Of a stretch of 64,000 bases of DNA, positions 1 through 64,000 are shown in pieces. The stretch comes from Quercus robur (Eukaryota > Streptophyta > Magnoliopsida > Fagales > Fagaceae), in contig NC_065536.1 of NCBI RefSeq assembly GCF_932294415.1, forward strand, positions 50,096,354 through 50,160,353, written 5' to 3'. The position numbers and the translations under genes were made by a program. Every line of letters begins with the position of its first letter. The first letter of the stretch is position 1. A model generated the notes under the pieces. It was not told where the DNA came from and searched no databases. It was given only the letters and a program-made list of their open reading frames with translations.

Positions 1-623
1 TTCTCATGTTAAGCCACATCAATAGCCACATCTCTCTCCCTCTCTCTCTCTCATTTTTAACTTTTTTCCTTCTTGTTAATCCCCAAACTATTGTTACACA
101 TTTCCTAACATTTTTAATCAATTTTACCTTTTCATCTTCCTACTGCTATCTACCTTAAATATCACTCTTCTTCTATTCCTTTATCTTCCTCTATTTTTGC
201 TTATTCTTATTCTCATCTTTTTACTATAAATTTGTAATTCTCTCACTTTCTATGCATAGCTTTCCCAATTCCCACACAAAAAAATAAAAAATAAAAAATT
301 CTCTCTATCTCTCTTCTTTTTTTTTTTTTCTTTTTTTCTTTTTTTTTTTTTTTCCATTTCTTGGTTATTTATTTATTTATTTATCTTGCACCTCTATGTT
401 ATGTTTATTAACTTTTGTATTCTTTAGAACTCTACTTTGAGTTGATAATACATGTTATCCTATCGTATTATAAAAATAGTATATACGAATATAGTATTAT
501 TCTATTACATAGCATTAATTGGGTGTTTGTTAGTTATTATAAATCTTTTAACCCCTTTTCTCCTCATATAATTTTCTATAATTTTTTTATTATTTCTCAC
601 ATTCTTTTCTTTTTTTTAATGAT

Positions 624-681
<58 letters not shown>

Positions 682-787
682 TTTTTATTATTTCCTTGCC
701 ACTCTACTTTAGGTTGATGAAACATTGTATTTTTTTTTATAACTCTATTTTAGGTTAATATATTTTGGTGTTATATTTTTGAGTTCC
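1..787. other. Gene-free AT/CT-rich stretch
   Basis: No gene seen. It is pyrimidine-rich, with T-runs at about 317-353 and a (TC)n microsatellite at about 629-678. The forward ORF across the microsatellite is low-complexity. The part from about 90 to 290 is a diverged inverted copy of 17400-17640. A short motif (actctacttt-aggttgat) recurs near 428, 702 and 741. Confidence 0.7.
629..678. repeat. (TC)n microsatellite
   Basis: About 25 uninterrupted TC dinucleotides read directly. Other simple repeats in the window: (AG)n near 20262-20296, (CT)n near 23448-23478, (AG)n near 26092-26115, (AT)n near 43449-43470 and 53310-53331, and poly(A) near 3969-4009. Confidence 0.95.
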
Positions 788-3000
788 CTAATACAAGTTA
801 TCATGCCCCAAACCCCAAATGGTCCAAAGCATGAGAAAGACGTCTCAAAGTACCTGTAGATTTTTCCTTTTTGACAATCCAACCCACATAAATCATATCA
901 AGTACCAACATCAAGAATTATCATAATAATTCCATTGAATATACTCTTTAAATAAGTCAGAGCTCTAAGCAATAATTACAAGAACCACTAGCCACAAAAT
1001 AATAGAGGTCTGAATAAATAATTACATATCATCAGCTTGTCCCATCAGTGGGAATAACGTCATAACCACTATAATATACAAAAAAATAAGTCAAGCCTAT
1101 TTTAAGATGTACATCATCTAATATCTCCATTACAAAAGTTCATCCTCCATCAGTAGTTAGTCTAACTACTGTTATCCACCAAAAAGCTGTCTCAAAAGAT
1201 TGTTGCTTACTCTGAAAAGTTTATAAAATAATGGGATGAGACAGAGCCCATTAAGTAACATATTTAATAGGGGTGGGGGAAATGCAAGTTCCATTTTCAA
1301 TGATAGTATTATGATATGACAAGAATAATTGAATAATGAAATACAAAATTTCTCAAAGTAAATACCTTGAAACTATATACTAGAATCTATGAGCACCAAT
1401 AATATAATTTCCAAAGGCATAATATTTAACATAAGATAAATTATCACAAATATACCACACTACCACATAGACCGGTCAGGGGATCCAATTCACAACTGGC
1501 ATGATATTGTCCTCTCTGATATACAGACTCTTGGCCCCATGGACAACAGCCTCACCCATACCCTCAAGATTTTTCTCTCCCCCCATGGGCAGCAAAGAGA
1601 GCGTGTCAAATAGGACCTCTCTTGCATGTGGTCTCTTGGCCCCATAGGCAGCAGCCTCACCTACTCACAATTAAGGAACCTCTTCCCCCCATGGGTAGTA
1701 GGGAAGAACGTGTCGTCCAAAGTGAAAGGGCACTGACTTGGATTTGATTTCGTTATCACAAAGACTACGAAAACCAAATCGGGTGATCACCGGGAAATCA
1801 CACATGGCATGGTGTTAAAACCACATAAGCTCACAGGTTATATTACTTTGAAACACATAGTTCATATCCAAGTAGTTTCAAAAAAACCTCAAATAATTTA
1901 ACTTCTACAAAGTTTGTAAGGTTTTCAACTTCATTCTTGTCAAGAGATTTTCTATCAGTTCCATGGGTAGTTTCCAAAAGTGTGTCTAGCCCAAAAACAT
2001 CATTTATGCAATATGTTTATTTTTCAAAAATTTCATTAAAAAGCTACTTACCTCGCAACCGCAAAAGCCTAATTCTCCAAGCTCCAAGGAGATTAGCTAG
2101 AACCTAAACAATATCAAGTAAACTATCACAATAAGAATAGAGCTTGAAATTGTATCTAAATACAATTTAGGAATTGCCAAATGAGCACTTAATTAGGCAA
2201 GCCTAGTATTTAACCTCATCAATAATAATATATCCCACTTCCAAAGTTTCTCATCAAATTGATTCACAAGGCATAAACTCCAATTTATAAAGTTGATCTC
2301 ATTTAATATCATCTCCAACATTATGACTAGCTTCCCTAAAATTTACACTACATCATCAAAAGACCTATGAAAGAAAAATCAAAATATCCTCCAAGACAAG
2401 AAATTTTGGACATCAACTAACTCCAAATAAACCCAATGGCAATGGAAAAAAATTAGATTTACCAACCATCACATGTTATAACTCAAAACCCCTAAATTTT
2501 CCACCATAAATAAACCTTAGGTAGTCATCATTAGCACAAAACATATACCCACTCATCAATACAAAACCCATACATACAAACACATAAATATCACTGTTAA
2601 TGCTCATAAATCACATGGGTATCATTATTAAAGTTTAGATAAAAATAACCTCAAGCAAAAGTGTAAAACCCACCAAAAAGATTAGAAAATTTTACCTCAA
2701 AAAAAGGATGTAAAGGTGTTTATGGGTTCACAAGAATTTTCCGGTGATCTTGCTAGAAAATGATGGTGGAAATGGTGGTGGTATTACCAATGAGAGGATA
2801 TAAGAGTAGTGAGGAGTGTATGTGAGAAAACAAAAAAATGAAAAGAAAGGAAGAGTGAGCCGGCCAAAGAGTAAAGGGATGAGTGAAAATGAGTGGTGGG
2901 TAGTGGGGTTAGGTGGGGCACGTGTGGTCCACTAAAAATTTGACCTTACACTTTTTTTTTCTTTTTCTTTTCTTTTTCTTTTTTTTTACTGTCTGGGACG
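788..3000. other. Uncharacterised non-coding repeat-like region
   Basis: No ORF or recognisable domain. Inside it, about 1528-1612 and 1628-1715 are an imperfect direct duplication of roughly 100 bp, each with a ttggcccca(t)-gg-ca-cagcctcacc core and a second ccccatggg-agyag block. Read on the minus strand, 2700-2940 has the look of a CT-rich leader. The base composition is less AT-rich than the flanks. It could be the non-coding part of a retroelement, but I see no LTR ends. Confidence 0.4.
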
Positions 3001-3964
3001 TTAAACAAGTAGTCTCTTCCCTCTTAAAACTTTGGTTTGATTTTTGTTTGAGTTAAAACTTAGCTATTTTGGAAGTGAAAATTTGAGTTTATATCAAAAC
3101 ATAATATTGGTTATGCATTTGAATGCATCTATCAATTATTTGATAAATATTAAAAAGTAATTTTGTTATGAGTTTCGATTATCATGGTAATCTCCTTTAA
3201 AAGAATGAGTAATTTGAGTAATTTATTTGAAACTTAAAAAATTTAGTTGTACAGAAAAAAAAAATGGAAAAACATAGCACACTATAACATAATTCCAAAG
3301 AATATGGACCAGCTCATAAATGAATAATATTAATCAAACACTACACCAAACAAATAGAATGATATATTGGTAGGGATAGAAAGATGAAAAATAATTTTAG
3401 AAATTGTTTAATTTTTATAGAAAACAAATTATCTTTAACAAATTTTAAAAGAAAAAAAAAATTATACATTATACTACAATTACTAAATAATTATCTATTC
3501 TCACGCATTGCATGGGTCTACAGCTGGTTAAGATTAATTTGAGAACTAATTTGATGTAGATTGAAGCTATAGTGTTAATGTCAAACTATTCCACAGAAGC
3601 TTGTCACTCGTGTTGGAATAACTTGAGTTTCTCACGAGGCTGCACTACTTTTGGTTTTTTTAGAAAGGAGTAATTAGATGAAAAATAGACTATTTTCTCC
3701 CATGTATTTGGATCAATGTCCCTAAATCCTACAAGAACCAAATTCTACATTTAGCATTACCAAAATTAGGAAGAAAAAGAAAACCCCCAATCATGTTTTG
3801 AGATTTTCTATTTCTTTGTGACACACAAACCCATCAAATTTTTGAGGCAGATCTATTATTATCTATTGCACTGCAAGATCTAATTGTTAACACATAATAA
3901 GAAACAATGTGCTAAACATAGTATTTATGACTATCAAAGCCAAACAAAAATTGAGAAAGGTCCC

Positions 3965-4011
<47 letters not shown>

Positions 4012-4048
4012 ATTGAATTTAAATATATATATATATATATATATATAT
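3001..4048. other. AT-rich intergenic stretch ending in poly(A) and (AT)n
   Basis: No gene seen. A poly(A) run of about 40 bases lies at about 3969-4009, and an (AT)n tract at 4023-4048 is the target into which the Tat element inserted; the same tract resumes at 15593. Confidence 0.7.
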
Positions 4049-4870
4049 TGTAAGGTCGCAATTTGGGTCCCTAGCCCAAGCCCAAGTGATGGATAAACTT
4101 AGGCTCAAAAAGCCCAATACAATAAATTTGTAGAGAGTGGGTTGGAAAACTGAGCTTTAATAAGTTGGACAACAAGTAAAATGGATTCAGATGACAAAAA
4201 AAGGAAGATAGATTGATTTAAACTAAAGAAAATCATCATCAGCAAAGTCCAAGGAGATTAGTTCTTATATATTTCTCTCAAGTTGGATTACAGACTCAGT
4301 TCTTGACTGCTACAGTGTTTTTCTCTTAATTTCTCTATCCCCTTCTCTCAGGGTATCTCTTCCATTTTATATTATCTTCACCTTTCATCTCCACCTTTCA
4401 CGTGCAGATTAGATTGTTGGTGTTGATTCTTGTCCCATCAGCATCTTCCTAAAGTCTTTGGGTAGTAGTTGTAAGGTTGAAAGTTACTTTTCAGGTATCA
4501 CTTCATCATTAATGCGGCCAGAGAGTTAGCTGCAGAGCATTTAATGCGGTGGTAACAGCTTTCTCTTTAGATGTTTCATGACTTTCCCCTGTCCTATTCC
4601 TTCCTGATACTTATCCTCATCCATGGAATGATCCAGAACGTTTTCTCTTGATGGCAAACCATACCCTCCGACCTCGGCTTTTCTCATCTAAGGAGGGATT
4701 CTTCTTCAAACCACCTTTCTGGATGGTTTTAATCGGATTTCACTTCTTCAATTACTAACACGAATCCTCATGAAAGTATTTATCTGTCCTCGAATTGTTT
4801 AATGTCCTCGAATTGGGCCCCTAGCCTAATATATACATAAATATAGGCTCCTAGGCCTATCACCCCTACA
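4049..4870 (-). repeat. Left LTR (3' LTR of the Tat element)
   Basis: 822 bp, TG...CA termini, matching 14795-15592 along its length. It has a few indels: an extra agccca copy near its left end and about 18 extra bases around 4800 with a repeated tgtcctcgaattg. Because the element reads on the minus strand this is the downstream LTR. The adjacent minus-strand purine-rich stretch at about 4871-4882 is the expected polypurine tract position. Confidence 0.93.
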
Positions 4871-5148
4871 ATAGCCCCTCGAGATTCTTCTTTCTGGCTC
4901 CTCTAGAAGAAATGAGGATTTCGATGTAATGATAATTCCTTCGCGCCCATTTAACATCACCTCTGATGGTACAGATGCCTTTTTTAACTGCCCAAGGCCC
5001 ACTCCTGACGCTTCGGCATATGAGACTTGCCCTCATTAAATTTTTACGACTCCATGTTCCCCACGTTCTACAGTGTGATGCGATCCAACGACTGAGGATT
5101 TTACTAGAACCTGGGTGAGAATTTTCTCGCTTATAACTTTCTTTTTGA

Positions 5149-5156
5149 TATAAATA
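5149..5156 (+). promoter_or_regulatory. Candidate TATA box for the antisense extra ORF
   Basis: TATAAATA on the plus strand, about 260 bases before the extra ORF's start codon at 5415 and just inside the left LTR. The position is suitable for an independent plus-strand transcript running against the element's own genes. This is inferred from motif and spacing only. Confidence 0.4.
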
Positions 5157-5414
5157 CTGCCTGAATCAACCACTCATCTCATTTTAGCATTCATTTCACT
5201 TTAACGCTTATACATTGAACCTGCGAACTTATCCAACTTACTCGTGCCCTCTCAAATACCAAGAGCCTGTTCGAGAAGAATTTTCTTCTTTCTGTAAGTC
5301 TTCATAAACCTTTTCACTTTATTTTTTCACATACTTTTCTTTCCTTTACGTCATTTCCTCCTCAACTCCTCTTATTTCTCTCAATCTTCTTAGTTCCTCC
5401 AAACCTTCTTAGGA

Positions 5415-7990
5415 ATGGATAGATTCGCCAATTTGGTAGACTCCAAGGAGGGAATAGAGAGTTTTAGAGCTCTGTACAGGATCCCGCCAGGAATGTTTAT
5501 TAGGTATTGTAAGGAGGGAGAGTGGCATGAAAAAAGGCAAGAGGGAGAAGTGGTAATCCCAATGATTGCCTTTATAGACGGTGGGATGAGGATTCCCATG
5601 GGCACTGTCACCAAGGACTATCTTAGGGCTTATAGGTTAGCTCCCACCCAATGTGCCCCAAACATGTTCAGAATCTTAGGGAGTGTAGACGCCCTTAATG
5701 AAAAAATAAGTTTAGGGCTAACCCACCACGATGTCAACTGGATTTACAATCTCCACCATCTAAAGGGGCAGGGGTACTACCTAAAATCTAGGTACCCTAA
5801 GGTTAGGCTCATCTAGTGCCTCTCCGACTCCAACAAGGGCCTAAACAAGGACTTCTTGATCGTGTCAGGGGAATGGCACGATGGCATCCCCTACCCAACG
5901 AGAGAGGGGAAACTAGGTGGGGTCTTAGGTCTAAGTTAAATATTTGTATTTGAGTTTTCTTTTGGCTCGTTCTGCTTTTTGCTAACTATGTCTTTCTGTT
6001 TTTCCCCATGGTTTTGCAGAGAAGAACGCTGTTGTGCCTAACTTTAACCTTGTCAATCAAACAAGCCTAGATAAAATACTTAAGGCCGAGGTGTTTGTCC
6101 ATAGTGACGGCTAGCTCAGAGCAGCATATCTCATTCTCAACTACACCCCTATATCCAAAAGCTACCAGGCGCCGAAGTGCGTCATCAAAGCTAAGGACCC
6201 TCGTCTACATTGGATAAGCGTAGCTGCCCCAAGTTTTCTTATCACTAGTCCGATCCTAGAAGGCACGCTCACCACCGATCCCATACCTGAAGGCATACCA
6301 AAGGTAGCCTTACCACCACAGTGTACAACCGGAGTGGTGACTTTTTCTCACCCTGCCATCATAGAAGAAGAAGAAAAAGAAGAAGAAGTAGTTGAAGTAT
6401 CTAACTCCAAGGACGAGTTTGAAGTCTTCAATCAACCTTTGTCCCTAGAAGCTTCAACTGGTGACCTCGGCCATCCTTCCCCAGTCCAATCCAACTACAA
6501 CCAAGAAGCTGCCAGCATTTTGGACGATATGGGAATACAACACAAACAGAGGTCCACTCTCCAAGAACTGCTAGAGTCCCAACCAAGGAGGGACGTGCTT
6601 GGGAAGGCAACCCAGACTAAGCTTCTCACTCCTCCACCTACCCAGCCCCTCTGACATGAACCTGTCGACCTCAAAAGGAAAAAGGAGCAGAAGGGTAAGG
6701 AGGTGGTGAAAGGAGGACAAACCCACCCTTCCTAAGAGGATGAGGCCCAAAGAGGGGCCAAATAAGCTAGGGTAGGGCAAAAGGGCGCCGACCAGAAGAG
6801 TGATTCTCAAGTCGCACCTCCATCCTAGACCCCCACCCCAATGTTGGATGGGGCTCCTCTACCCGCTAATGCCTCCATCAGGGATTTCTGAGGAAGGAAG
6901 GTTGGTTATGTGATCGATGCGGTGGAGCAGGCACTGCTACTCCCTAAAGATATGACCAATCTAAGGTCCCTAAGGAGGCACGAGGTTTTCCTTAGTCTAA
7001 AAAGGGACCTCGCAATGGTAAGTCTCTCCATTTTGTTTTTTTTTTTCTTTTTTTTTTACAAGTTTCCTCCCCTTTCTTCCTTTTACTATTTCTCTTTATT
7101 TACCTTTACCAGGTTTCTTTCCTCGGCAGGCCGTTCAAGCCACAATCCGGGCAAAGGAGATAACCAATTTTTGCCACTGCCAAATGAAGGAAGAAGAAAG
7201 GAGGCGCAATGCCGCTGTGGAGGCCTTCAATCTGGCTAAAAAAAGAATAAGTGAGATGAAGAATAAACTATTTGAGGTGGAGAGGGACAAAAAGAGCGCA
7301 GAGGCCGCCTTGGACAATGCTGAGAGGCAAGTTGAAGGCCAATGGGTGCTCCTTCGCAATGCCGAGGATCAGCTGGCCGCCTCCAAAGGACAGATCGCCG
7401 CTTTAAAGAAGAAATTGGAAAAGGCAGAGAAGGCAAGGGACCAAGTCGAGCAAGAAGGCTATGATGTGGGGGTAGCAGAGACCGAGGAGGCCCTCAGGGC
7501 CGAAGTCTCGGGGGTATGTAGAAACTACTGCCTTCAAGTGTGGAATGAGGCCCTCAACCAGGCTGGGGTTGAGGCCTCTTCTGCCCTTAGGAGAGCAGAG
7601 AGTGTATACTACCCTTCTGCTATCCGCGCACCTGGCCCAGCCAATTCCAAGGCTGACACCTCCTCCGAGGTGGCAGAACTTGGGAAGGGCAGCCCGGCCA
7701 AGACCCTTCCTTCTTCTAGCAGGCTGTCCGAAGAGGCTCAATAGTAGGGGGTTGTTGAAAAATAAGCTGATGCTAACAAGGAAGTGACCCCTGATGCCAC
7801 CAAACCCCCAGTTGTTCCTCAAGATTCATCTAAAGAGAAAGGGGTGCCTTCTACAATGGAGATAATTCTAGCAACTCTCCCATTGCCTGCCTAGAGTGAC
7901 CTTAAGAGCAAAGATTTAGGATCTTCAGAGGCAGCGCTCTCCCAAACTACCAAGGGTCCACCAAAAGAGAAAATTGTAATTAAGAAGAAG
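5415..7990 (+). pseudogene. Tat-element extra ORF in antisense (aORF), degenerate and intron-containing
   Basis: A gene-like unit running opposite to gag-pol. Exon 1 starts at the ATG at 5415 and encodes a soluble N-terminal domain containing IPM-FIDGGMRIPMG and RLAPTQ-PN-FRILG, which resembles the putative gypsy-type transposon domain found in plant Tat extra ORFs. An in-frame TAG at 5816 interrupts it. Reading continues past an apparent intron (acceptor ttttgcag near 6020), meets another TAG near 6112, and passes an acidic segment (about 6360-6420). A clear intron lies at 7018-7129 (GTAAGT...GGCAG); joining across it keeps frame into a coiled-coil exon (7130-7744) rich in Lys, Glu and Ala. 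The function of such extra ORFs is unknown. It is a pseudogene because of the internal stops. A diverged second copy lies at 44544-47410. Confidence 0.8.
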
Positions 7991-8559
7991 TAGTTTAGAA
8001 TGTAGTTCTCTTTTTTTTCTTTTTTTTTTTCTTTTTTTTTAAACTAATGTCTTTATTTGCAAAGTTTGTAACGAAGTTAACCTTTTGTAACTAATTTTCC
8101 TTTTTCTAAGGCTTGATCTTAATGAAAATTGTAAGTCTTTCTTTCATACTTGTGACATTCATATTGATCCAAACATGACTTCTGTTTCAGTTAACACTTA
8201 ACAAATGTGGTGATGAAGTATAACTCTGCTTATTAATTTGCATAAGTGGCAACATAGTTGTCACACATCATATGACCAGTATCAAGACATGCTAGATTTA
8301 CTAAGTCCACCACCTCGGCAAAGTATGGCTTCAATTTTAAGAAAATACACATTGATGTAGTATACATACATGTTTAACTCTACTCAATCCTCCATTCATT
8401 AGTAGATTTAATGGACTAGAAGAGCAAGTAATTCTCAAACAGACATAGATATTCCTGCAAATGCTTCAAGTGATGCTTATAAGCATGTTACTAAAGTGAG
8501 GATCTCTGCCATTTAGAATGGCAGATTCTATTTGACATTCAAATAATCAACAGAAAGCA

Positions 8560-9375
8560 CTAATTTACCTCAAGCATGTGGTCCGAGGATCCATGAAGGA
8601 CAAAGGCTCTGTTTGATACTTAGCAGAATGATTAAAAGATATCAATTTACCCAAAGTATGTGGTCTGAAGAGTCAAGCATGACCAAGGTTTTGGTTGATA
8701 CTTAGGAAAATGTTACGAAGTGTTATTTTACCCAAAGTAGATGGTCCGAGAAACTAGACATAACTAAGGTTTTTTTTAACACTTAGAAAAAGAGCTTAAA
8801 ATATCAATTTACCCAAGGTTTGTGGTTCGAGGAGCCAAGCATGACTGATGTTCTGTTTGATACTTAGAAAAATAATAGAAAGTATCAATTTACCTAAATC
8901 TTGTGGTTTAAGGAGTCAGGCATAGCTAAGGTTCTGTTTAACACTTAGGTAGATATCAAGAAGTATTAATTTACCCAAAGCATGTGATCCGAGGAGCCAA
9001 GCATAGCTAAGGTTCTGTTTAATACTTAGATAGATGTCAGGAAGTATTAATTTACCCAAAGCATGTGGTCTGAGGAGCCAGGCATAGCTAATGTTCTGTT
9101 TAATACTCAGATAGATGTTGTGAAGTATTAATTTACCCAAAACTTGTGGTTCGAGGAGCCAGGTATAATTAAGGTTCTGTTTAATACTTAAATAGATGTT
9201 ATGAAGTATTAATTTACCCAAAACATGTGGTTCGAGGATCCAGACATACCTAAGGTTCTGCTTAATACTTAGCAAAATAAATAAAAATATCAATTTACCC
9301 AAGGTATGTGATCAGATGAACTAGGCATGACTAAGGTTCTGTTTGATATTCAAACCAATAGTAGAACACATGACG
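8560..9375. repeat. 81-bp tandem array, about ten units
   Basis: A conserved ttaccc anchor recurs at 8568, 8650, 8731, 8812, 8893, 8974, 9055, 9136, 9217 and 9298, giving one step of 82 and then eight steps of exactly 81 bp. Units are roughly 80-90% alike. It lies between the integrase end and the antisense extra ORF of the Tat element. Tandem repeats in this variable 3' region are known in Tat/Ogre-type elements and are thought to seed satellite DNA. Since 81 is divisible by three, the minus strand stays open across five units (8916-9302) as a 27-residue repeat; I regard this as a consequence of the period and not as a proven protein. Confidence 0.95.
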
Positions 9376-9434
9376 CATAATATAATGAACCAAAATATGG
9401 TAAAGAAAGCTTTCATTAATAATAATACCTTCTC

Positions 9435-10728
9435 AAGTTGTTTACATTCTAGGGGCGGGGTACAACTTTTTCATCTAGATCTTTAAGATAATATGCACAT
9501 ATTCCAGTCACTGATGTGATACGATATGACCCTTCCCAGTTGGATCCCAATTTTCCCCATACTAGGTTCTTTACAGTTCCCAAAACCTTTCTAAAGACCA
9601 AGTCCCCAGGTGCTAGCGGCCTTAACTTTACATCTGAATCATACCCTTACTTGAGCTTGTGTTGGTAGTATGCCAGCTGAACTATAACATTTTCTCTTCG
9701 CTCTTCAATCAAATCTAAACTCTTCTCCAATAGCCCATCATTATTGCTCGGAGTAAAAGAGCTTGTTCTCAGCATTGGAAATCTTATTTTTAGAGGAATT
9801 ACAGTCTCAGCCCCATAAGTCATCGAAAAAAGGGTCTCCCCAGTGGACCTTTGAGGTGTAGTCCGATATGTCCAAAGGACGTGTGGCAACTCTTCCATCC
9901 ACTTTCCATTTGCGTCATCCAACCTCTTTTTCAGCCCACTCACTATGACCTTATTAACAACCTTGGCCTGTCCATTCTCCTGTGGATATGCGGGGGTGGA
10001 ATATTTATTTGTTATGCCCAGGTCACAACAATATCTCCTGAAGGTTTTGCTATCAAATTGAAGACCATTGTCCGAGATGAGTGTACGAGGGATTCCAAAC
10101 CGAGTGACAATATTTTTCCAAATAAATCTCTTGGCATCCATATCTCTGATATTTGCTAGTGGTTCAGCTTCGACCCATTTGATGAAATAATCTGTGCCGA
10201 CCAGCAACCATCTCTTATTCCCTACTGCCTTAGGAAAAGGCCTTACAATATCCAAACCCCATTGAGCAAAAGGCCAAGAACTGGACAGGGGATTAAGGAC
10301 TCCTCCAGGTTGATGAATGTTTGGAGTAAATTTTTGGAATTGATCGCACTTCTTCACATACTCTTGTACTTCCCTCTACATATTTAGCCACCAATATCCT
10401 TGAGAAGGGCCCTATGAGACAAAGATCTGCCCCCTGTATGATTTCCACAAATCCCTTCATGTAATTCTTCTAGGAGTAGCTCAACTGCTTCAGGGTGTAT
10501 GCACAGCAGATATGGTCTAGAAAAATAGCGTTTATATAACTTTCGGTTCTTAGACAGCCAAAATCGAGGAGCCTTCCTCCGTACCTTGTCAGCCTCAGAC
10601 TTACTCTCGAGCAAGACATTTTCCTTAAGGAATAGCATAATAGAGTCCATCCAGCTAGGACCTACCCTTATTTGATGAATATGAACCCCATCTCCCCCTA
10701 CCTTAGTAGGTTTACACAAGTCTTCCAC
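9435..10728 (-). pseudogene. Tat integrase, inactivated
   Basis: Covers the zinc-binding N-terminus, the catalytic core and the C-terminal domain with the VPRPWNVNNL-type ending. The zinc region shows HEGICGNH and then KKCDQF, where the second Cys of the CxxC pair is Phe. The core ORF (9647-10357, 236 codons) has the first Asp in GLDIV (residue 36) and the second in SDNGLQF (96), but the third acidic residue, expected 35 residues later in the GQAE motif, is Lys (residue 132, codon 9962-9964). A frameshift and a TAG near 10370-10390 separate the zinc region from the core, and another stop lies near 9650. The enzyme would insert cDNA into the genome if intact; this copy cannot. Confidence 0.93.
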
Positions 10729-10812
10729 AAGGATTACCTGAGGTAAACTTTGTGCCGATGAGGTTGCCTACGTGACAAGAGAGTCAGCATGTGTATTTCT
10801 ACTTCTAGGGAT

Positions 10813-11230
10813 TTACGATAAATTAAAAGACCCAAATCTAGACTGTAAGTGTCTAACTTGGTTCAAATATTCCTGCATTTTAAGATCTCTGGCTTCCAAC
10901 TCTCCCTGAACTTGGCCCACAACCAGCCTTGAATCAGAGAATATCTCCACTGCTTTTCCACCCATTTTCTGAACCATGTTCATCCCTACCAATAGAACTT
11001 CATACTCAGCCTCATTATTTGTGGCCGAGAATCCCAATCTCAAGAATTTCTCAATTATGATCCTCTTGGGAGATATCAGAACTAACCTCACTCCAGATCC
11101 CTTGTGGTATGCTACACCATCAACTTATACCTTCCAAGACAAAGGTTCTTGTAAGGAGATTGGGCCAACTGATTTTTCATCTATGTTCTGCTTCTTTAGT
11201 CCCTCTTCTAATAGAGTTTCAGCAAACTCG
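10813..11230 (-). pseudogene. Second, archaeal-type RNase H domain of the Tat element
   Basis: Contains VDGVAYHKGSGV, then NNEAEYE and SDSRLVVGQVQGE, the Asp-Glu-Asp pattern of the additional RNase H domain that marks Tat-lineage Ty3/gypsy elements. A stop lies just before the VDG motif (SWKV-stop-VDG, near 11128), and the region is separated from the first RNase H by the TAG at about 11310. The domain would degrade RNA in RNA:DNA hybrids during reverse transcription. The order RT, RNase H, aRNH, IN is what I used to place the element in Tat. Confidence 0.88.
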
Positions 11231-11310
11231 GCTACTAGATCAACGAGGACCTGACCCTTGACAGAGGTGCAAGGCATGTACTTGATATTAAAAGCCCCTA
11301 GGATCGTACC

Positions 11311-11700
11311 CTACTTTGCAATCCTCCCTATATAATCAGCACTCCGAAGTAGAAATCTAAGCATGAGTTGGGTTAGGACAACAACTATGTGTGACTGAGA
11401 GTAATGGGGGAGCTTACGCGTAGCATGCACCACTGCCAAAATAGTCTTCTCCATTGGTAGGTAGCGGACCTCAGTCTCATGTAGTGACTTGCTTACATAA
11501 TAAACTGGCCTCTGTACACCACTATCAACCCGTACAAGCACCAGGCTTACTGCATGGGAAGCCACAACAATGTAAGCAAACAAAACCTTATCCACCTCGA
11601 GCCTGGACATAATGGGTGGCCGAGATAAGTATTCCTTTAACTGTTGGAAAGCCAAGGCACACTCATCGGTCCATTCAAATCCTGTCAACTTGTTCAACAA
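11311..11700 (-). pseudogene. Ty3/gypsy RNase H domain
   Basis: A 129-codon open segment downstream of RT on the minus strand, with the RPVYYVSKSL and YLPMEKT-LAVVHATRKL-HY motifs typical of Ty3/gypsy RNase H following the RT connection region. A TAG at about 11701 separates it from RT, and one at about 11310 truncates it. It works with RT in making element cDNA. Confidence 0.9.
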
Positions 11701-12669
11701 TTAGAAGAAAGGTCTACACTTGTCTGCTGATCGAAAGATGAATCGATTTAGAGCAGCAGTCATCTCTATTAATTTCTGGACCTTTTTGGGATTCCGAGGT
11801 GGCTGTAAATTGTTGATTGCTTTAATCTGGTCAGGGTTGACTTCAATTCCGCAGTGTATAACCATGTACCCCAAGAACTTCCCTGATTCGACACCAAAAG
11901 AATACTTAGAAGCATTAAGTCGCAGCTTGTGTTTCCTCACGATCTCAAAGATATTCCCGAGGTCATTAACGTGCTCATATTCCAACTTACTCTTGACCAC
12001 CATGTCGTCTATATAAATCTCAATGTTTTTCCCTAACTGTGGCTTAAACATCTTGGCCATCATCCTCTAATAAGTAGACCTTGCATTCTTCAGACCAAAG
12101 GGCATCACCTTGTAGTGGTAATTTCCAGTAGGAGTGACAAAAGCTGTTTTCTCTTGATCATCCAAGGCTAAAGGTATCTGATGGTACCCTTGAAAGGCAT
12201 CCAAAAAGCTCATTCGAGGATGGCCTACAGTTGCGTCTACTAGCTGATCAATTCGAGGCATGGGGAAGGGGTCCTTTGGACAAGCTTTATTCAAATTTGT
12301 GAAGTCTACACATACCCGCCACTTCCCATTCTTCTTCTTTACTACCACTATATTAGCCAACCATTCAGGGTAGAATACTTCTTTAATAGCCTCAACCTGC
12401 TTAAGCTTGTTCACCTCCTCCTTGACAGCATTAGAATGCTCTTTAGATGAGCGCTTAGGTGGTTGTTTCCTAGGGAGGATAGTCAGGTTGACATTCAGAT
12501 GATGGAAAATGAAGTTTGGATCCACCCCAGGAGCTTCATAGGCATGCCATGCGAACACATCAATATTCCTTCTTAGAAACACTAATAATTCTTCCTTCTC
12601 TCGAAGAGGCAACTGAGCTCCAATTTGAAAAAACTTCTCCAGATCACCGTCTATAGCAATTTCCTCCAA
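11701..12669 (-). pseudogene. Ty3/gypsy reverse transcriptase
   Basis: Two open segments (12067-12669 and 11701-12063) in the same frame, separated only by a TAG at about 12064-12066 where a Gln codon is expected. Diagnostic motifs are KKKNGKWRVCVDFTNLN, FLDAFQGYHQI, MPFGLKNA and the catalytic YIDDMVVKS (near 12012). The polymerase Asp residues are still present, so this is the best-preserved part of the element. Reverse transcriptase copies element RNA into DNA. The substitution type (CAG to TAG) fits decay of methylated DNA. Confidence 0.95.
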
Positions 12670-12869
12670 CCTCTCACACTTTGCCTCTTCTGATGCTGCA
12701 TCCGTAGATAGGACCGGGATCCTTGATTGTTATGAGCCCCCTTCAGCAGAGGCCGAGGACTCAGTTGCAGGCTAATGCATAATTGCAGCCACAAGGCACT
12801 GCCTAGCCATGGATTGACTCCCCACAAGCTTTTCAATCCGGTCCCCCAAGGGATACTTCACCTTCAAGT

Positions 12870-13449
12870 GTAGAATTGAAGAAATGGCTCTTAGGGCATG
12901 AAGTCATGGTCTGGCCACAATGGCTGTATATGGAGAATATGCATCCACCACAATGAAGTCCACTTCAACCACTTCTGAACCTGCCTACATGGGCAATCTA
13001 ATTTGACCCCTTGGGACGACAACTTTCCCATCAAAACTCACCAAAAGTGAATCATAAGCTGTCAGATCCTCAGGCTTTAAGTTCGACCCTCTGTACAAGT
13101 CAAGGTACATAATCTCTACACCACTGCCCTGGCCTACCATTACCCTCTTCACACCATACCCTCCTATTCTGAGGGTGACCACCAAAGCATCATCATGTGG
13201 CTAGATGATTCCAATCTTGTCTTCATCCGAAAAACTCAGCGCCAGTCGGATCTCCACTCTAGCCCTCTTCACCTCAAAATTAGAGTCCTTGGCGGGTAGC
13301 CGAGCTACAGACATCACCCTGGAAGGATGAGAACCAGTTCTCCCAGGTATAGTAAAGATGACATTAATTGTGCCCAAAGGTGGCCTTGAAAGAGCGCTCC
13401 CCTGAGCCCCTGACCTTGCTTGGTCTCCTTGCTTGTTGGGCTGATACAA
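12870..13449 (-). pseudogene. Tat aspartic protease region
   Basis: The region between gag and RT. It contains GTINVIFTIPGRTG upstream and the retropepsin-like core DALVVTLRIGGYGVKRVMV followed by GQGSGVEIMY. The catalytic Asp of the DxG motif has become Gly (codon 13132-13134), and the frame closes at about 12985, so the protease could not process a polyprotein. It continues toward RT through a linker with several stops (about 12670-12980). Assignment rests on position and the partial motif. Confidence 0.75.
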
Positions 13450-13489
13450 AAACTACTATAACCTTCCCTCTCTGACCAATTGCTTTAGA

Positions 13490-14741
13490 TGGTTTCACAG
13501 AGTTTTGTAGTCCTCGGTGGTATGCCCTCACTTCTGGTGATATTGGCAATGAAGACTTTAGTTGTGCCTCATAGAGTCTCCTCCCATTTTATTTGGCCAT
13601 TTGAAGTATGGCTTATTTTTAATCTTCTCCAGGACTTGATGTACTAGCTCTCGGAATACCGTGTTTACCACTTGAGGAGCCGTAGACCTAGATTTCCTAG
13701 CAAAATCCTTTCAGGGCTTGCTATTGTTGTATCTGTCCGACCTGAAATACCTTATCTCCTAAGGGATAACCTTACCCTTCCCCTTACCTTGCTGTTGGTC
13801 TTCCTCGACCCGCTTATACTCATTAATGCGATCCATAAGCCAACGCACACTCCTTACCGACTTCTTAGCCAAGGATTTTCTCAAATCATGCTTAGTAGGC
13901 AGGTCGACCTTGAAGATCCTTATAGCCACATCATCAAAATCCCTATCAATCTCATTAAACATCTCCTAGTATCTGTCCAAGTACGTTTTCAAGGTCTCAC
14001 ATTCTCACATGGACATGGATAATAGAGAATCTAAGGGCTGAGGAACCTTATTGCACGTAATAAAACGAGACCCAAACGCTTAGGTGAGCTCCTTAAAGGA
14101 GTTAATAGAACCTGCACCTAAACCTTCAAACCACTTCATTGCTACAAGTCTCAAGCTGGATAGGAATACCTTGCACATCAAGGTCTCATTCTTAGAGTGT
14201 ACAGTCATTCTCTGGTTGAGGTGACTTACGTGCTCCACAAGGTCTGTATGACCATTGTACATGGTAAACGTGGGCTGAGTGAATCGCTGAGGAAGTTTCC
14301 CTCCCTCAATCTTGCATGTGAAAGATGATTTGAAAATTTGGTTGAGCGCTCTGCTCATCGCATCATTCCCCAAGCCTTTGGAAGATGAGCTCATGTTTCT
14401 ACGTTCATGGTGTAGTCCTCATCATACAAGAAAGACTCACTGGGGAGAGTCCTCGATCTGGGCCTGTAACTGCCATCTTCTTCCTCACTGGAAGAAAAAA
14501 CAGACCTTGAGGGAGATTTTCTTCGTCGTTCACGGCGTAACTTCCTCCGCAAATGATCAATCTCTAGCTGTATGTTTCTAGCATTCTCCTCATGAGAGAT
14601 GTGGCTGTCACCTCGAGACTGGCTCCTAGTATGGGTAGTGTGCACACTTCCCTCCCGGTCCCTTCTTTGTTCAAGATCACGGAAGTGATCCTGACGTTGA
14701 GACCCCGTAGATTCTACCTGGTATAGACCTAAACCTACCAT
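13490..14741 (-). pseudogene. Tat gag, degenerate
   Basis: Three open pieces: 14391-14741 (Arg/Ser/Glu-rich N-terminus, coiled-coil-like), 14080-14394 (core with PQRFTQPTFTMYNGHTD and MKWFEGL, the retrotransposon gag fold) and 13759-13962 (LRKSLAKK...MDRINEYKRVEE). A remnant of the Tat zinc knuckle follows near 13500-13560 (CQYH...GHTTEDY), with the last Cys replaced by Tyr. Frameshifts separate the pieces. Gag would package element RNA into particles. Confidence 0.88.
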
Positions 14742-14775
14742 CGTTGAACGTTAGACTCAGTATAACACCAGAAAT

Positions 14776-14793
14776 CCCCACAGACAGTGCCAA
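14776..14793 (-). promoter_or_regulatory. Primer-binding site of the Tat element
   Basis: On the minus strand TTGGCACTGTCTGTGGGG begins two bases inside the LTR end. Position and the TTGG start are right for a tRNA primer site, and it resembles sites known from Tat-lineage elements. The tRNA was not identified. Confidence 0.7.
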
Positions 14794-14794
14794 T

Positions 14795-15592
14795 TGTAAG
14801 GTCGCAATTTGGGTCCCTAGCCCAAGTGATGGATGAACTTAGGCCCAAAAAGTCCAATATAATGAATTTGTAGAGATTGGGTTGGAAAACTAGACTTTAA
14901 TGAGTTGGACAACAAATAAAATGGATTCAGATGACAAGAAAAGGAAGATAGATTGATTTAAACTAAAGAAAATCGTCCTCGGCAAAGTCCGAGAAGATCA
15001 GTTCTTATATATTTCTCTCAAGTTGGATTACAGACTCAGTTCTTGACTGCTACAGTGTTTTTTTTCTTAATTTCTCGATCCCCTTTTCTTAGGGTATCTC
15101 TTCCATTTCATACTATCTTCACCTTCCATCTCCACCCTCCATGTGCAGATCAGATTGTTGATGTTGATTCTTGTCCCATCAGCACCTTCCTGAAATCTTT
15201 GAGAAGTAGTTTTAAGGCTGAAAGTTACTGTTCAGGTATCACTTCATAATTAATGCAGCCAGAGAATTAGTTGCAGAGCATTTAATGTGGTGGTAACAGC
15301 TTTCCCTTTAGATGTTTCATGACTTTCCCCTATCCTAGTCCTTCCTGATACTTATCCTCATCCATGGAATGATACAGAACGTTACTCTTAATGGCAAATC
15401 ATACCCTCTAACCTCGGCTTTGCTCAACCAAGGAAGGATTCTTCCTCGGACCACCATTCTAGATGACTTTAATCGGATTTCACTTCTTCAATTACTAACA
15501 CGGATCCTCATGAAAGTATTTATCCATCCTCGAATTGGGCCCCTGGCCCAATATATACATAAATACGAGCTCCTGGGCCTATCACCCCTACA
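14795..15592 (-). repeat. Right LTR (5' LTR of the Tat element)
   Basis: 798 bp, TG...CA termini. On the minus strand this is the upstream, promoter-bearing LTR; a TATATA motif lies near its start at about 15550. Flanked on the right by the TATAT target duplication and the rest of the (AT)n tract. Confidence 0.93.
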
Positions 15593-16600
15593 TATATATA
15601 TATATATATATATATATGAAAGTAGTAGTTGGAATAAAACTATAGCGTATACTCTATTATTGTTTCAAAACTATCGAAGGTAAATACATCAAACTTTGGT
15701 TTACTTTTCTTCTTTTGTACCCATAGAGTTAAACAAATGTTAAATGTAAGAAAACTAAAATGTCAGAGATAAACAAATTGAATGGGTAAAATAAAAATAT
15801 AAAATAAAAATTTTACAACACGAATATGAAGTAAGGAGTTGTTGTAGAGATTTCTAATCCTTGAAAACTCTTCTCATAATCATAAAATCAAATACTAGCC
15901 ACCCATTGCTCTAAAGTGATCACATTGTCGGCAAGCCACATAAAAGCATATCAGCCATAAACTTTAGAAATCCAATGGAAAATTTGAAGTTGGGGAAAAT
16001 TAAAGAAAAAATAAGAAGGGAAAGGACTTTCCAAATCTTATGCCACTTTGGCAACTTTTGTAGAGGTAGAGAAAGAGCAATTGGAAATTTAGTGTTTAAA
16101 ATAACTTAGTTAATTGTAAGAGTGGCAATTGAAGGGTTTGAATTTCAAAAAAGCCAATCAGTTTTGACGGGGAAAAGGAAGAGTTGAGAATTGGAAGAGG
16201 GCTGAAGTAATGGTGGGTTGAACTTAATGAGTTAGAGAATGTGTAAAGTTGCACTATTTATTTATATATTAATATTGTTTAAAAAATAAAGTAAAAATGT
16301 GACATGGCCAATTATGTAGCTCAACTAGAGTGTAGCAACAATAAAAGCAAATGAGCCAACAAGTACTAATCCAATGGGCACCCTTTATCCTTGCAAGTGT
16401 GTGTTAGAGCCTTAGAAGGTAAGGTCGATTATTTAAGATCCATTTGATGCATGTGTAACTTGCCCATCTATATAATATTTAAAAGTTGAAGCATAACATT
16501 AATATTATTACGTTCCTATTAAGCCATTTCTCAAAAAAAAAAAAAAAAAAAAAACGTTCCTTTTAAGCCACATTATTGGTTACGTTACCCTTTTTTTATT
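15593..16600. other. AT-rich stretch without a gene
   Basis: I see nothing coding. It begins with the remaining (TA)n tract. A short duplication (cgttcc-tt-taagcca) at about 16512 and 16554 brackets a poly(A) run. Confidence 0.6.
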
Positions 16601-16604
16601 TATT

Positions 16605-16746
16605 GATTTGTTCCTCTAATTTTTTTATAATATTAAATATATTAACCATCCAAGATATTTTCAGAAAAAAAAAAATGTCCAAGATGAATGAGTAAAATCA
16701 ATTTGTTAATATATTTAAGATTATAAAAAAATTAGAGGAACAAATC
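16605..16746. repeat. 142-bp foldback (inverted repeat)
   Basis: Arms 16605-16646 and 16705-16746 are reverse complements over 42 bp with one mismatch, separated by a 58-bp A-rich loop. The arms carry gatttgttcctctaa. The transcript would form a near-perfect hairpin. It could be a tiny foldback transposon or a small-RNA precursor; nothing here decides. Confidence 0.85.
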
Positions 16747-16759
16747 AACTTAAAAAAAT

Positions 16760-17237
16760 GGTGATGTGCCCGATGATTCGGTCTGTTTAATCTAGTTTCA
16801 TTCAATTTGGTCCATTATATTATATTTGAAGTAATATCCATTCATTGACACTCCATTTGGACAGTTAAAATAGTAATTCCCTACAAATTAAAACAATAAG
16901 GGTGAAATTGTCAAGATGATCGAATCGACTAATGGTACAATTGAGTTGATCCTGTGGGAATCCATAAGGAAGTTTGATAATACTTAATTTCATATCTTAG
17001 ATAAAATCTGTCCACACCCAATATAGGTCTACTCACTAATCACTCTCGGCTTCTTATAAATCATGACAAATATAATTATAATTTTTTATTATATTATATG
17101 GTGATGTGGCCGATCATTCGATCCAGTTTGATCTAGTTAGGTGCAATTCCATCAAATTTGGTTCATTATATTATTTGAAGTCATATTCATTTATTGGCAA
17201 CCCATTTTGGACATTGAAAATAGTAATTCCCAAAAAC
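16760..17237 (+). repeat. Direct duplication of about 130 bp
   Basis: About 16760-16880 and 17098-17237 are diverged direct copies, both beginning ggtgatgtg-ccgat-attcg and containing ggt-cattatatta and ttttggac-tt-aaaatagtaattccc. The copies are spaced about 340 bp apart. No coding content. Confidence 0.7.
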
Positions 17238-17399
17238 ACTTCGTATATAATAAAATAATATTATCCAAGTCATACTATGTAATAATAAAATAATATTATA
17301 TTCTTATATATTCTTTTTAATTATTTATAATGCAATAGAATAATATTTAACAATTAAAGAGGAAAAAAAAAACGTAAAAAATTTATCAAGCTAAAGCAA

Positions 17400-17660
17400 A
17401 GATGCAATAAAAAAAATCCACCAAAAAATTGAGAGAGAGAGAGAGAGAAATAACCTTTTTTGTGAGGTAAAATTATGCATAGGATAGGAGAGAAAATGAT
17501 AAATTTATATTAAGAGGATGAGAATAAGAAGAAACAAATTAAAGGAAGATCGAGAGAAAGAAAAAGAGTGATATTAAAGTAGAGAGTAGTGGGAAGATAA
17601 AAAGGGTAAAGGGAATGAGAAATGTTGGAAAAAGTAAAAATGTTAAAAAATAATTGAGTA
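17400..17660 (-). repeat. Inverted copy of the window's left-end repeat
   Basis: The reverse complement aligns by eye with about 90-290, sharing taacatttttactttt-like, cttcc-actgct, atatcactctt and cttattctcatc blocks. It abuts the solo LTR that follows. The repeat family is unknown. Confidence 0.6.
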
Positions 17661-17716
17661 CAATTTTTTGAGGTCAAATTTTATTTATTTAAATTTAAGT
17701 AAAATATCATATGTTT

Positions 17717-18509
17717 TGTAGGGACACGATTCTCAAACGGCCCAACAATGACGTTGGGCTCGCACGTGGAGGATCCCTCACAATAAGATTTGTAGAGAGT
17801 GGGCTTGAAAGGCTAGTATTTGGTCACAGGGCGTTGGTCCAAACCGGACTTTAGGAAACTCAGATAAGAAAAGGCTTCAGATAAGAAAAGGCTTCAGCCT
17901 GGATATCCAAGCCTTACTGCTTTGTAACTTGAGGGATTGGACTCCTCGGATCATGTCCGAGGAGCACTAATGTCTTTCTCCGGTTACCCGACGGTGGGTT
18001 TTTCGTGGTGGTTTGCGTATATTATCCGGGCATTCTCATTCCTGGAGTTTTTCCCAGGAAGTCAGATGGGGACCTCTACTTCGTTACCTTATGTTTCCTT
18101 TTATATTATCCCACGTTTGCTGTCCTTCGTCCACGTGTAGGGTTAATTTTTCCAGGACTGATATTTGTCCCGTCAGTCTAATCCCGCAATTGTTGGGGAT
18201 GGTTGATAAAGCTGAAGAATACTGCTATGTTAGGTGCGGAGCCTTATCTAGGAAGGGTAATATGGGTAAATCTCCCAAGATATTTTAGATCTCCCCATGG
18301 ATTTTTCTTATAGCTCTTTTTTACCCCTCTTCCTAAGGTAGCTTTGGGTCTGCCGAGGACTAAACTGTCCTCAGCTGCATCTCTGGGCCACCTTCAGCCT
18401 TATATTTTCAAGCTTGGGCCATAATACTTGGGCCATAATCTTTTTCGGCTTGGGCCTGTGGACTTCCCATGAGCAAGCGGGTCTGGCCCATAAATTACCG
18501 GGCCCCACA
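17717..18509 (+). mobile_element. Solo LTR with perfect TSD, Ty3/gypsy-like
   Basis: 793 bp starting TGTAGGGACACG and ending GGGCCCCACA, flanked by TGTTT on both sides (17712-17716, 18510-18514). No internal retroelement sequence is attached, so it is a solo LTR left by recombination. It shares a tgtagagagtggg segment (near 17790) with the Tat LTR (near 4130), suggesting a related family. It contains a 17-bp tandem duplication (agataagaaaaggcttc) near 17862-17896. Confidence 0.92.
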
Positions 18510-18721
18510 TGTTTAATTTTTAAAAATAAAAAAGGAGAGAAAATATAAATAATTAAATGGTTTGAGTTGGGTATGAATTTGGGTAAGATTAACAGGTCTA
18601 AGTCTAAATTTATTAGGACTATATTTGAGTATAAAATTTTGTGGACTATAGCAGTTGATACTGCTAATCCATAACTGAAAGAAAAATCAAACAAGAAATG
18701 AGTGTCCTATAACTAAAAGAA

Positions 18722-18918
18722 AATTTTAAAGATTTTTTTTTTTTTTTTTTTTTTTTTTAGAGTTTTAATCTATAACTCCTGATGATAGCTCTTTTATTAT
18801 CAAACCAAGATACCAGTCGGTTTTTGGTGTAAGTAGGGATTGAACCCCAAATTTCTTATTCTAAAGAAATTATAATAAAACGACACACATATAAGTCAGC
18901 TTGAGTTATATTTAGGGT
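18722..18918 (-). mobile_element. Probable tRNA-derived SINE
   Basis: Read on the minus strand, a B-box-like GGTTCAATCCC (about 18833-18843) is followed about 80 bases later by AAAACTCT and then a poly(A) tail (the T-run at 18730-18758). A weak A-box-like AACTCAAGCTG lies upstream near 18900. The length of about 190 bp fits plant SINEs. I could not find a clear target duplication. Confidence 0.5.
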
Positions 18919-19115
18919 GTGTTTGAATATCGCTTATTTTGCTGAAACTGAAAAATTATTATTGAAAGTACTGTAAATAAATATAAAAGTTAGTTGAAAT
19001 AATACAGTGAGACTCATGAATAGTGCAAAAAAGTGTAGTGAAGCCCATGAATAGTAGCAAAAATAAGCTGAATAGTGAAATAATTTTAATTTTTAATCCT
19101 AACTCAAACGCACAC
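18915..19115 (+). mobile_element. Tourist-like MITE, copy A (201 bp)
   Basis: Starts GGGTGTGTTTGAATA and ends with the inverted TCAAACGCACAC. Flanked by TTA at 18912-18914 and 19116-19118, the target duplication of PIF/Harbinger-type MITEs. The inner part carries cttattttgctgaaactg and catgaatagt blocks shared with four other copies in the window. Confidence 0.9.
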
Positions 19116-19118
19116 TTA

Positions 19119-19319
19119 GGGTCTGTTTGGGATCCGATTATTTTGCTGAAACTGAAAACTTTTTACTGAAAGTATTGTAGATAAAGATAAAAGTTTGGTG
19201 AAATGGTATAGTGATACTTATAAATAGTACCAAAAAGTGTAGTGGGACCCATAAATAGTAGCAAAAATAAGCTAAATAGTAAAATAAGTTGGCAAATTTC
19301 ATCCATACCAAATGCACAA
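19119..19319 (+). mobile_element. Tourist-like MITE, copy B (201 bp), in tandem with copy A
   Basis: Starts GGGTCTGTTTGGGATC right after the TTA that ends copy A and finishes before TTA at 19320-19322. Same length, orientation and family as copy A, so the two form a head-to-tail dimer sharing one TTA. Confidence 0.9.
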
Positions 19320-19326
19320 TTAGTGT

Positions 19327-19360
<34 letters not shown>

Positions 19361-19690
19361 TAATTATTAGGGGTGACAAAATCAACCAAAACCTACTAAT
19401 TCACCCAAATTCTCCAGAAATTATAAGATCCTCATGGTGGACAAGTGATGTGGTTCATCATTTTATTAAAAGACTCCTACTTATTTAAAATTGCTGAGTC
19501 AATTTTTTTTAAAAAAACAGAAACTGATTAGTGACTTGGCAATTTTAAACAAGTGTGAAAGTTTTAGTGAAATGGTGGACAAATGACGTAGTCTACCATG
19601 AGGACGATATAATTTCTCCAAATTCTCCTACTCTAATAAACCCAAACCTACCTAATTATTAATTGAGTTTAATGAACATTAAGCCAATTA

Positions 19691-20259
19691 GAGCATTCGC
19701 ATCAAAAAATACTACTCTATTCTATTTTACCATTCTAAAAAGTCACTTTATCAATTATACAATACCATTTTTCAATACACCTAACATTTACTCATTAAAA
19801 TAATATATTTTCACAATAAAATATAATTTTTGTTTTTTTGTTTTTTCCCAATTTTCTCCTCCACACGCGTGTACCTTCCATAATCCTCCACCATCATCCA
19901 TATCAACTCAACTTCTCCACACAACAACTCCATCATCCATATCAACCTAGATCGGCGAAACAAAAAAGAAAAAAAAAAAAAAAAAAAAACCATCATGCTG
20001 ATCACAACGCCACAGCCACCACAACGCTGATCACATATACCAACTAACCCAAAAAAAAAAAAAAAAAAACCTTTAACACCCACATCAATCACAATGCCAC
20101 AGCCACCATAGCTCCACCGATCTTCAGCACGCCAATCTCCACCACGCCGATCTCCACTGTTGTCAACACTCACGCCGATCTCCACCGTCGTCAAAACCCA
20201 CACCCACATCAGTCACAATCCCACCACCACTAGAGAGAGAGATAGAGAAACCCACAATC

Positions 20260-20300
<41 letters not shown>

Positions 20301-20514
20301 CGGGGTTAAAAAAAGAGGAGAGAGAGTATTAAATATTATTATTTAAGTTTAGAATTGTGTTATAGTATAATTCTAAAGGTAGAATTGTACTGTAGCACAA
20401 TTCCAAAAATTTTTATAATAATTTTCTTTTACAATCTAGATGTTGAGATCTTTTGGGTTTAAAATGCCAAACTCACCTTACATTTGGCATTTGCAATGCC
20501 CAGGGCGGATGCTC
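19691..20514. mobile_element. Candidate TIR-bounded element with repeat-rich interior
   Basis: The left edge GAGCATTCGCATC is matched in inverted orientation by the right edge (GAGCATCCGCC on the minus strand). The interior holds A-runs, an (AG)n tract at about 20262-20296 and degenerate repeats of cgccgatctccac. No coding capacity. The target duplication was not resolved, so the superfamily is open. Confidence 0.5.
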
Positions 20515-22761
20515 ATAAGACCAAGTGAACTTAAATAAAAATTGGGCTTCAACTGAAAACACAATTGGACCCAGGTAACCCAAAAAAAACCCAATTTTCA
20601 GCCCAGCCCTCTCACCCATTCTCATTTCTCAGCCCTCGACTCTCTCTCCCTCAGCCCCTTTTCGTTTCTCTCTCTTCAAGAATTTAGGGATTAGGGTTTT
20701 CGAATCTGATGCCTGTGATTTTCCTTCGCTTTCTTTCATTTTCTCACCTGCCAAACACATGTTAATTACTATTATTAAGAGGGTCTGTGAAGGAGTTTTC
20801 ATTAATTCCCACTCTGAGTCTAACCTAAAGTGATTTTCTTTTACTTTCTCAGCTGCCAAACAAATCTAATTTTCTCTCTCACTCACTTTTTCAGACCGTG
20901 TTGTCTCTTGCCTTTGTTTCAAGTAAGTGTCTTTCAAAAATTGGCTCTTTCTCAATATGTAATTCTTCATTGTGTAGCTCTAGTGTTTGATGATTTACTT
21001 CTGTGATTTTTTCCTCTTTTACCTTTTTGTGTTCTGTAGAAATTGCCTTTTGGGTTCTGTTATTCTTTCCTATTTTTTTTTTGTGTGAATTTGATTTGTA
21101 TATATTTATAATGGTTAGAATTAGCTTGGTGTGTGGGAAATATCTTTTACAAGCTAATTTTCAATTGGATATTGCTGGGAATTAAAGTAGTTATTTGAAC
21201 ACACATAAGGGTAGAAAGCTGGTTGATTGTTCATTTTGTACAATTTGAATATGTTTGCATCTCAGAGTTCCCTTATTTTTTCTGCAATATCTCAAATGCT
21301 AGTTCTAGTGTGTTCTACCTTTTCCTTTATCCTGTGATTCTCATATTTCTAAGCATTTTTAAAATTTTTAGGGTCCAGAAAATTTAATACCTGCCATATG
21401 AAGTTGAGAACAACTTATGAAAAGGTATAGAGTCTTCTAAGCTAAGATTATGTAGGCATTGAAATGAGTGTTGAGTATCAACATGGATATAATGTCTAAC
21501 AAGGAAATTTGGAACAATTAAGATGTTATGGTGCATTCATATAAGTAGGAGGTCTTTAACTATAATGAGCAAGAAATTTTCTTGTAGATGTTCAACAATG
21601 CTAACAAGAAAACTGCTAGTGTTATAGGCCTTCATATCTGTCCTAAAAGATTACATCCATAATCTGGGAAGTGCAGGATGTGACAAATATAGAGGCAAAT
21701 GTATCAGCAATAATCGCAGCAAACTAGGGGGTTAAAAAAAGAAGCACACAGCAGTGGATTATCAGATTTGCAGTTCTTTTTTCATGTTAAAAATCAGAAA
21801 GTCTTCGGATATGAAGATCATTGCTTCTTTATAAATGCAAGGCCTTTCATTTTAGTATATTATTGACTCTCCAAAAATCCTTTATAAATGAATTAATTTA
21901 TGATATATATATATATATATATATTTTTTTTTTTCTGTAACGCAACAATTTAAGTTGATTGAAGCTAATTGCTATCATAGCAAGGGAAAGCTTGATTTTG
22001 TGTGAAGTTAATTGATATCCTCAAGGCATTTTGACAAGAAAATGCAGCATGTGAAACATAAGAGTTTGAAATTCCTTTTTGTTCCCAGGGTGGTCTATAA
22101 ATATTTATTTAAAATTATCAAAAAAGAAAAGCAAAGATGACCTGTTTCAAATTCTGTATAATATTTGTTAATTGGTCACCCAGCCTTTTGTATCCCATAA
22201 CAATTAACAATATAATATTGTTCCTCCTTTAACTAAACATGCATTGTTATATGGAAATGATAATGATCCTATCCATGTCTGTGTATTGATATGATGGACA
22301 TGAGTTCATTTGTATGATCTTTGACATGCTAGTTTTAACCTCAGCTCAAGTCTAATCATTTGAATGGTTCAACATGCTGAATTTTTGTTGTTGTAACACT
22401 TCATTGGTCATGTCAGTTAGTATATTGTCCATGTCATTATTGGTGTTGCAGTAACTAAGAGGTGGAATTTTGAACAATGGCAATGGTATAAATACATGTG
22501 ATTTCTAGTTAGATGTGCTGCTGTTAAACAGGTGATAGACGAATCTGCAAAGTTTGACATTCTTCTAAAGGTCAAGAGGGGAAGCAAATAAGAGAAGTTT
22601 AAAGTGGAAGTTAATGAAGGTAGCTTCCACTTGAATCAGATGGAACTTCACAGAGTCCTAATTTCATTGTTCAGTGGGTATACCGATGGTGTTATCAGAG
22701 CGTGGGGCATTGGTTGCTACCAGTAAAGCTTCAGAAATTTGATATGCATTTCTGTTTTGAG
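20515..22761. other. Gene-free stretch, possibly transcribed
   Basis: It begins with a CT-rich leader-like segment (20600-20930, ctctctcccctc and ttagggattagggtttt) followed by intron-like T-rich DNA, an (AT)n at about 21904 and a less AT-rich part at 22460-22740. No ORF of useful length and no recognised domain. It could be a non-coding transcript or a decayed gene. Confidence 0.4.
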
Positions 22762-23083
22762 CTATGTTGCATGGACACTAACACGGGTATGGATACGATA
22801 CGGGTACGGGTACGGGGGTACAGTAATTTTTGAAAAACAAGGGTACAACACGTCTAGGATACGGCAATTAATTAATTAATAAATATATTTAGGTATATTT
22901 TTAGACAAAATATGTTTATTTTAGGATTTAAATTAAGTAATAACAGCAAATAAGTACAATAACACTACAAAAATGTTGTCTAAAATACAATTTTTGTTCC
23001 ATTACTAAATTACTAAACCCATAAGATAGATAAAACCAAATAATAAATAAATAAATAAACAAACCTATAAAATAAGTAACTAT

Positions 23084-23121
<38 letters not shown>

Positions 23122-23444
23122 CAAAGAAAGAGAGTCGAAAGACCAAAAGGTAGAGAACCCAAAATTTGCAGGGAGAGAAATGACGGAGGGAGAGAGAAGG
23201 AGGTTTGAGGTCGTCAGAGGCTGGAGGGGATTGGTTATTGACGATCTACTCCAAGAAGGCACAATGCATAGTTTAGATTAGAGAGAGAAACAGTAGAGGG
23301 AGAGAAAAGGAGCTTTGGGGTCGCTAGAGGGGGTTTGGTTGTCATCGAGAAGGCACACCACACGGATCAGATTAGAGAGCTGAGGGAAAGAGAGAGATCA
23401 GATCAGAGAACTGAGGAAAAGAGAAAGGCATTGGTCCAAATCCT

Positions 23445-23485
<41 letters not shown>

Positions 23486-23773
23486 ATTTTTTAATTTTTC
23501 AATTTATTTTTTAATTTTTTAATTTTTAATTTTTATTTTTTTTATTATTATTTTTTTTTTAGTTTTGCCGTGTCTAGGACATTTTGGCATGTTGCAATTG
23601 TGTCAGCAATGTACCCAGATTTTTTTCAAAAAAAAAAAAAAAAAAAAAAGGAAGAAGAAGAAGAAGAAGAAGAAGAAGAGAGGATATGCCTTGGGTATGG
23701 ACTTTAGATGTCATACTAGTACTCGTGTCGAACATGGGTACTTGGCCAAAATCGTTGTGTCTTTGCAACATAG
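22762..23773 (+). mobile_element. hAT-type non-autonomous element with perfect 8-bp TSD
   Basis: Begins CTATGTTGCATGGACAC and ends with its inverse (CTATGTTGCAAAGACAC on the minus strand). Flanked by GTTTTGAG at 22754-22761 and 23774-23781. The 8-bp duplication fits the hAT superfamily. The interior is non-coding with poly(A), (CT)n and (GAA)n runs and a cgggtacgggtacggg motif just inside the left end. Confidence 0.9.
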
Positions 23774-25644
23774 GTTTTGAGAGCAAACAAGTTACTCTTG
23801 ATAATTTGGCTGTTTGAAAGATTTAGGATTTTCTTGGTCTAGTTTTTTATTTTTATGTTGTACAAGGTTTTGAGGTCAATGATGTTTTGGTTTAATTTTT
23901 TATATTAGATACTAGTCTCTAACTCGTGCACTGCATCGGAAAGCCTATTGAGCATAAAATTTTTTCTTAAAACAATTCTTTGTTTCTTTTCTTTGATTGC
24001 AAATTAGAATTTCAATCTAAGCATTCCTACCCTAAATCTGTAACATTAAATTAAAAGTTACTATGGCTTTTAAGTGGAGTTTGTAGTGTGTTTTTGTGTT
24101 AGAACTCGTTTCTTTCTCCCTTGTGAGTGTTTGTTTCTAAAAAAAAAAAATCTAATACATGCAATTACTAAATGGAAATATTAATTAAACAAAAACTTTA
24201 ATAAATAAACATGTTAAAATAATTGAGTGATTTTTGATTTGAGAGTTCTATCTAGAAGGTGCGTACGCATCACATACCCAGTGTAAACACCTTTTGTAAA
24301 CCTCAAGCAAATTAGGTTAGAAATGGCTTTTAGGGTTAGTTCTTAGGTCACATTTGGGTTTGAGCTTGGTTATGTTAGGCCACCTTAAGGTTTATTGGCT
24401 CATTGAGTTCCATATACGATGTTAATCATTTTGAAATTGAGTTAATTTCTCGTCATTGGGATCGAGAACCTCAGATATAAGCAGTGACAGAGTCAGGTTT
24501 TTAATTTAGAGGGGGCAAGATTAAAAAATAATAAAAAAGGGCCTAAAATTATTAATCGATATTAATAATAAAATTATAAACAACAATAATTGTCATACAA
24601 AATCTATTAAAATTTAAATAATTGTAAAATAAATAAACAATTGTAAAACATTCATGACGATCAATCATCAAAGTAAGAGATTAATTTATATACATCAAGT
24701 TTAGACATTTAATTTGATTCCTCAAAATAAATTTTAACTTTTCTTTCTCTATTCTTCTAATTATTTAAAATTTGGATTTATGATAAAAATCAAATTTTGA
24801 AACTATGAAAATGCAAGAAATGAAAGAGAAATAAATAATGAATCCTTTACAGCTTTAGTGCCATACAAGAAGATATTATTGTTATTATTATTATTATGTG
24901 TAAAGTTTGAGTTCCACATGGTTAAACTGAAATGAAAGGAAAGAAATTTGGATAAATAAGAAGAAAATTATTGAAATTGGTCAAAAGTCTAAACAGATTT
25001 GGTGGTAGTGGCATTTATTTTGTGTTAGGCTCATTGTTTAAAGTGGGAGAAGTTGTTTGAGTAATACCACAAAATCTTACAATATTTTTACAATAAATTA
25101 AAATATTAGCATATCATTAGTCAAAATAAAAAATATATATATCTATTTTGAGATGCATCTTAACTAAAAATAAGAGTGTTGTGAAAATATTGTGAAAATT
25201 TGTTGCATTTTAAAACTTTCTCAAATAAAAATTTGTATTTTATTATATATTTATTTTATGTTAGGGGTATGGTTTACTTTATGGAAAAATATTGACTTTT
25301 TTGGGAGGAGTCAAAATGAAATGAGGTGTCTATACACGTGATATGCAAAAAAGTGTGTGTGTGTATATATATACATACATATACACGGCCAATAAATCAA
25401 AATGTAAGTTAAGGGATATATTCATTCCTTAATAATAGTTTATAATATCTTGTGCATTATTAGAAAAGTAGGTTAGAAATTGAAAATTATTCTTTTAAGT
25501 TTTAAACAAATTTTCTTAAACCCTTTCTTTTTTCTCTCTACAATCCAAAACACCAAAAATTTATCTAAAATAATAATAAAACTCAACAACTACGATTCCA
25601 AACCAAAGTGTAAAGAAATTTACTTAAACACCTTTTATGTGATA
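23774..25644. other. Gene-free AT-rich stretch with a minus-strand Helitron 3' end
   Basis: No gene. At 23912-23935 the plus strand reads A|CTAGTCTCTAACTCGTGCACTGCAT, which on the minus strand is a hairpin followed by CTAG and T, a Helitron 3' terminus; its 5' end was not located. Near 24480 a gtgacagagtcaggtttttaat segment resembles a common plant repeat. Confidence 0.5.
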
Positions 25645-25648
25645 TTAA

Positions 25649-25966
25649 GAATCTGTTTGGATAGAATTTATTTTGCTGAAACTTAAAATTAAAAACTGAA
25701 AACACTGTAGTAAAATAAATTTTAAATGTGTGAATAGTGTCGTAGGACCTATTTTTAATAAAAAAGTTACTGAAAAGTGAAGTTTGTGGGTCTCACGAAC
25801 AGTGCACGGGACCCACTAATGTGCTAAAAAGTCAAAAAATTTGGTTACTGTTCATGCACAATGCATGAACAGTAGCCGTTTCAACTAAATTTTGTCTTTG
25901 AAACGCGTGGGAAAAAAAAATGGAGCAAAACGCAAATGCCATATTAATCTCTATCCAAACCACACC
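25649..25966 (+). mobile_element. Tourist-like MITE, copy C (318 bp)
   Basis: Starts GAATCTGTTTGGATAG and ends CTATCCAAACCACACC, flanked by TAA at 25646-25648 and 25967-25969. It shares tttattttgctgaaa and actgtagtaaaataa with copy E at 37091 but has a longer middle with gtgcacgggacccac. Confidence 0.87.
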
Positions 25967-26085
25967 TAAGACCAACTTTACCAATAAAAATTAAAAAAAA
26001 AAAAAAAATGATAGCTGGAATAAGAGACAATAAGAAAGAATTGGGAAAAAAAATCATTTCTATTATCGCCTATTTATGTGGATTC

Positions 26086-26119
<34 letters not shown>

Positions 26120-26128
26120 CGTGATTTA

Positions 26129-26329
26129 AGCTCTATTTTGAAAGTTTATTTTTTGTCAATTTATTTTACTATTCAGTTTATTTTTGTTACTATTTATGGG
26201 TCTTACTACATTTTTTTGTACTATTTATGAGTTTTATTATACTATTTCAGTTAATTTTTACCCTTATATATAGTATTTTCAGCAAAAAAATTTTAATTTC
26301 AGTAAAATCAACGGATTCTAAATAGACCC
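26129..26329 (-). mobile_element. Tourist-like MITE, copy D (201 bp)
   Basis: Reverse-orientation member of the 201-bp family of copies A and B: minus-strand start GGGTCTATTTAGAATCC, TTA on both sides (26126-26128, 26330-26332). Lies about 670 bp upstream of the NLR start. Confidence 0.87.
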
Positions 26330-26808
26330 TTAGACCGTAAAAAAGTGAGATCCAAAAATGAAATGATTCCCTCCTAATTCTTCCATTTTCAGGTTGTTAG
26401 ACAGAGAATAAAAAAAAAAAAAAAATTTTATTAACATTGTTAATGATAGTGCTCTAAATTTATTGAATATTCAAGTTATAGTATGACTTATGAGGTAGTT
26501 AGTCAAATTTTTTACCAAAATTACTAGTTTAACTAGCTTAAAAGGAAGTTTTCAAAAAAATAAAACTAGCTTAAAAAGAATGCTATTACCGACATGATTA
26601 AAAGTTCGTGGATTGAAAGAGGTTTAGTGGAAAAGAATGCTCTTGCCGACATGAATAAGTTAGTGGATTGAAAGAGGCGTGCCCACAAAAGGATAATGAT
26701 CACATATGAATGGTGGTTGGACCCCACATGCAACATTAAGGTATCTTCTCCTCCATGCAAAATAAAGATATTTTCTCCGCTGATACAGCTCATGACTCAC
26801 AGTCACGG

Positions 26809-26978
26809 TTGACGTTTCTCCATAAAGTTTCTTTTTCTTGCTGTTTGACTGATTGATGTGCATTTAATCTTTGAATAAAACACAATACTGTTTGACCTTA
26901 AACGCATATCGAATCCAATCCCTCTCAATTCTCTGATATCTGTAGTATATATACTACTGCATCTGTAATCTGTTGACG
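26809..26978 (+). promoter_or_regulatory. NLR upstream region with W-box cluster and TATA
   Basis: Four TTGAC cores lie within 170 bp: TTGACG 26809-26814, TTGACT 26845-26850, TTGACC 26892-26897, TTGACG 26973-26978. A TATATATA stands at 26946-26953. TTGAC(C/T) is the known binding site of WRKY factors, so pathogen-responsive control is a reasonable inference. If this TATA is used, the 5' UTR would be only about 20 nt. Confidence 0.5.
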
Positions 26979-26994
26979 AATAGTGAGAAGAGAA

Positions 26995-29900
26995 ATGGCC
27001 GAGGCAGTTGTCTCCAGCGCTGTAGAAGCCCTCATTTCAAACTTGAGTGCTGTCCAGCAGTTTAGAGGGTATTTGAATGTGGAAGACGAACTTGGGAGGC
27101 TCCAGCAGGCTGTTTCCAGAATCCAACCTGTACTTTTGGATGCAGAGGAGAGGTACAATCAGAGCTATGAGGTCAAAATTTGGCTTAGAAAGCTTAAAGA
27201 TGCATTTGATGATGCTGATGAATTAGTGGATGATTTCTTTACTGAGTCTCTGCGGCGAGAACTTCTGAACCTGGGTAGACGCACAAAACAGGTACGTATC
27301 TTCATCTCCAAGCTTGCATATGGTTCAGCAAGGTTGCCTAAGTTTAAGACAGTTATTGCGAGAATAGAGAAAATTGCATCCGAAGCTGACAGATTCCAGT
27401 TTAATAACCGGTGTCCTGAGAAGAAGGAGAGAAGAGAGTCTCAATCTTCTTCTTTGTCACGTGAGGTCGAGATTATTGGGAGAGAGGAGGAAAAGAGTGC
27501 AATTGTACATGATCTAGTGAAAATGGATAATAACAATGACAAAGCGAATGTCTCAGTGATTTCAATAGTTGGGGGCGCAGGTGTAGGAAAGACTGCACTT
27601 ACTCAATTTGCATACAATCATGAGACTGTAAGAAAACATTTCCAGCTACGATTATGGGTGCGTGTATCTGAATCCTTTGTCTTGAAAACGATTGTTGAAG
27701 AGATTGTGGAATCAGCAAGCGGGGAGAGACCGGAGAATCTCGGGTTGAATTCATTGTTGGTACGCCTTCGGGTAATGATTGATGGGAAGCGGTTTTTACT
27801 TGTACTGGATGGTGTATGGAATGAAGATAGTGAAAAATGGTTCAGCTTGAAAAAACTGTTAATTTGTGGCGCGAGGGGAAGTAAAATTGTGACTACTACA
27901 CGTAGTAAATTGGTTGCAGACATTATGCACACAGTTCCAATATTTTTTTTAGAACCTCTGTCATTCGACGATTCACTTGCTTTATTTAAGAAGATGGCAT
28001 TCGGGGAAGAAGAAGAGCGAACAAATCAAGCTCTTGAATCCATCGGGGAGGAGATTGTACAGAAGTATGCTGGCGTTCCTCTTGCCATAAGGACCATAGG
28101 GAGTCTGTTATACTTCAAAAATTTAGAAGGTGATTGGTTGGAGTTCCTGCAGGATGAGCTTCCAAAAATTTTACAACAAGAAATTGATATTTCTGCAGTA
28201 CTTAAGTTGAGTTATGATCATCTCCCATCACATTTGAAACAATGTTTTGCTTACTGTAGATTATTTCCTAATGATTATGAAATTGATGTACAGAAACTGA
28301 TTAAACTTTGGATGGGGCAAGGGTTTCTCATTTCATCAAACAAAGATCAATGTCTAGAAGATGTTGGTTATGAGTACTTTATGGATCTATTCCAGAGGTC
28401 CTTTTTCCAAGAGGTAGAAACAGATGAATGGGGCATTATAAGAAGTTGCAAAATGCCAAAAATCTTGCATGATCATGCAATTTTAGTGGCAGGGGTTGTG
28501 AGCTGTGCGTCAAATTTAAATGGGGACAATATAAATGATAGAGTCCGTCATGTGTCATTCGATTTTAATTTGGTATCATCACAGCAATTTGTGAGACCCT
28601 TGCTTAAAGCCAAGAGAATACAGACATTTCTATTGCCTAGTCAGTCATGGCTTCCAAACGATGAAAAGTTCAGCAAGTCCACTTGTAGAAAAGTTCGATC
28701 ATGGCTTAAAGCAATTTTTTCACGATTCAAGTGTTTACGTGTGTTGGATTTACATGATTTAGGGATCAAGGTGGTTCCAAGTAGCCTCTGTAAGTTGAAG
28801 CGTTTAAGATATCTCGATCTCTCTAAGAATGGAATCAAAAAGCTTCCAAGTTCCATAACCAGCCTGCTGAATTTGCAAACATTGAAACTTTCGAATTGTA
28901 ATGTGCTTGAAGAATTGCCAAAGGACATTATAAATTTAGTCAGGCTTCGGCATCTTGAGATTGATGGCTGTGATAAATTGGCTCAAATGCCATGTGGACT
29001 GGGAAAATTGACTTCTCTTCAGACATTATCCTTATTTGTATTAAGGAATCAGTCTTTCTGCAGGCAGAGTGGCAAGCTAAATGAACTGAAGAGGCTAAAC
29101 AACTTGAGCAGAGGGCTTGAGATTTTACATCTAGAACATTTGTCAGATGCTTCAACAGAAACTAAGAATGCAAATCTGAAGGAGAAACAACGTCTTCGAG
29201 CCTTGACTCTAAGATGGTTTCGACAAGATGATGCTGATGTTGATGTGGAGAGTGACGAGAAGTCATTGGAAGGCCTCCAGCCACACCGAAATCTGAAAAC
29301 GTTGTGGGTGATAGGCTACGGGGGTATGAAGTTTCCAAGTTGGCTTTCTTCTCTCATATATCTTGTTAAATTTACTCTCTGCAATTGTCTCAAGTTCCAA
29401 CATCTACCGCCATTAGATCAACTCCTTTTTCTCAAGAGTCTTAAACTTCAAAGGTTGCATGCTCTGGAGTACATAACAGACAGCGGCGGAAAAGACAAGT
29501 TCTCTTCTTCAGCAATATCAATAACATTCTTCCCATCCTTGAAGGAACTTGTACTCTGGGATTGTCCCAATCTGAAGGGATGGTGGAGGGATGTTCCAGT
29601 TGGTGATGATAAGAGTGCCGTTGGAACAACACAAGCATCAATGACAGATCAGCAACAACAGTCTCCGTTGCTGCCTTCATTTCCCTGTCTTTCAAAATTA
29701 GAAATTCAGTATTGCCCAATGCTGAATTCCATTCCCTTCTATCCACATCTTGATGAACAGCTGGTCCTGAATAATGCCAAGCTGACACTTTTGCAACAGA
29801 CAATGTGGTATATGGCAGCATCGCAAGGCCCAACAACTGCAGCTATGTCAGTTCGTTCTTCTACTCTGCCCTCTTCCTCCTTGGGTCCTCTTTCCAAATT

Positions 29901-30480
29901 AAATTCTTTGACTTTAACTGGCATTAAGGAGCTAGAGTGTTTGGAAGATGAATGGCTGCAAAACTTCACTTCTCTTGAGAGTCTCATTATTTCAGGGTGC
30001 CCAAGACTAATGTTCTTATCAAATGGTATTCAGCATCTCACCTCCCTTAAGTGTATGGACATTAGGGACTGCGAGGAGCTTGATCTTTCCAGCAATGAAG
30101 GTGATGGCGAGCAATGGAAAGGACTGAGGAACCTCTGTTCCCTCACTATTTGGGGAATCCCAAAGTTGAAGTCTCTCCCGAATGGGATGCAATATGTTTT
30201 GCCTCTTGAAAAGCTCCGGATCCTAAATTGTCCAAATTTAATATCTCTTGAAGACTGGATCAGCAGTTTCACATCTCTTAATAGGCTTGTTATTTCTAAA
30301 TGCCGCAAATTGGCTTTGCTGCCTCATGGAATGAGTAACCTTAAGTCTTTACGTAGACTGGTGATTGATGATTGTCCCATGTTATTGCGAAGATGCCAAG
30401 GGGAAACTGGTGAGGATTTGCACAAGATTAAACACATCCCAGAAATTTCCGAAAGGCTGACTTCTCGGGACTTTGATTAA
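26995..30480 (+). CDS. CC-NBS-LRR (CNL) disease-resistance protein, RGA-like
   Basis: A single uninterrupted ORF of 1161 residues from the ATG at 26995 (MAEAVVSS), typical for an intron-poor RGA-type CNL. Such proteins are intracellular immune receptors that bind nucleotide and detect pathogen effectors. The N-terminal Rx-type coiled coil carries an EDVID-like DADELVDDF (residues 73-81). NB-ARC: P-loop GGAGVGKT (193-200), kinase-2 LLVLDGVW (268-275), RNBS-B SKIVTTTR (296-303), GVPLA (360-364), RNBS-D CFAYCRLFP (from 417), and LHD (491-493) in place of MHD. LRRs run from about 580 to 1130 with irregular LxxLxxL repeats and CPxL-type motifs. Oddities are Gly for the second kinase-2 Asp and Leu for Met in MHD. 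The ORF is intact, so I call it a likely functional gene; the specificity cannot be read from sequence. Confidence 0.95.
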   Translation: MAEAVVSSAVEALISNLSAVQQFRGYLNVEDELGRLQQAVSRIQPVLLDAEERYNQSYEVKIWLRKLKDAFDDADELVDDFFTESLRRELLNLGRRTKQVRIFISKLAYGSARLPKFKTVIARIEKIASEADRFQFNNRCPEKKERRESQSSSLSREVEIIGREEEKSAIVHDLVKMDNNNDKANVSVISIVGGAGVGKTALTQFAYNHETVRKHFQLRLWVRVSESFVLKTIVEEIVESASGERPENLGLNSLLVRLRVMIDGKRFLLVLDGVWNEDSEKWFSLKKLLICGARGSKIVTTTRSKLVADIMHTVPIFFLEPLSFDDSLALFKKMAFGEEEERTNQALESIGEEIVQKYAGVPLAIRTIGSLLYFKNLEGDWLEFLQDELPKILQQEIDISAVLKLSYDHLPSHLKQCFAYCRLFPNDYEIDVQKLIKLWMGQGFLISSNKDQCLEDVGYEYFMDLFQRSFFQEVETDEWGIIRSCKMPKILHDHAILVAGVVSCASNLNGDNINDRVRHVSFDFNLVSSQQFVRPLLKAKRIQTFLLPSQSWLPNDEKFSKSTCRKVRSWLKAIFSRFKCLRVLDLHDLGIKVVPSSLCKLKRLRYLDLSKNGIKKLPSSITSLLNLQTLKLSNCNVLEELPKDIINLVRLRHLEIDGCDKLAQMPCGLGKLTSLQTLSLFVLRNQSFCRQSGKLNELKRLNNLSRGLEILHLEHLSDASTETKNANLKEKQRLRALTLRWFRQDDADVDVESDEKSLEGLQPHRNLKTLWVIGYGGMKFPSWLSSLIYLVKFTLCNCLKFQHLPPLDQLLFLKSLKLQRLHALEYITDSGGKDKFSSSAISITFFPSLKELVLWDCPNLKGWWRDVPVGDDKSAVGTTQASMTDQQQQSPLLPSFPCLSKLEIQYCPMLNSIPFYPHLDEQLVLNNAKLTLLQQTMWYMAASQGPTTAAMSVRSSTLPSSSLGPLSKLNSLTLTGIKELECLEDEWLQNFTSLESLIISGCPRLMFLSNGIQHLTSLKCMDIRDCEELDLSSNEGDGEQWKGLRNLCSLTIWGIPKLKSLPNGMQYVLPLEKLRILNCPNLISLEDWISSFTSLNRLVISKCRKLALLPHGMSNLKSLRRLVIDDCPMLLRRCQGETGEDLHKIKHIPEISERLTSRDFD

Positions 30481-30976
30481 TCTCTTGTTTCATACTTCAT
30501 TCAGCATGTTTAGGTATGTAAAATTCCTTCCTAATCTCAGAGGCACTCATCAATTGAAAATGTTGTTTTTATCACTTGTTAACACCCTGCTCCCCTTTTC
30601 ATTTTCATTTTTTTCTTTCCTTGGAGGCTTTTGATATTTAAGCAAATTTCTCAGTTATTTTTAGTTCATATGCAGAACCAAATGCTGCAGATAGAGAGTT
30701 GGGATTCATGAGACCTCTTTGGGACTACAGATGGAATAAGAATAGCTGTAAGGACCACTTGTTTCTTTATTTTAAAAAAATCTTGTAGTATCCCTAACTG
30801 AAATGACTAGATGATGTATTTGCTTGCTTTTTTTTTTTTTTTTTAATCCTTAAAACAGTGTACAAAATGGAACATGGTGGAGGATGAGGGTGAAGATAGA
30901 TTGAAGGTATAAGCCCCTTTATCTGTAGTGGGTATTTATTTCTTAGTCCTTAATCAATCAATCATCAAGCATCATA
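30481..30976 (+). other. NLR 3' flank, probable spliced 3' UTR
   Basis: Just after the stop, a donor-like tttag|gtatgt (30513) is followed by acceptor-like tatatgcag (near 30676) and a poly-T run with cttaaaacag (near 30858). 3' UTR introns are common in this gene type. This is inferred from splice-like motifs only. Confidence 0.4.
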
Positions 30977-32228
30977 TCATATACTATATAATAAAAGTTG
31001 GGTTTCGACGCCGTAATTGCACCAAATGGCTTTACCAAATTGTAGAATTTTTTTTAGATTTTTAGATTTTCAATAAATTCATTCACTTAAGTTTTTAGAT
31101 AAAAACAAAAAGTTTTTGATCTTTATCAATTTTTTTGGATAAAGTAACAGTAAGTGTTCTAATGATCTTCTTCTTCTTTTTTTGGATAAACATTTATCCT
31201 ACATCATCTATTTCCTAATAACAAATTAACAAATTTAAAAGTATTATTTTTTCTTCTCAAAATTTTTTTCTTTTGGAATAAATAACAAAAAAATAGCTAA
31301 TATGTATTAACTTTAACGTAAATTAAAAAAAAAAAAAATCTAATAACAATCTAATAACATTAACTATTTTTTTGGGATAAAGTAAAAAAAAAAAAACTAA
31401 TATGTAATTAACATAAAATTTTTAATTACGTAAACTCTTTTTTCTTTTTGTTCATATCAAGTTATCAACTTCTTCACAACTTAAAATTATCTAATATAAA
31501 AGTGAGGGTATATATACGGTTTGGTATATTTTTCCCTTTTCCTACCATATGGTTTCTTGATGGTGGAGGGATGTTCCAGTTGGTGATAGATATAATATCT
31601 TCTATTGTTACTAATTTCCCATCGTAGGTGATATTTGCAACACCATGCCTTAGTTCCATGATACATATTTGGAAGTATAAGAGCTATAAATCTACAACCT
31701 GATTGTAAACAAATTTATGTTGTTAAAGATCCATGGAGTTAATATTTTAGCCACCGTAACACATAGGACTGAATAATAAAAAAAATCATGCCAAAATCCA
31801 TGATTGGGTTGTGATTTATCGTTTCTTTCTCCTTCTATATAATATATATTTCAATATTTTGCAATAGTTAAAACATGTTAAGTATAAACAGAAGCCCATT
31901 CTCTCTCTCTCTCTCTCTCAAGAAAACCCTGACACTAAATTTTTTTTTTAATTATTTAAATCTTTCATATTCTGGGTAGGTTGTACATTTAGGCAATTGT
32001 GCTGAGGTGTTAAAATCCCCATATTGAAGTTGATGAGAACATAGATATAAATGTGTAAGCAGACGAAGATGGCATCAAGATATCACATCTAGAGAACATT
32101 ATTTACAAGAATTTTTTAAGTTGATGAGGACACAGAGATAACTAATAAAATTCGTCAATGTTTTTTTTTTTTTTCCTTTTTATTAATATTGTTCAAATTC
32201 TCGTGCGTATGCACAAGTTACATGCTAG
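30977..32228 (+). mobile_element. Non-autonomous Helitron carrying an NLR fragment
   Basis: Begins TCATATACTATATAATAAAAG after an A and ends GTGCGTATGCAC hairpin...CTAG followed by T (32225-32229), the A|TC...CTAG|T pattern of Helitrons. 1252 bp, no Rep/helicase. Bases 31559-31587 are identical over 29 bp to NLR coding sequence at 29579-29607. The exact 5' end could instead be five bases upstream at 30972. Confidence 0.8.
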
Positions 32229-33863
32229 TTTTATGTAATGTACTTCTAAAAAATGTAGGAGCTAGTGTGGGCAAGAAAAGCTAAGACTCAACTTGGTAAG
32301 GTCTTTCCCCCTTTCGTTAATTGTATAGACACTCTTTAGCTTGGACTCAAGCTCAATGTCTAACAAGCAGTACACATGCCAATTCATGTTCCCTATCTTA
32401 AAGATGACCAATATGAAAATCCATTTGCAATCTGTTAACCCATGTTATCTATACCATTAGGTGAAAGCTATTTTATTCTTGGTCTCAGGTTTTTAAATAG
32501 TTCTTTGAATTGTCTATATAAAATATTTTTGTAAAATATATTGCTCTCTAATTTTACAAAGAACATTCTAAGTTGCTTGATTAGAGTAGGGATATATGTA
32601 GTCTGATTCAAATCTAACAAGCATATGTTAGAGGTTTGTGATGTTGCCTTCTTAGTGTCCATATGTTATTTTCTTTGGAAAGTAGAGGAGATACCTAGGC
32701 TACATGGCTTAGTCTTCTGCGACAAGGAACAATTATAATTTATAAGGCATCTAAATGAATTTATGTGCTTCAAGTTGAAGACACCACAAAGTTGAAGACC
32801 AAAATGAATTTGGTGAAGGTTGTGAAACAGATGATGCCTTATAAGTTGTAACTTAACAAATTTTATCCCAATGTGATGATGATGATGATGCCTTCATTGC
32901 TCTCTGTGTTTAATTTGATATCCTTACTGGGCACATTACTTGAGGCATAAGCACAAGTCTAATGAGAGTTTAATATGCATGTATTTGAATGCATTTCTAC
33001 TTCTAAGTTTTTGCTTTGTATTTGCCTTTGAGAGGCACTGAGTAGGGTGCAATATTGCAATTGCTTTGAAATTTAGTGATGGTATTAACTTGACATGTGA
33101 TTACTTCTGTCTAACATTTAGTTGATCTATTCTAATATTATTTATTCACCTTTGTCTTTGGATATCAGAGCACGTTGAGGATGCTACTCTTTACCATGAT
33201 GCTGCATCTATATAAAGTTTCCAATTTATTGGGGCATTTCATGTGTTGCTGGACTTGGGAGTTCATGTTGTTTGTAGTTTGGAGAGCATGTGTTTTGTTG
33301 ACACAGTAAGCTAATAGTCTCATGTGTATCTTGAAATATCTTATATTGCTCCTTTCAATTGTCTATGGATTAGATTAAATGACTTCACATGTGAACATTT
33401 CATTAATAGATATGTTTGTGTCAAAATGTGTTTGGTGTACATGCTTGCATGTGTCCCAGCTTTGGTAGCTAACTTATTCAAGCTATGTCAAGCAGGTTGT
33501 AGTTTACTAATTTGTATTTGCTTTGAATCGTAGGTGGTAGCTTGGAACTAAAAATTTGATGCTGGAAGGAAAATAGTGGTCATCAACTGGGCATATGTTT
33601 ATTAAGCAAGATTTGTAGCTAACTACTACCTGATATCTCATCCCTCTACCACTTGACCAAGGGCCCAATTGCTACATCTTTCCTACTGTTTTTATTATTA
33701 TTGTTATTTTTAGTGTTGTTACTTTTTTTTTTCCCCTTTGGATAACTTAGTCAATTGTAAGTATTACATTACTATATTTCAATATATAAGAGAATATATT
33801 GTTGTCATCGTTGAACACATTACTAAGACTTTACTCTAGATGTAACTTTGTATTCATACTTAA
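32229..33863. other. Gene-free intergenic stretch
   Basis: Short unrelated ORFs only; no domain recognised. A (GAT)n run lies near 32875-32891. Composition is less repetitive than the flanks, and part of it could be a decayed gene or NLR-adjacent sequence. Confidence 0.5.
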
Positions 33864-35352
33864 TCAATATATATATATAACCGAAACCTTTGAAATTTCC
33901 ACAATTTTCCATATTAGCACAGTATTAAAAATTTAAAAAAATAAAAAAATAAACCTAAAAAATAAACATAAACCGGACCCCGATATACTCTCTGCCTTCT
34001 CCTTCTCCAAAATGCAGACCTTAAGCTCCTTTTACTAGCTCCCCCAACCCAACGCTCCTCCTCTACCAGCTCCCCCAACGTTTAGACCCAAGGTAGATCT
34101 CCTTCCTCAGACCCATGGCAAAGACACCATACCCACAGATTCCTCAATCAAAACCCACCATACACACAAACCAACAGAGATCTCCTAGAATCAAAACCTA
34201 TCATACCCACACAAAAAACTATTTCTAACCCAAAAATTTTAGTTAAAAAAAAAAAAAGAAGAAGAAAGAAGCTAAAACCCGAAATTTTTTCCTCAATTTT
34301 GAATATCCTCTCTTCTCTACCCTTCTCTTCCTTCAAACGAAATTCTCTACATCAGCTTCCTCTAATTTGTTTTAAAAAGAAAGTCCAACTCCTTTGCTCC
34401 ACAAACTCTATCATCTCCTTCTTCCTCAACTCTACCTTGATGCCGTAGTGGCAGTAATGGGACACTCCATGTTTTCAAATCAATGTTCTTAATTTCATTC
34501 CGTATTTATTTTTCCTCACATCAATGATCAAACATAAAACTTCAGGTTTGCTATTAAATGATTTGTGAGGGAAAAAAAATAAAAAAATAAAAGTAGAAGA
34601 AAGAATTCAGCCATGGGTTGGGATGGACGAAGAAGCATTCCTCTTGGTTCTTGTAGGCTTGCATTTGTACTTTGTAATAAGTCTGTAGAGTTTTCAAACT
34701 GGTATATTGAGATGACTAAATGAGACTTGGAAATATAAAAAGGCAAAAGCATTGGAATGTGGTATCACGTGGGTAGGTTGCTGGACTTGGGAGTAGAGAA
34801 GTTTCATGATTTATAAAATTATAAACATACTAATATATTTGTTTATTTACAAGAAAACCCAAAATATGAATTATTTTTTCCTCAATAACCATTCTGATCA
34901 CTTTATTATGATTTTCTTTTTTGAAATATTGTAATAAATAAAATTCATTAAACTATATCATTTGGCTTAATAATAGTCATATATAAGTAATATATATGAC
35001 TATTGGATATATGACTATTGGATATATGACTTTTATGTTGTGTATCCAAAAGTTAAGTCATTTTGAATATACATCACTGTAAGTTGCTTTAAGACATTTT
35101 CCTCTCTTCCCGTGTGTGTGTTAAAATATTAATTTTTAATTAATTTTTTTTTTTTGATTGATATTTTCCAAGAAAATGTTAATGCTAAAACAAAAAGAAA
35201 GTTAGTAATTTAATGTTTCATATCGAATTTTTAAGATTGGAATCTTAATATGTGACCAAAGAGGTTACAAAAGTTATATTTGTAAAACATTCATATAAAA
35301 TAATAAGTCATACTCAATAGCTTTTCCGTGCATTGTACGGGTTAACGACTAG
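33864..35352 (+). mobile_element. Non-autonomous Helitron 1
   Basis: Starts TCAATATATATATATAACCG after A and ends with the hairpin CCGTGCATTGTACGG, gttaacga and CTAG before T (35349-35353). 1489 bp. The 5' part (ccgaaacctttgaaatttccacaattttcc and a tctgccttctccttctcc block) closely matches Helitron 2 at 55054, so both belong to one family. No replication protein is encoded. Confidence 0.88.
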
Positions 35353-37090
35353 TTTTTTATATATGGTGCAAAATTGAGGAACTATTACATGTGTTTTACA
35401 TGCAAGCCTCCTAGAACTCATTATTGTTGGGTCTACATAAGGTGTGTTTTGATGATAGTAGGTAGGTTATATTAACTTTAAGATCTGATTTGTGAATATA
35501 ACTAGGAACGTGATTATATTTATGATTTTAAGTTCTTAGTTTTGTTGCTAAAAATTATGTCCAAATCATCACAAGTTGTGGATAAATAAGTCTTGGCTAC
35601 AATCTTTTTCAGGAGTGCTAATAAGTGTTTTTGGCTTTGGTTTATTTGATGGACAAAGTTTAGTTACAAAATTAGTTGTAACTTAAGGCTGTACCTTACT
35701 TGATATATTTTTTTTTTAGGTGAATTTTGAGAATTCCACCATTGGAAAATCTTCTTCGTATATTTTCCATATTTGTAAAATTTCTAGAAAATTAAAGATA
35801 AATAGATATGCCACCAATAACTTGTTTTAATTGCTAGTTTTTGTAATTTAAAATAATGCATAAAATAGCTTATAGATTATATAGTATATAATATCCGATT
35901 AACACAAAATTTGACATGTATATTAAGAGTGTAAAGAACATACAATTCAACAATTATATTTTCAAAATATGTAGTAATGTTTATTTTATTGAGTAAGATT
36001 ATAATTTTAGGCTACAACCAATTTTGTAGCTAAACTTTGTCCTTATTCGATTTTGTTTTTCTTTTATCATTTCTTAGCTTGCAAATATTTTTCTAAATAT
36101 TGGTTAAATTTTAATTTTGCATGTGAAATGAATTATTTTGTCCTCATTTTAATTGTTGAAAATCATATAAAAATAAGACTACACAAAACTTAGCTATAAT
36201 GATATGATAATTGAAGCAAAGTTGGACAAAACTCTCAAAATTGAGTGTTCTATATATGATGAAGATTTGAAAGCTTTATGGGGACGCACAACTATAATGT
36301 TTTTGGAATTACTTTTTAACCATTGTGGTTTGTGGTTATCAAATGACTACATATTGCAAAAGTTCATATTCATATTAGTTTGGAATATTTAGAAAAAATA
36401 ACAAATAGTGTTGCTAGATTTGCATTTGACAGATTTCACACTAACCACGCTCACTAGAAACATTTCTTAATTTTGTGCTTTAATAGGATTTGATTAAACA
36501 TTGGTGAGGAAAACGTGACTAACAATAATAGTATTGATGACCAGTGTAGTGTAGGTCATAATTAAGATAATTTTTTACAAAATATTTCAAAATACATCGT
36601 GCATCGCACGGGATATTAGTTAGTTATATATAAGTTTCAGCATGCCATTACGTCTACGAGAAAATATAAATTCACAATAAGGTTTTTAGTAATGTCAAAA
36701 TTAATTATCAAAGCCTTTCTTTAATAGTATATAAGATGATTTAACAAAGTAGTTTCTATATTATCTTTTTTATTATTTATTTTTAGTTATATAAGATGAT
36801 GTAACAAATTAGTTTTTATATTATCTATAATACTATACTCCATCTGCTTAGTGAAATATAAAATCTAAAATAATAGGACATTTGGAATCAGATAAAATAG
36901 AAGCCCCGCAAATCCTAACATAGAAAGTGGAGTTATTATTATTACTAACCCGTGGAATAGTTAGCAAATCTTGAATAAATAAATAAATAAATATTCACTT
37001 TGTTGAATATTCCAATTATTTAAAACCGAATGATAATTAAATCAATACTTGATAAAAGGAGGTAAAGTGATAATTAAAAATAAAAACTAA
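35353..37090. other. AT-rich stretch with a further Helitron-like 3' end
   Basis: No gene. At 36598-36620 CGTGCATCGCACG is followed by ggatattagt, a Helitron-type hairpin whose terminal CTAG is mutated to TTAG. No 5' end was found. Confidence 0.5.
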
Positions 37091-37282
37091 AGGTCCGTTT
37101 GGATACAATTTATTTTGCTGAAAATTGAAAACACTGTAGTAAAATAATTTTTAAATGTGTGAAAAATTACTGTTCACTTTTTTTTTTACTGTTCATATGC
37201 CTTGGTGCACTGTTCATGGTGGTCTTTAAAAAAAAAAAAAAAACGCAAACTTGGGGCTTGAAACGCGGATCCAAACCCACAC
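37091..37282 (+). mobile_element. Tourist-like MITE, copy E (192 bp)
   Basis: Starts AGGTCCGTTTGGATAC and ends GGATCCAAACCCACAC, flanked by TAA (37088-37090, 37283-37285). Same inner blocks as copy C (actgtagtaaaataa, actgttca). Confidence 0.87.
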
Positions 37283-37285
37283 TAA

Positions 37286-38628
37286 ATCAATGATTCAAAA
37301 ATAAATTATAAATAATAGCAAAAAAAAAAACACAATTAAAATTATAGAATTAAAATAATACAAAAACCAATTGGGAAAGAGAATTGAGACTGAAATTTCA
37401 ACTAAAAAATTTGTCAAATTTGAATTAGATAAACAACCCAATTTCAAGGGCAAAGCTTGGTCCTAAAATCGACTGAGTACATACAATTCAAAAGAAATTA
37501 ATACCTATATTAATTGACCTAAAATTAGGGTACCATTAAATAACGTCAACGATTATTATTTATTTATAATTCTCAAAAATTTGTTTATTTATTTTTTAGT
37601 AAGATACAAACCTAAATTATAAAATTGGAGATAGAAATTAAAACACAACAAAAGTTTCAGTATAGTCTTTTTTCTTTTCTTATAAAGATGCAAATATGCA
37701 ATACAGTTATACAGTAGGATGCATTTAGAGTGGGGAAGAGAAAGAAATAGAGACACCAAAATTACTCGAGCAAACTTTCACCCGGAAGGAGACTTCTCTA
37801 AATAAAATTTAAAAAGGGAAAAAAAAAACTTACTGTAAGACACCTACAATAAACCGAAGACTCATTTATGAACAACAACAAAGGAATGCCAAAGTTGTTG
37901 TCTGTGTGTGGTTTTATAATGTTTAGGAGAAGTTTTACTATTTAAAATTTTGAATTTAATCAAATAAAAAGATGGACGTAAAAGCAGAGAAGCAGGTAGC
38001 CTTAGTAATCACCATAGGACTGGGTCAATCATGGGTTTCTAGCCGTTTCATAAATTTGGCAGTGAGAAATCAGATTTGCAGGGGAAATAAGGTTGTGTAA
38101 GGTTTAGTGTTGCAGTCAGTTTCCAACTCTATATATATATATTTTTTAATCCAAATTCTAACTTAGTCTCTCTAATATTGCTCTAATTACAAAAATTAAA
38201 AAATAAAATAAATTATAAAGAGGTATAAATTTGTGAGGCTTGCAAAACTGATGATGTATCAAAATTTTAAAAGATCAACAAAAAGTCAAAGACTTTGGTT
38301 ATATATATATACTAAGTCGCTAACCTGTGCAATGCACGGGAATAACTACTAGATGAGTTTCAAAAAAAAAAAAAAACATTATTTTTGAGTTGGATTAGTA
38401 AGCAAAAAGATATAGAAAGAAATAGCACAAAGTTTTATTAGTTAGGCAAAAGAAAGCAATGTTGTTTTATTTATTAGTTTTTGGTGGGAATGAATAAGAG
38501 ACAAAATGTTGCATCTCTAATTTAGTTTGTATTGTATATATAGGTTTATACAAGATAGCTTGTAATATACCAAAATGTGCTTATTGAAACGTCATAACCC
38601 TTCACATTGGATATATATTAAAGGTACC
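37286..38628. other. AT-rich stretch; minus-strand Helitron end at 38311
   Basis: No gene. At 38311-38340 the plus strand reads ACTAAGTCGCTAACCTGTGCAATGCACGGG, whose reverse complement is a Helitron 3' hairpin followed by a CTTAG variant of the terminus. Confidence 0.5.
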
Positions 38629-38825
38629 CATTGAACAAAAATGACCATATTGACCAAAAATATGCCTCTTAAATGAAAATGTGCATTTTGACAGCAAATG
38701 TGTCTTTTGTCTAAAAATGCGCATCTTCAATGAAAATGTGTCTATTGACCGAAAAGATACCTATTGAATGAAAACGTGTGTATTGATCGAAAATGTGCAT
38801 ATTGAATGAAAAAGTGTCTATAGGG
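38629..38825. repeat. 18-19-bp minisatellite, about 11 units
   Basis: Diverged units alternate between aaaatgtgtctattgaccg and aaaatgtgcatattgaatg. A TATA-like gggtataaatagtgg follows at about 38857, so the array may lie in the upstream part of an LTR-like promoter. No LTR edges were found. Confidence 0.75.
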
Positions 38826-39490
38826 TCATAATTCTTTTGGGTATAAATAGTGGTTCATATTCATTTGGTAACTTCTTCTCTTTCATCTTTCTTAGAAACA
38901 CAAGAAACCTTTGGGTCTTCTCCAAAATTGCTATTTGTAGAACCCAATAAACATGGTTGTATCTTGGGGACAAATTTGTAGTAACCCTTTAGCAACTCTT
39001 GGGTGGGGGCAAATATTGTCTAAGGACATTCAATTATGCCTCCAAGTTTATCAAATTTTATGTTTGTCTACTGGATCATTTTGTTATTTCATTATGTTAC
39101 TCATCTAAATTCCCAATAGTTTGGGCAGTTGATTTTTTTGTAAGTCATTTTTTTGGGTTAATTGTGAAAAGGTCTAGGAATCAAGCCACACCAACGGTAG
39201 CAACAATAATACTGAACGATTTCTTTAAATGTCTTACAGATGCTTTTCTTCTCAAATTTCTCATTCTCTTCCCTACGCCTTACTGATGTTTTTCTTTTCA
39301 ATAACAATTTTTTATTTTAATATATACATCTTATGTAAAACGGTGAGTAGATAATAAAACTTAACGGACAAAATGAAAAGACACAATTGTTTGGTGTTTT
39401 TAAATGTATAGGTGGCATAAATTTATGAAGCCAGGTAGCGAGAAAAGGAGTGGTTAACAAAAAGTCAAATGTTTTGCTTTTATATTATTA

Positions 39491-39520
39491 CTAGTCGCTA
39501 ACCTGTGCTATGTATAGAAA
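39491..39520 (-). mobile_element. Helitron 3' terminus, minus strand
   Basis: The plus strand reads A|CTAGTCGCTAACCTGTGCTATG. Its reverse complement ends in the conserved gttagcga-CTAG-T seen at Helitron 1 and 2. The partner 5' end was not found; only the terminus is claimed. Confidence 0.55.
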
Positions 39521-39692
39521 AGTTCAACAATTTTATTTTAATATATTATACGTAATTGTTTCTTTATTAAGTACTAATAAATAAAATTTCAATTAATTTC
39601 ATATTAAATTTTGATATAATATTATATATGTTATTTCTAGAGTATGTTTTGAACAAATAAATCAAGGTTTATAGTAACCTGAGGGTTATAAC

Positions 39693-40780
39693 TAGGACTG
39701 AGATCGGGTCGGGTTGGTTTCACTGCCACCCGCAACCCGACCCAATATTAATCGGGTTTATCAAGGAGAAACTCAACCCAACCCGAAAATTACGAGTCTA
39801 TGGTTGGGTATTGGGTTGGGTCCCTTTTTTTTTTATTTTTTTTTCAAATTGTGTGAAGGTGAATCTATGAAAGGCCTAAAGAAACATTGAAATAGTCACC
39901 ACTTTCATGAGCTATTAATGGGGAAAAAATTACTTACTCTATTAGTCTGACATGCCATTTAAAAGTTTTCGTGGTTTTATAATTATTTTTAAACTTCCAT
40001 GTTGGAAGGATCTCCACTTTTTATGATAATAAATATTAATGTCTTTTTATTTATCAAGTTAATGCATGTCTATGTTTAGGCAATATTTTTTTTTTTTGAA
40101 ATTATTTTACTAATTTAGTGATTGACATTAATGTAAAAAATTAAATTCAATAATTTATTTATTGTCGTATAAGCTTAATGGCCATGATTTCTTGATTAGG
40201 CAACAAACTTTTACAATTTTTTTCCTTGTGTACATCATGACCCAATCCTCATTGAATGAGAAATAAATTTTACCATTTTTGTTTACATCAGCACTAGGGC
40301 GTAGTTTGAAAATATACTTTCCAATAATAAATAAGATCCTTGGTATAATTAGGACCAAAATAAAAACTTTTTTAAACAACAATTTGACTTTCACTATGAC
40401 AAATATTATTGTTAGAGTTATTCCTTTTTTGTAAAGTCCAATTATTGTATCATCATTCTAACCTTCATTTGGATGGAAAATATTTTCACTATTAGTATCA
40501 TTTAAGAAATTATGCTACAATAAATCAAATTATGCTAAAAATTATATTTGGAAATATTGCAAGAAAAGACCATTACAATTTAAATAAAAGCAATATATAA
40601 AAACAACATTTGGCATTGAAAGTTACGGAAAAGATCTTTTTTATTATTATATATTTTAAATTTAAGATCGGTCAGGTTAGGTTGGACCTGAGATTGACCT
40701 GAACCTAACCCAAGCATTCATCCAACCCACCCAAGACCATTCGGGTCAGGTCAGGTTGGCCAGGTCTATGCTTAGCCCTA
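39693..40780 (+). mobile_element. hAT-type non-autonomous element (1088 bp)
   Basis: Ends are TAGGACTGAGATCGGG and, on the minus strand, TAGGGCTAAGCATAG. Flanks gttataac (39685-39692) and gttatacc (40781-40788) match at 7 of 8 positions. Inner ends carry repeated gggtcgggttgg and aacccaaccc blocks, as does the element at 60637. No transposase. Confidence 0.8.
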
Positions 40781-40788
40781 GTTATACC

Positions 40789-43299
40789 GTAGGTTCATAT
40801 AACAATTTTCACATTAAAATTGCAATAATATAATAGCAAAAACTCACATAAAAATAAATACAAAAAAAAAAAAAAATTGTCTATGCTTGTATGCTTCCAT
40901 TTCTCATGGTTGGAAATCTTCATTACTGTATATAGTTGTATCTATGTATGATGAAATCTTATTTTTCACCTCAAGACAAAGTTAAATCATGGTACCAAAG
41001 AGCAACGAAAAGTTGTTTTCAAGCCCCTAGTAGTGTTCTTTCTTTTCCGTGGTACCCTAGATCTCCCAAAAGTTCAACTTATATGCCTTGAAAATGAAAA
41101 TAACTAATTAACTTCCTTGAAAATAACAAAGACCTCCACATGAAATGTCCACTTAATAGAATAAAAATCATATTCTTTAGTTTCACTAATCCACAGTTGA
41201 ATTTAGTAAGTCACATTAAAGTAACATTAAAAACTTTAAAATTACATACGGTCCATCAATCCCATCTTGAAAATCAAAAGATAAAATCATGTGGCTTGAA
41301 AATCATCATCTAAAGCATTGCCATGTCAAATAAGAAAAAGAATATAACAGACATTGAGCACACGCTTAACGCCAAATGTAAAAACCTAGAATTGAATATG
41401 TTTCCCAATATGAAGCTCTTGTTCCCTTTTTTTAACTTGCTAAGTGTAGCTCTTGGTCTAACTTCAAAGTTAAAATCTGCAAAATAGGAATTTAATACTT
41501 TAAAAAAGTTTTGTATCCCTGAACTTATTTTTTAATGGGCAAAGAGAAAGCGAAGAGTTTAAGAAAAATGCTTTCATATCTATCTTAGACATAAATCCTT
41601 TTTACAATCCACACAAAGTCAATCACTAAGCTATTATGCATGAAAATGTTTATGGAGTGGTCTCACACCATTGGCATAAATGATATGCATTTCAAAGTGT
41701 TTCGTTATTCAACTTTCCATCAAACCCCAAATGTGCTATAGATCATCATGCACAATTCAAATTCTCATTCTCACTACTTTAAAGTAGCAACACATCGACA
41801 ATAACAATAGTAAGCAGTCAAGTGATATTATTATGAATCTTTAGTACTCTTCCCAGATACTACCAATATGCATGAGTATTCATTCATCTGATAATTAATT
41901 TAATATGCATATGAGTTATCAAGTTAGTATGTGCAAACTTAATATGAAATTTTAATTTGGTACGTGCAAACTTGTAAATATGACATTTCAAGTTTAATTT
42001 GCATTCAACAACATGTGATTGCAGAATACTTAAAAGTGATATGCACAACTTTTCTTTTTCTAGCTAAATGTGCACTGCCATTCTAGAATTTGCAAAGTAT
42101 ATTAGAAGATACTGTAAAACTGGAGGGAAAAAACCAAAAAGAAATTGGAAGAAGTTGGAAACACACCTAAAAAGAACCATCAATTCGATAAAACACTCAT
42201 TATATATTTATAAATTCATGATCAACTATCTATTAATTGTACATATCAAGAAGCCAACTCTACCTCAAATTGAGAAGTCTGTCTTTGTAAGTTTCTATGG
42301 GGTTCAGATTAGAGATAGATTTTTTATTCTTAGATAACATATCTACTTCTTATAATTAGTACATAGCTAAAAATTAAATCCATTTTAAAAATTGCACAAA
42401 ATAATATAAATGGATCAATAAAAAAAATGTGATTGTGCTGTTGGGTCTATTAATTATTAATTACCAAAATATTAGTCACCTTAAGAACGCCATTGTTTTT
42501 TGTCCATCCCTTCAAAAGAATCAATTAAAAAATGTGATTGTGCTACTGGGTTTATTAATTGTCAAACTCACAGTAATCTTCATCCATGGCTTCTTTGGGA
42601 TGATGTTGATCTAATTTCATCATCTTTTAATTTTCTAACTTGTACATGCGAATTAGATTTTAGATTGTTGTCATGATACCCATTAACAAAGCACCAAACA
42701 GGGCCAAGAAAAACCCTTTCACAAACCCTTTCTTTTAAAGTCATAGATAATAGGTCATACATAATGGATTTGTGGCAACTATAATAGAATAAGCTTCAAG
42801 GCCCCAAGATTTATAAGCTACTTAGGTCAAAAAATAAATTCCTAAAGCATAATCTATTAATTCTAAAGACAACCACACACAAATACATCTAAATGCTAAC
42901 AGTTCTATATAAACAAAATTATAACTTTAAAAAATCAATAAAGACCTATAAAGAATATATAATACAACTTATATAGCTTTGAGACTTATCAATTACCAAA
43001 ATATTAGTCATCTTAATCACAATATCACATAGAAACGATTATATGAATAGATTAATAGGCTTCAACTTATAGCATTAGAACATATTTCTAGTAAATTTTA
43101 TTTATAATATGATTCTTTTAACCAGCCCAAACAATATCCACTTAAAGCTTTTTTCTACTTCTGGTAGCAAATCTAAGTCATGGATGTTTACAGGGACAGA
43201 ACAATATACTACCACTTTAAAAAGGCTTAGACACAGAAACTTACCCCAAGTGAATGAACTTCTGATGGAATCATTAATTTGAGAACTTCTACTTTTAAG
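40789..43299. other. Gene-free AT-rich stretch
   Basis: No domain found in the short ORFs. A roughly 34-bp direct duplication (aaaaaatgtgattgtgct, then ttgggt-tattaatt) occurs at 42424 and 42528, about 104 bp apart. Confidence 0.5.
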
Positions 43300-43438
43300 A
43301 ACCCCTTCAACAAAAAGAAGAGTTTTGACATTTTGTCTTTGGAGGATAAATTGACCCAAAGCTGTAATCCCTTTGGGGTTCTCTTCTTGCAAGCATTTAA
43401 GGGTGAATAATTCCTCTTCTTGCTATCATCAACTGCAC

Positions 43439-43469
<31 letters not shown>

Positions 43470-43640
43470 TTTATATGAAACAAAGAGGAATAAGTTTCAT
43501 ATAATAAAGCACTGACATAAATTTTCTAATTCATATTAATCAACAGCAAGTCAACAACAACAACTGATATGTCTTACCTGCACATCACCGGGTCCAATTG
43601 TACCCTTATGGCCTGCACAATCTCGATGAGTAATGCCTCC
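43300..43640 (-). pseudogene. Pirin-like gene fragment
   Basis: Two minus-strand exons of a pirin-type protein (cupin-fold nuclear protein, related to quercetinase). Exon 43578-43640 encodes 21 residues, GGITHRDCAGHKGTIGPGDVQ apart from one unit, with a good donor (GTAAGAC) and an acceptor (ttttag). The next exon starts at 43432 after tttgtgcag and encodes MIARRGIIH, then a stop, then in a shifted frame KGLQLWVNLSSKDKM, a pirin signature. The stop and frameshift, and the absence of the remaining exons nearby, make this a pseudogene. The following open stretch to 43102 has no pirin similarity that I can see. Confidence 0.75.
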
Positions 43641-44543
43641 CTAAAATCCAAAAAACCCAACTTCAATTTCTCTGCAATTAAACCTGATAATAATCAAGTA
43701 ATTGAATAGCTTTGAGACAAAGTATACCTGTAACATATATTTGATAGTCTTAAAACTTGTAAAATAGAATTCATATTAGTATATACCGAATTAATCACAC
43801 ACAATGAATCAATATTAATGAATGCAAATAACATAAAAAATAACAATGAGTGCGGAAACTCTATGTAGATGATCTAGAAATCCACCGAAAGGAGTCACTG
43901 CAATCCATATCAATCAAAGAAAATTGAAACTTGAAAAAGATCAAATTGGAATTTTTCATTCATGAAAAATTGTCTAACATCAGAAAAGGATCCAAATTCT
44001 TCAAGTCAATCCTGAAAATTTAATACCCATGAATCGAGATTGACACCAACCAAACTTTAAAGAGTGAGAGGACTACAGTTAGAAATGGAGTTAAGGGCGA
44101 CCTTGGAGGTAGAGTGCTCGACATGTTCGGTGTCAAAAATTTCAAAGTGAATGAGAGCAAAAGAAATAGAGCTAGAAAAGATTTGGGTTTTTTTTTTCTT
44201 TTTTTTTCCCTTCAAAGATTTCGTGTAGCATGGTATTTAGTTAATTCTAACGTCAAATTCTACAAAAGACAAAATTAGACTCAACCAAGATTTTTCTCTA
44301 CAGTTGTTTGGTTGCCTCAAACCCTTATCATGTGAAGAATTGGAACAGAGAAAAAACAAATGTAATGTGTGGTTTGATGGAGTTGTTTCAAAGCTATGCA
44401 CAGGAAATGACTGTCAGAGAGAGGAAGAGAGAGTAAACAGAGAGAAGTGGTGTTTTATGTCTTAGTTTTGCATTTTTGCATTTCAGTTTTTTGTGGGATC
44501 CTATATGTAATGTATTTGTAACTGCTATCCAAGAGATAGAACA
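43641..44543. other. Gene-free stretch
   Basis: Nothing recognised. A T-run occurs near 44189-44210 and a (GA)-rich part near 44416-44445. Confidence 0.5.
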
Positions 44544-47413
44544 ATGTCTCTTGTTTACACTCTAACGGCCAACTTTGAGCATCCCACCTCGTCCTTGGAT
44601 ACATCCCTTCCTACGAGGCTTTCAATTCGCTTGGGACCCTATAAAGGCCAAGCATTCTCTCCTTTCTTACATCGACGTCAAAATGAAGGAGTTTCTGCAG
44701 AACACACAAATGTACGAAGCCAGACAGGCCATACCTCATTGACGAAGAAGTGATTCTCCTCCCCTTTCTTGGACAGCATAGCCGATTTGAACCCAGAGGA
44801 TGAAAAATTTAAGGGTGAAGGAGGATCCGAGATTGACGAGATGGTTCAGCATTGAACCCTTATAGTTGATGATTTCGTGGCAGCCCCTCATGGTGAATCA
44901 AGGCAATTGCCATCCCCCACCACTCCAACAACCGTAGTGGTCACACCCACTATCACTCAACGCAACAAGAGTTAGCAGATTGAGTTAGGCTAGGGAAGCC
45001 GACCACCCCTAACTACCATTGTTTGGACCCCATCAGAGGGATCTTGGGCTGTGACTCCTAAGCAAGAAGGGCAAGGTGATTTAGCTCTCCCTCATCCCCC
45101 TTTTCTGTACACCCATAAGTTTAGGGTGCACAGCAGGCATTTATGCGGCCGCCCACTCCCTTCCATCGAAGGCACATGCTAATGGAGGAAAGGTGACAAG
45201 GGTTGGATTGCAGATAGCCTTGGCAAAGCTCTACTCATCCCGTCCAACGTGGTTGCGTTGGAGCAGCATGATGACGAGGATGTCATGCTGGCCTTGAAGA
45301 GGCATTCTGTGGTGGTGTAAACACCACATTTTGTATCCCTTACGACTCGGGCCCCTGTTCCCTAATGATGCCCAAACTCTAAGGCTTAATGCTAGTTTAG
45401 AGCCCAATCGGATATCAAATTGACTTGACGAGTGTTAAAATGGAAAATATAACCTTTTAAATGAGCACAAATCTATTTTTGGAAATAAAATGACCAAAGT
45501 GGCCCTCGGCCCACGTATGTGGATAGTAGCCTGTGTACGTGGGCCAAAACATGAGTACGCAGGCACACTCTTGCGTACGCAGGCACACTCCTGTGTATGC
45601 AACTATGGTTTTAGAGACATAAAAAATGCAAATTTTCTGCAATAATGGCTAAGGTTTGGAATGAATATCACACCGTCTGGGAGCCGTTCCAAACCCCATT
45701 TTTTTCCATTATAATAAGTCTTACATGGTATATTTTCAAAGGACATAGAAATCCCATGGGAAAAATACAAGATTCACTATAAAATAGTGAATCAAAATGG
45801 AGTTTTTTATAAAACACCCTTAAGTCAATTTTGTTTTATTGGGATCTTTTTTGGACCCAATCATTTTAGTTTAACGTTGCTAATTACATTTTTATTGAAT
45901 TGTGATAGATTTGACTGAGAGGAACGGTTAAAATGAGCTTATAAAGCTTCTCATTTGAGGCATTGAGTCTAAATCTTTCTTTTCAGTTTTAATTTTGGTT
46001 TGTTTGTCTTATTTATGCTTATATATGTTTGTTTAGGTTAGTTTTATGGTTTTTATATCCTGAGCATGTTTGGTTGTTAAAATTAGGGTTTTTATTTGTG
46101 CTTTGTTTTTCTACTTTGCTATTTTTGGGTTAGGGTTTCGAGCAGATCTACGCACGCATGCCTTATGCATGTGTACATGGGCCTCCTTCTGCGTATGCAG
46201 GTGCTTGGCCTGTGTACACAGCCTTCGGTATGAGTATGCAGGCCGCTACCCAAAAACCCTAGTTTAGTCTTCTGCTTCTGTCTCATTTTATTTTCTTATC
46301 TCACATGTTCCTGTTTAAGTTTCTTTTTATGTGTATGTGTATTTGATGCCTCTGTTTTATATGTTTTATTGTTATTTACCTTTGATATGCTAGATTAGGG
46401 TTTCATCTCTTGTTTCTTAGTTAGATACAATGAACATGCATTCACATGCCCATGCATAATGCCATAGGTGTTGAGTTGCTACAAGGTGAGTAAAAGTAAG
46501 TCATGCATTCACATGAACATACATATGTGTTGTTATGTTTTGTTTGATGAAGATGTACGTGTGTTGTTGTGTTGCATTTTGTGTTTTGTGTTTAATTGTT
46601 AAATGATGTACTTGCTGCTATGATTCAGTTGCTGCCTTATATATGACATGATAGGGTTTCCACATGTTAGATGAATGCTAGGGTTGTATATGTGTGGTTT
46701 GGTTTCTTAGGCTTTATGGATGGATATGTATGGGTTTTAGGATAATGATGCCATGTTGTATACTTAGATGTATGCTAGTGTGTGTGTGTGAGTTTAGGAC
46801 ATAAGTGTTGAACATGATTTTAACGAGTTTAAGACGTAAGACACAATGATGGGAGGCCAACCTTATGGTTGGGCGGTCTTGGATGCCTAACACCCTCCCA
46901 AGAATGTACTTAAACTCCGAACCCATATATCTGGTAGTAAGATCAATGGTCCTTCCTCGAAAGGACGCTATATTCATAGTTCCTAGGCCATTGCAAAACT
47001 AAGTGGTGACTCCTTCGTTGTGTCCACATGTGGTAAGGAGTTTCACATTTTGTATTTATATATTTTTGTCACATCTCTTTTCGCTTTTAATATTGATGTT
47101 TCCTTTGATTCTCCTGCAGACTAGCCAGTGAATTCAAGTATTGGAGGCTCGTTTGAAAAAGGTAGCCAAGGACCTAGAGAAGGGGATTGCCTTGAGGCAG
47201 CACTTCAAAAGCGAACTCCAAAGTCTGGCAGACTTGATCCACCGTCTTAAAATAGCTCAAGCTATGGTAGAGAAGAAGGTGGAGACCCTTGTGAAAAGGG
47301 TTGAGGAGGTCAACCTCAAGGTTACCGAGGCCTTAAGTGTGGTCACGTCCAAGACTGCCGAGATGGAGGCGATGAAATAGCAATGTACCGAAGATGAACA
47401 GAACAGAAAATTT
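44544..47413 (+). pseudogene. Second, diverged Tat-type extra-ORF (aORF) remnant
   Basis: Exonic pieces lie at about 44544-45312 and 47120-47410. The piece ending at 45312 contains WRKGDKGWIADSLGKALLIPSN and LALKRHSV, aligning with the 5415-7990 copy (GYVIDAVEQALLLPKD, LSLKRDLAM) up to the same exon end. The intron donor (GTAAGG, 47033) and acceptor (ctcctgcag, 47119) leave an 87-bp intron. The next exon encodes a Lys/Glu-rich coiled coil (47141-47380) as in the first copy. A solo LTR (45313-47028) splits exon from donor, and a Mutator-like element truncates it at 47414. Several stops are present. The rest of its parent retrotransposon is not visible. Confidence 0.72.
45313..47028 (+). mobile_element. 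Solo LTR 1 (1716 bp) at a splice junction
   Basis: Starts TGGTGTAAACACC and ends GTGTCCACA, flanked by TGTGG on both sides (45308-45312, 47029-47033). Matches solo LTR 2 along much of its length (acgactcgggc, gttccc-aatgatgcc, gggaggcgttccaaacccc-type blocks). It contains clusters of GCGTACGC-like palindromes at 45510-45600 and 46144-46250, and a tggtgactcc block near its right end. No internal retroelement sequence. Confidence 0.82.
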
Positions 47414-49778
47414 GGGAAAATTACACTTTGCTCACCTGTGGTTTGCCCGAAAAACATTTTGCCTGTCTATGGTTTAAAAACTGGCACTTTACCCACCTAA
47501 GGTTAGTTCCGTTTGTCTCCCGTTACCGACCTCTGTTAAAAATAGGGGTAAATTTGTATTTTTGTTACCTTATTATGTCTCTCTTCTCTCAAAACATAAA
47601 AAACTAAAAAATCAAGAGAAAGGAAGATCTAACAGTTATAATCTCTCTCTCACACATACATCAATTGATTCTCTTTTTAATGTTTCAATTCTGCATAATG
47701 TCACTTTATTATGCTTATTGTTTGATCTTTAACTGAGGGTTCAAATGAACGCTTATGATCATTTGTCACAAGAAAATTCTGCTTTTTACCACTTAAGACA
47801 AGCACACAACCATTGTCGTCTTGTTGACAAATTGTAGAATTTGATCATTTATACTAAATAATCGAAACAAAAGAGAGGGTTGTAGACACTGTATTTTGTA
47901 CCCTTACGACTCGGGTCTCTGTTCCCCAATGATGCCGAAATTATAAGACCCAAGGTCGGATTAGAGCCCAATCAGATCACAAATTGACTTGAGAGATGTT
48001 AAAATGGAAAATATAACTTTTTAATGAGCAAAAAATTTATTTTTGGAAAATAAAGGCCAAAGGAAACCTTTGGCCTGCGTACGCGGGAATGAACCTACGT
48101 ATGCAGCCTTAAAGCCTGCGTACATAGGCGCAAGCCTATGTACGTGGGTAGGGTTTCAGAAACCTATGAAAGACAGTTTTTTGCATTAAAGACTGAGGTT
48201 TGGAATGAATCCCACATTGTTTGGGAGCCGTTCCAAACCCCCATTTTCACAATATAAATAGCCATACATGATACCTTTTCAAAACACACAGAAATCTCAC
48301 AGGAAAACACTAAGGTTCACTAGAAATAGTGAATCAAAGAGGGAATTTTTCACACAACATTCTCAAGTTAATTTTATTTGATTAGGACATTTTCTGGCCT
48401 TGATCTTTGAATTTTAATATTACTAATCGCATTTTTATTGATTTGTGAATAGATTTGACTGAAGGGAACGGTCAAAAATCAAGCCTAAGAGCTTTTGCTT
48501 TGAGGTATTCTTTTTAAGCTTTCTCTTTTATTTCTGCTTTTAATTATGTTTTTGATCTTCTTCTTTTTGCTTTGTTTATGCTAAAACATGTTTGTTTAGA
48601 TTAAGGTTATGTATTTCCTTTGTTTTGAGCATGATAGGATGTTAGATTTAAGCTTTTAAGTCATTTTCTATTTCTAGGTTAAGGTTTAGGGCGTGTCTAC
48701 GTGTGCGTGCTTCTTGCATGCGTATGCAAGCTCGAAGTATGCATATGCATACAACTAGATGACATGATACTAGATGTATGCTAGGGTTTATGTTATACCA
48801 TGTTAGATGAATGCTAGGTTTGGTTAACATGTATGCTAGATGTATGATGTGAGATAGGAGCATGATTAAGGTTTATAGTGTGATGAGATGCCATGATGAT
48901 ATGACATGTATGCTAGATGAATGTTAGGAGATGCCATGATAGATGTATGGTTAGGGATGATTGATGTCATGTTGATTGTTAAATGTATGCTAGTGTGTGT
49001 GTGAGAATAGATACAATATTGGGTGTGCCTTTAATAGAATTAAGACATAAGACACAATGAAGGGAAGCCAACCTTAGGGTTGGCTAGTTTTGGGTGCCTA
49101 AGACTTTCATAAGACCATACCTTAACTCCAAACCCATATCTCTAGTAGTAAAATCAAAAGGTCCTTTATTGAGAGGACGCTATATATATGGTTCCTAGAC
49201 CATTGCCAAAACTAGGTGGCGACTCCCTATTGTGTTCACAAGAGCAAAGACTAGAAAGGCAAATAGAAGAGGAAGTGGAAAAATGAAAATATGTTAAGAA
49301 TAGTAACTGGCAGGTAGAGCATATTGTCACTCGCACTGGAAACACCAAGTTGTCGAGTGCATTAGAAGCTTTTGATGAGCGTAGTTGAGAGAAAACCCAC
49401 TATACATTTGAAACTTGTGACAAATTCCTCATAGGTATTCATTTGAACCCTCAGTTAAAGATCAAACAAAAAGCATAATAAAGTGACATTATGTATAATT
49501 GAAACGTTAAAAAGAGAATCAAATGATGTATGTGTGAAAGAGAGATTATAGTATTTAGATCTTCTTTTCCCTTGATTTTTTTAGTTTTTTTTATGTTTTG
49601 AGAAAAGAGAGGCATAAAAGGGTAATAAAAATACAAATTTACCCCTATTTTTAACAGAGGTGGGGTAACGGGAGACAAACGAAACTAACTTCAGGTGGGC
49701 AAAGTGTTAATTTTTAAACCACAGGTAGGCAAAAGTGTTTTTTAGGTAAACTACAAGTGAGCCAAGTGTAATTTCCCC
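47414..49778. mobile_element. Mutator-like element with about 360-bp inverted ends, interrupted by a solo LTR
   Basis: Arms 47414-47772 and 49414-49778 are reverse complements over about 360 bp (both start GGG(G)AAA-TTACACTT and end at ATTTGTCACAAG). Flanks agaaaattt and aaaaagttt match at 7 of 9, compatible with a 9-bp Mutator-type duplication. The original interior is only about 280 bp after removing the solo LTR, so it was non-autonomous. It landed in the coiled-coil exon of the extra-ORF remnant. Confidence 0.8.
47878..49240 (+). mobile_element. Solo LTR 2 (about 1363 bp) inside the Mutator-like element
   Basis: Same family and orientation as solo LTR 1: begins near GTTGTAGACACTG and ends TGTGTTCACA. 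Flanks agagg/agagc match at 4 of 5. The body has cctgcgtacgcggg and cctatgtacgtggg palindromic blocks near 48077-48150, and ggtggcgactcc near the right end. Confidence 0.78.
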
Positions 49779-49876
49779 AAAAAGTTTTCTTCAATTTTTT
49801 CTTCTCAACCAAACAAAAAGTTTTCCATCCCTCCACTTTTACACCATTCCAACCAAATACAAATGACAGAAACTAA

Positions 49877-50303
49877 GGGTATGTTTGGTAACTGTTTTTT
49901 ATTCTTATTTTTTGTTTTGAAAATTTTTTTTTCTATTTTTGAGACTAAAAAACTTGTTTGGCAACCCAAAATGGACAAAAAACAAAAATTGTTTTCAAAG
50001 CTCAATTTGTGAAAGAAACTGAAAACATGCAAAGCCTGTTTTCAGTTTCTAATTTTCAAAAGTCAATGAAAACACGCATTTAATTTGATAAATCTGTCTC
50101 ATTTAATGAGTTAGCATTAGAGTTCAAATCCAAATAACAATATATTTTAGTATTTTTGATTTTTTCTTTAAAAAACTATTTTTTTAATTTCAACTTACAA
50201 AACATGTTTTTGATTTCAAAAATACAAGAAAATTGTTTTTTCTTTATATTCCCAAAAACAAGTTTTTGAAAATAGAAAACAAAAGCTGTTACCAAACATA
50301 ACC
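49877..50303 (+). mobile_element. Tourist-like MITE (427 bp), separate family
   Basis: Starts GGGTATGTTTGGTAAC and ends GTTACCAAACATAACC, flanked by TAA on both sides (49874-49876, 50304-50306). A near-perfect inverted terminal repeat of about 20 bp and the 3-bp TAA duplication fit PIF/Harbinger MITEs. AT-rich, non-coding. Confidence 0.9.
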
Positions 50304-50392
50304 TAAATTTTTTTTTATCCTCCAATTTTCTCATCTTCTACCCATTTTCTATCTCCCACTTTTCCATCTCCCCAACCAAACGAACCCTTAGT

Positions 50393-50700
50393 TTCAGCTA
50401 GTGAAGATGCATATTGGCTTAGAGATTTGTCTTATGAGATTCCACTTTGGGAAAAGCTAATTCCACCCATATTAATACAATGTGATAGCCCACAATCGAT
50501 GGAATTAAAACCGTTATTACAACGGTAAATCCAGACCTATAAGAAAAAAAACATAGCATTGTGCATTCTTATTTAAGTAGTGGCATCATAATTATGGATT
50601 ATATTAAATCTTGTGATATTCTTACAAATCCATTTACCAAGAAGCCCTTAGGGTCAAGAATACATTGACAGGGATGGGACTAAAGTCCATAGATCCATGA
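50393..50700 (+). pseudogene. Ty1/copia RNase H remnant
   Basis: Translates in pieces to SEDAYWLRDLSYEIPLWEK, then QCDSPQS, then in another frame HSIVHSYLSSGIIIMDYI and the ADPLTK-type DILTNPFTKKPLG, ending near GMGLKSI. This order is the C-terminal RNase H of copia polyproteins. Frameshifts and stops (for example near 50527) make it dead. The region to about 51060 resembles its 3' untranslated part. No flanking LTR was assigned. Confidence 0.8.
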
Positions 50701-51520
50701 GCTATGTATGAGGATACCCAACCCAAGGACCAAAGATCCTAAGAACTGGGTTCAATGAGAAAAACAAACCATGTGATGGTCGTAAGAAATGTACTATTTA
50801 TATATTTTAATTATTTATTTGTAATTAATTTTATGATTTTTCATCCTTATGGTGTAAGCGCATAATGTAGGAGAGGTCGATTAAACTCTTAATAAAATTT
50901 GTAGCTCATATGAGTTAAGTGTCAGAATTACATGAGCATCGTTGAAAAATTTCACCTATGTGAGTGTGGGGGGTGGGGCCACTCCCTATGAGATTTGGAC
51001 TTAATCTCAAATACACTCATGAAAACTGGGATCAACACAATGTGCTAATTATTAAAGCTCATGTCAACACTTGGGTTTTTTTTTGTGCAAGCAGTGACAC
51101 TAAATTTCCCAAAAGCAGTCATAGTTCAAGTTAGAAACCACTACAACTCTAGAGTTGAGTTTGTTGTTTTACTAATGCTCTATTTTTTTCAACATTAATG
51201 TTTTATGGAAAATTGGTCATTTTCTAAAAAATATTTTCTAGAAAACTGTCTCATTTTCCAGTATTTGGTATAATGACCTTGAAAATGAGCTTGGAACGTT
51301 TTTTGGTGTTTGGTATGCACAATTTTTTTTTTTAATTCAAAACATGTATAAACATATATATTGTGTAAACCCAACTAATATAATCAATATATACAAAGAA
51401 CACCGTTTATCTAATAGAATTTGGAAGAGAGGAATGAAAAAATTCACTATTGATAGCAATATAATGAAAGAATTCACATTTGATGGAACCTTTAGAAACT
51501 ATTTGAAACAGCCAAATCTA

Positions 51521-52543
51521 TGTTAGGACATATGTGATTCACTTATTAGGAACATATGTTCTATTTTATGTAATTGGCTAATCCTTTGACAAAACGTACT
51601 TTAATTGTAATTGGGTAGATCTAGGTGTTTTTAATACTTCAAGAAACTGTGTTTCAAGATCAAGTGTTGAAGTCATCAAGTTTGTCCAATAAACAAGTTG
51701 AGAAGTGCAAGTTCATTAAAACTCAACAGCTAGCATGTGTCGAGGTTTAAGAAGTTGTTCAACCCGTGTGCTCGACACCTGCTCGACAACTACTCGACAC
51801 CTTCTATCTATTGAGGTTTATGAAAGAATCAGAAATTCTGATTTGTTTTCTTGGAATCCGTGAATGTGTCTTTAGAACTTCTTTTCTCCTAACCCTAGAC
51901 ATATAAAAGGATTATTTTAAGGGCTGTCAAAGAGTTCACGAGTTGCACAAGCTTTGAGAAAAGTCTGTTCAAGCAAATTGTGACCGGAGACAAAGTTTTG
52001 CCCTAGTTCATCTCTTCTGAAGAAGTTGCTGTGTTTTGTGCACCGTAGGGTTTTGTGACCAAGCATCTTCTTGATCTTCATCGTGTAGATGAACTGAAAA
52101 ACTTTGCAGCCAACAACCTTCTCTAGTTGGTGATTGAAGTCGCGTACTGGGATCCGTGCAACTGGTTAGTCACGTACTTGGGAACCATGCATCAAAAGGA
52201 GAAATTGTCACTATAGAACAAGTCCAATTGGGTATTGGGGTAAGGGTTCAAATGTAGGTTGATATAAAGTATTGAGATTCTTTTATTTATAACCGCTTGT
52301 TATGATAATAATGAAATTTCGGGAGTGGTGACTTGAAAATCACCCGGTGGGATTTTTGCCGTGTAGGTTTTCCCCATTTTTAAACATATCACTGTGTCAA
52401 TTTATTTTCCGCTGCATACTTAGTTTAATTGGTGATTTGTTTATGCTACCGCGCGCTTTGCATGTTAATTTGATTAATTAATAAACTTGGCTAATTAATC
52501 AATTAATTTAATCACAAAAGGTCAATACTTTTTTGGCCTATCA
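51521..52543 (+). mobile_element. Solo LTR, probably Ty1/copia (1023 bp)
   Basis: Starts TGTTAGGACATATG and ends TTGGCCTATCA, with ATCTA on both sides (51516-51520, 52544-52548). A TATA-like catataaaagg lies at about 51899. The TGTT...ATCA ends, with no internal sequence, fit a copia solo LTR. I assign copia from LTR style only. Confidence 0.9.
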
Positions 52544-52548
52544 ATCTA

Positions 52549-53709
52549 TAAGCTTTAAAATGAAAGAACTATAACAGTGTGATGCAAAATTGTAATAAAC
52601 TTTGTAATACTCCCAATTTACGCACAACCCGAGCAAGCAAGAGAAAATCCTAAACAAAAATGACCCATGGCACAATGAATGGGTATCTTAAGATAATGGT
52701 GAAGACGCCAGTTTCTTCATGAAAATAACAAAAATAATCATACATAATATAAGAAAAAGGGATAAATAGCCAAGAATAAAACATCTGACATACGAACTAT
52801 ACAGTAAGCCCCAGGAGACCCCAAATAGAGGAAAACAGAAGATTCACAAACCCCTAGGGTGATCACCCATGCTAGACTTTCACAAATTATCTTTCATCTA
52901 AAGTATAATTGTGTCCCCTACAATGCAATCAACAAAATTATCTTCCATCTTAAAACCATTTTCTCAAAAACTACAATTTTTACTTATCATTGCCGATATG
53001 TTTGTCTTTGCAAGGAGCTACTTTTTGAATTAGTACTAGAAGCTCTGTTACAGATTATTGAACGATACATGTGATGGGAGACGCAAAATCTACAAGGCTT
53101 CGGTCACATGAAGTAAGAAGTACAATTTTTTACACCCGTCACAAAATCTACAAGTATTTACACCCAGTTTTTTGTCATTCTACTATTCTATTACTAATGT
53201 CAAATTTTAATTAGAAAGTGCAATTTTTTTAGATGAAATCGCCAATCACATTGCCAACTAAAAAAGATAAAATAACCCAACATTCACATTGTAAAAAAAA
53301 GCTTTTAATATATATATATATATATATATATTGTGCACTTCCACCCCTCCCCCCTTATGGTATCAGAGCCATCTGTTTCTAGCAGGTGATAGTTGTGTTG
53401 TGTTCTTTCTACTCTATCTTTTCCTGTCTGAATCTTTAATTTTTTACTCCTGTGTCTTCTTGTCTCCGTTGGTGCCACCCTCGTCGTAAAGTGAATTCCC
53501 ATAATTGAACTGTTAGGCCCGTGATGCTAGGAAAGCGTTAAGGCATGAGAGGTATAGGGTTGTTGCAAGGCCCAAAAATACATTAAATGGTATTATTTTG
53601 ACAAAGGACATAAAAATATCACACCACACTATTCAACACTAAAAAGAGGTTTGTTACTCAACTACATACTTCTTAAATTTCCCAAAAAAAAATCTACGCG
53701 GCACATGAC
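52549..53709. other. Gene-free stretch with an isolated copia-type primer site
   Basis: No gene. TGGTATCAGAGCC at 53358-53370 is the initiator-Met-tRNA primer site used by many copia elements, but no LTR end directly precedes it; an (AT)n tract and C-run do. Probably a scrap of a copia leader. Confidence 0.45.
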
Positions 53710-54135
53710 TCAATGTATCATCATGTCCTTGAACTCTTCAAAATTAAGCACCCCATTGCCATCAAGATCAAACTGGTTAATCATAACAACACATTCTTCA
53801 AGGGCTCTTGACTCGCCAAGTCGGCTAAGCATACTCTTCAGACTCTTTGGTGTGATGCATTCGGCTCCATCTGTGTCATACATCTCAAAGGCTTCTCTCA
53901 AGTCCTTTATTTTCTCTTCTTCACTCCCACTTTCCATTAAACCAACAAAATCCTCCGACCCCAGCAACCCACCTCCATCTGAGTCCAAGGATTCAATCAC
54001 TGTCTCAGCCTCTTCCATCAGCAACCCGCCACCTATTGATTCAATGCAACGACACAGTTCCAGGGCTGAGATTTTACCATCTTTGTCTTCATCAAAATGT
54101 TGGAATACACGGTTGTATGCACTGCATTTGTTCAT
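53710..54135 (-). CDS. Calmodulin-like EF-hand protein (CML)
   Basis: An intact intronless ORF of 141 residues. CML proteins sense cytosolic or nuclear calcium and bind target proteins. Four EF-hand loops are visible: loop 1 [12 protein letters not shown] (15-26, canonical), loop 2 [12 protein letters not shown] (51-62, Asp at position 12), loop 3 [12 protein letters not shown] (87-98, Ser at position 12, no acidic residue, probably non-binding), loop 4 [12 protein letters not shown] (123-134, canonical). The [15 protein letters not shown] stretch after loop 3 is typical of the plant CML group around CML19/30/31/37-39. The start is the first ATG of the frame, with no upstream in-frame coding. 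No myristoylation or membrane signal. The nearest neighbours are repeats and the FRS remnant, so there is no functional context. Confidence 0.92.
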
Positions 54136-54340
54136 GGTTAATTCGACGACAACTGAAATAAGATTATATAAACAAAGAGTTCAAGGGGAGATTTGAGAAA
54201 GTATTCAATGTAGTTCCACGAAAATAAGCAGCTTAATATTCGTGGCTAGCTATGAAGACCAAGGCTATAAACTGGCAAAAGTATATTTACTAGACGACTG
54301 TGAATAAGAGTTGACTGTAAGGCTGAGTTATGAGACCTCG

Positions 54341-54350
54341 ATTTATACTT
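54341..54350 (-). promoter_or_regulatory. Candidate TATA box of the CML gene
   Basis: Minus-strand AAGTATAAAT about 210 bases before the CML start codon, implying a leader of about 175 nt. A TTGACT W-box core lies at 54311-54316 within that leader. Inferred from motif and distance. Confidence 0.5.
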
Positions 54351-54399
54351 TTGGCAGACACGTAGTTCGTTGAGCCTAATCTGAAAGTTCTCGGAAAAT

Positions 54400-54957
54400 G
54401 AAAACTCGTACGTGCTTTCTTCTTTTTTTTTCCTCCTTTTTAAGGAGTTATTACCTTGGGGGATAGTCTTCGGAAGAAATAGGCAAGAAAGTGCGAGCCT
54501 TTTAGTTTTCGACTTTTCTCAACAATCTTGAAAATGTATTAATTAATGGCAAACGTTTAACAAGCACTGTATGGTTTTTGTTAAGGTTTGTTAATGTGGG
54601 TCTCACATTAACAAAAAATTGAGTAAAAAGAGAAAAAACACCACACAGCTGGCAATAAAAATTTGGACAAAATTGTCCTTTTAATACATTTTCCATCCTT
54701 TCATTTTTTTATTTTCCATCAAATCTTATTTTATCAATATTTTACTATTCACTTTCTTTTACTTTACCAATATCAAACTCAATCTTCCCCTTTGCCAATA
54801 TCAAAGAAAAGAAGGGATGAAGAAATGTCAATGAAGAATTGAGAAATAATTAAACAAAGTACCACTATTGTATTTTATTTGATTCATAGTTGTTTTATAA
54901 AAATAGGTTAAAATTAATATTATGTTAATTTCTATTTTTGATACATGTATATTGTAA
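54400..54957. other. Intergenic stretch between CML and the FRS exon array
   Basis: AT-rich; no gene recognised. The right end (from about 54900) is the intron-like flank of the first duplicated exon. Confidence 0.5.
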
Positions 54958-55044
54958 CACTAATGGATAAGGATGTAGTTGCAAGTGAGACTCAATACTT
55001 TGCTCCAAAAGATTGCTTTGACTTAAATGAACCACTTCAAGAAG
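54958..55044 (+). pseudogene. FRS N-terminal exon, tandem copy A
   Basis: cactaATGGATAAGG...cttcaagaag followed by gtattg (donor). Encodes an acidic segment starting MDKDVVASETQYF. Homologous to copies B, C and the start of the main exon D. Helitron 2 sits nine bases into the following intron. Confidence 0.7.
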
Positions 55045-55053
55045 GTATTGTAA

Positions 55054-56795
55054 TCTATATATATATATAACTGAAACTTTTGAAACTCTCACAATTTTCC
55101 TCATCAGCACAATTTAAAAAAAACAAAAAACAAAAAACGTAATAAAACTTTTCTAAAACCCGATGCAACCTGATGCTCTGCCTTTCCCTTTCATGATGCT
55201 CTGCCTTCTCTTCCTCCAAAACGCAGATCCACAGCCAAACCCAATATAGCTTTCTCCTTCCTATAAAACGCAGATTCACATCCAAACCCAATATAGCTCT
55301 CTGTCATTCCCCCACCACTCATCTGTCCTGATCGACCTTTCTGCTCCCTTTCATTCCCATCTCCCTTTATACCACAAGCCCAATACAAACCAAAACCACC
55401 CACATCTTCTAAGAGAGAAAAAAAAAAATCTGAAATTTCGGCATTTTGGCTGAAATACACTTTCCAGGCCAAAATAAAAAGCTAGCCTTATTTGCTGATT
55501 TGCTCGATTCCGTGTACTTGATCTCAGTTGATCATGGGGAATGAGTAGGTCTGATTGTTATAAGGTACTCAACACTATTGTGATTTGGCGAGAAGGTTAG
55601 AGTTCTGGCTAAAGACTCTAAATTAAAGGAAAGTGAAAAAAGATGAGGAGAGAGTTTGAAAAGGTTTTGTGATAATGAAAAAGTAAAAATAAGAAAGGAA
55701 GAAGGGTAGTGGCTGAGGATATATGAGGCAATGAGTCACGTGCTTAGGAATGATGAATTTTTGAAAAGTTTCCAGGATAGAATTTTATATATAATCGTTT
55801 TTTAAACTTTTTTTTTTTTTTGAAGAAATCAATTTAAAAACTTTAGCTTAATAATAATAAATAATAATAATTTTATTTTATATATATATATATATATATT
55901 TAAATATATATATGGTGCGTTATCCTGAAATGGTGCATCGACACACACTGATACCAAAATATTCCGTTCCAGTAGCTAATTCGGAACAACCTTTAAAACG
56001 GAATTTAAAACTTTGGTGGAAATAGTGTGACTGTACAATATAATCGAAGCCTTTGACTATTTGTTGATTTCTCTAGAATTTTCACCTTAACCCCAAAAAC
56101 TTCATAGATTGGTGAATTGAAAAAGAAAATAAAAAAATAAAAAATAAAATAAAACCTTTTGTGACAACTTAATCATAGTTGTGTGTTTACTGTGGTGTCT
56201 AAGGGTGAAAATAGAGTGACTATACAATTAACCAAGTTATGCAAAAAATTCAATCCAAAGATTGATGAAAATCTTAAAATTTTAGATAAACACTTGAATT
56301 GAAACTCAGTTGAAATAGATCCAGTATGTAATAGCCATCAATTGAGGCTACTACACAAGGGTTTTTCTTTTTTCTTTTTACTCATAGTAGCTCACAAGTT
56401 TGAGTTGTTTCGTTATTGTTCCTATATACTCTCAATATGTGTCATTGAATGTAAATAGCATTGTTATTTGTTCACTTTCTTCTAAGATTGCTTTCATGAA
56501 TTTAATAGTTTTTCTATTTTCTTAACTTGATTTAAAAAAATATATTCCTATTTTGTAGAATTTATTTTGAAGTTAGATCAAGAGTTCTATATTAAACATA
56601 TTAAAGTTCGGGTGTAGTGTTATCAATACTATATTAATTTATAATTATATTTTTATGATCTATAAGTTTATTTTTAAGGCTGTTTGGCACTGTTAACAAC
56701 ATTGCATAAATGATAATTTAAATTCTTCTTTCATTGTTGGATTTTTTTTTTCATAGTCAATAGGTTTCCCGTGCATCACACGGGTTAGCGACTAG
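55054..56795 (+). mobile_element. Non-autonomous Helitron 2 in an FRS intron
   Basis: Starts TCTATATATATATATAACTG after A and ends with the hairpin CCCGTGCATCACACGGG, ttagcga and CTAG before T (56792-56796). 1742 bp; same family as Helitron 1. The joined flanks (gtattgtaa / ttttattttatt) match the uninterrupted sequence after exon copy B (near 57003-57022), giving an empty site in the same window. It carries gene-like C-rich and coding-like segments (55140-55460) but no Rep/helicase. Confidence 0.93.
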
Positions 56796-56912
56796 TTTTA
56801 TTTTATTAGTGATTTATATTTCATTTATCATAGAATATTTTTAAACTCTTATTTTAATATAGCACCAAAATTAATATGATGTTAATTCTTATTTCTAATT
56901 CATGTGTTATAG

Positions 56913-57002
56913 CACTAATAGATGGGAATGTAGTTGTAAGTGAAACTCATTACTTTACTCCAAAAAATTGTTTTGACTTAATAAATGAACCCCTTCAAGA
57001 AT
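56913..57002 (+). pseudogene. FRS N-terminal exon, tandem copy B
   Basis: Preceded by acceptor ttatag; encodes a segment with DGNVVVSETHYFTPKNCFDL. The start codon context is altered (aatagATGGG). The donor is weak (aatgtttt). Confidence 0.7.
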
Positions 57003-57089
57003 GTTTTATAATTTTATTTTATTTGTAAATTTACATTTCATTTATCATAGAATATGATGTTTATATTTTAAACTCTTGTTTTAATATAG

Positions 57090-57162
57090 CACCAATGGAT
57101 GACAATGCAGATGCAAGTGAAACTCTTCAATTTGTTTTGACTTAAATGAATTGTCTCAAGAA
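57090..57162 (+). pseudogene. FRS N-terminal exon, tandem copy C
   Basis: Preceded by aatatag; begins caccaATGGATGACAATG and shares the SETLQFV-type segment. Shorter than A and B, with a deletion in the middle. Spaced about 177 bp from copy B. Confidence 0.7.
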
Positions 57163-57734
57163 TGTATTATTATTTTCATTTTATTTGTAATATATAATTC
57201 ATATATCATATAATATGATGTTGATTGTTTTTTTAATTTTTGTTTTAATATAGCACAAGTTGATGATGATTTGATTGCAAGTAAGGTTCAAGGAAGTGTT
57301 TCAAAGAATTGTGTTGAATTAACTGAGCTTCCAAATGATGGAAAAAATAATAATACTTATGGAGATGAAATAATTTATTGTAATGAATGTCCAATAGATG
57401 AAATGGGAGTTATTGAAGAACATGAAGATATAAATTCAATAGGCCTTTTGTTGGTCAATGTTTTCCTAGTGAAGAAGAAGCTTTCATTTTCTATAAAAAT
57501 TATGCAAATTGATATGGTTTTACAATGCGAAAAGGTAGTACTGAGAAAAAAAAAAGTAAGATGTGATTTCTTTTGTCATCAACAAGGTAAACAACCACTA
57601 AAAATAATGGATCCATCTAAGGAGCAACGAAATAGGAAGTCTTTAAAATGTGGATGTAAAGCTCATCTAAGTATCATTTTGCGAAAGTCATTTGATATTT
57701 TTCCTCGAGAATGGCATGTCACTAAATTTGTTGT

Positions 57735-57911
57735 TGTGATACCCCAATTTGATTGATTATGTGATGTGTGTGTGGGTGTGTGATAAGTCCCTCATTGGGT
57801 AATTACTGGGTAGATCTGGGCTTTATTGACACCTATAAGGAGCCTCAATTGTGACTAGTCCTTTTGAGGTATGGCGCAGATGTGGCTAGAGCTTTTCCTT
57901 GGGTCGTTACA
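57735..57911 (+). mobile_element. 177-bp solo LTR (TRIM-like) inside the FRS zinc domain
   Basis: Starts TGTGATACCCC and ends GGGTCGTTACA, flanked by gttgt (57730-57734) and gttgc (57912-57916), 4 of 5 identical. Taking out the LTR and one target copy (182 bp, 2 mod 3) puts the two FRS segments (frames of 57271 and 57864) into one frame, which supports the boundaries. The small size fits terminal-repeat retrotransposons in miniature. Confidence 0.87.
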
Positions 57912-59262
57912 GTTGCAGACCACAATTATGATTTGTTCTCCCCTTTAGAAGTGCGATTTCTTCCAGCCAATCAAGTTATCACTATAGATGATGAAAAATG
58001 CATTTTCTTCTTGAAAGAAGCTGGACTTTCAATTAGAAAGGTAATGTGTGTCATGGAACTTAAGAAGCATTTGAAACATGGACAACTTCCATTTTTTCAA
58101 AGGGATATTCATAATCTTTATATGAAAATGAGGAGGAAGAATGCAAAGAATGATGTCATGGATCTCCTACAATTTTACAAAGTTACTAAAGAAGAGAACT
58201 TTAGATTCCAATATGCATTTACAACCGATGAAGAAAATAGATTGGAGCATATTTTTTGATCACCTACTCATTGTTTTGATTGGTACCAAAAATATGGAGA
58301 CGTGGTTGTTTTTTATACTACTTATAAGAGGAATGCTTATGATATGTCTTTTGGTATTTTTGTTAGTGTCAATAATCATGGAAAGACAATTCTCTTTGGT
58401 TGTGCACTTCTTCAAAATGAAACAACAAGTGCCTTTCGATGGTAAATGAAGGTACATTCTTTGTTTTATATATTTGTACAATTATTTTTTAAATTTTATT
58501 TGATTAATTAGTAGAATAATAACGTATATCCTTTGAAATATTTTCATCTTTAGTAAATTTGTATTTGATTAGCAAACTTTTGCATGCTTAATGAAGAAGT
58601 AACCCAAGGAAATTTTGACGAACCAAGATCTATGGATTACAGACGCAATATCAAAAGAATTACCGGCTACAAAGGATGCCTTTTGTATATGGCATATTAC
58701 TGCTAAATTTAGAGGTTGGTTTACGTCAATTCTTCGTACTCAATATTCAAATCGGTGCATGGACTTCTATAAGTTATATAAGTTAGGGTTAAGTGAAGAG
58801 TTTGACGATCAATGGCTTCAAGTTATGACAAAATATGACATGCTCTCTAACAAACATGTAATTGGTTTATATCAAATCAAGCACTTTTGGATACCATGTT
58901 ACCTTGGTGGGCATTGTTTTGGTGGAATGACAACAACCAGAAGATTGGAAAGTATAAATGCATTTATTAAACGATTTGTTAGTTTTTACACAAATTTGAT
59001 CCAACTCATCAAACAAGTAAGTCATTATTTACCATTGATTTCTTTTGTTATATAATTTTCTTTATTTGTTAATATTTGTAGTCTTCATGTGTCATACAAA
59101 TTTTTTTAATTTATTTTACTATTTGGAATTTTTGGTTGATCTTGCCATTGAAGATATTGAGCAAACACAATCACATGATACGATGTTGGAAACATATAGA
59201 GGTTCTTCTTTAAGATCAATGTCACCATTAGAAGACCAAGCACATAGTGTTTTGACACCCTA

Positions 59263-59413
59263 AGGCCCGTTTTGTAGTAGTGTTTAAGTATTGTTATTCA
59301 ATTTTCAGTATTGTGAAAATACGTGTTTGAGTGTTATAGAAATACGTGTCAAAAGTGTTATTATTGTTTAAACATTAAAAACTATTCTTTAAACAAAAAT
59401 GCCAAACAACCCC
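59263..59413 (+). mobile_element. Small MITE (151 bp) in the FRS pseudogene
   Basis: Starts AGGCCCGTTTTG and ends with the inverse of GGGGTTGTTTGG, flanked by CTA at 59260-59262 and 59414-59416. It interrupts the FRS reading between the ...SVLTP and AFKIFQEEFG segments. TIRs are short and imperfect; the 3-bp duplication fits PIF/Harbinger. Confidence 0.7.
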
Positions 59414-59994
59414 CTATGCTTTCAAGATTTTTCAAGAGGAGTTTGGGAGAGCAACATAATATTTGGTGCTTTAAGAAAATGGTATTGAATTTATTCTACA
59501 ATATTATAAAGATGAAACTAGTCAAAGGCACGAAGTATCATGGGATGGTAAGATGACATATTGTAGTTGCAAGAATTTTGAATTTTGGGGTATACTTTGT
59601 CGTCACATACTTAGTATATTCCTTCATAAAGATTGTTACCAAATTCCATCCTTGTATTTACCACCACGTTGGTGTCATGAAGCATCATTAAGTGAAAAAG
59701 AATTGCTATTGGTGGATGATGAAAATTTAGTGGACAAGGAAAATATGGTCGATGCTAAATGATATGATTGATGGAGATTGCTTCATTAATTGTCCTCTAC
59801 CCTCAAAGACAAAAGGTTGCTCGAAGCAAAAACGAATGAAAGGTAGAAAAGAATTAGGAAATAAAAAGAAGTCATGTGGCCTTTGCAAGCGTGTTGGCCA
59901 TAACATCTCAACATGTCCAGAGAAAGATAATTGTACTTCCTCAAATGGTGTGAAAAAAAAGAAAAAAAAAGTACTTCAAGTGAAATGGGATTGA

Positions 59995-60636
59995 ATCCAA
60001 TATTTTCTTTGAAATGTTAGACATAAACTCTTAAGAGTAAAAGGAAAAAAATATGGCAATATTGTGTTTGTTAATTTTGACAATATTATGTCATTGGACT
60101 TAAAATGCTTCTCCATGACAATATAATGCCTTTGTTAATTTTGACGCTTCTCTTGTCTTTCTTTTTTTGGGTTTTACATTTCCATTTTGACAATATTATG
60201 CTAGTGAATATTCACATTATCATTTTCAATATTATGTCATTGTGCTAAAACACTTCTTCCTACTTTTTTTTTTTTTTTTATAATGAATTTACCTAAATTT
60301 TTATAAGGGATTCAATAAATACTAATTTAAATTAAATATTCTTGAAGAAATTTAAATCATGCTTAAATTGCCCATTTATGAGGGATTCAGACCTAAACTT
60401 TGATTCATGCTGATATTACATTGTTAGTCCCTAATATTTATCAACCAGTGCTTTAGTCCCTAAAGTATCAAGTGAATGTTATTGGCCTTTAAAGTATCAA
60501 CTTTGACAACTTATTAGTATTTGTTATTGTTTTAGCTTTTTTCTTTTTGGTGTATCCATAGCATAAACAATTCAATCAAAATTAAAATTTTACTTCAATC
60601 CCTACTATCTCATGTCTTACTACCATTGCCTCGTAT
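59995..60636. other. Gene-free stretch after the FRS remnant
   Basis: AT-rich. Short phrases recur (gacaatattatg, ttgttaattttgac) near 60058-60230. Nothing coding. Confidence 0.5.
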
Positions 60637-61082
60637 AGGGGTGTCAATGGGTTGGACTAAGGAGTATTTTCAATTCGACCCACCATAGTTAGGTCGAAAA
60701 AAGATCTAACCCAACCTAGCCCACCTAAATCGGGTTGGAATTAAAAAAAAAAAAAATTAATTGAGCTTTCAAACAACACCAATACAAATAAGAGCAAATT
60801 TATAACCTAATAAACCTGAGCATACCACCAAACTAACACAAAATATTTTATTAGTGCTTCAAAGTTAGTAGGATATCATATAGCTCTATCCTAACTCGGT
60901 TGATAAACAAAAGAATAAATAATAAAATTATATAATATATTTTTTAAATATATATTAAATATAGGTGGGTTGGGCTAGGTAAATTTTTTGACCCACCAAC
61001 CTCTAAAAACTGACCCAACCCGATGGGTTAGGTTGAATTGGATTGGTTTTGGCGGATCGGCTAGTTGGTTGCTCACCCCTAA
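60637..61082 (+). mobile_element. hAT-type MITE with perfect 8-bp TSD (446 bp)
   Basis: Ends are AGGGGTGTCAATGGG and, on the minus strand, TTAGGGGTGAGCAACC. Flanked by CCTCGTAT at 60629-60636 and 61083-61090. Inner ends contain gggttgg and ccaacccgatggg blocks, like the element at 39693. Non-coding. Confidence 0.92.
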
Positions 61083-61090
61083 CCTCGTAT

Positions 61091-62805
61091 AGTAGAATAA
61101 ATAAAGGGTAAAGAGTTGAAGAAGAAAATTTAAGACTTGAACTCCCTCTAATGCACTTGTGAATTTATGTTCACTTATTCTTCCTTATTTGTTTGGTTAC
61201 AAATCTTCATCTTCTTTTTTCATCTTTTAATTTCTTATTGGATCTTCCTATCTTTTTTTCATTAGTTTTCATTAGTTTTTCTTTTCTGCTAATGGTAGAT
61301 AAAAAAAATATTAACGTCACTAGTAGATCCAAATGAGAACCAATAACAACTTATTGCGTAAACTTTATTATGAAATTGTTATAAAAATATTGTGTAAATA
61401 GCACTATTTTTTTTCTAAAGAAAAATAGTACTAATTTAAAAAGTTTGGAGATACAATAAAATGTGACAATATTTTCACAACTTTTTTTGTTTTAGTTGTG
61501 GTCAATCTTAGTCTAATATTTTATTAATTTATTTGATTTTATTTTGACATATGAAAGATTTGATACCTTAACTGTTGTGATAATTTGTTATGTTGTAACA
61601 CAATTTGTAATTTTTATTTTGTAAAACTCCTTGCATGGACACATATCCCACTCAAACCATCTTTTACTTTTTTTTTTTTTTTTTTACTTCTCTTTTTTTT
61701 TCCTCAACCACACGTTTCTTCCACCCTTAACCTTATCTTCTTTCACCTTTATCTTCTCCCATCCACCTTTCTACTTCTCCTTTCTGCCTATTTCTCCTTT
61801 CTCATCTTTTAAAATATTTATGTTCTCCCATATGAAACTCTTGGCTCAACTTCTTTGTCTTTTATTTTTTTCATAGCTTTCTTTTCTAACTCAATTCGTC
61901 TCCTCCTTGATTTCCCCACCATCAACCCAGTTTGTCTCCCTTAATTCTAGTATTTAAAACCTTGATTTGAAGCCCCTCCCTTCAACATTGCACTGCCACT
62001 GATTTTGGCGGCATCTCAGGCATCTCTCATATGTTCTTATGGTTTTTTTTTTTTTTTTGATGTACTGATGTTGGTTGTTTTCCTGTGAGATGTTTTTTTT
62101 TTTTAGATGTACTGATGTTAATTGTTTCTTATGAGATGGGTTTTTTTTGGGATGTACTAATGTTGGTTGTTTCTTGTCTGAGGATTGTGGTTTTAGTTTC
62201 TTTTTTTTTTTTTTTTTTTTTTTTTGGCTGTAAGATGTTTGGTGTTTTTTTCCTGTGAGAGACGCTTGAGTTTTCAAAAAATTTTCTTTCCTTTTTTTTG
62301 TAAGGATAAACCTAGAAATATGACTAAAGGCTTGAGTTGGTGAGAGATGTGAAAAAGAAGGGTATTTTGGTCTCTTTATTAATTTTTCTTTCTTCCTATA
62401 TAGCTGAACCAATATCTAGTAAAAAGACAGCATAAAGTACTTTAAGACTATCATAAAAGCTGGGTATTAACGAGCACCGTGAGGTGCCTGTTATCACAGC
62501 CCTTAATTAATATAAGTAATTCTAGAACAACGTAAAAAGTCATAATTTTTGTTATAATTATTCTAAGAAGTAGACTATGATGGTTGTTTGTCACTTTTAT
62601 ATGAACCTATCTTTTTTTTTTTTTTCAACTACTAAGAATCTACCACACCGACAATTATGACAAAAATTATACCCTTTTTTGTGTTACTAGAAATTTTTTT
62701 TGTGAGGTTGGTCACCAAATGGTAGAATTGACTAACTTACTTACCTGACCTCAGACACGCTTATGGGTCAAGCCCATGAACCTTCCCTATACTCTAAATA
62801 GTTAG
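61091..62805. other. Gene-free T-rich stretch with a 46-bp triplication
   Basis: No gene. gatgtactgatgttggttgtttt recurs, diverged, at 62059, 62106 and 62151, each followed by a T-run. The minus-strand ORF over it is low-complexity Lys-rich. A short hairpin GCACCGTGAGGTGC lies at about 62473-62486. Confidence 0.6.
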
Positions 62806-63247
62806 TGATGTAGGATGCAGAAGCGTCAAGAAGCAGAACACATCTATATCTAGAAAACAAGAAATGAAACACGTTTGCTTTTGAAAATAACCTCGAATCC
62901 ACGAGGATTCCCTGAATCCACGAGGAGAAAGGGTTCTAGAATCCACTAGAGAAATAATAGACAAAAATTTGAATTTTTATTAATATCAATAATTGTTACC
63001 AAAAAAACATTTACAAACTTAAGAGCTTATTTAAGGGCTCCGTAAAACTTGACAAACAAGAATATATATTCTAAAATAACTCCTAATTAATACCTAATCA
63101 TAACAAGAACCAAATTTGACTTAAAAAACATTAAAAACACCTAAAAACAAGGAAATAATAACCCTAAATCTAAAATAATGAAAATTACAAATTACTGCCA
63201 AAATTAATAAATTACAATAATTAAATAGTAAATTGTGTCCTACATCA
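62806..63247 (-). mobile_element. LTR of a minus-strand retrotransposon (442 bp)
   Basis: The plus strand starts TGATGTAGGATGC and ends TTGTGTCCTACATCA. The termini are inverted TGATGTAGGA/TCCTACATCA. Sequence continues rightward as element interior, so this is the 3' LTR of an element that extends past the window. The minus-strand reading frame ending ELEDKFVSSGEV closes with a TGA that is the first three bases of the LTR, behind a purine-rich aagtggagagg tract. Confidence 0.8.
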
Positions 63248-64000
63248 GACCTCTCCACTTGAAACAAACTTGTCCTCGAGTTCATCTTTGAAATTTGAAA
63301 TCTTCTACTCCAAATAAACAAATACTTTGAATACTTGAGCCCTTTGATCTTCACTCCATACATGCAACTCATCAATGGAATAAACAAACCAACTTGAATT
63401 TCTTTTTCCTTGGTCTTCATGTAATTGTAGAGATTTACCAAATAAGAGATGACAATTGAATCAAATCTATCAACCCCAATAAAATCAATAAACTTCAATG
63501 TATCGCTTAGCACCAAAATAAGAGGATCTTGAGATTGACAATTATATGATTTGATTTCATTGAGATCCTTAAAACTTTCATCATCAATTTCTTCTTCAAT
63601 TGTCTCTGCCATCTCAACTTTAAGATTTTTCTTTATAATAGGGTTTTCATTATTCTCCTTCACAATCTTAATCAGATTCTTCTTCTATAACAATGTCTTC
63701 ATTAATTTCCTTAGAAATCTCTATATTTTCTTCAAGAAAAATATGTTGTTCAACATACAATTCTTCTCTTGATGGTGGAATATATGGTTCTTCAAAATAA
63801 TTCAAGTGTGAACTTCTTAGCCAATAATAATCTTGTTTTGTATACGACAAAAGGTCATCACAATCCAAAGGATAATATTTTGATAGCAAGCATCTTTTTC
63901 ATCCTTGGCCATGAATGAATTTTGTCTTTACCTTGTCAGATTCTATCGATCTATATTCGTTCCCACTAATGTAAGGCATACTCACTAAGTTTATACAAAG
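63248..64000 (-). pseudogene. Internal 3' part of the same retrotransposon, truncated by the window end
   Basis: Minus-strand open segments 63668-63889 and 63248-63663 encode acidic, Ser/Ile-rich protein (IPPSREELYVEQHIFLEEN; IEEEIDDESF; SQDPLILVLS). The last residues, ELEDKFVSSGEV in one frame, are the type of C-terminus seen on plant Ty3/gypsy polyproteins. I do not see RT or IN motifs here, so this could be the polyprotein tail or the interior of a non-autonomous derivative. A frameshift separates the two ORFs. Confidence 0.55.

Follow-up and report, generated by a model that had tools for sequence, protein, structure and literature searches.

The 64-kb window, by which we mean the whole stretch of plant DNA analysed here, holds an intact CNL-type NLR gene and, downstream of it, a Helitron-like element in which a short piece of the NLR coding sequence (CDS) recurs (Table 1). 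Pfam placed Rx_N, NB-ARC, winged-helix and LRR matches within one open frame of the NLR, so that the combination of Rx_N, NB-ARC and LRR in a single frame, by which CNL-type NLRs are recognised, is present. Ten Pfam families matched at E ≤ 0.001, and AAA_16 alone among them scored under its curated cut-off. The stretch that recurs in the element lies directly past the LRR_14 match (574–855). A search for relatives of the NLR in viral_contigs returned seven pattern-matching stretches, none of which was confirmed.

Plant Helitrons begin with 5′ TC, end with 3′ CTRR, insert between A and T and carry a G/C-rich hairpin of 15–20 bp about 10–12 bp before the 3′ end (PMC4683698; this and the other sources cited by PMC identifier were available in part, and what we say of them applies to those parts). 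The element described here opens at an A|TC junction (30976/30977) and closes with CTAG (32225–32228) followed by a host T (32229), in agreement with the terminal motifs and the A/T insertion site of Helitrons, although these are short motifs picked by eye and a second possible A|TC start occurs 5 bases to the left of 30977. Its 12-nt hairpin is weak, with a folding energy of −3.5 kcal/mol (z −0.6) that is no better than that of shuffled sequences. A strict scan of the window for Helitron 3′ ends (stem of at least 6) listed three ends, at 17971, 51176 and 56796, and not the one at 32228. The longest M-to-stop frame in the element spans 61 codons, so the element is non-autonomous at most, and BLASTN revealed no second copy of it in the window. 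For these reasons we keep to the label 'Helitron-like', for a candidate whose ends mostly fit Helitrons. By inspection, splice-like signals flank the element (GTATAAG at 30907 and TATCAG ending at 33168), and it seems to lie within a 3′-UTR intron of the NLR. Other Helitron-like 3′ ends, each a GC-rich hairpin with CTAGT or TTAGT after it, occur at 35326–35352, at about 36596–36620 and at 56796; the last came from the scan, and the first two were found by eye and are unlisted by it.

Table 1. Features of the NLR gene and the adjacent element (window coordinates).
Feature	Position	Strand	Basis or description
Intact CNL-type NLR gene	26995..30480	+	Open reading frame of 1161 codons, 0 internal stops; Pfam
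Donor stretch in NLR CDS	29579..29607	+	Codons 862–871, first codon partial; protein context NLKGWWRDVPVGDD
Helitron-like element, 1,252 bp	30977..32228	+	Ends read from sequence; GC 0.26
29-bp copy in element	31559..31587 (one-gap reading 31559–31592)	+	Exact identity and gapped BLASTN
13-nt palindrome AGATATAATATCT	31588..31600	+	6-bp arms, 1-nt centre; abuts 3′ end of copy
Hairpin	32203..32214	+	4-bp stem, 4-nt loop; 10 nt before CTAG end

The first-pass annotation had described an exact, same-strand identity with mismatches on both sides, and letter-for-letter comparison confirmed it: all 29 bases agree at an offset of 1980, and the 29-mer is confined to these two sites of the window, its reverse complement being absent from all 64 kb. 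To the left, the flanks differ at once (...TTTCTT at the copy, ...GAAGG at the donor). To the right they read AGATATAATATC at the copy and GATAAGAG at the donor, and a shared GATA appears once one extra A in the copy is skipped. BLASTN accordingly extended the match to 31559–31592 versus 29579–29611 (34 columns, one 1-base gap, 97%, E ∼1e-8). Apart from this possible 4-base extension past the 1-base gap, homology beyond the tract is absent, and the alignment scores of the flanks (19 and 15) are as found for other isolated matches. The copy starts 1,951 bp past the end of the donor stretch and 1,078 bp past the NLR stop codon; the distance of 1.4 kb given in the first-pass annotation needs correcting, since 1,370 bp is the distance from the donor stretch to the left end of the element. 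The pair is thus identical, isolated within the window and, at the donor site, embedded in an intact NLR frame.

Chance was evaluated with an order-2 Markov model fitted to the 64-kb window, under which 3.4e-7 direct pairs of at least 29 bp and 3e-13 further copies of this particular 29-mer are expected. As a control we collected exact matches of at least 15 bp, both direct and inverted, from which simple 15-base seeds and overlapping tandem pairs had been removed, and called a match isolated if its local flank score was below 40 within 120 bp. The filter used in this control retains the 29-mer, whereas a complexity filter at threshold 0.7 drops it. By this definition 39 of 103 exact matches were isolated, that is, without similar flanks. 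The 29-bp pair was the longest of the 39, followed by a 27-bp AT run, two repeats of 20 bp and three of 18 bp, and no further isolated, non-simple repeat fell between 20 and 29 bp. For short isolated matches the Markov model is too low (27 of the 39 were direct versus 13.7 expected, and 5 direct ones were at least 18 bp long versus 0.32 expected), probably because some of them (flank scores of 30 to 37) go back to repeats that have since diverged. The true background at 15–20 bp therefore lies above the model, yet 29 bp is still far outside it. On the strength of expectation and control we rejected chance as the origin of the pair, as the first-pass annotation had done from the length of the identity.

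Several other repeats were noted in the window. An isolated, same-strand exact repeat of 18 bp, GTTGCTGGACTTGGGAGT, lies near the NLR (33245–33262 and 34777–34794, offset 1532); its flanks are unlike (scores 15 and 13), 0.32 direct pairs of at least 18 bp are expected under the Markov model, and it may be a chance match or a second short patch. At a spacing of about 10.74 kb, direct repeats with exact stretches of up to 63 bp occupy ∼4047–4870 and ∼14793–15592 and enclose minus-strand frames (9647–10357 and 12067–12669) that look integrase-like and reverse-transcriptase-like by inspection; the whole is probably an LTR retrotransposon. Inside this LTR-retrotransposon-like stretch, a diverged repeat array with an 81-bp period (spacings of 81 plus multiples) spans ∼8600–9300. 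An inverted repeat at 47510–49681, whose arms match exactly over up to 32 bp (47718 versus 49438; also 47694/49471 and 47510/49664), may be a foldback or terminal-inverted-repeat element.

Base composition bears on the direction of copying. GC is 0.52 in the 29-mer, compared with 0.41 in the NLR CDS and 0.26 in the element, and together with the open frame of 1161 codons this suggests copying from the NLR into the element. The argument from GC is not unique to this tract, since a TC run in the element (29-bp windows at 31889–31894) also reaches 15 G+C. The NLR coding sequence, which had been proposed as the origin on first reading, accordingly remains the likely donor. The opposite direction, or a functional word shared by gene and element under selection, has in its favour that exact identity carries no direction by itself. 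We regard either as highly improbable, because GC and reading frame are less in keeping with the AT-rich element than with the gene, and because Rfam returned no family at gathering score over 26900–33800. Given this Rfam result and fold energies that are not unusual, we also rejected the idea that an RNA structure or hairpin lies at the copy. As for the 29-mer being widespread or a contaminant, it had no matches in viral_contigs (viral) or genome_contigs (prokaryote); as neither is a plant collection and the sequence is plant DNA, this was expected and is little informative.

We consider it fairly probable that the 29 bp are a single short templated ('filler') insertion, which took the neighbouring NLR exon as template in the course of break repair or a template switch. 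A tract so short, so exact and so near its source fits a templated repair insertion better than the capture of a large gene piece, and a distance of 1.95 kb on the same strand suggests a local template. We infer not only the direction but also the break-repair route, a timing after the arrival of the element and the form of the pre-insertion site. The event would begin with an intermediate within the element under repair or replication. This could be a stalled fork, or else a break end on which polymerase-theta-type end joining or synthesis-dependent annealing was at work. A strand would pair through a few bases, possibly GAT, with the NLR exon ∼2 kb upstream, copy some 26–33 bases from it, and then be released and rejoined at its home site. 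At its simplest, the pre-insertion site would have been TTTCTTGAT followed at once by AGATATAATATC, and about 26 new bases would have come to lie between the two; if the switches to and from the template both took place at GAT, just such an older site, TTTCTTGAT joined to AGATATAATATC, is to be expected. Two features at the junctions are compatible with this scheme, both noticed post hoc and both weak. GAT stands at both ends of the tract, which would suit copying that enters and leaves by microhomology, and 71 of 3457 29-bp stretches of the CDS (∼2%) likewise have the same 3-mer at both ends. The palindrome AGATATAATATCT directly abuts the copy; inverted repeats with arms of at least 6 start at 7 of 1254 positions in the element and at 374 of 63960 in the window (∼0.6%), and this one folds no better than shuffled sequences (z −0.68).

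Filler DNA of this kind has precedents in plants. In maize, fillers originating near the break measure 8 bp at bz1, 1–131 bp at wx, 31–84 bp at R-r and 50 bp at p2/p1, and they occur together with deletions (PMC2686159). In Arabidopsis they have a counterpart in the templated insertions typical of polymerase-theta end joining (TMEJ), of which the majority match sequence close to the break and some derive from other molecules (PMC10923293). The tract studied here resembles both, as described in these sources, in being tens of base pairs long, exact, nearby in origin and abruptly joined. It differs in that its template lies ∼2 kb away rather than beside the break, that the acceptor site is inside a transposon-like element, and that neither a deletion nor an empty site was seen for it, one allele being known here. 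In humans, class 2 templated sequence insertion polymorphisms show end-joining features and no target-site duplication (PMC5110952). They too are patches copied from another place, but their templates are distant, whereas the NLR exon is a neighbour of its copy, in a plant-type locus known from a single allele. Among the matches listed in our literature searches, we saw none that deals with a similar patch from an NLR in a Helitron.

On first reading, repair had been preferred over Helitron capture. A short, exact and nearby tract does fit templated repair, but the two, which that reading set against each other, are not mutually exclusive. The filler-DNA model explains Helitron capture by the repair of breaks within the element (PMC6544945), so the contrast is partly one of naming, and the real issue is whether the event was local or preceded the arrival of the element. 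Our tract shares with filler-DNA capture, as that source describes it, a host gene piece within an element that has Helitron-like ends. It departs from the usual Helitron gene capture in comprising 29 bp only, from the adjacent gene, and carriage through transposition is unsupported. The case for a local event rests on nearness, which is partly built in because the donor search covered this window; another NLR elsewhere could have the identical 29 bp. NLR genes form families whose members can share conserved LRR words, and the element may have gained its 29 bp elsewhere from a paralogous NLR, as a miniature Helitron gene capture, and landed here later. That Helitrons capture gene pieces, for which the filler-DNA route has been proposed (PMC6544945), speaks for such a history. 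It would, on the other hand, require a coincidental landing less than 2 kb from a gene with the identical stretch, and the window holds no third copy of the 29-mer, so that we view it as unlikely, though as the most probable of the alternatives. Dating the event by its identity was abandoned, since at tree-like rates 29 sites may stay unchanged for many millions of years.

The remaining alternatives to a templated insertion from the NLR exon concern its template, its original length and the integrity of the data. An NLR transcript, perhaps spanning the element as part of the putative 3′-UTR intron, or its cDNA, might have patched the break. The copy lies on the same strand as the NLR, the splice-like signals either side of the element would suit such a transcript, and RNA-derived patches have been proposed for the human class 2 insertions (PMC5110952). 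The same-strand orientation is an even chance in any case, nothing about the tract sets an RNA template apart from a DNA template, and we therefore hold an RNA intermediate to be improbable. It is more doubtful still that the tract is the recognisable remainder of a longer captured NLR fragment. Captured gene pieces do decay with age, but when the NLR CDS was compared with the element (BLASTN, word 7, E up to 10), a tract of 29–34 bp was the sole match, and the NLR protein (TBLASTN, E up to 10) matched at residues 863–871 only (31561–31587, E 0.68). Extending the nucleotide comparison to 30481–33000 added two chance-level matches outside the element (30640–30660 and 32871–32888, E 8.0 each). 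We thus rejected a longer decayed fragment and regard the tract as one short piece; with flank scores resembling those of other isolated matches and 29 of 29 positions intact, uniform decay of a long fragment is hardly possible. The first-pass annotation had also pointed to a file artefact, and the arithmetic behind this concern is correct: the offset of 1980 is 33 × 60, and both copies begin two bases before a line edge, which is column 59 of a 60-column line when counted from the start of the window. An offset that is a multiple of 60 is a coincidence of about 1 in 60. A line-copy error would double whole lines, whereas this tract measures 29 bp and continues from one line to the following one (as counted in the window; the phase of the source file may differ). 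Misassemblies rarely insert 29 bp cleanly, either. The concern is thereby answered in part, and we judge an assembly or file artefact very improbable.

In sum, the 29-bp pair is real and well above chance, and it is most likely an ordinary repair scar, the product of a known kind of event; the copy is best seen as a scar without evident function. A regulatory role can be imagined. In maize, captured gene pieces have been described as reservoirs of siRNAs directed against their donor genes (PMC13317346), although the available part of that source names no case as short as 29 bp. The shared 29-nt stretch holds six 24-mers or nine 21-mers with a perfect match to the NLR exon, and if 24-nt siRNAs cover the element, the six shared 24-mers could turn a repair scar into a small-RNA handle through which siRNAs of the element reach the NLR. 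We think it very unlikely that such a handle methylates or trims the neighbouring NLR; if it did, the patch would form a link between a transposon under silencing and a functional immune receptor. As a single case with no empty site, the tract leaves the general view unchanged. If confirmed, it would be a clean natural repair patch copied over ∼2 kb inside one plant resistance-gene locus. It would then indicate that, on a small scale, break-repair filler and Helitron 'gene capture' can be one and the same event, and that gene words are seeded into transposons by very short, easily missed scars.
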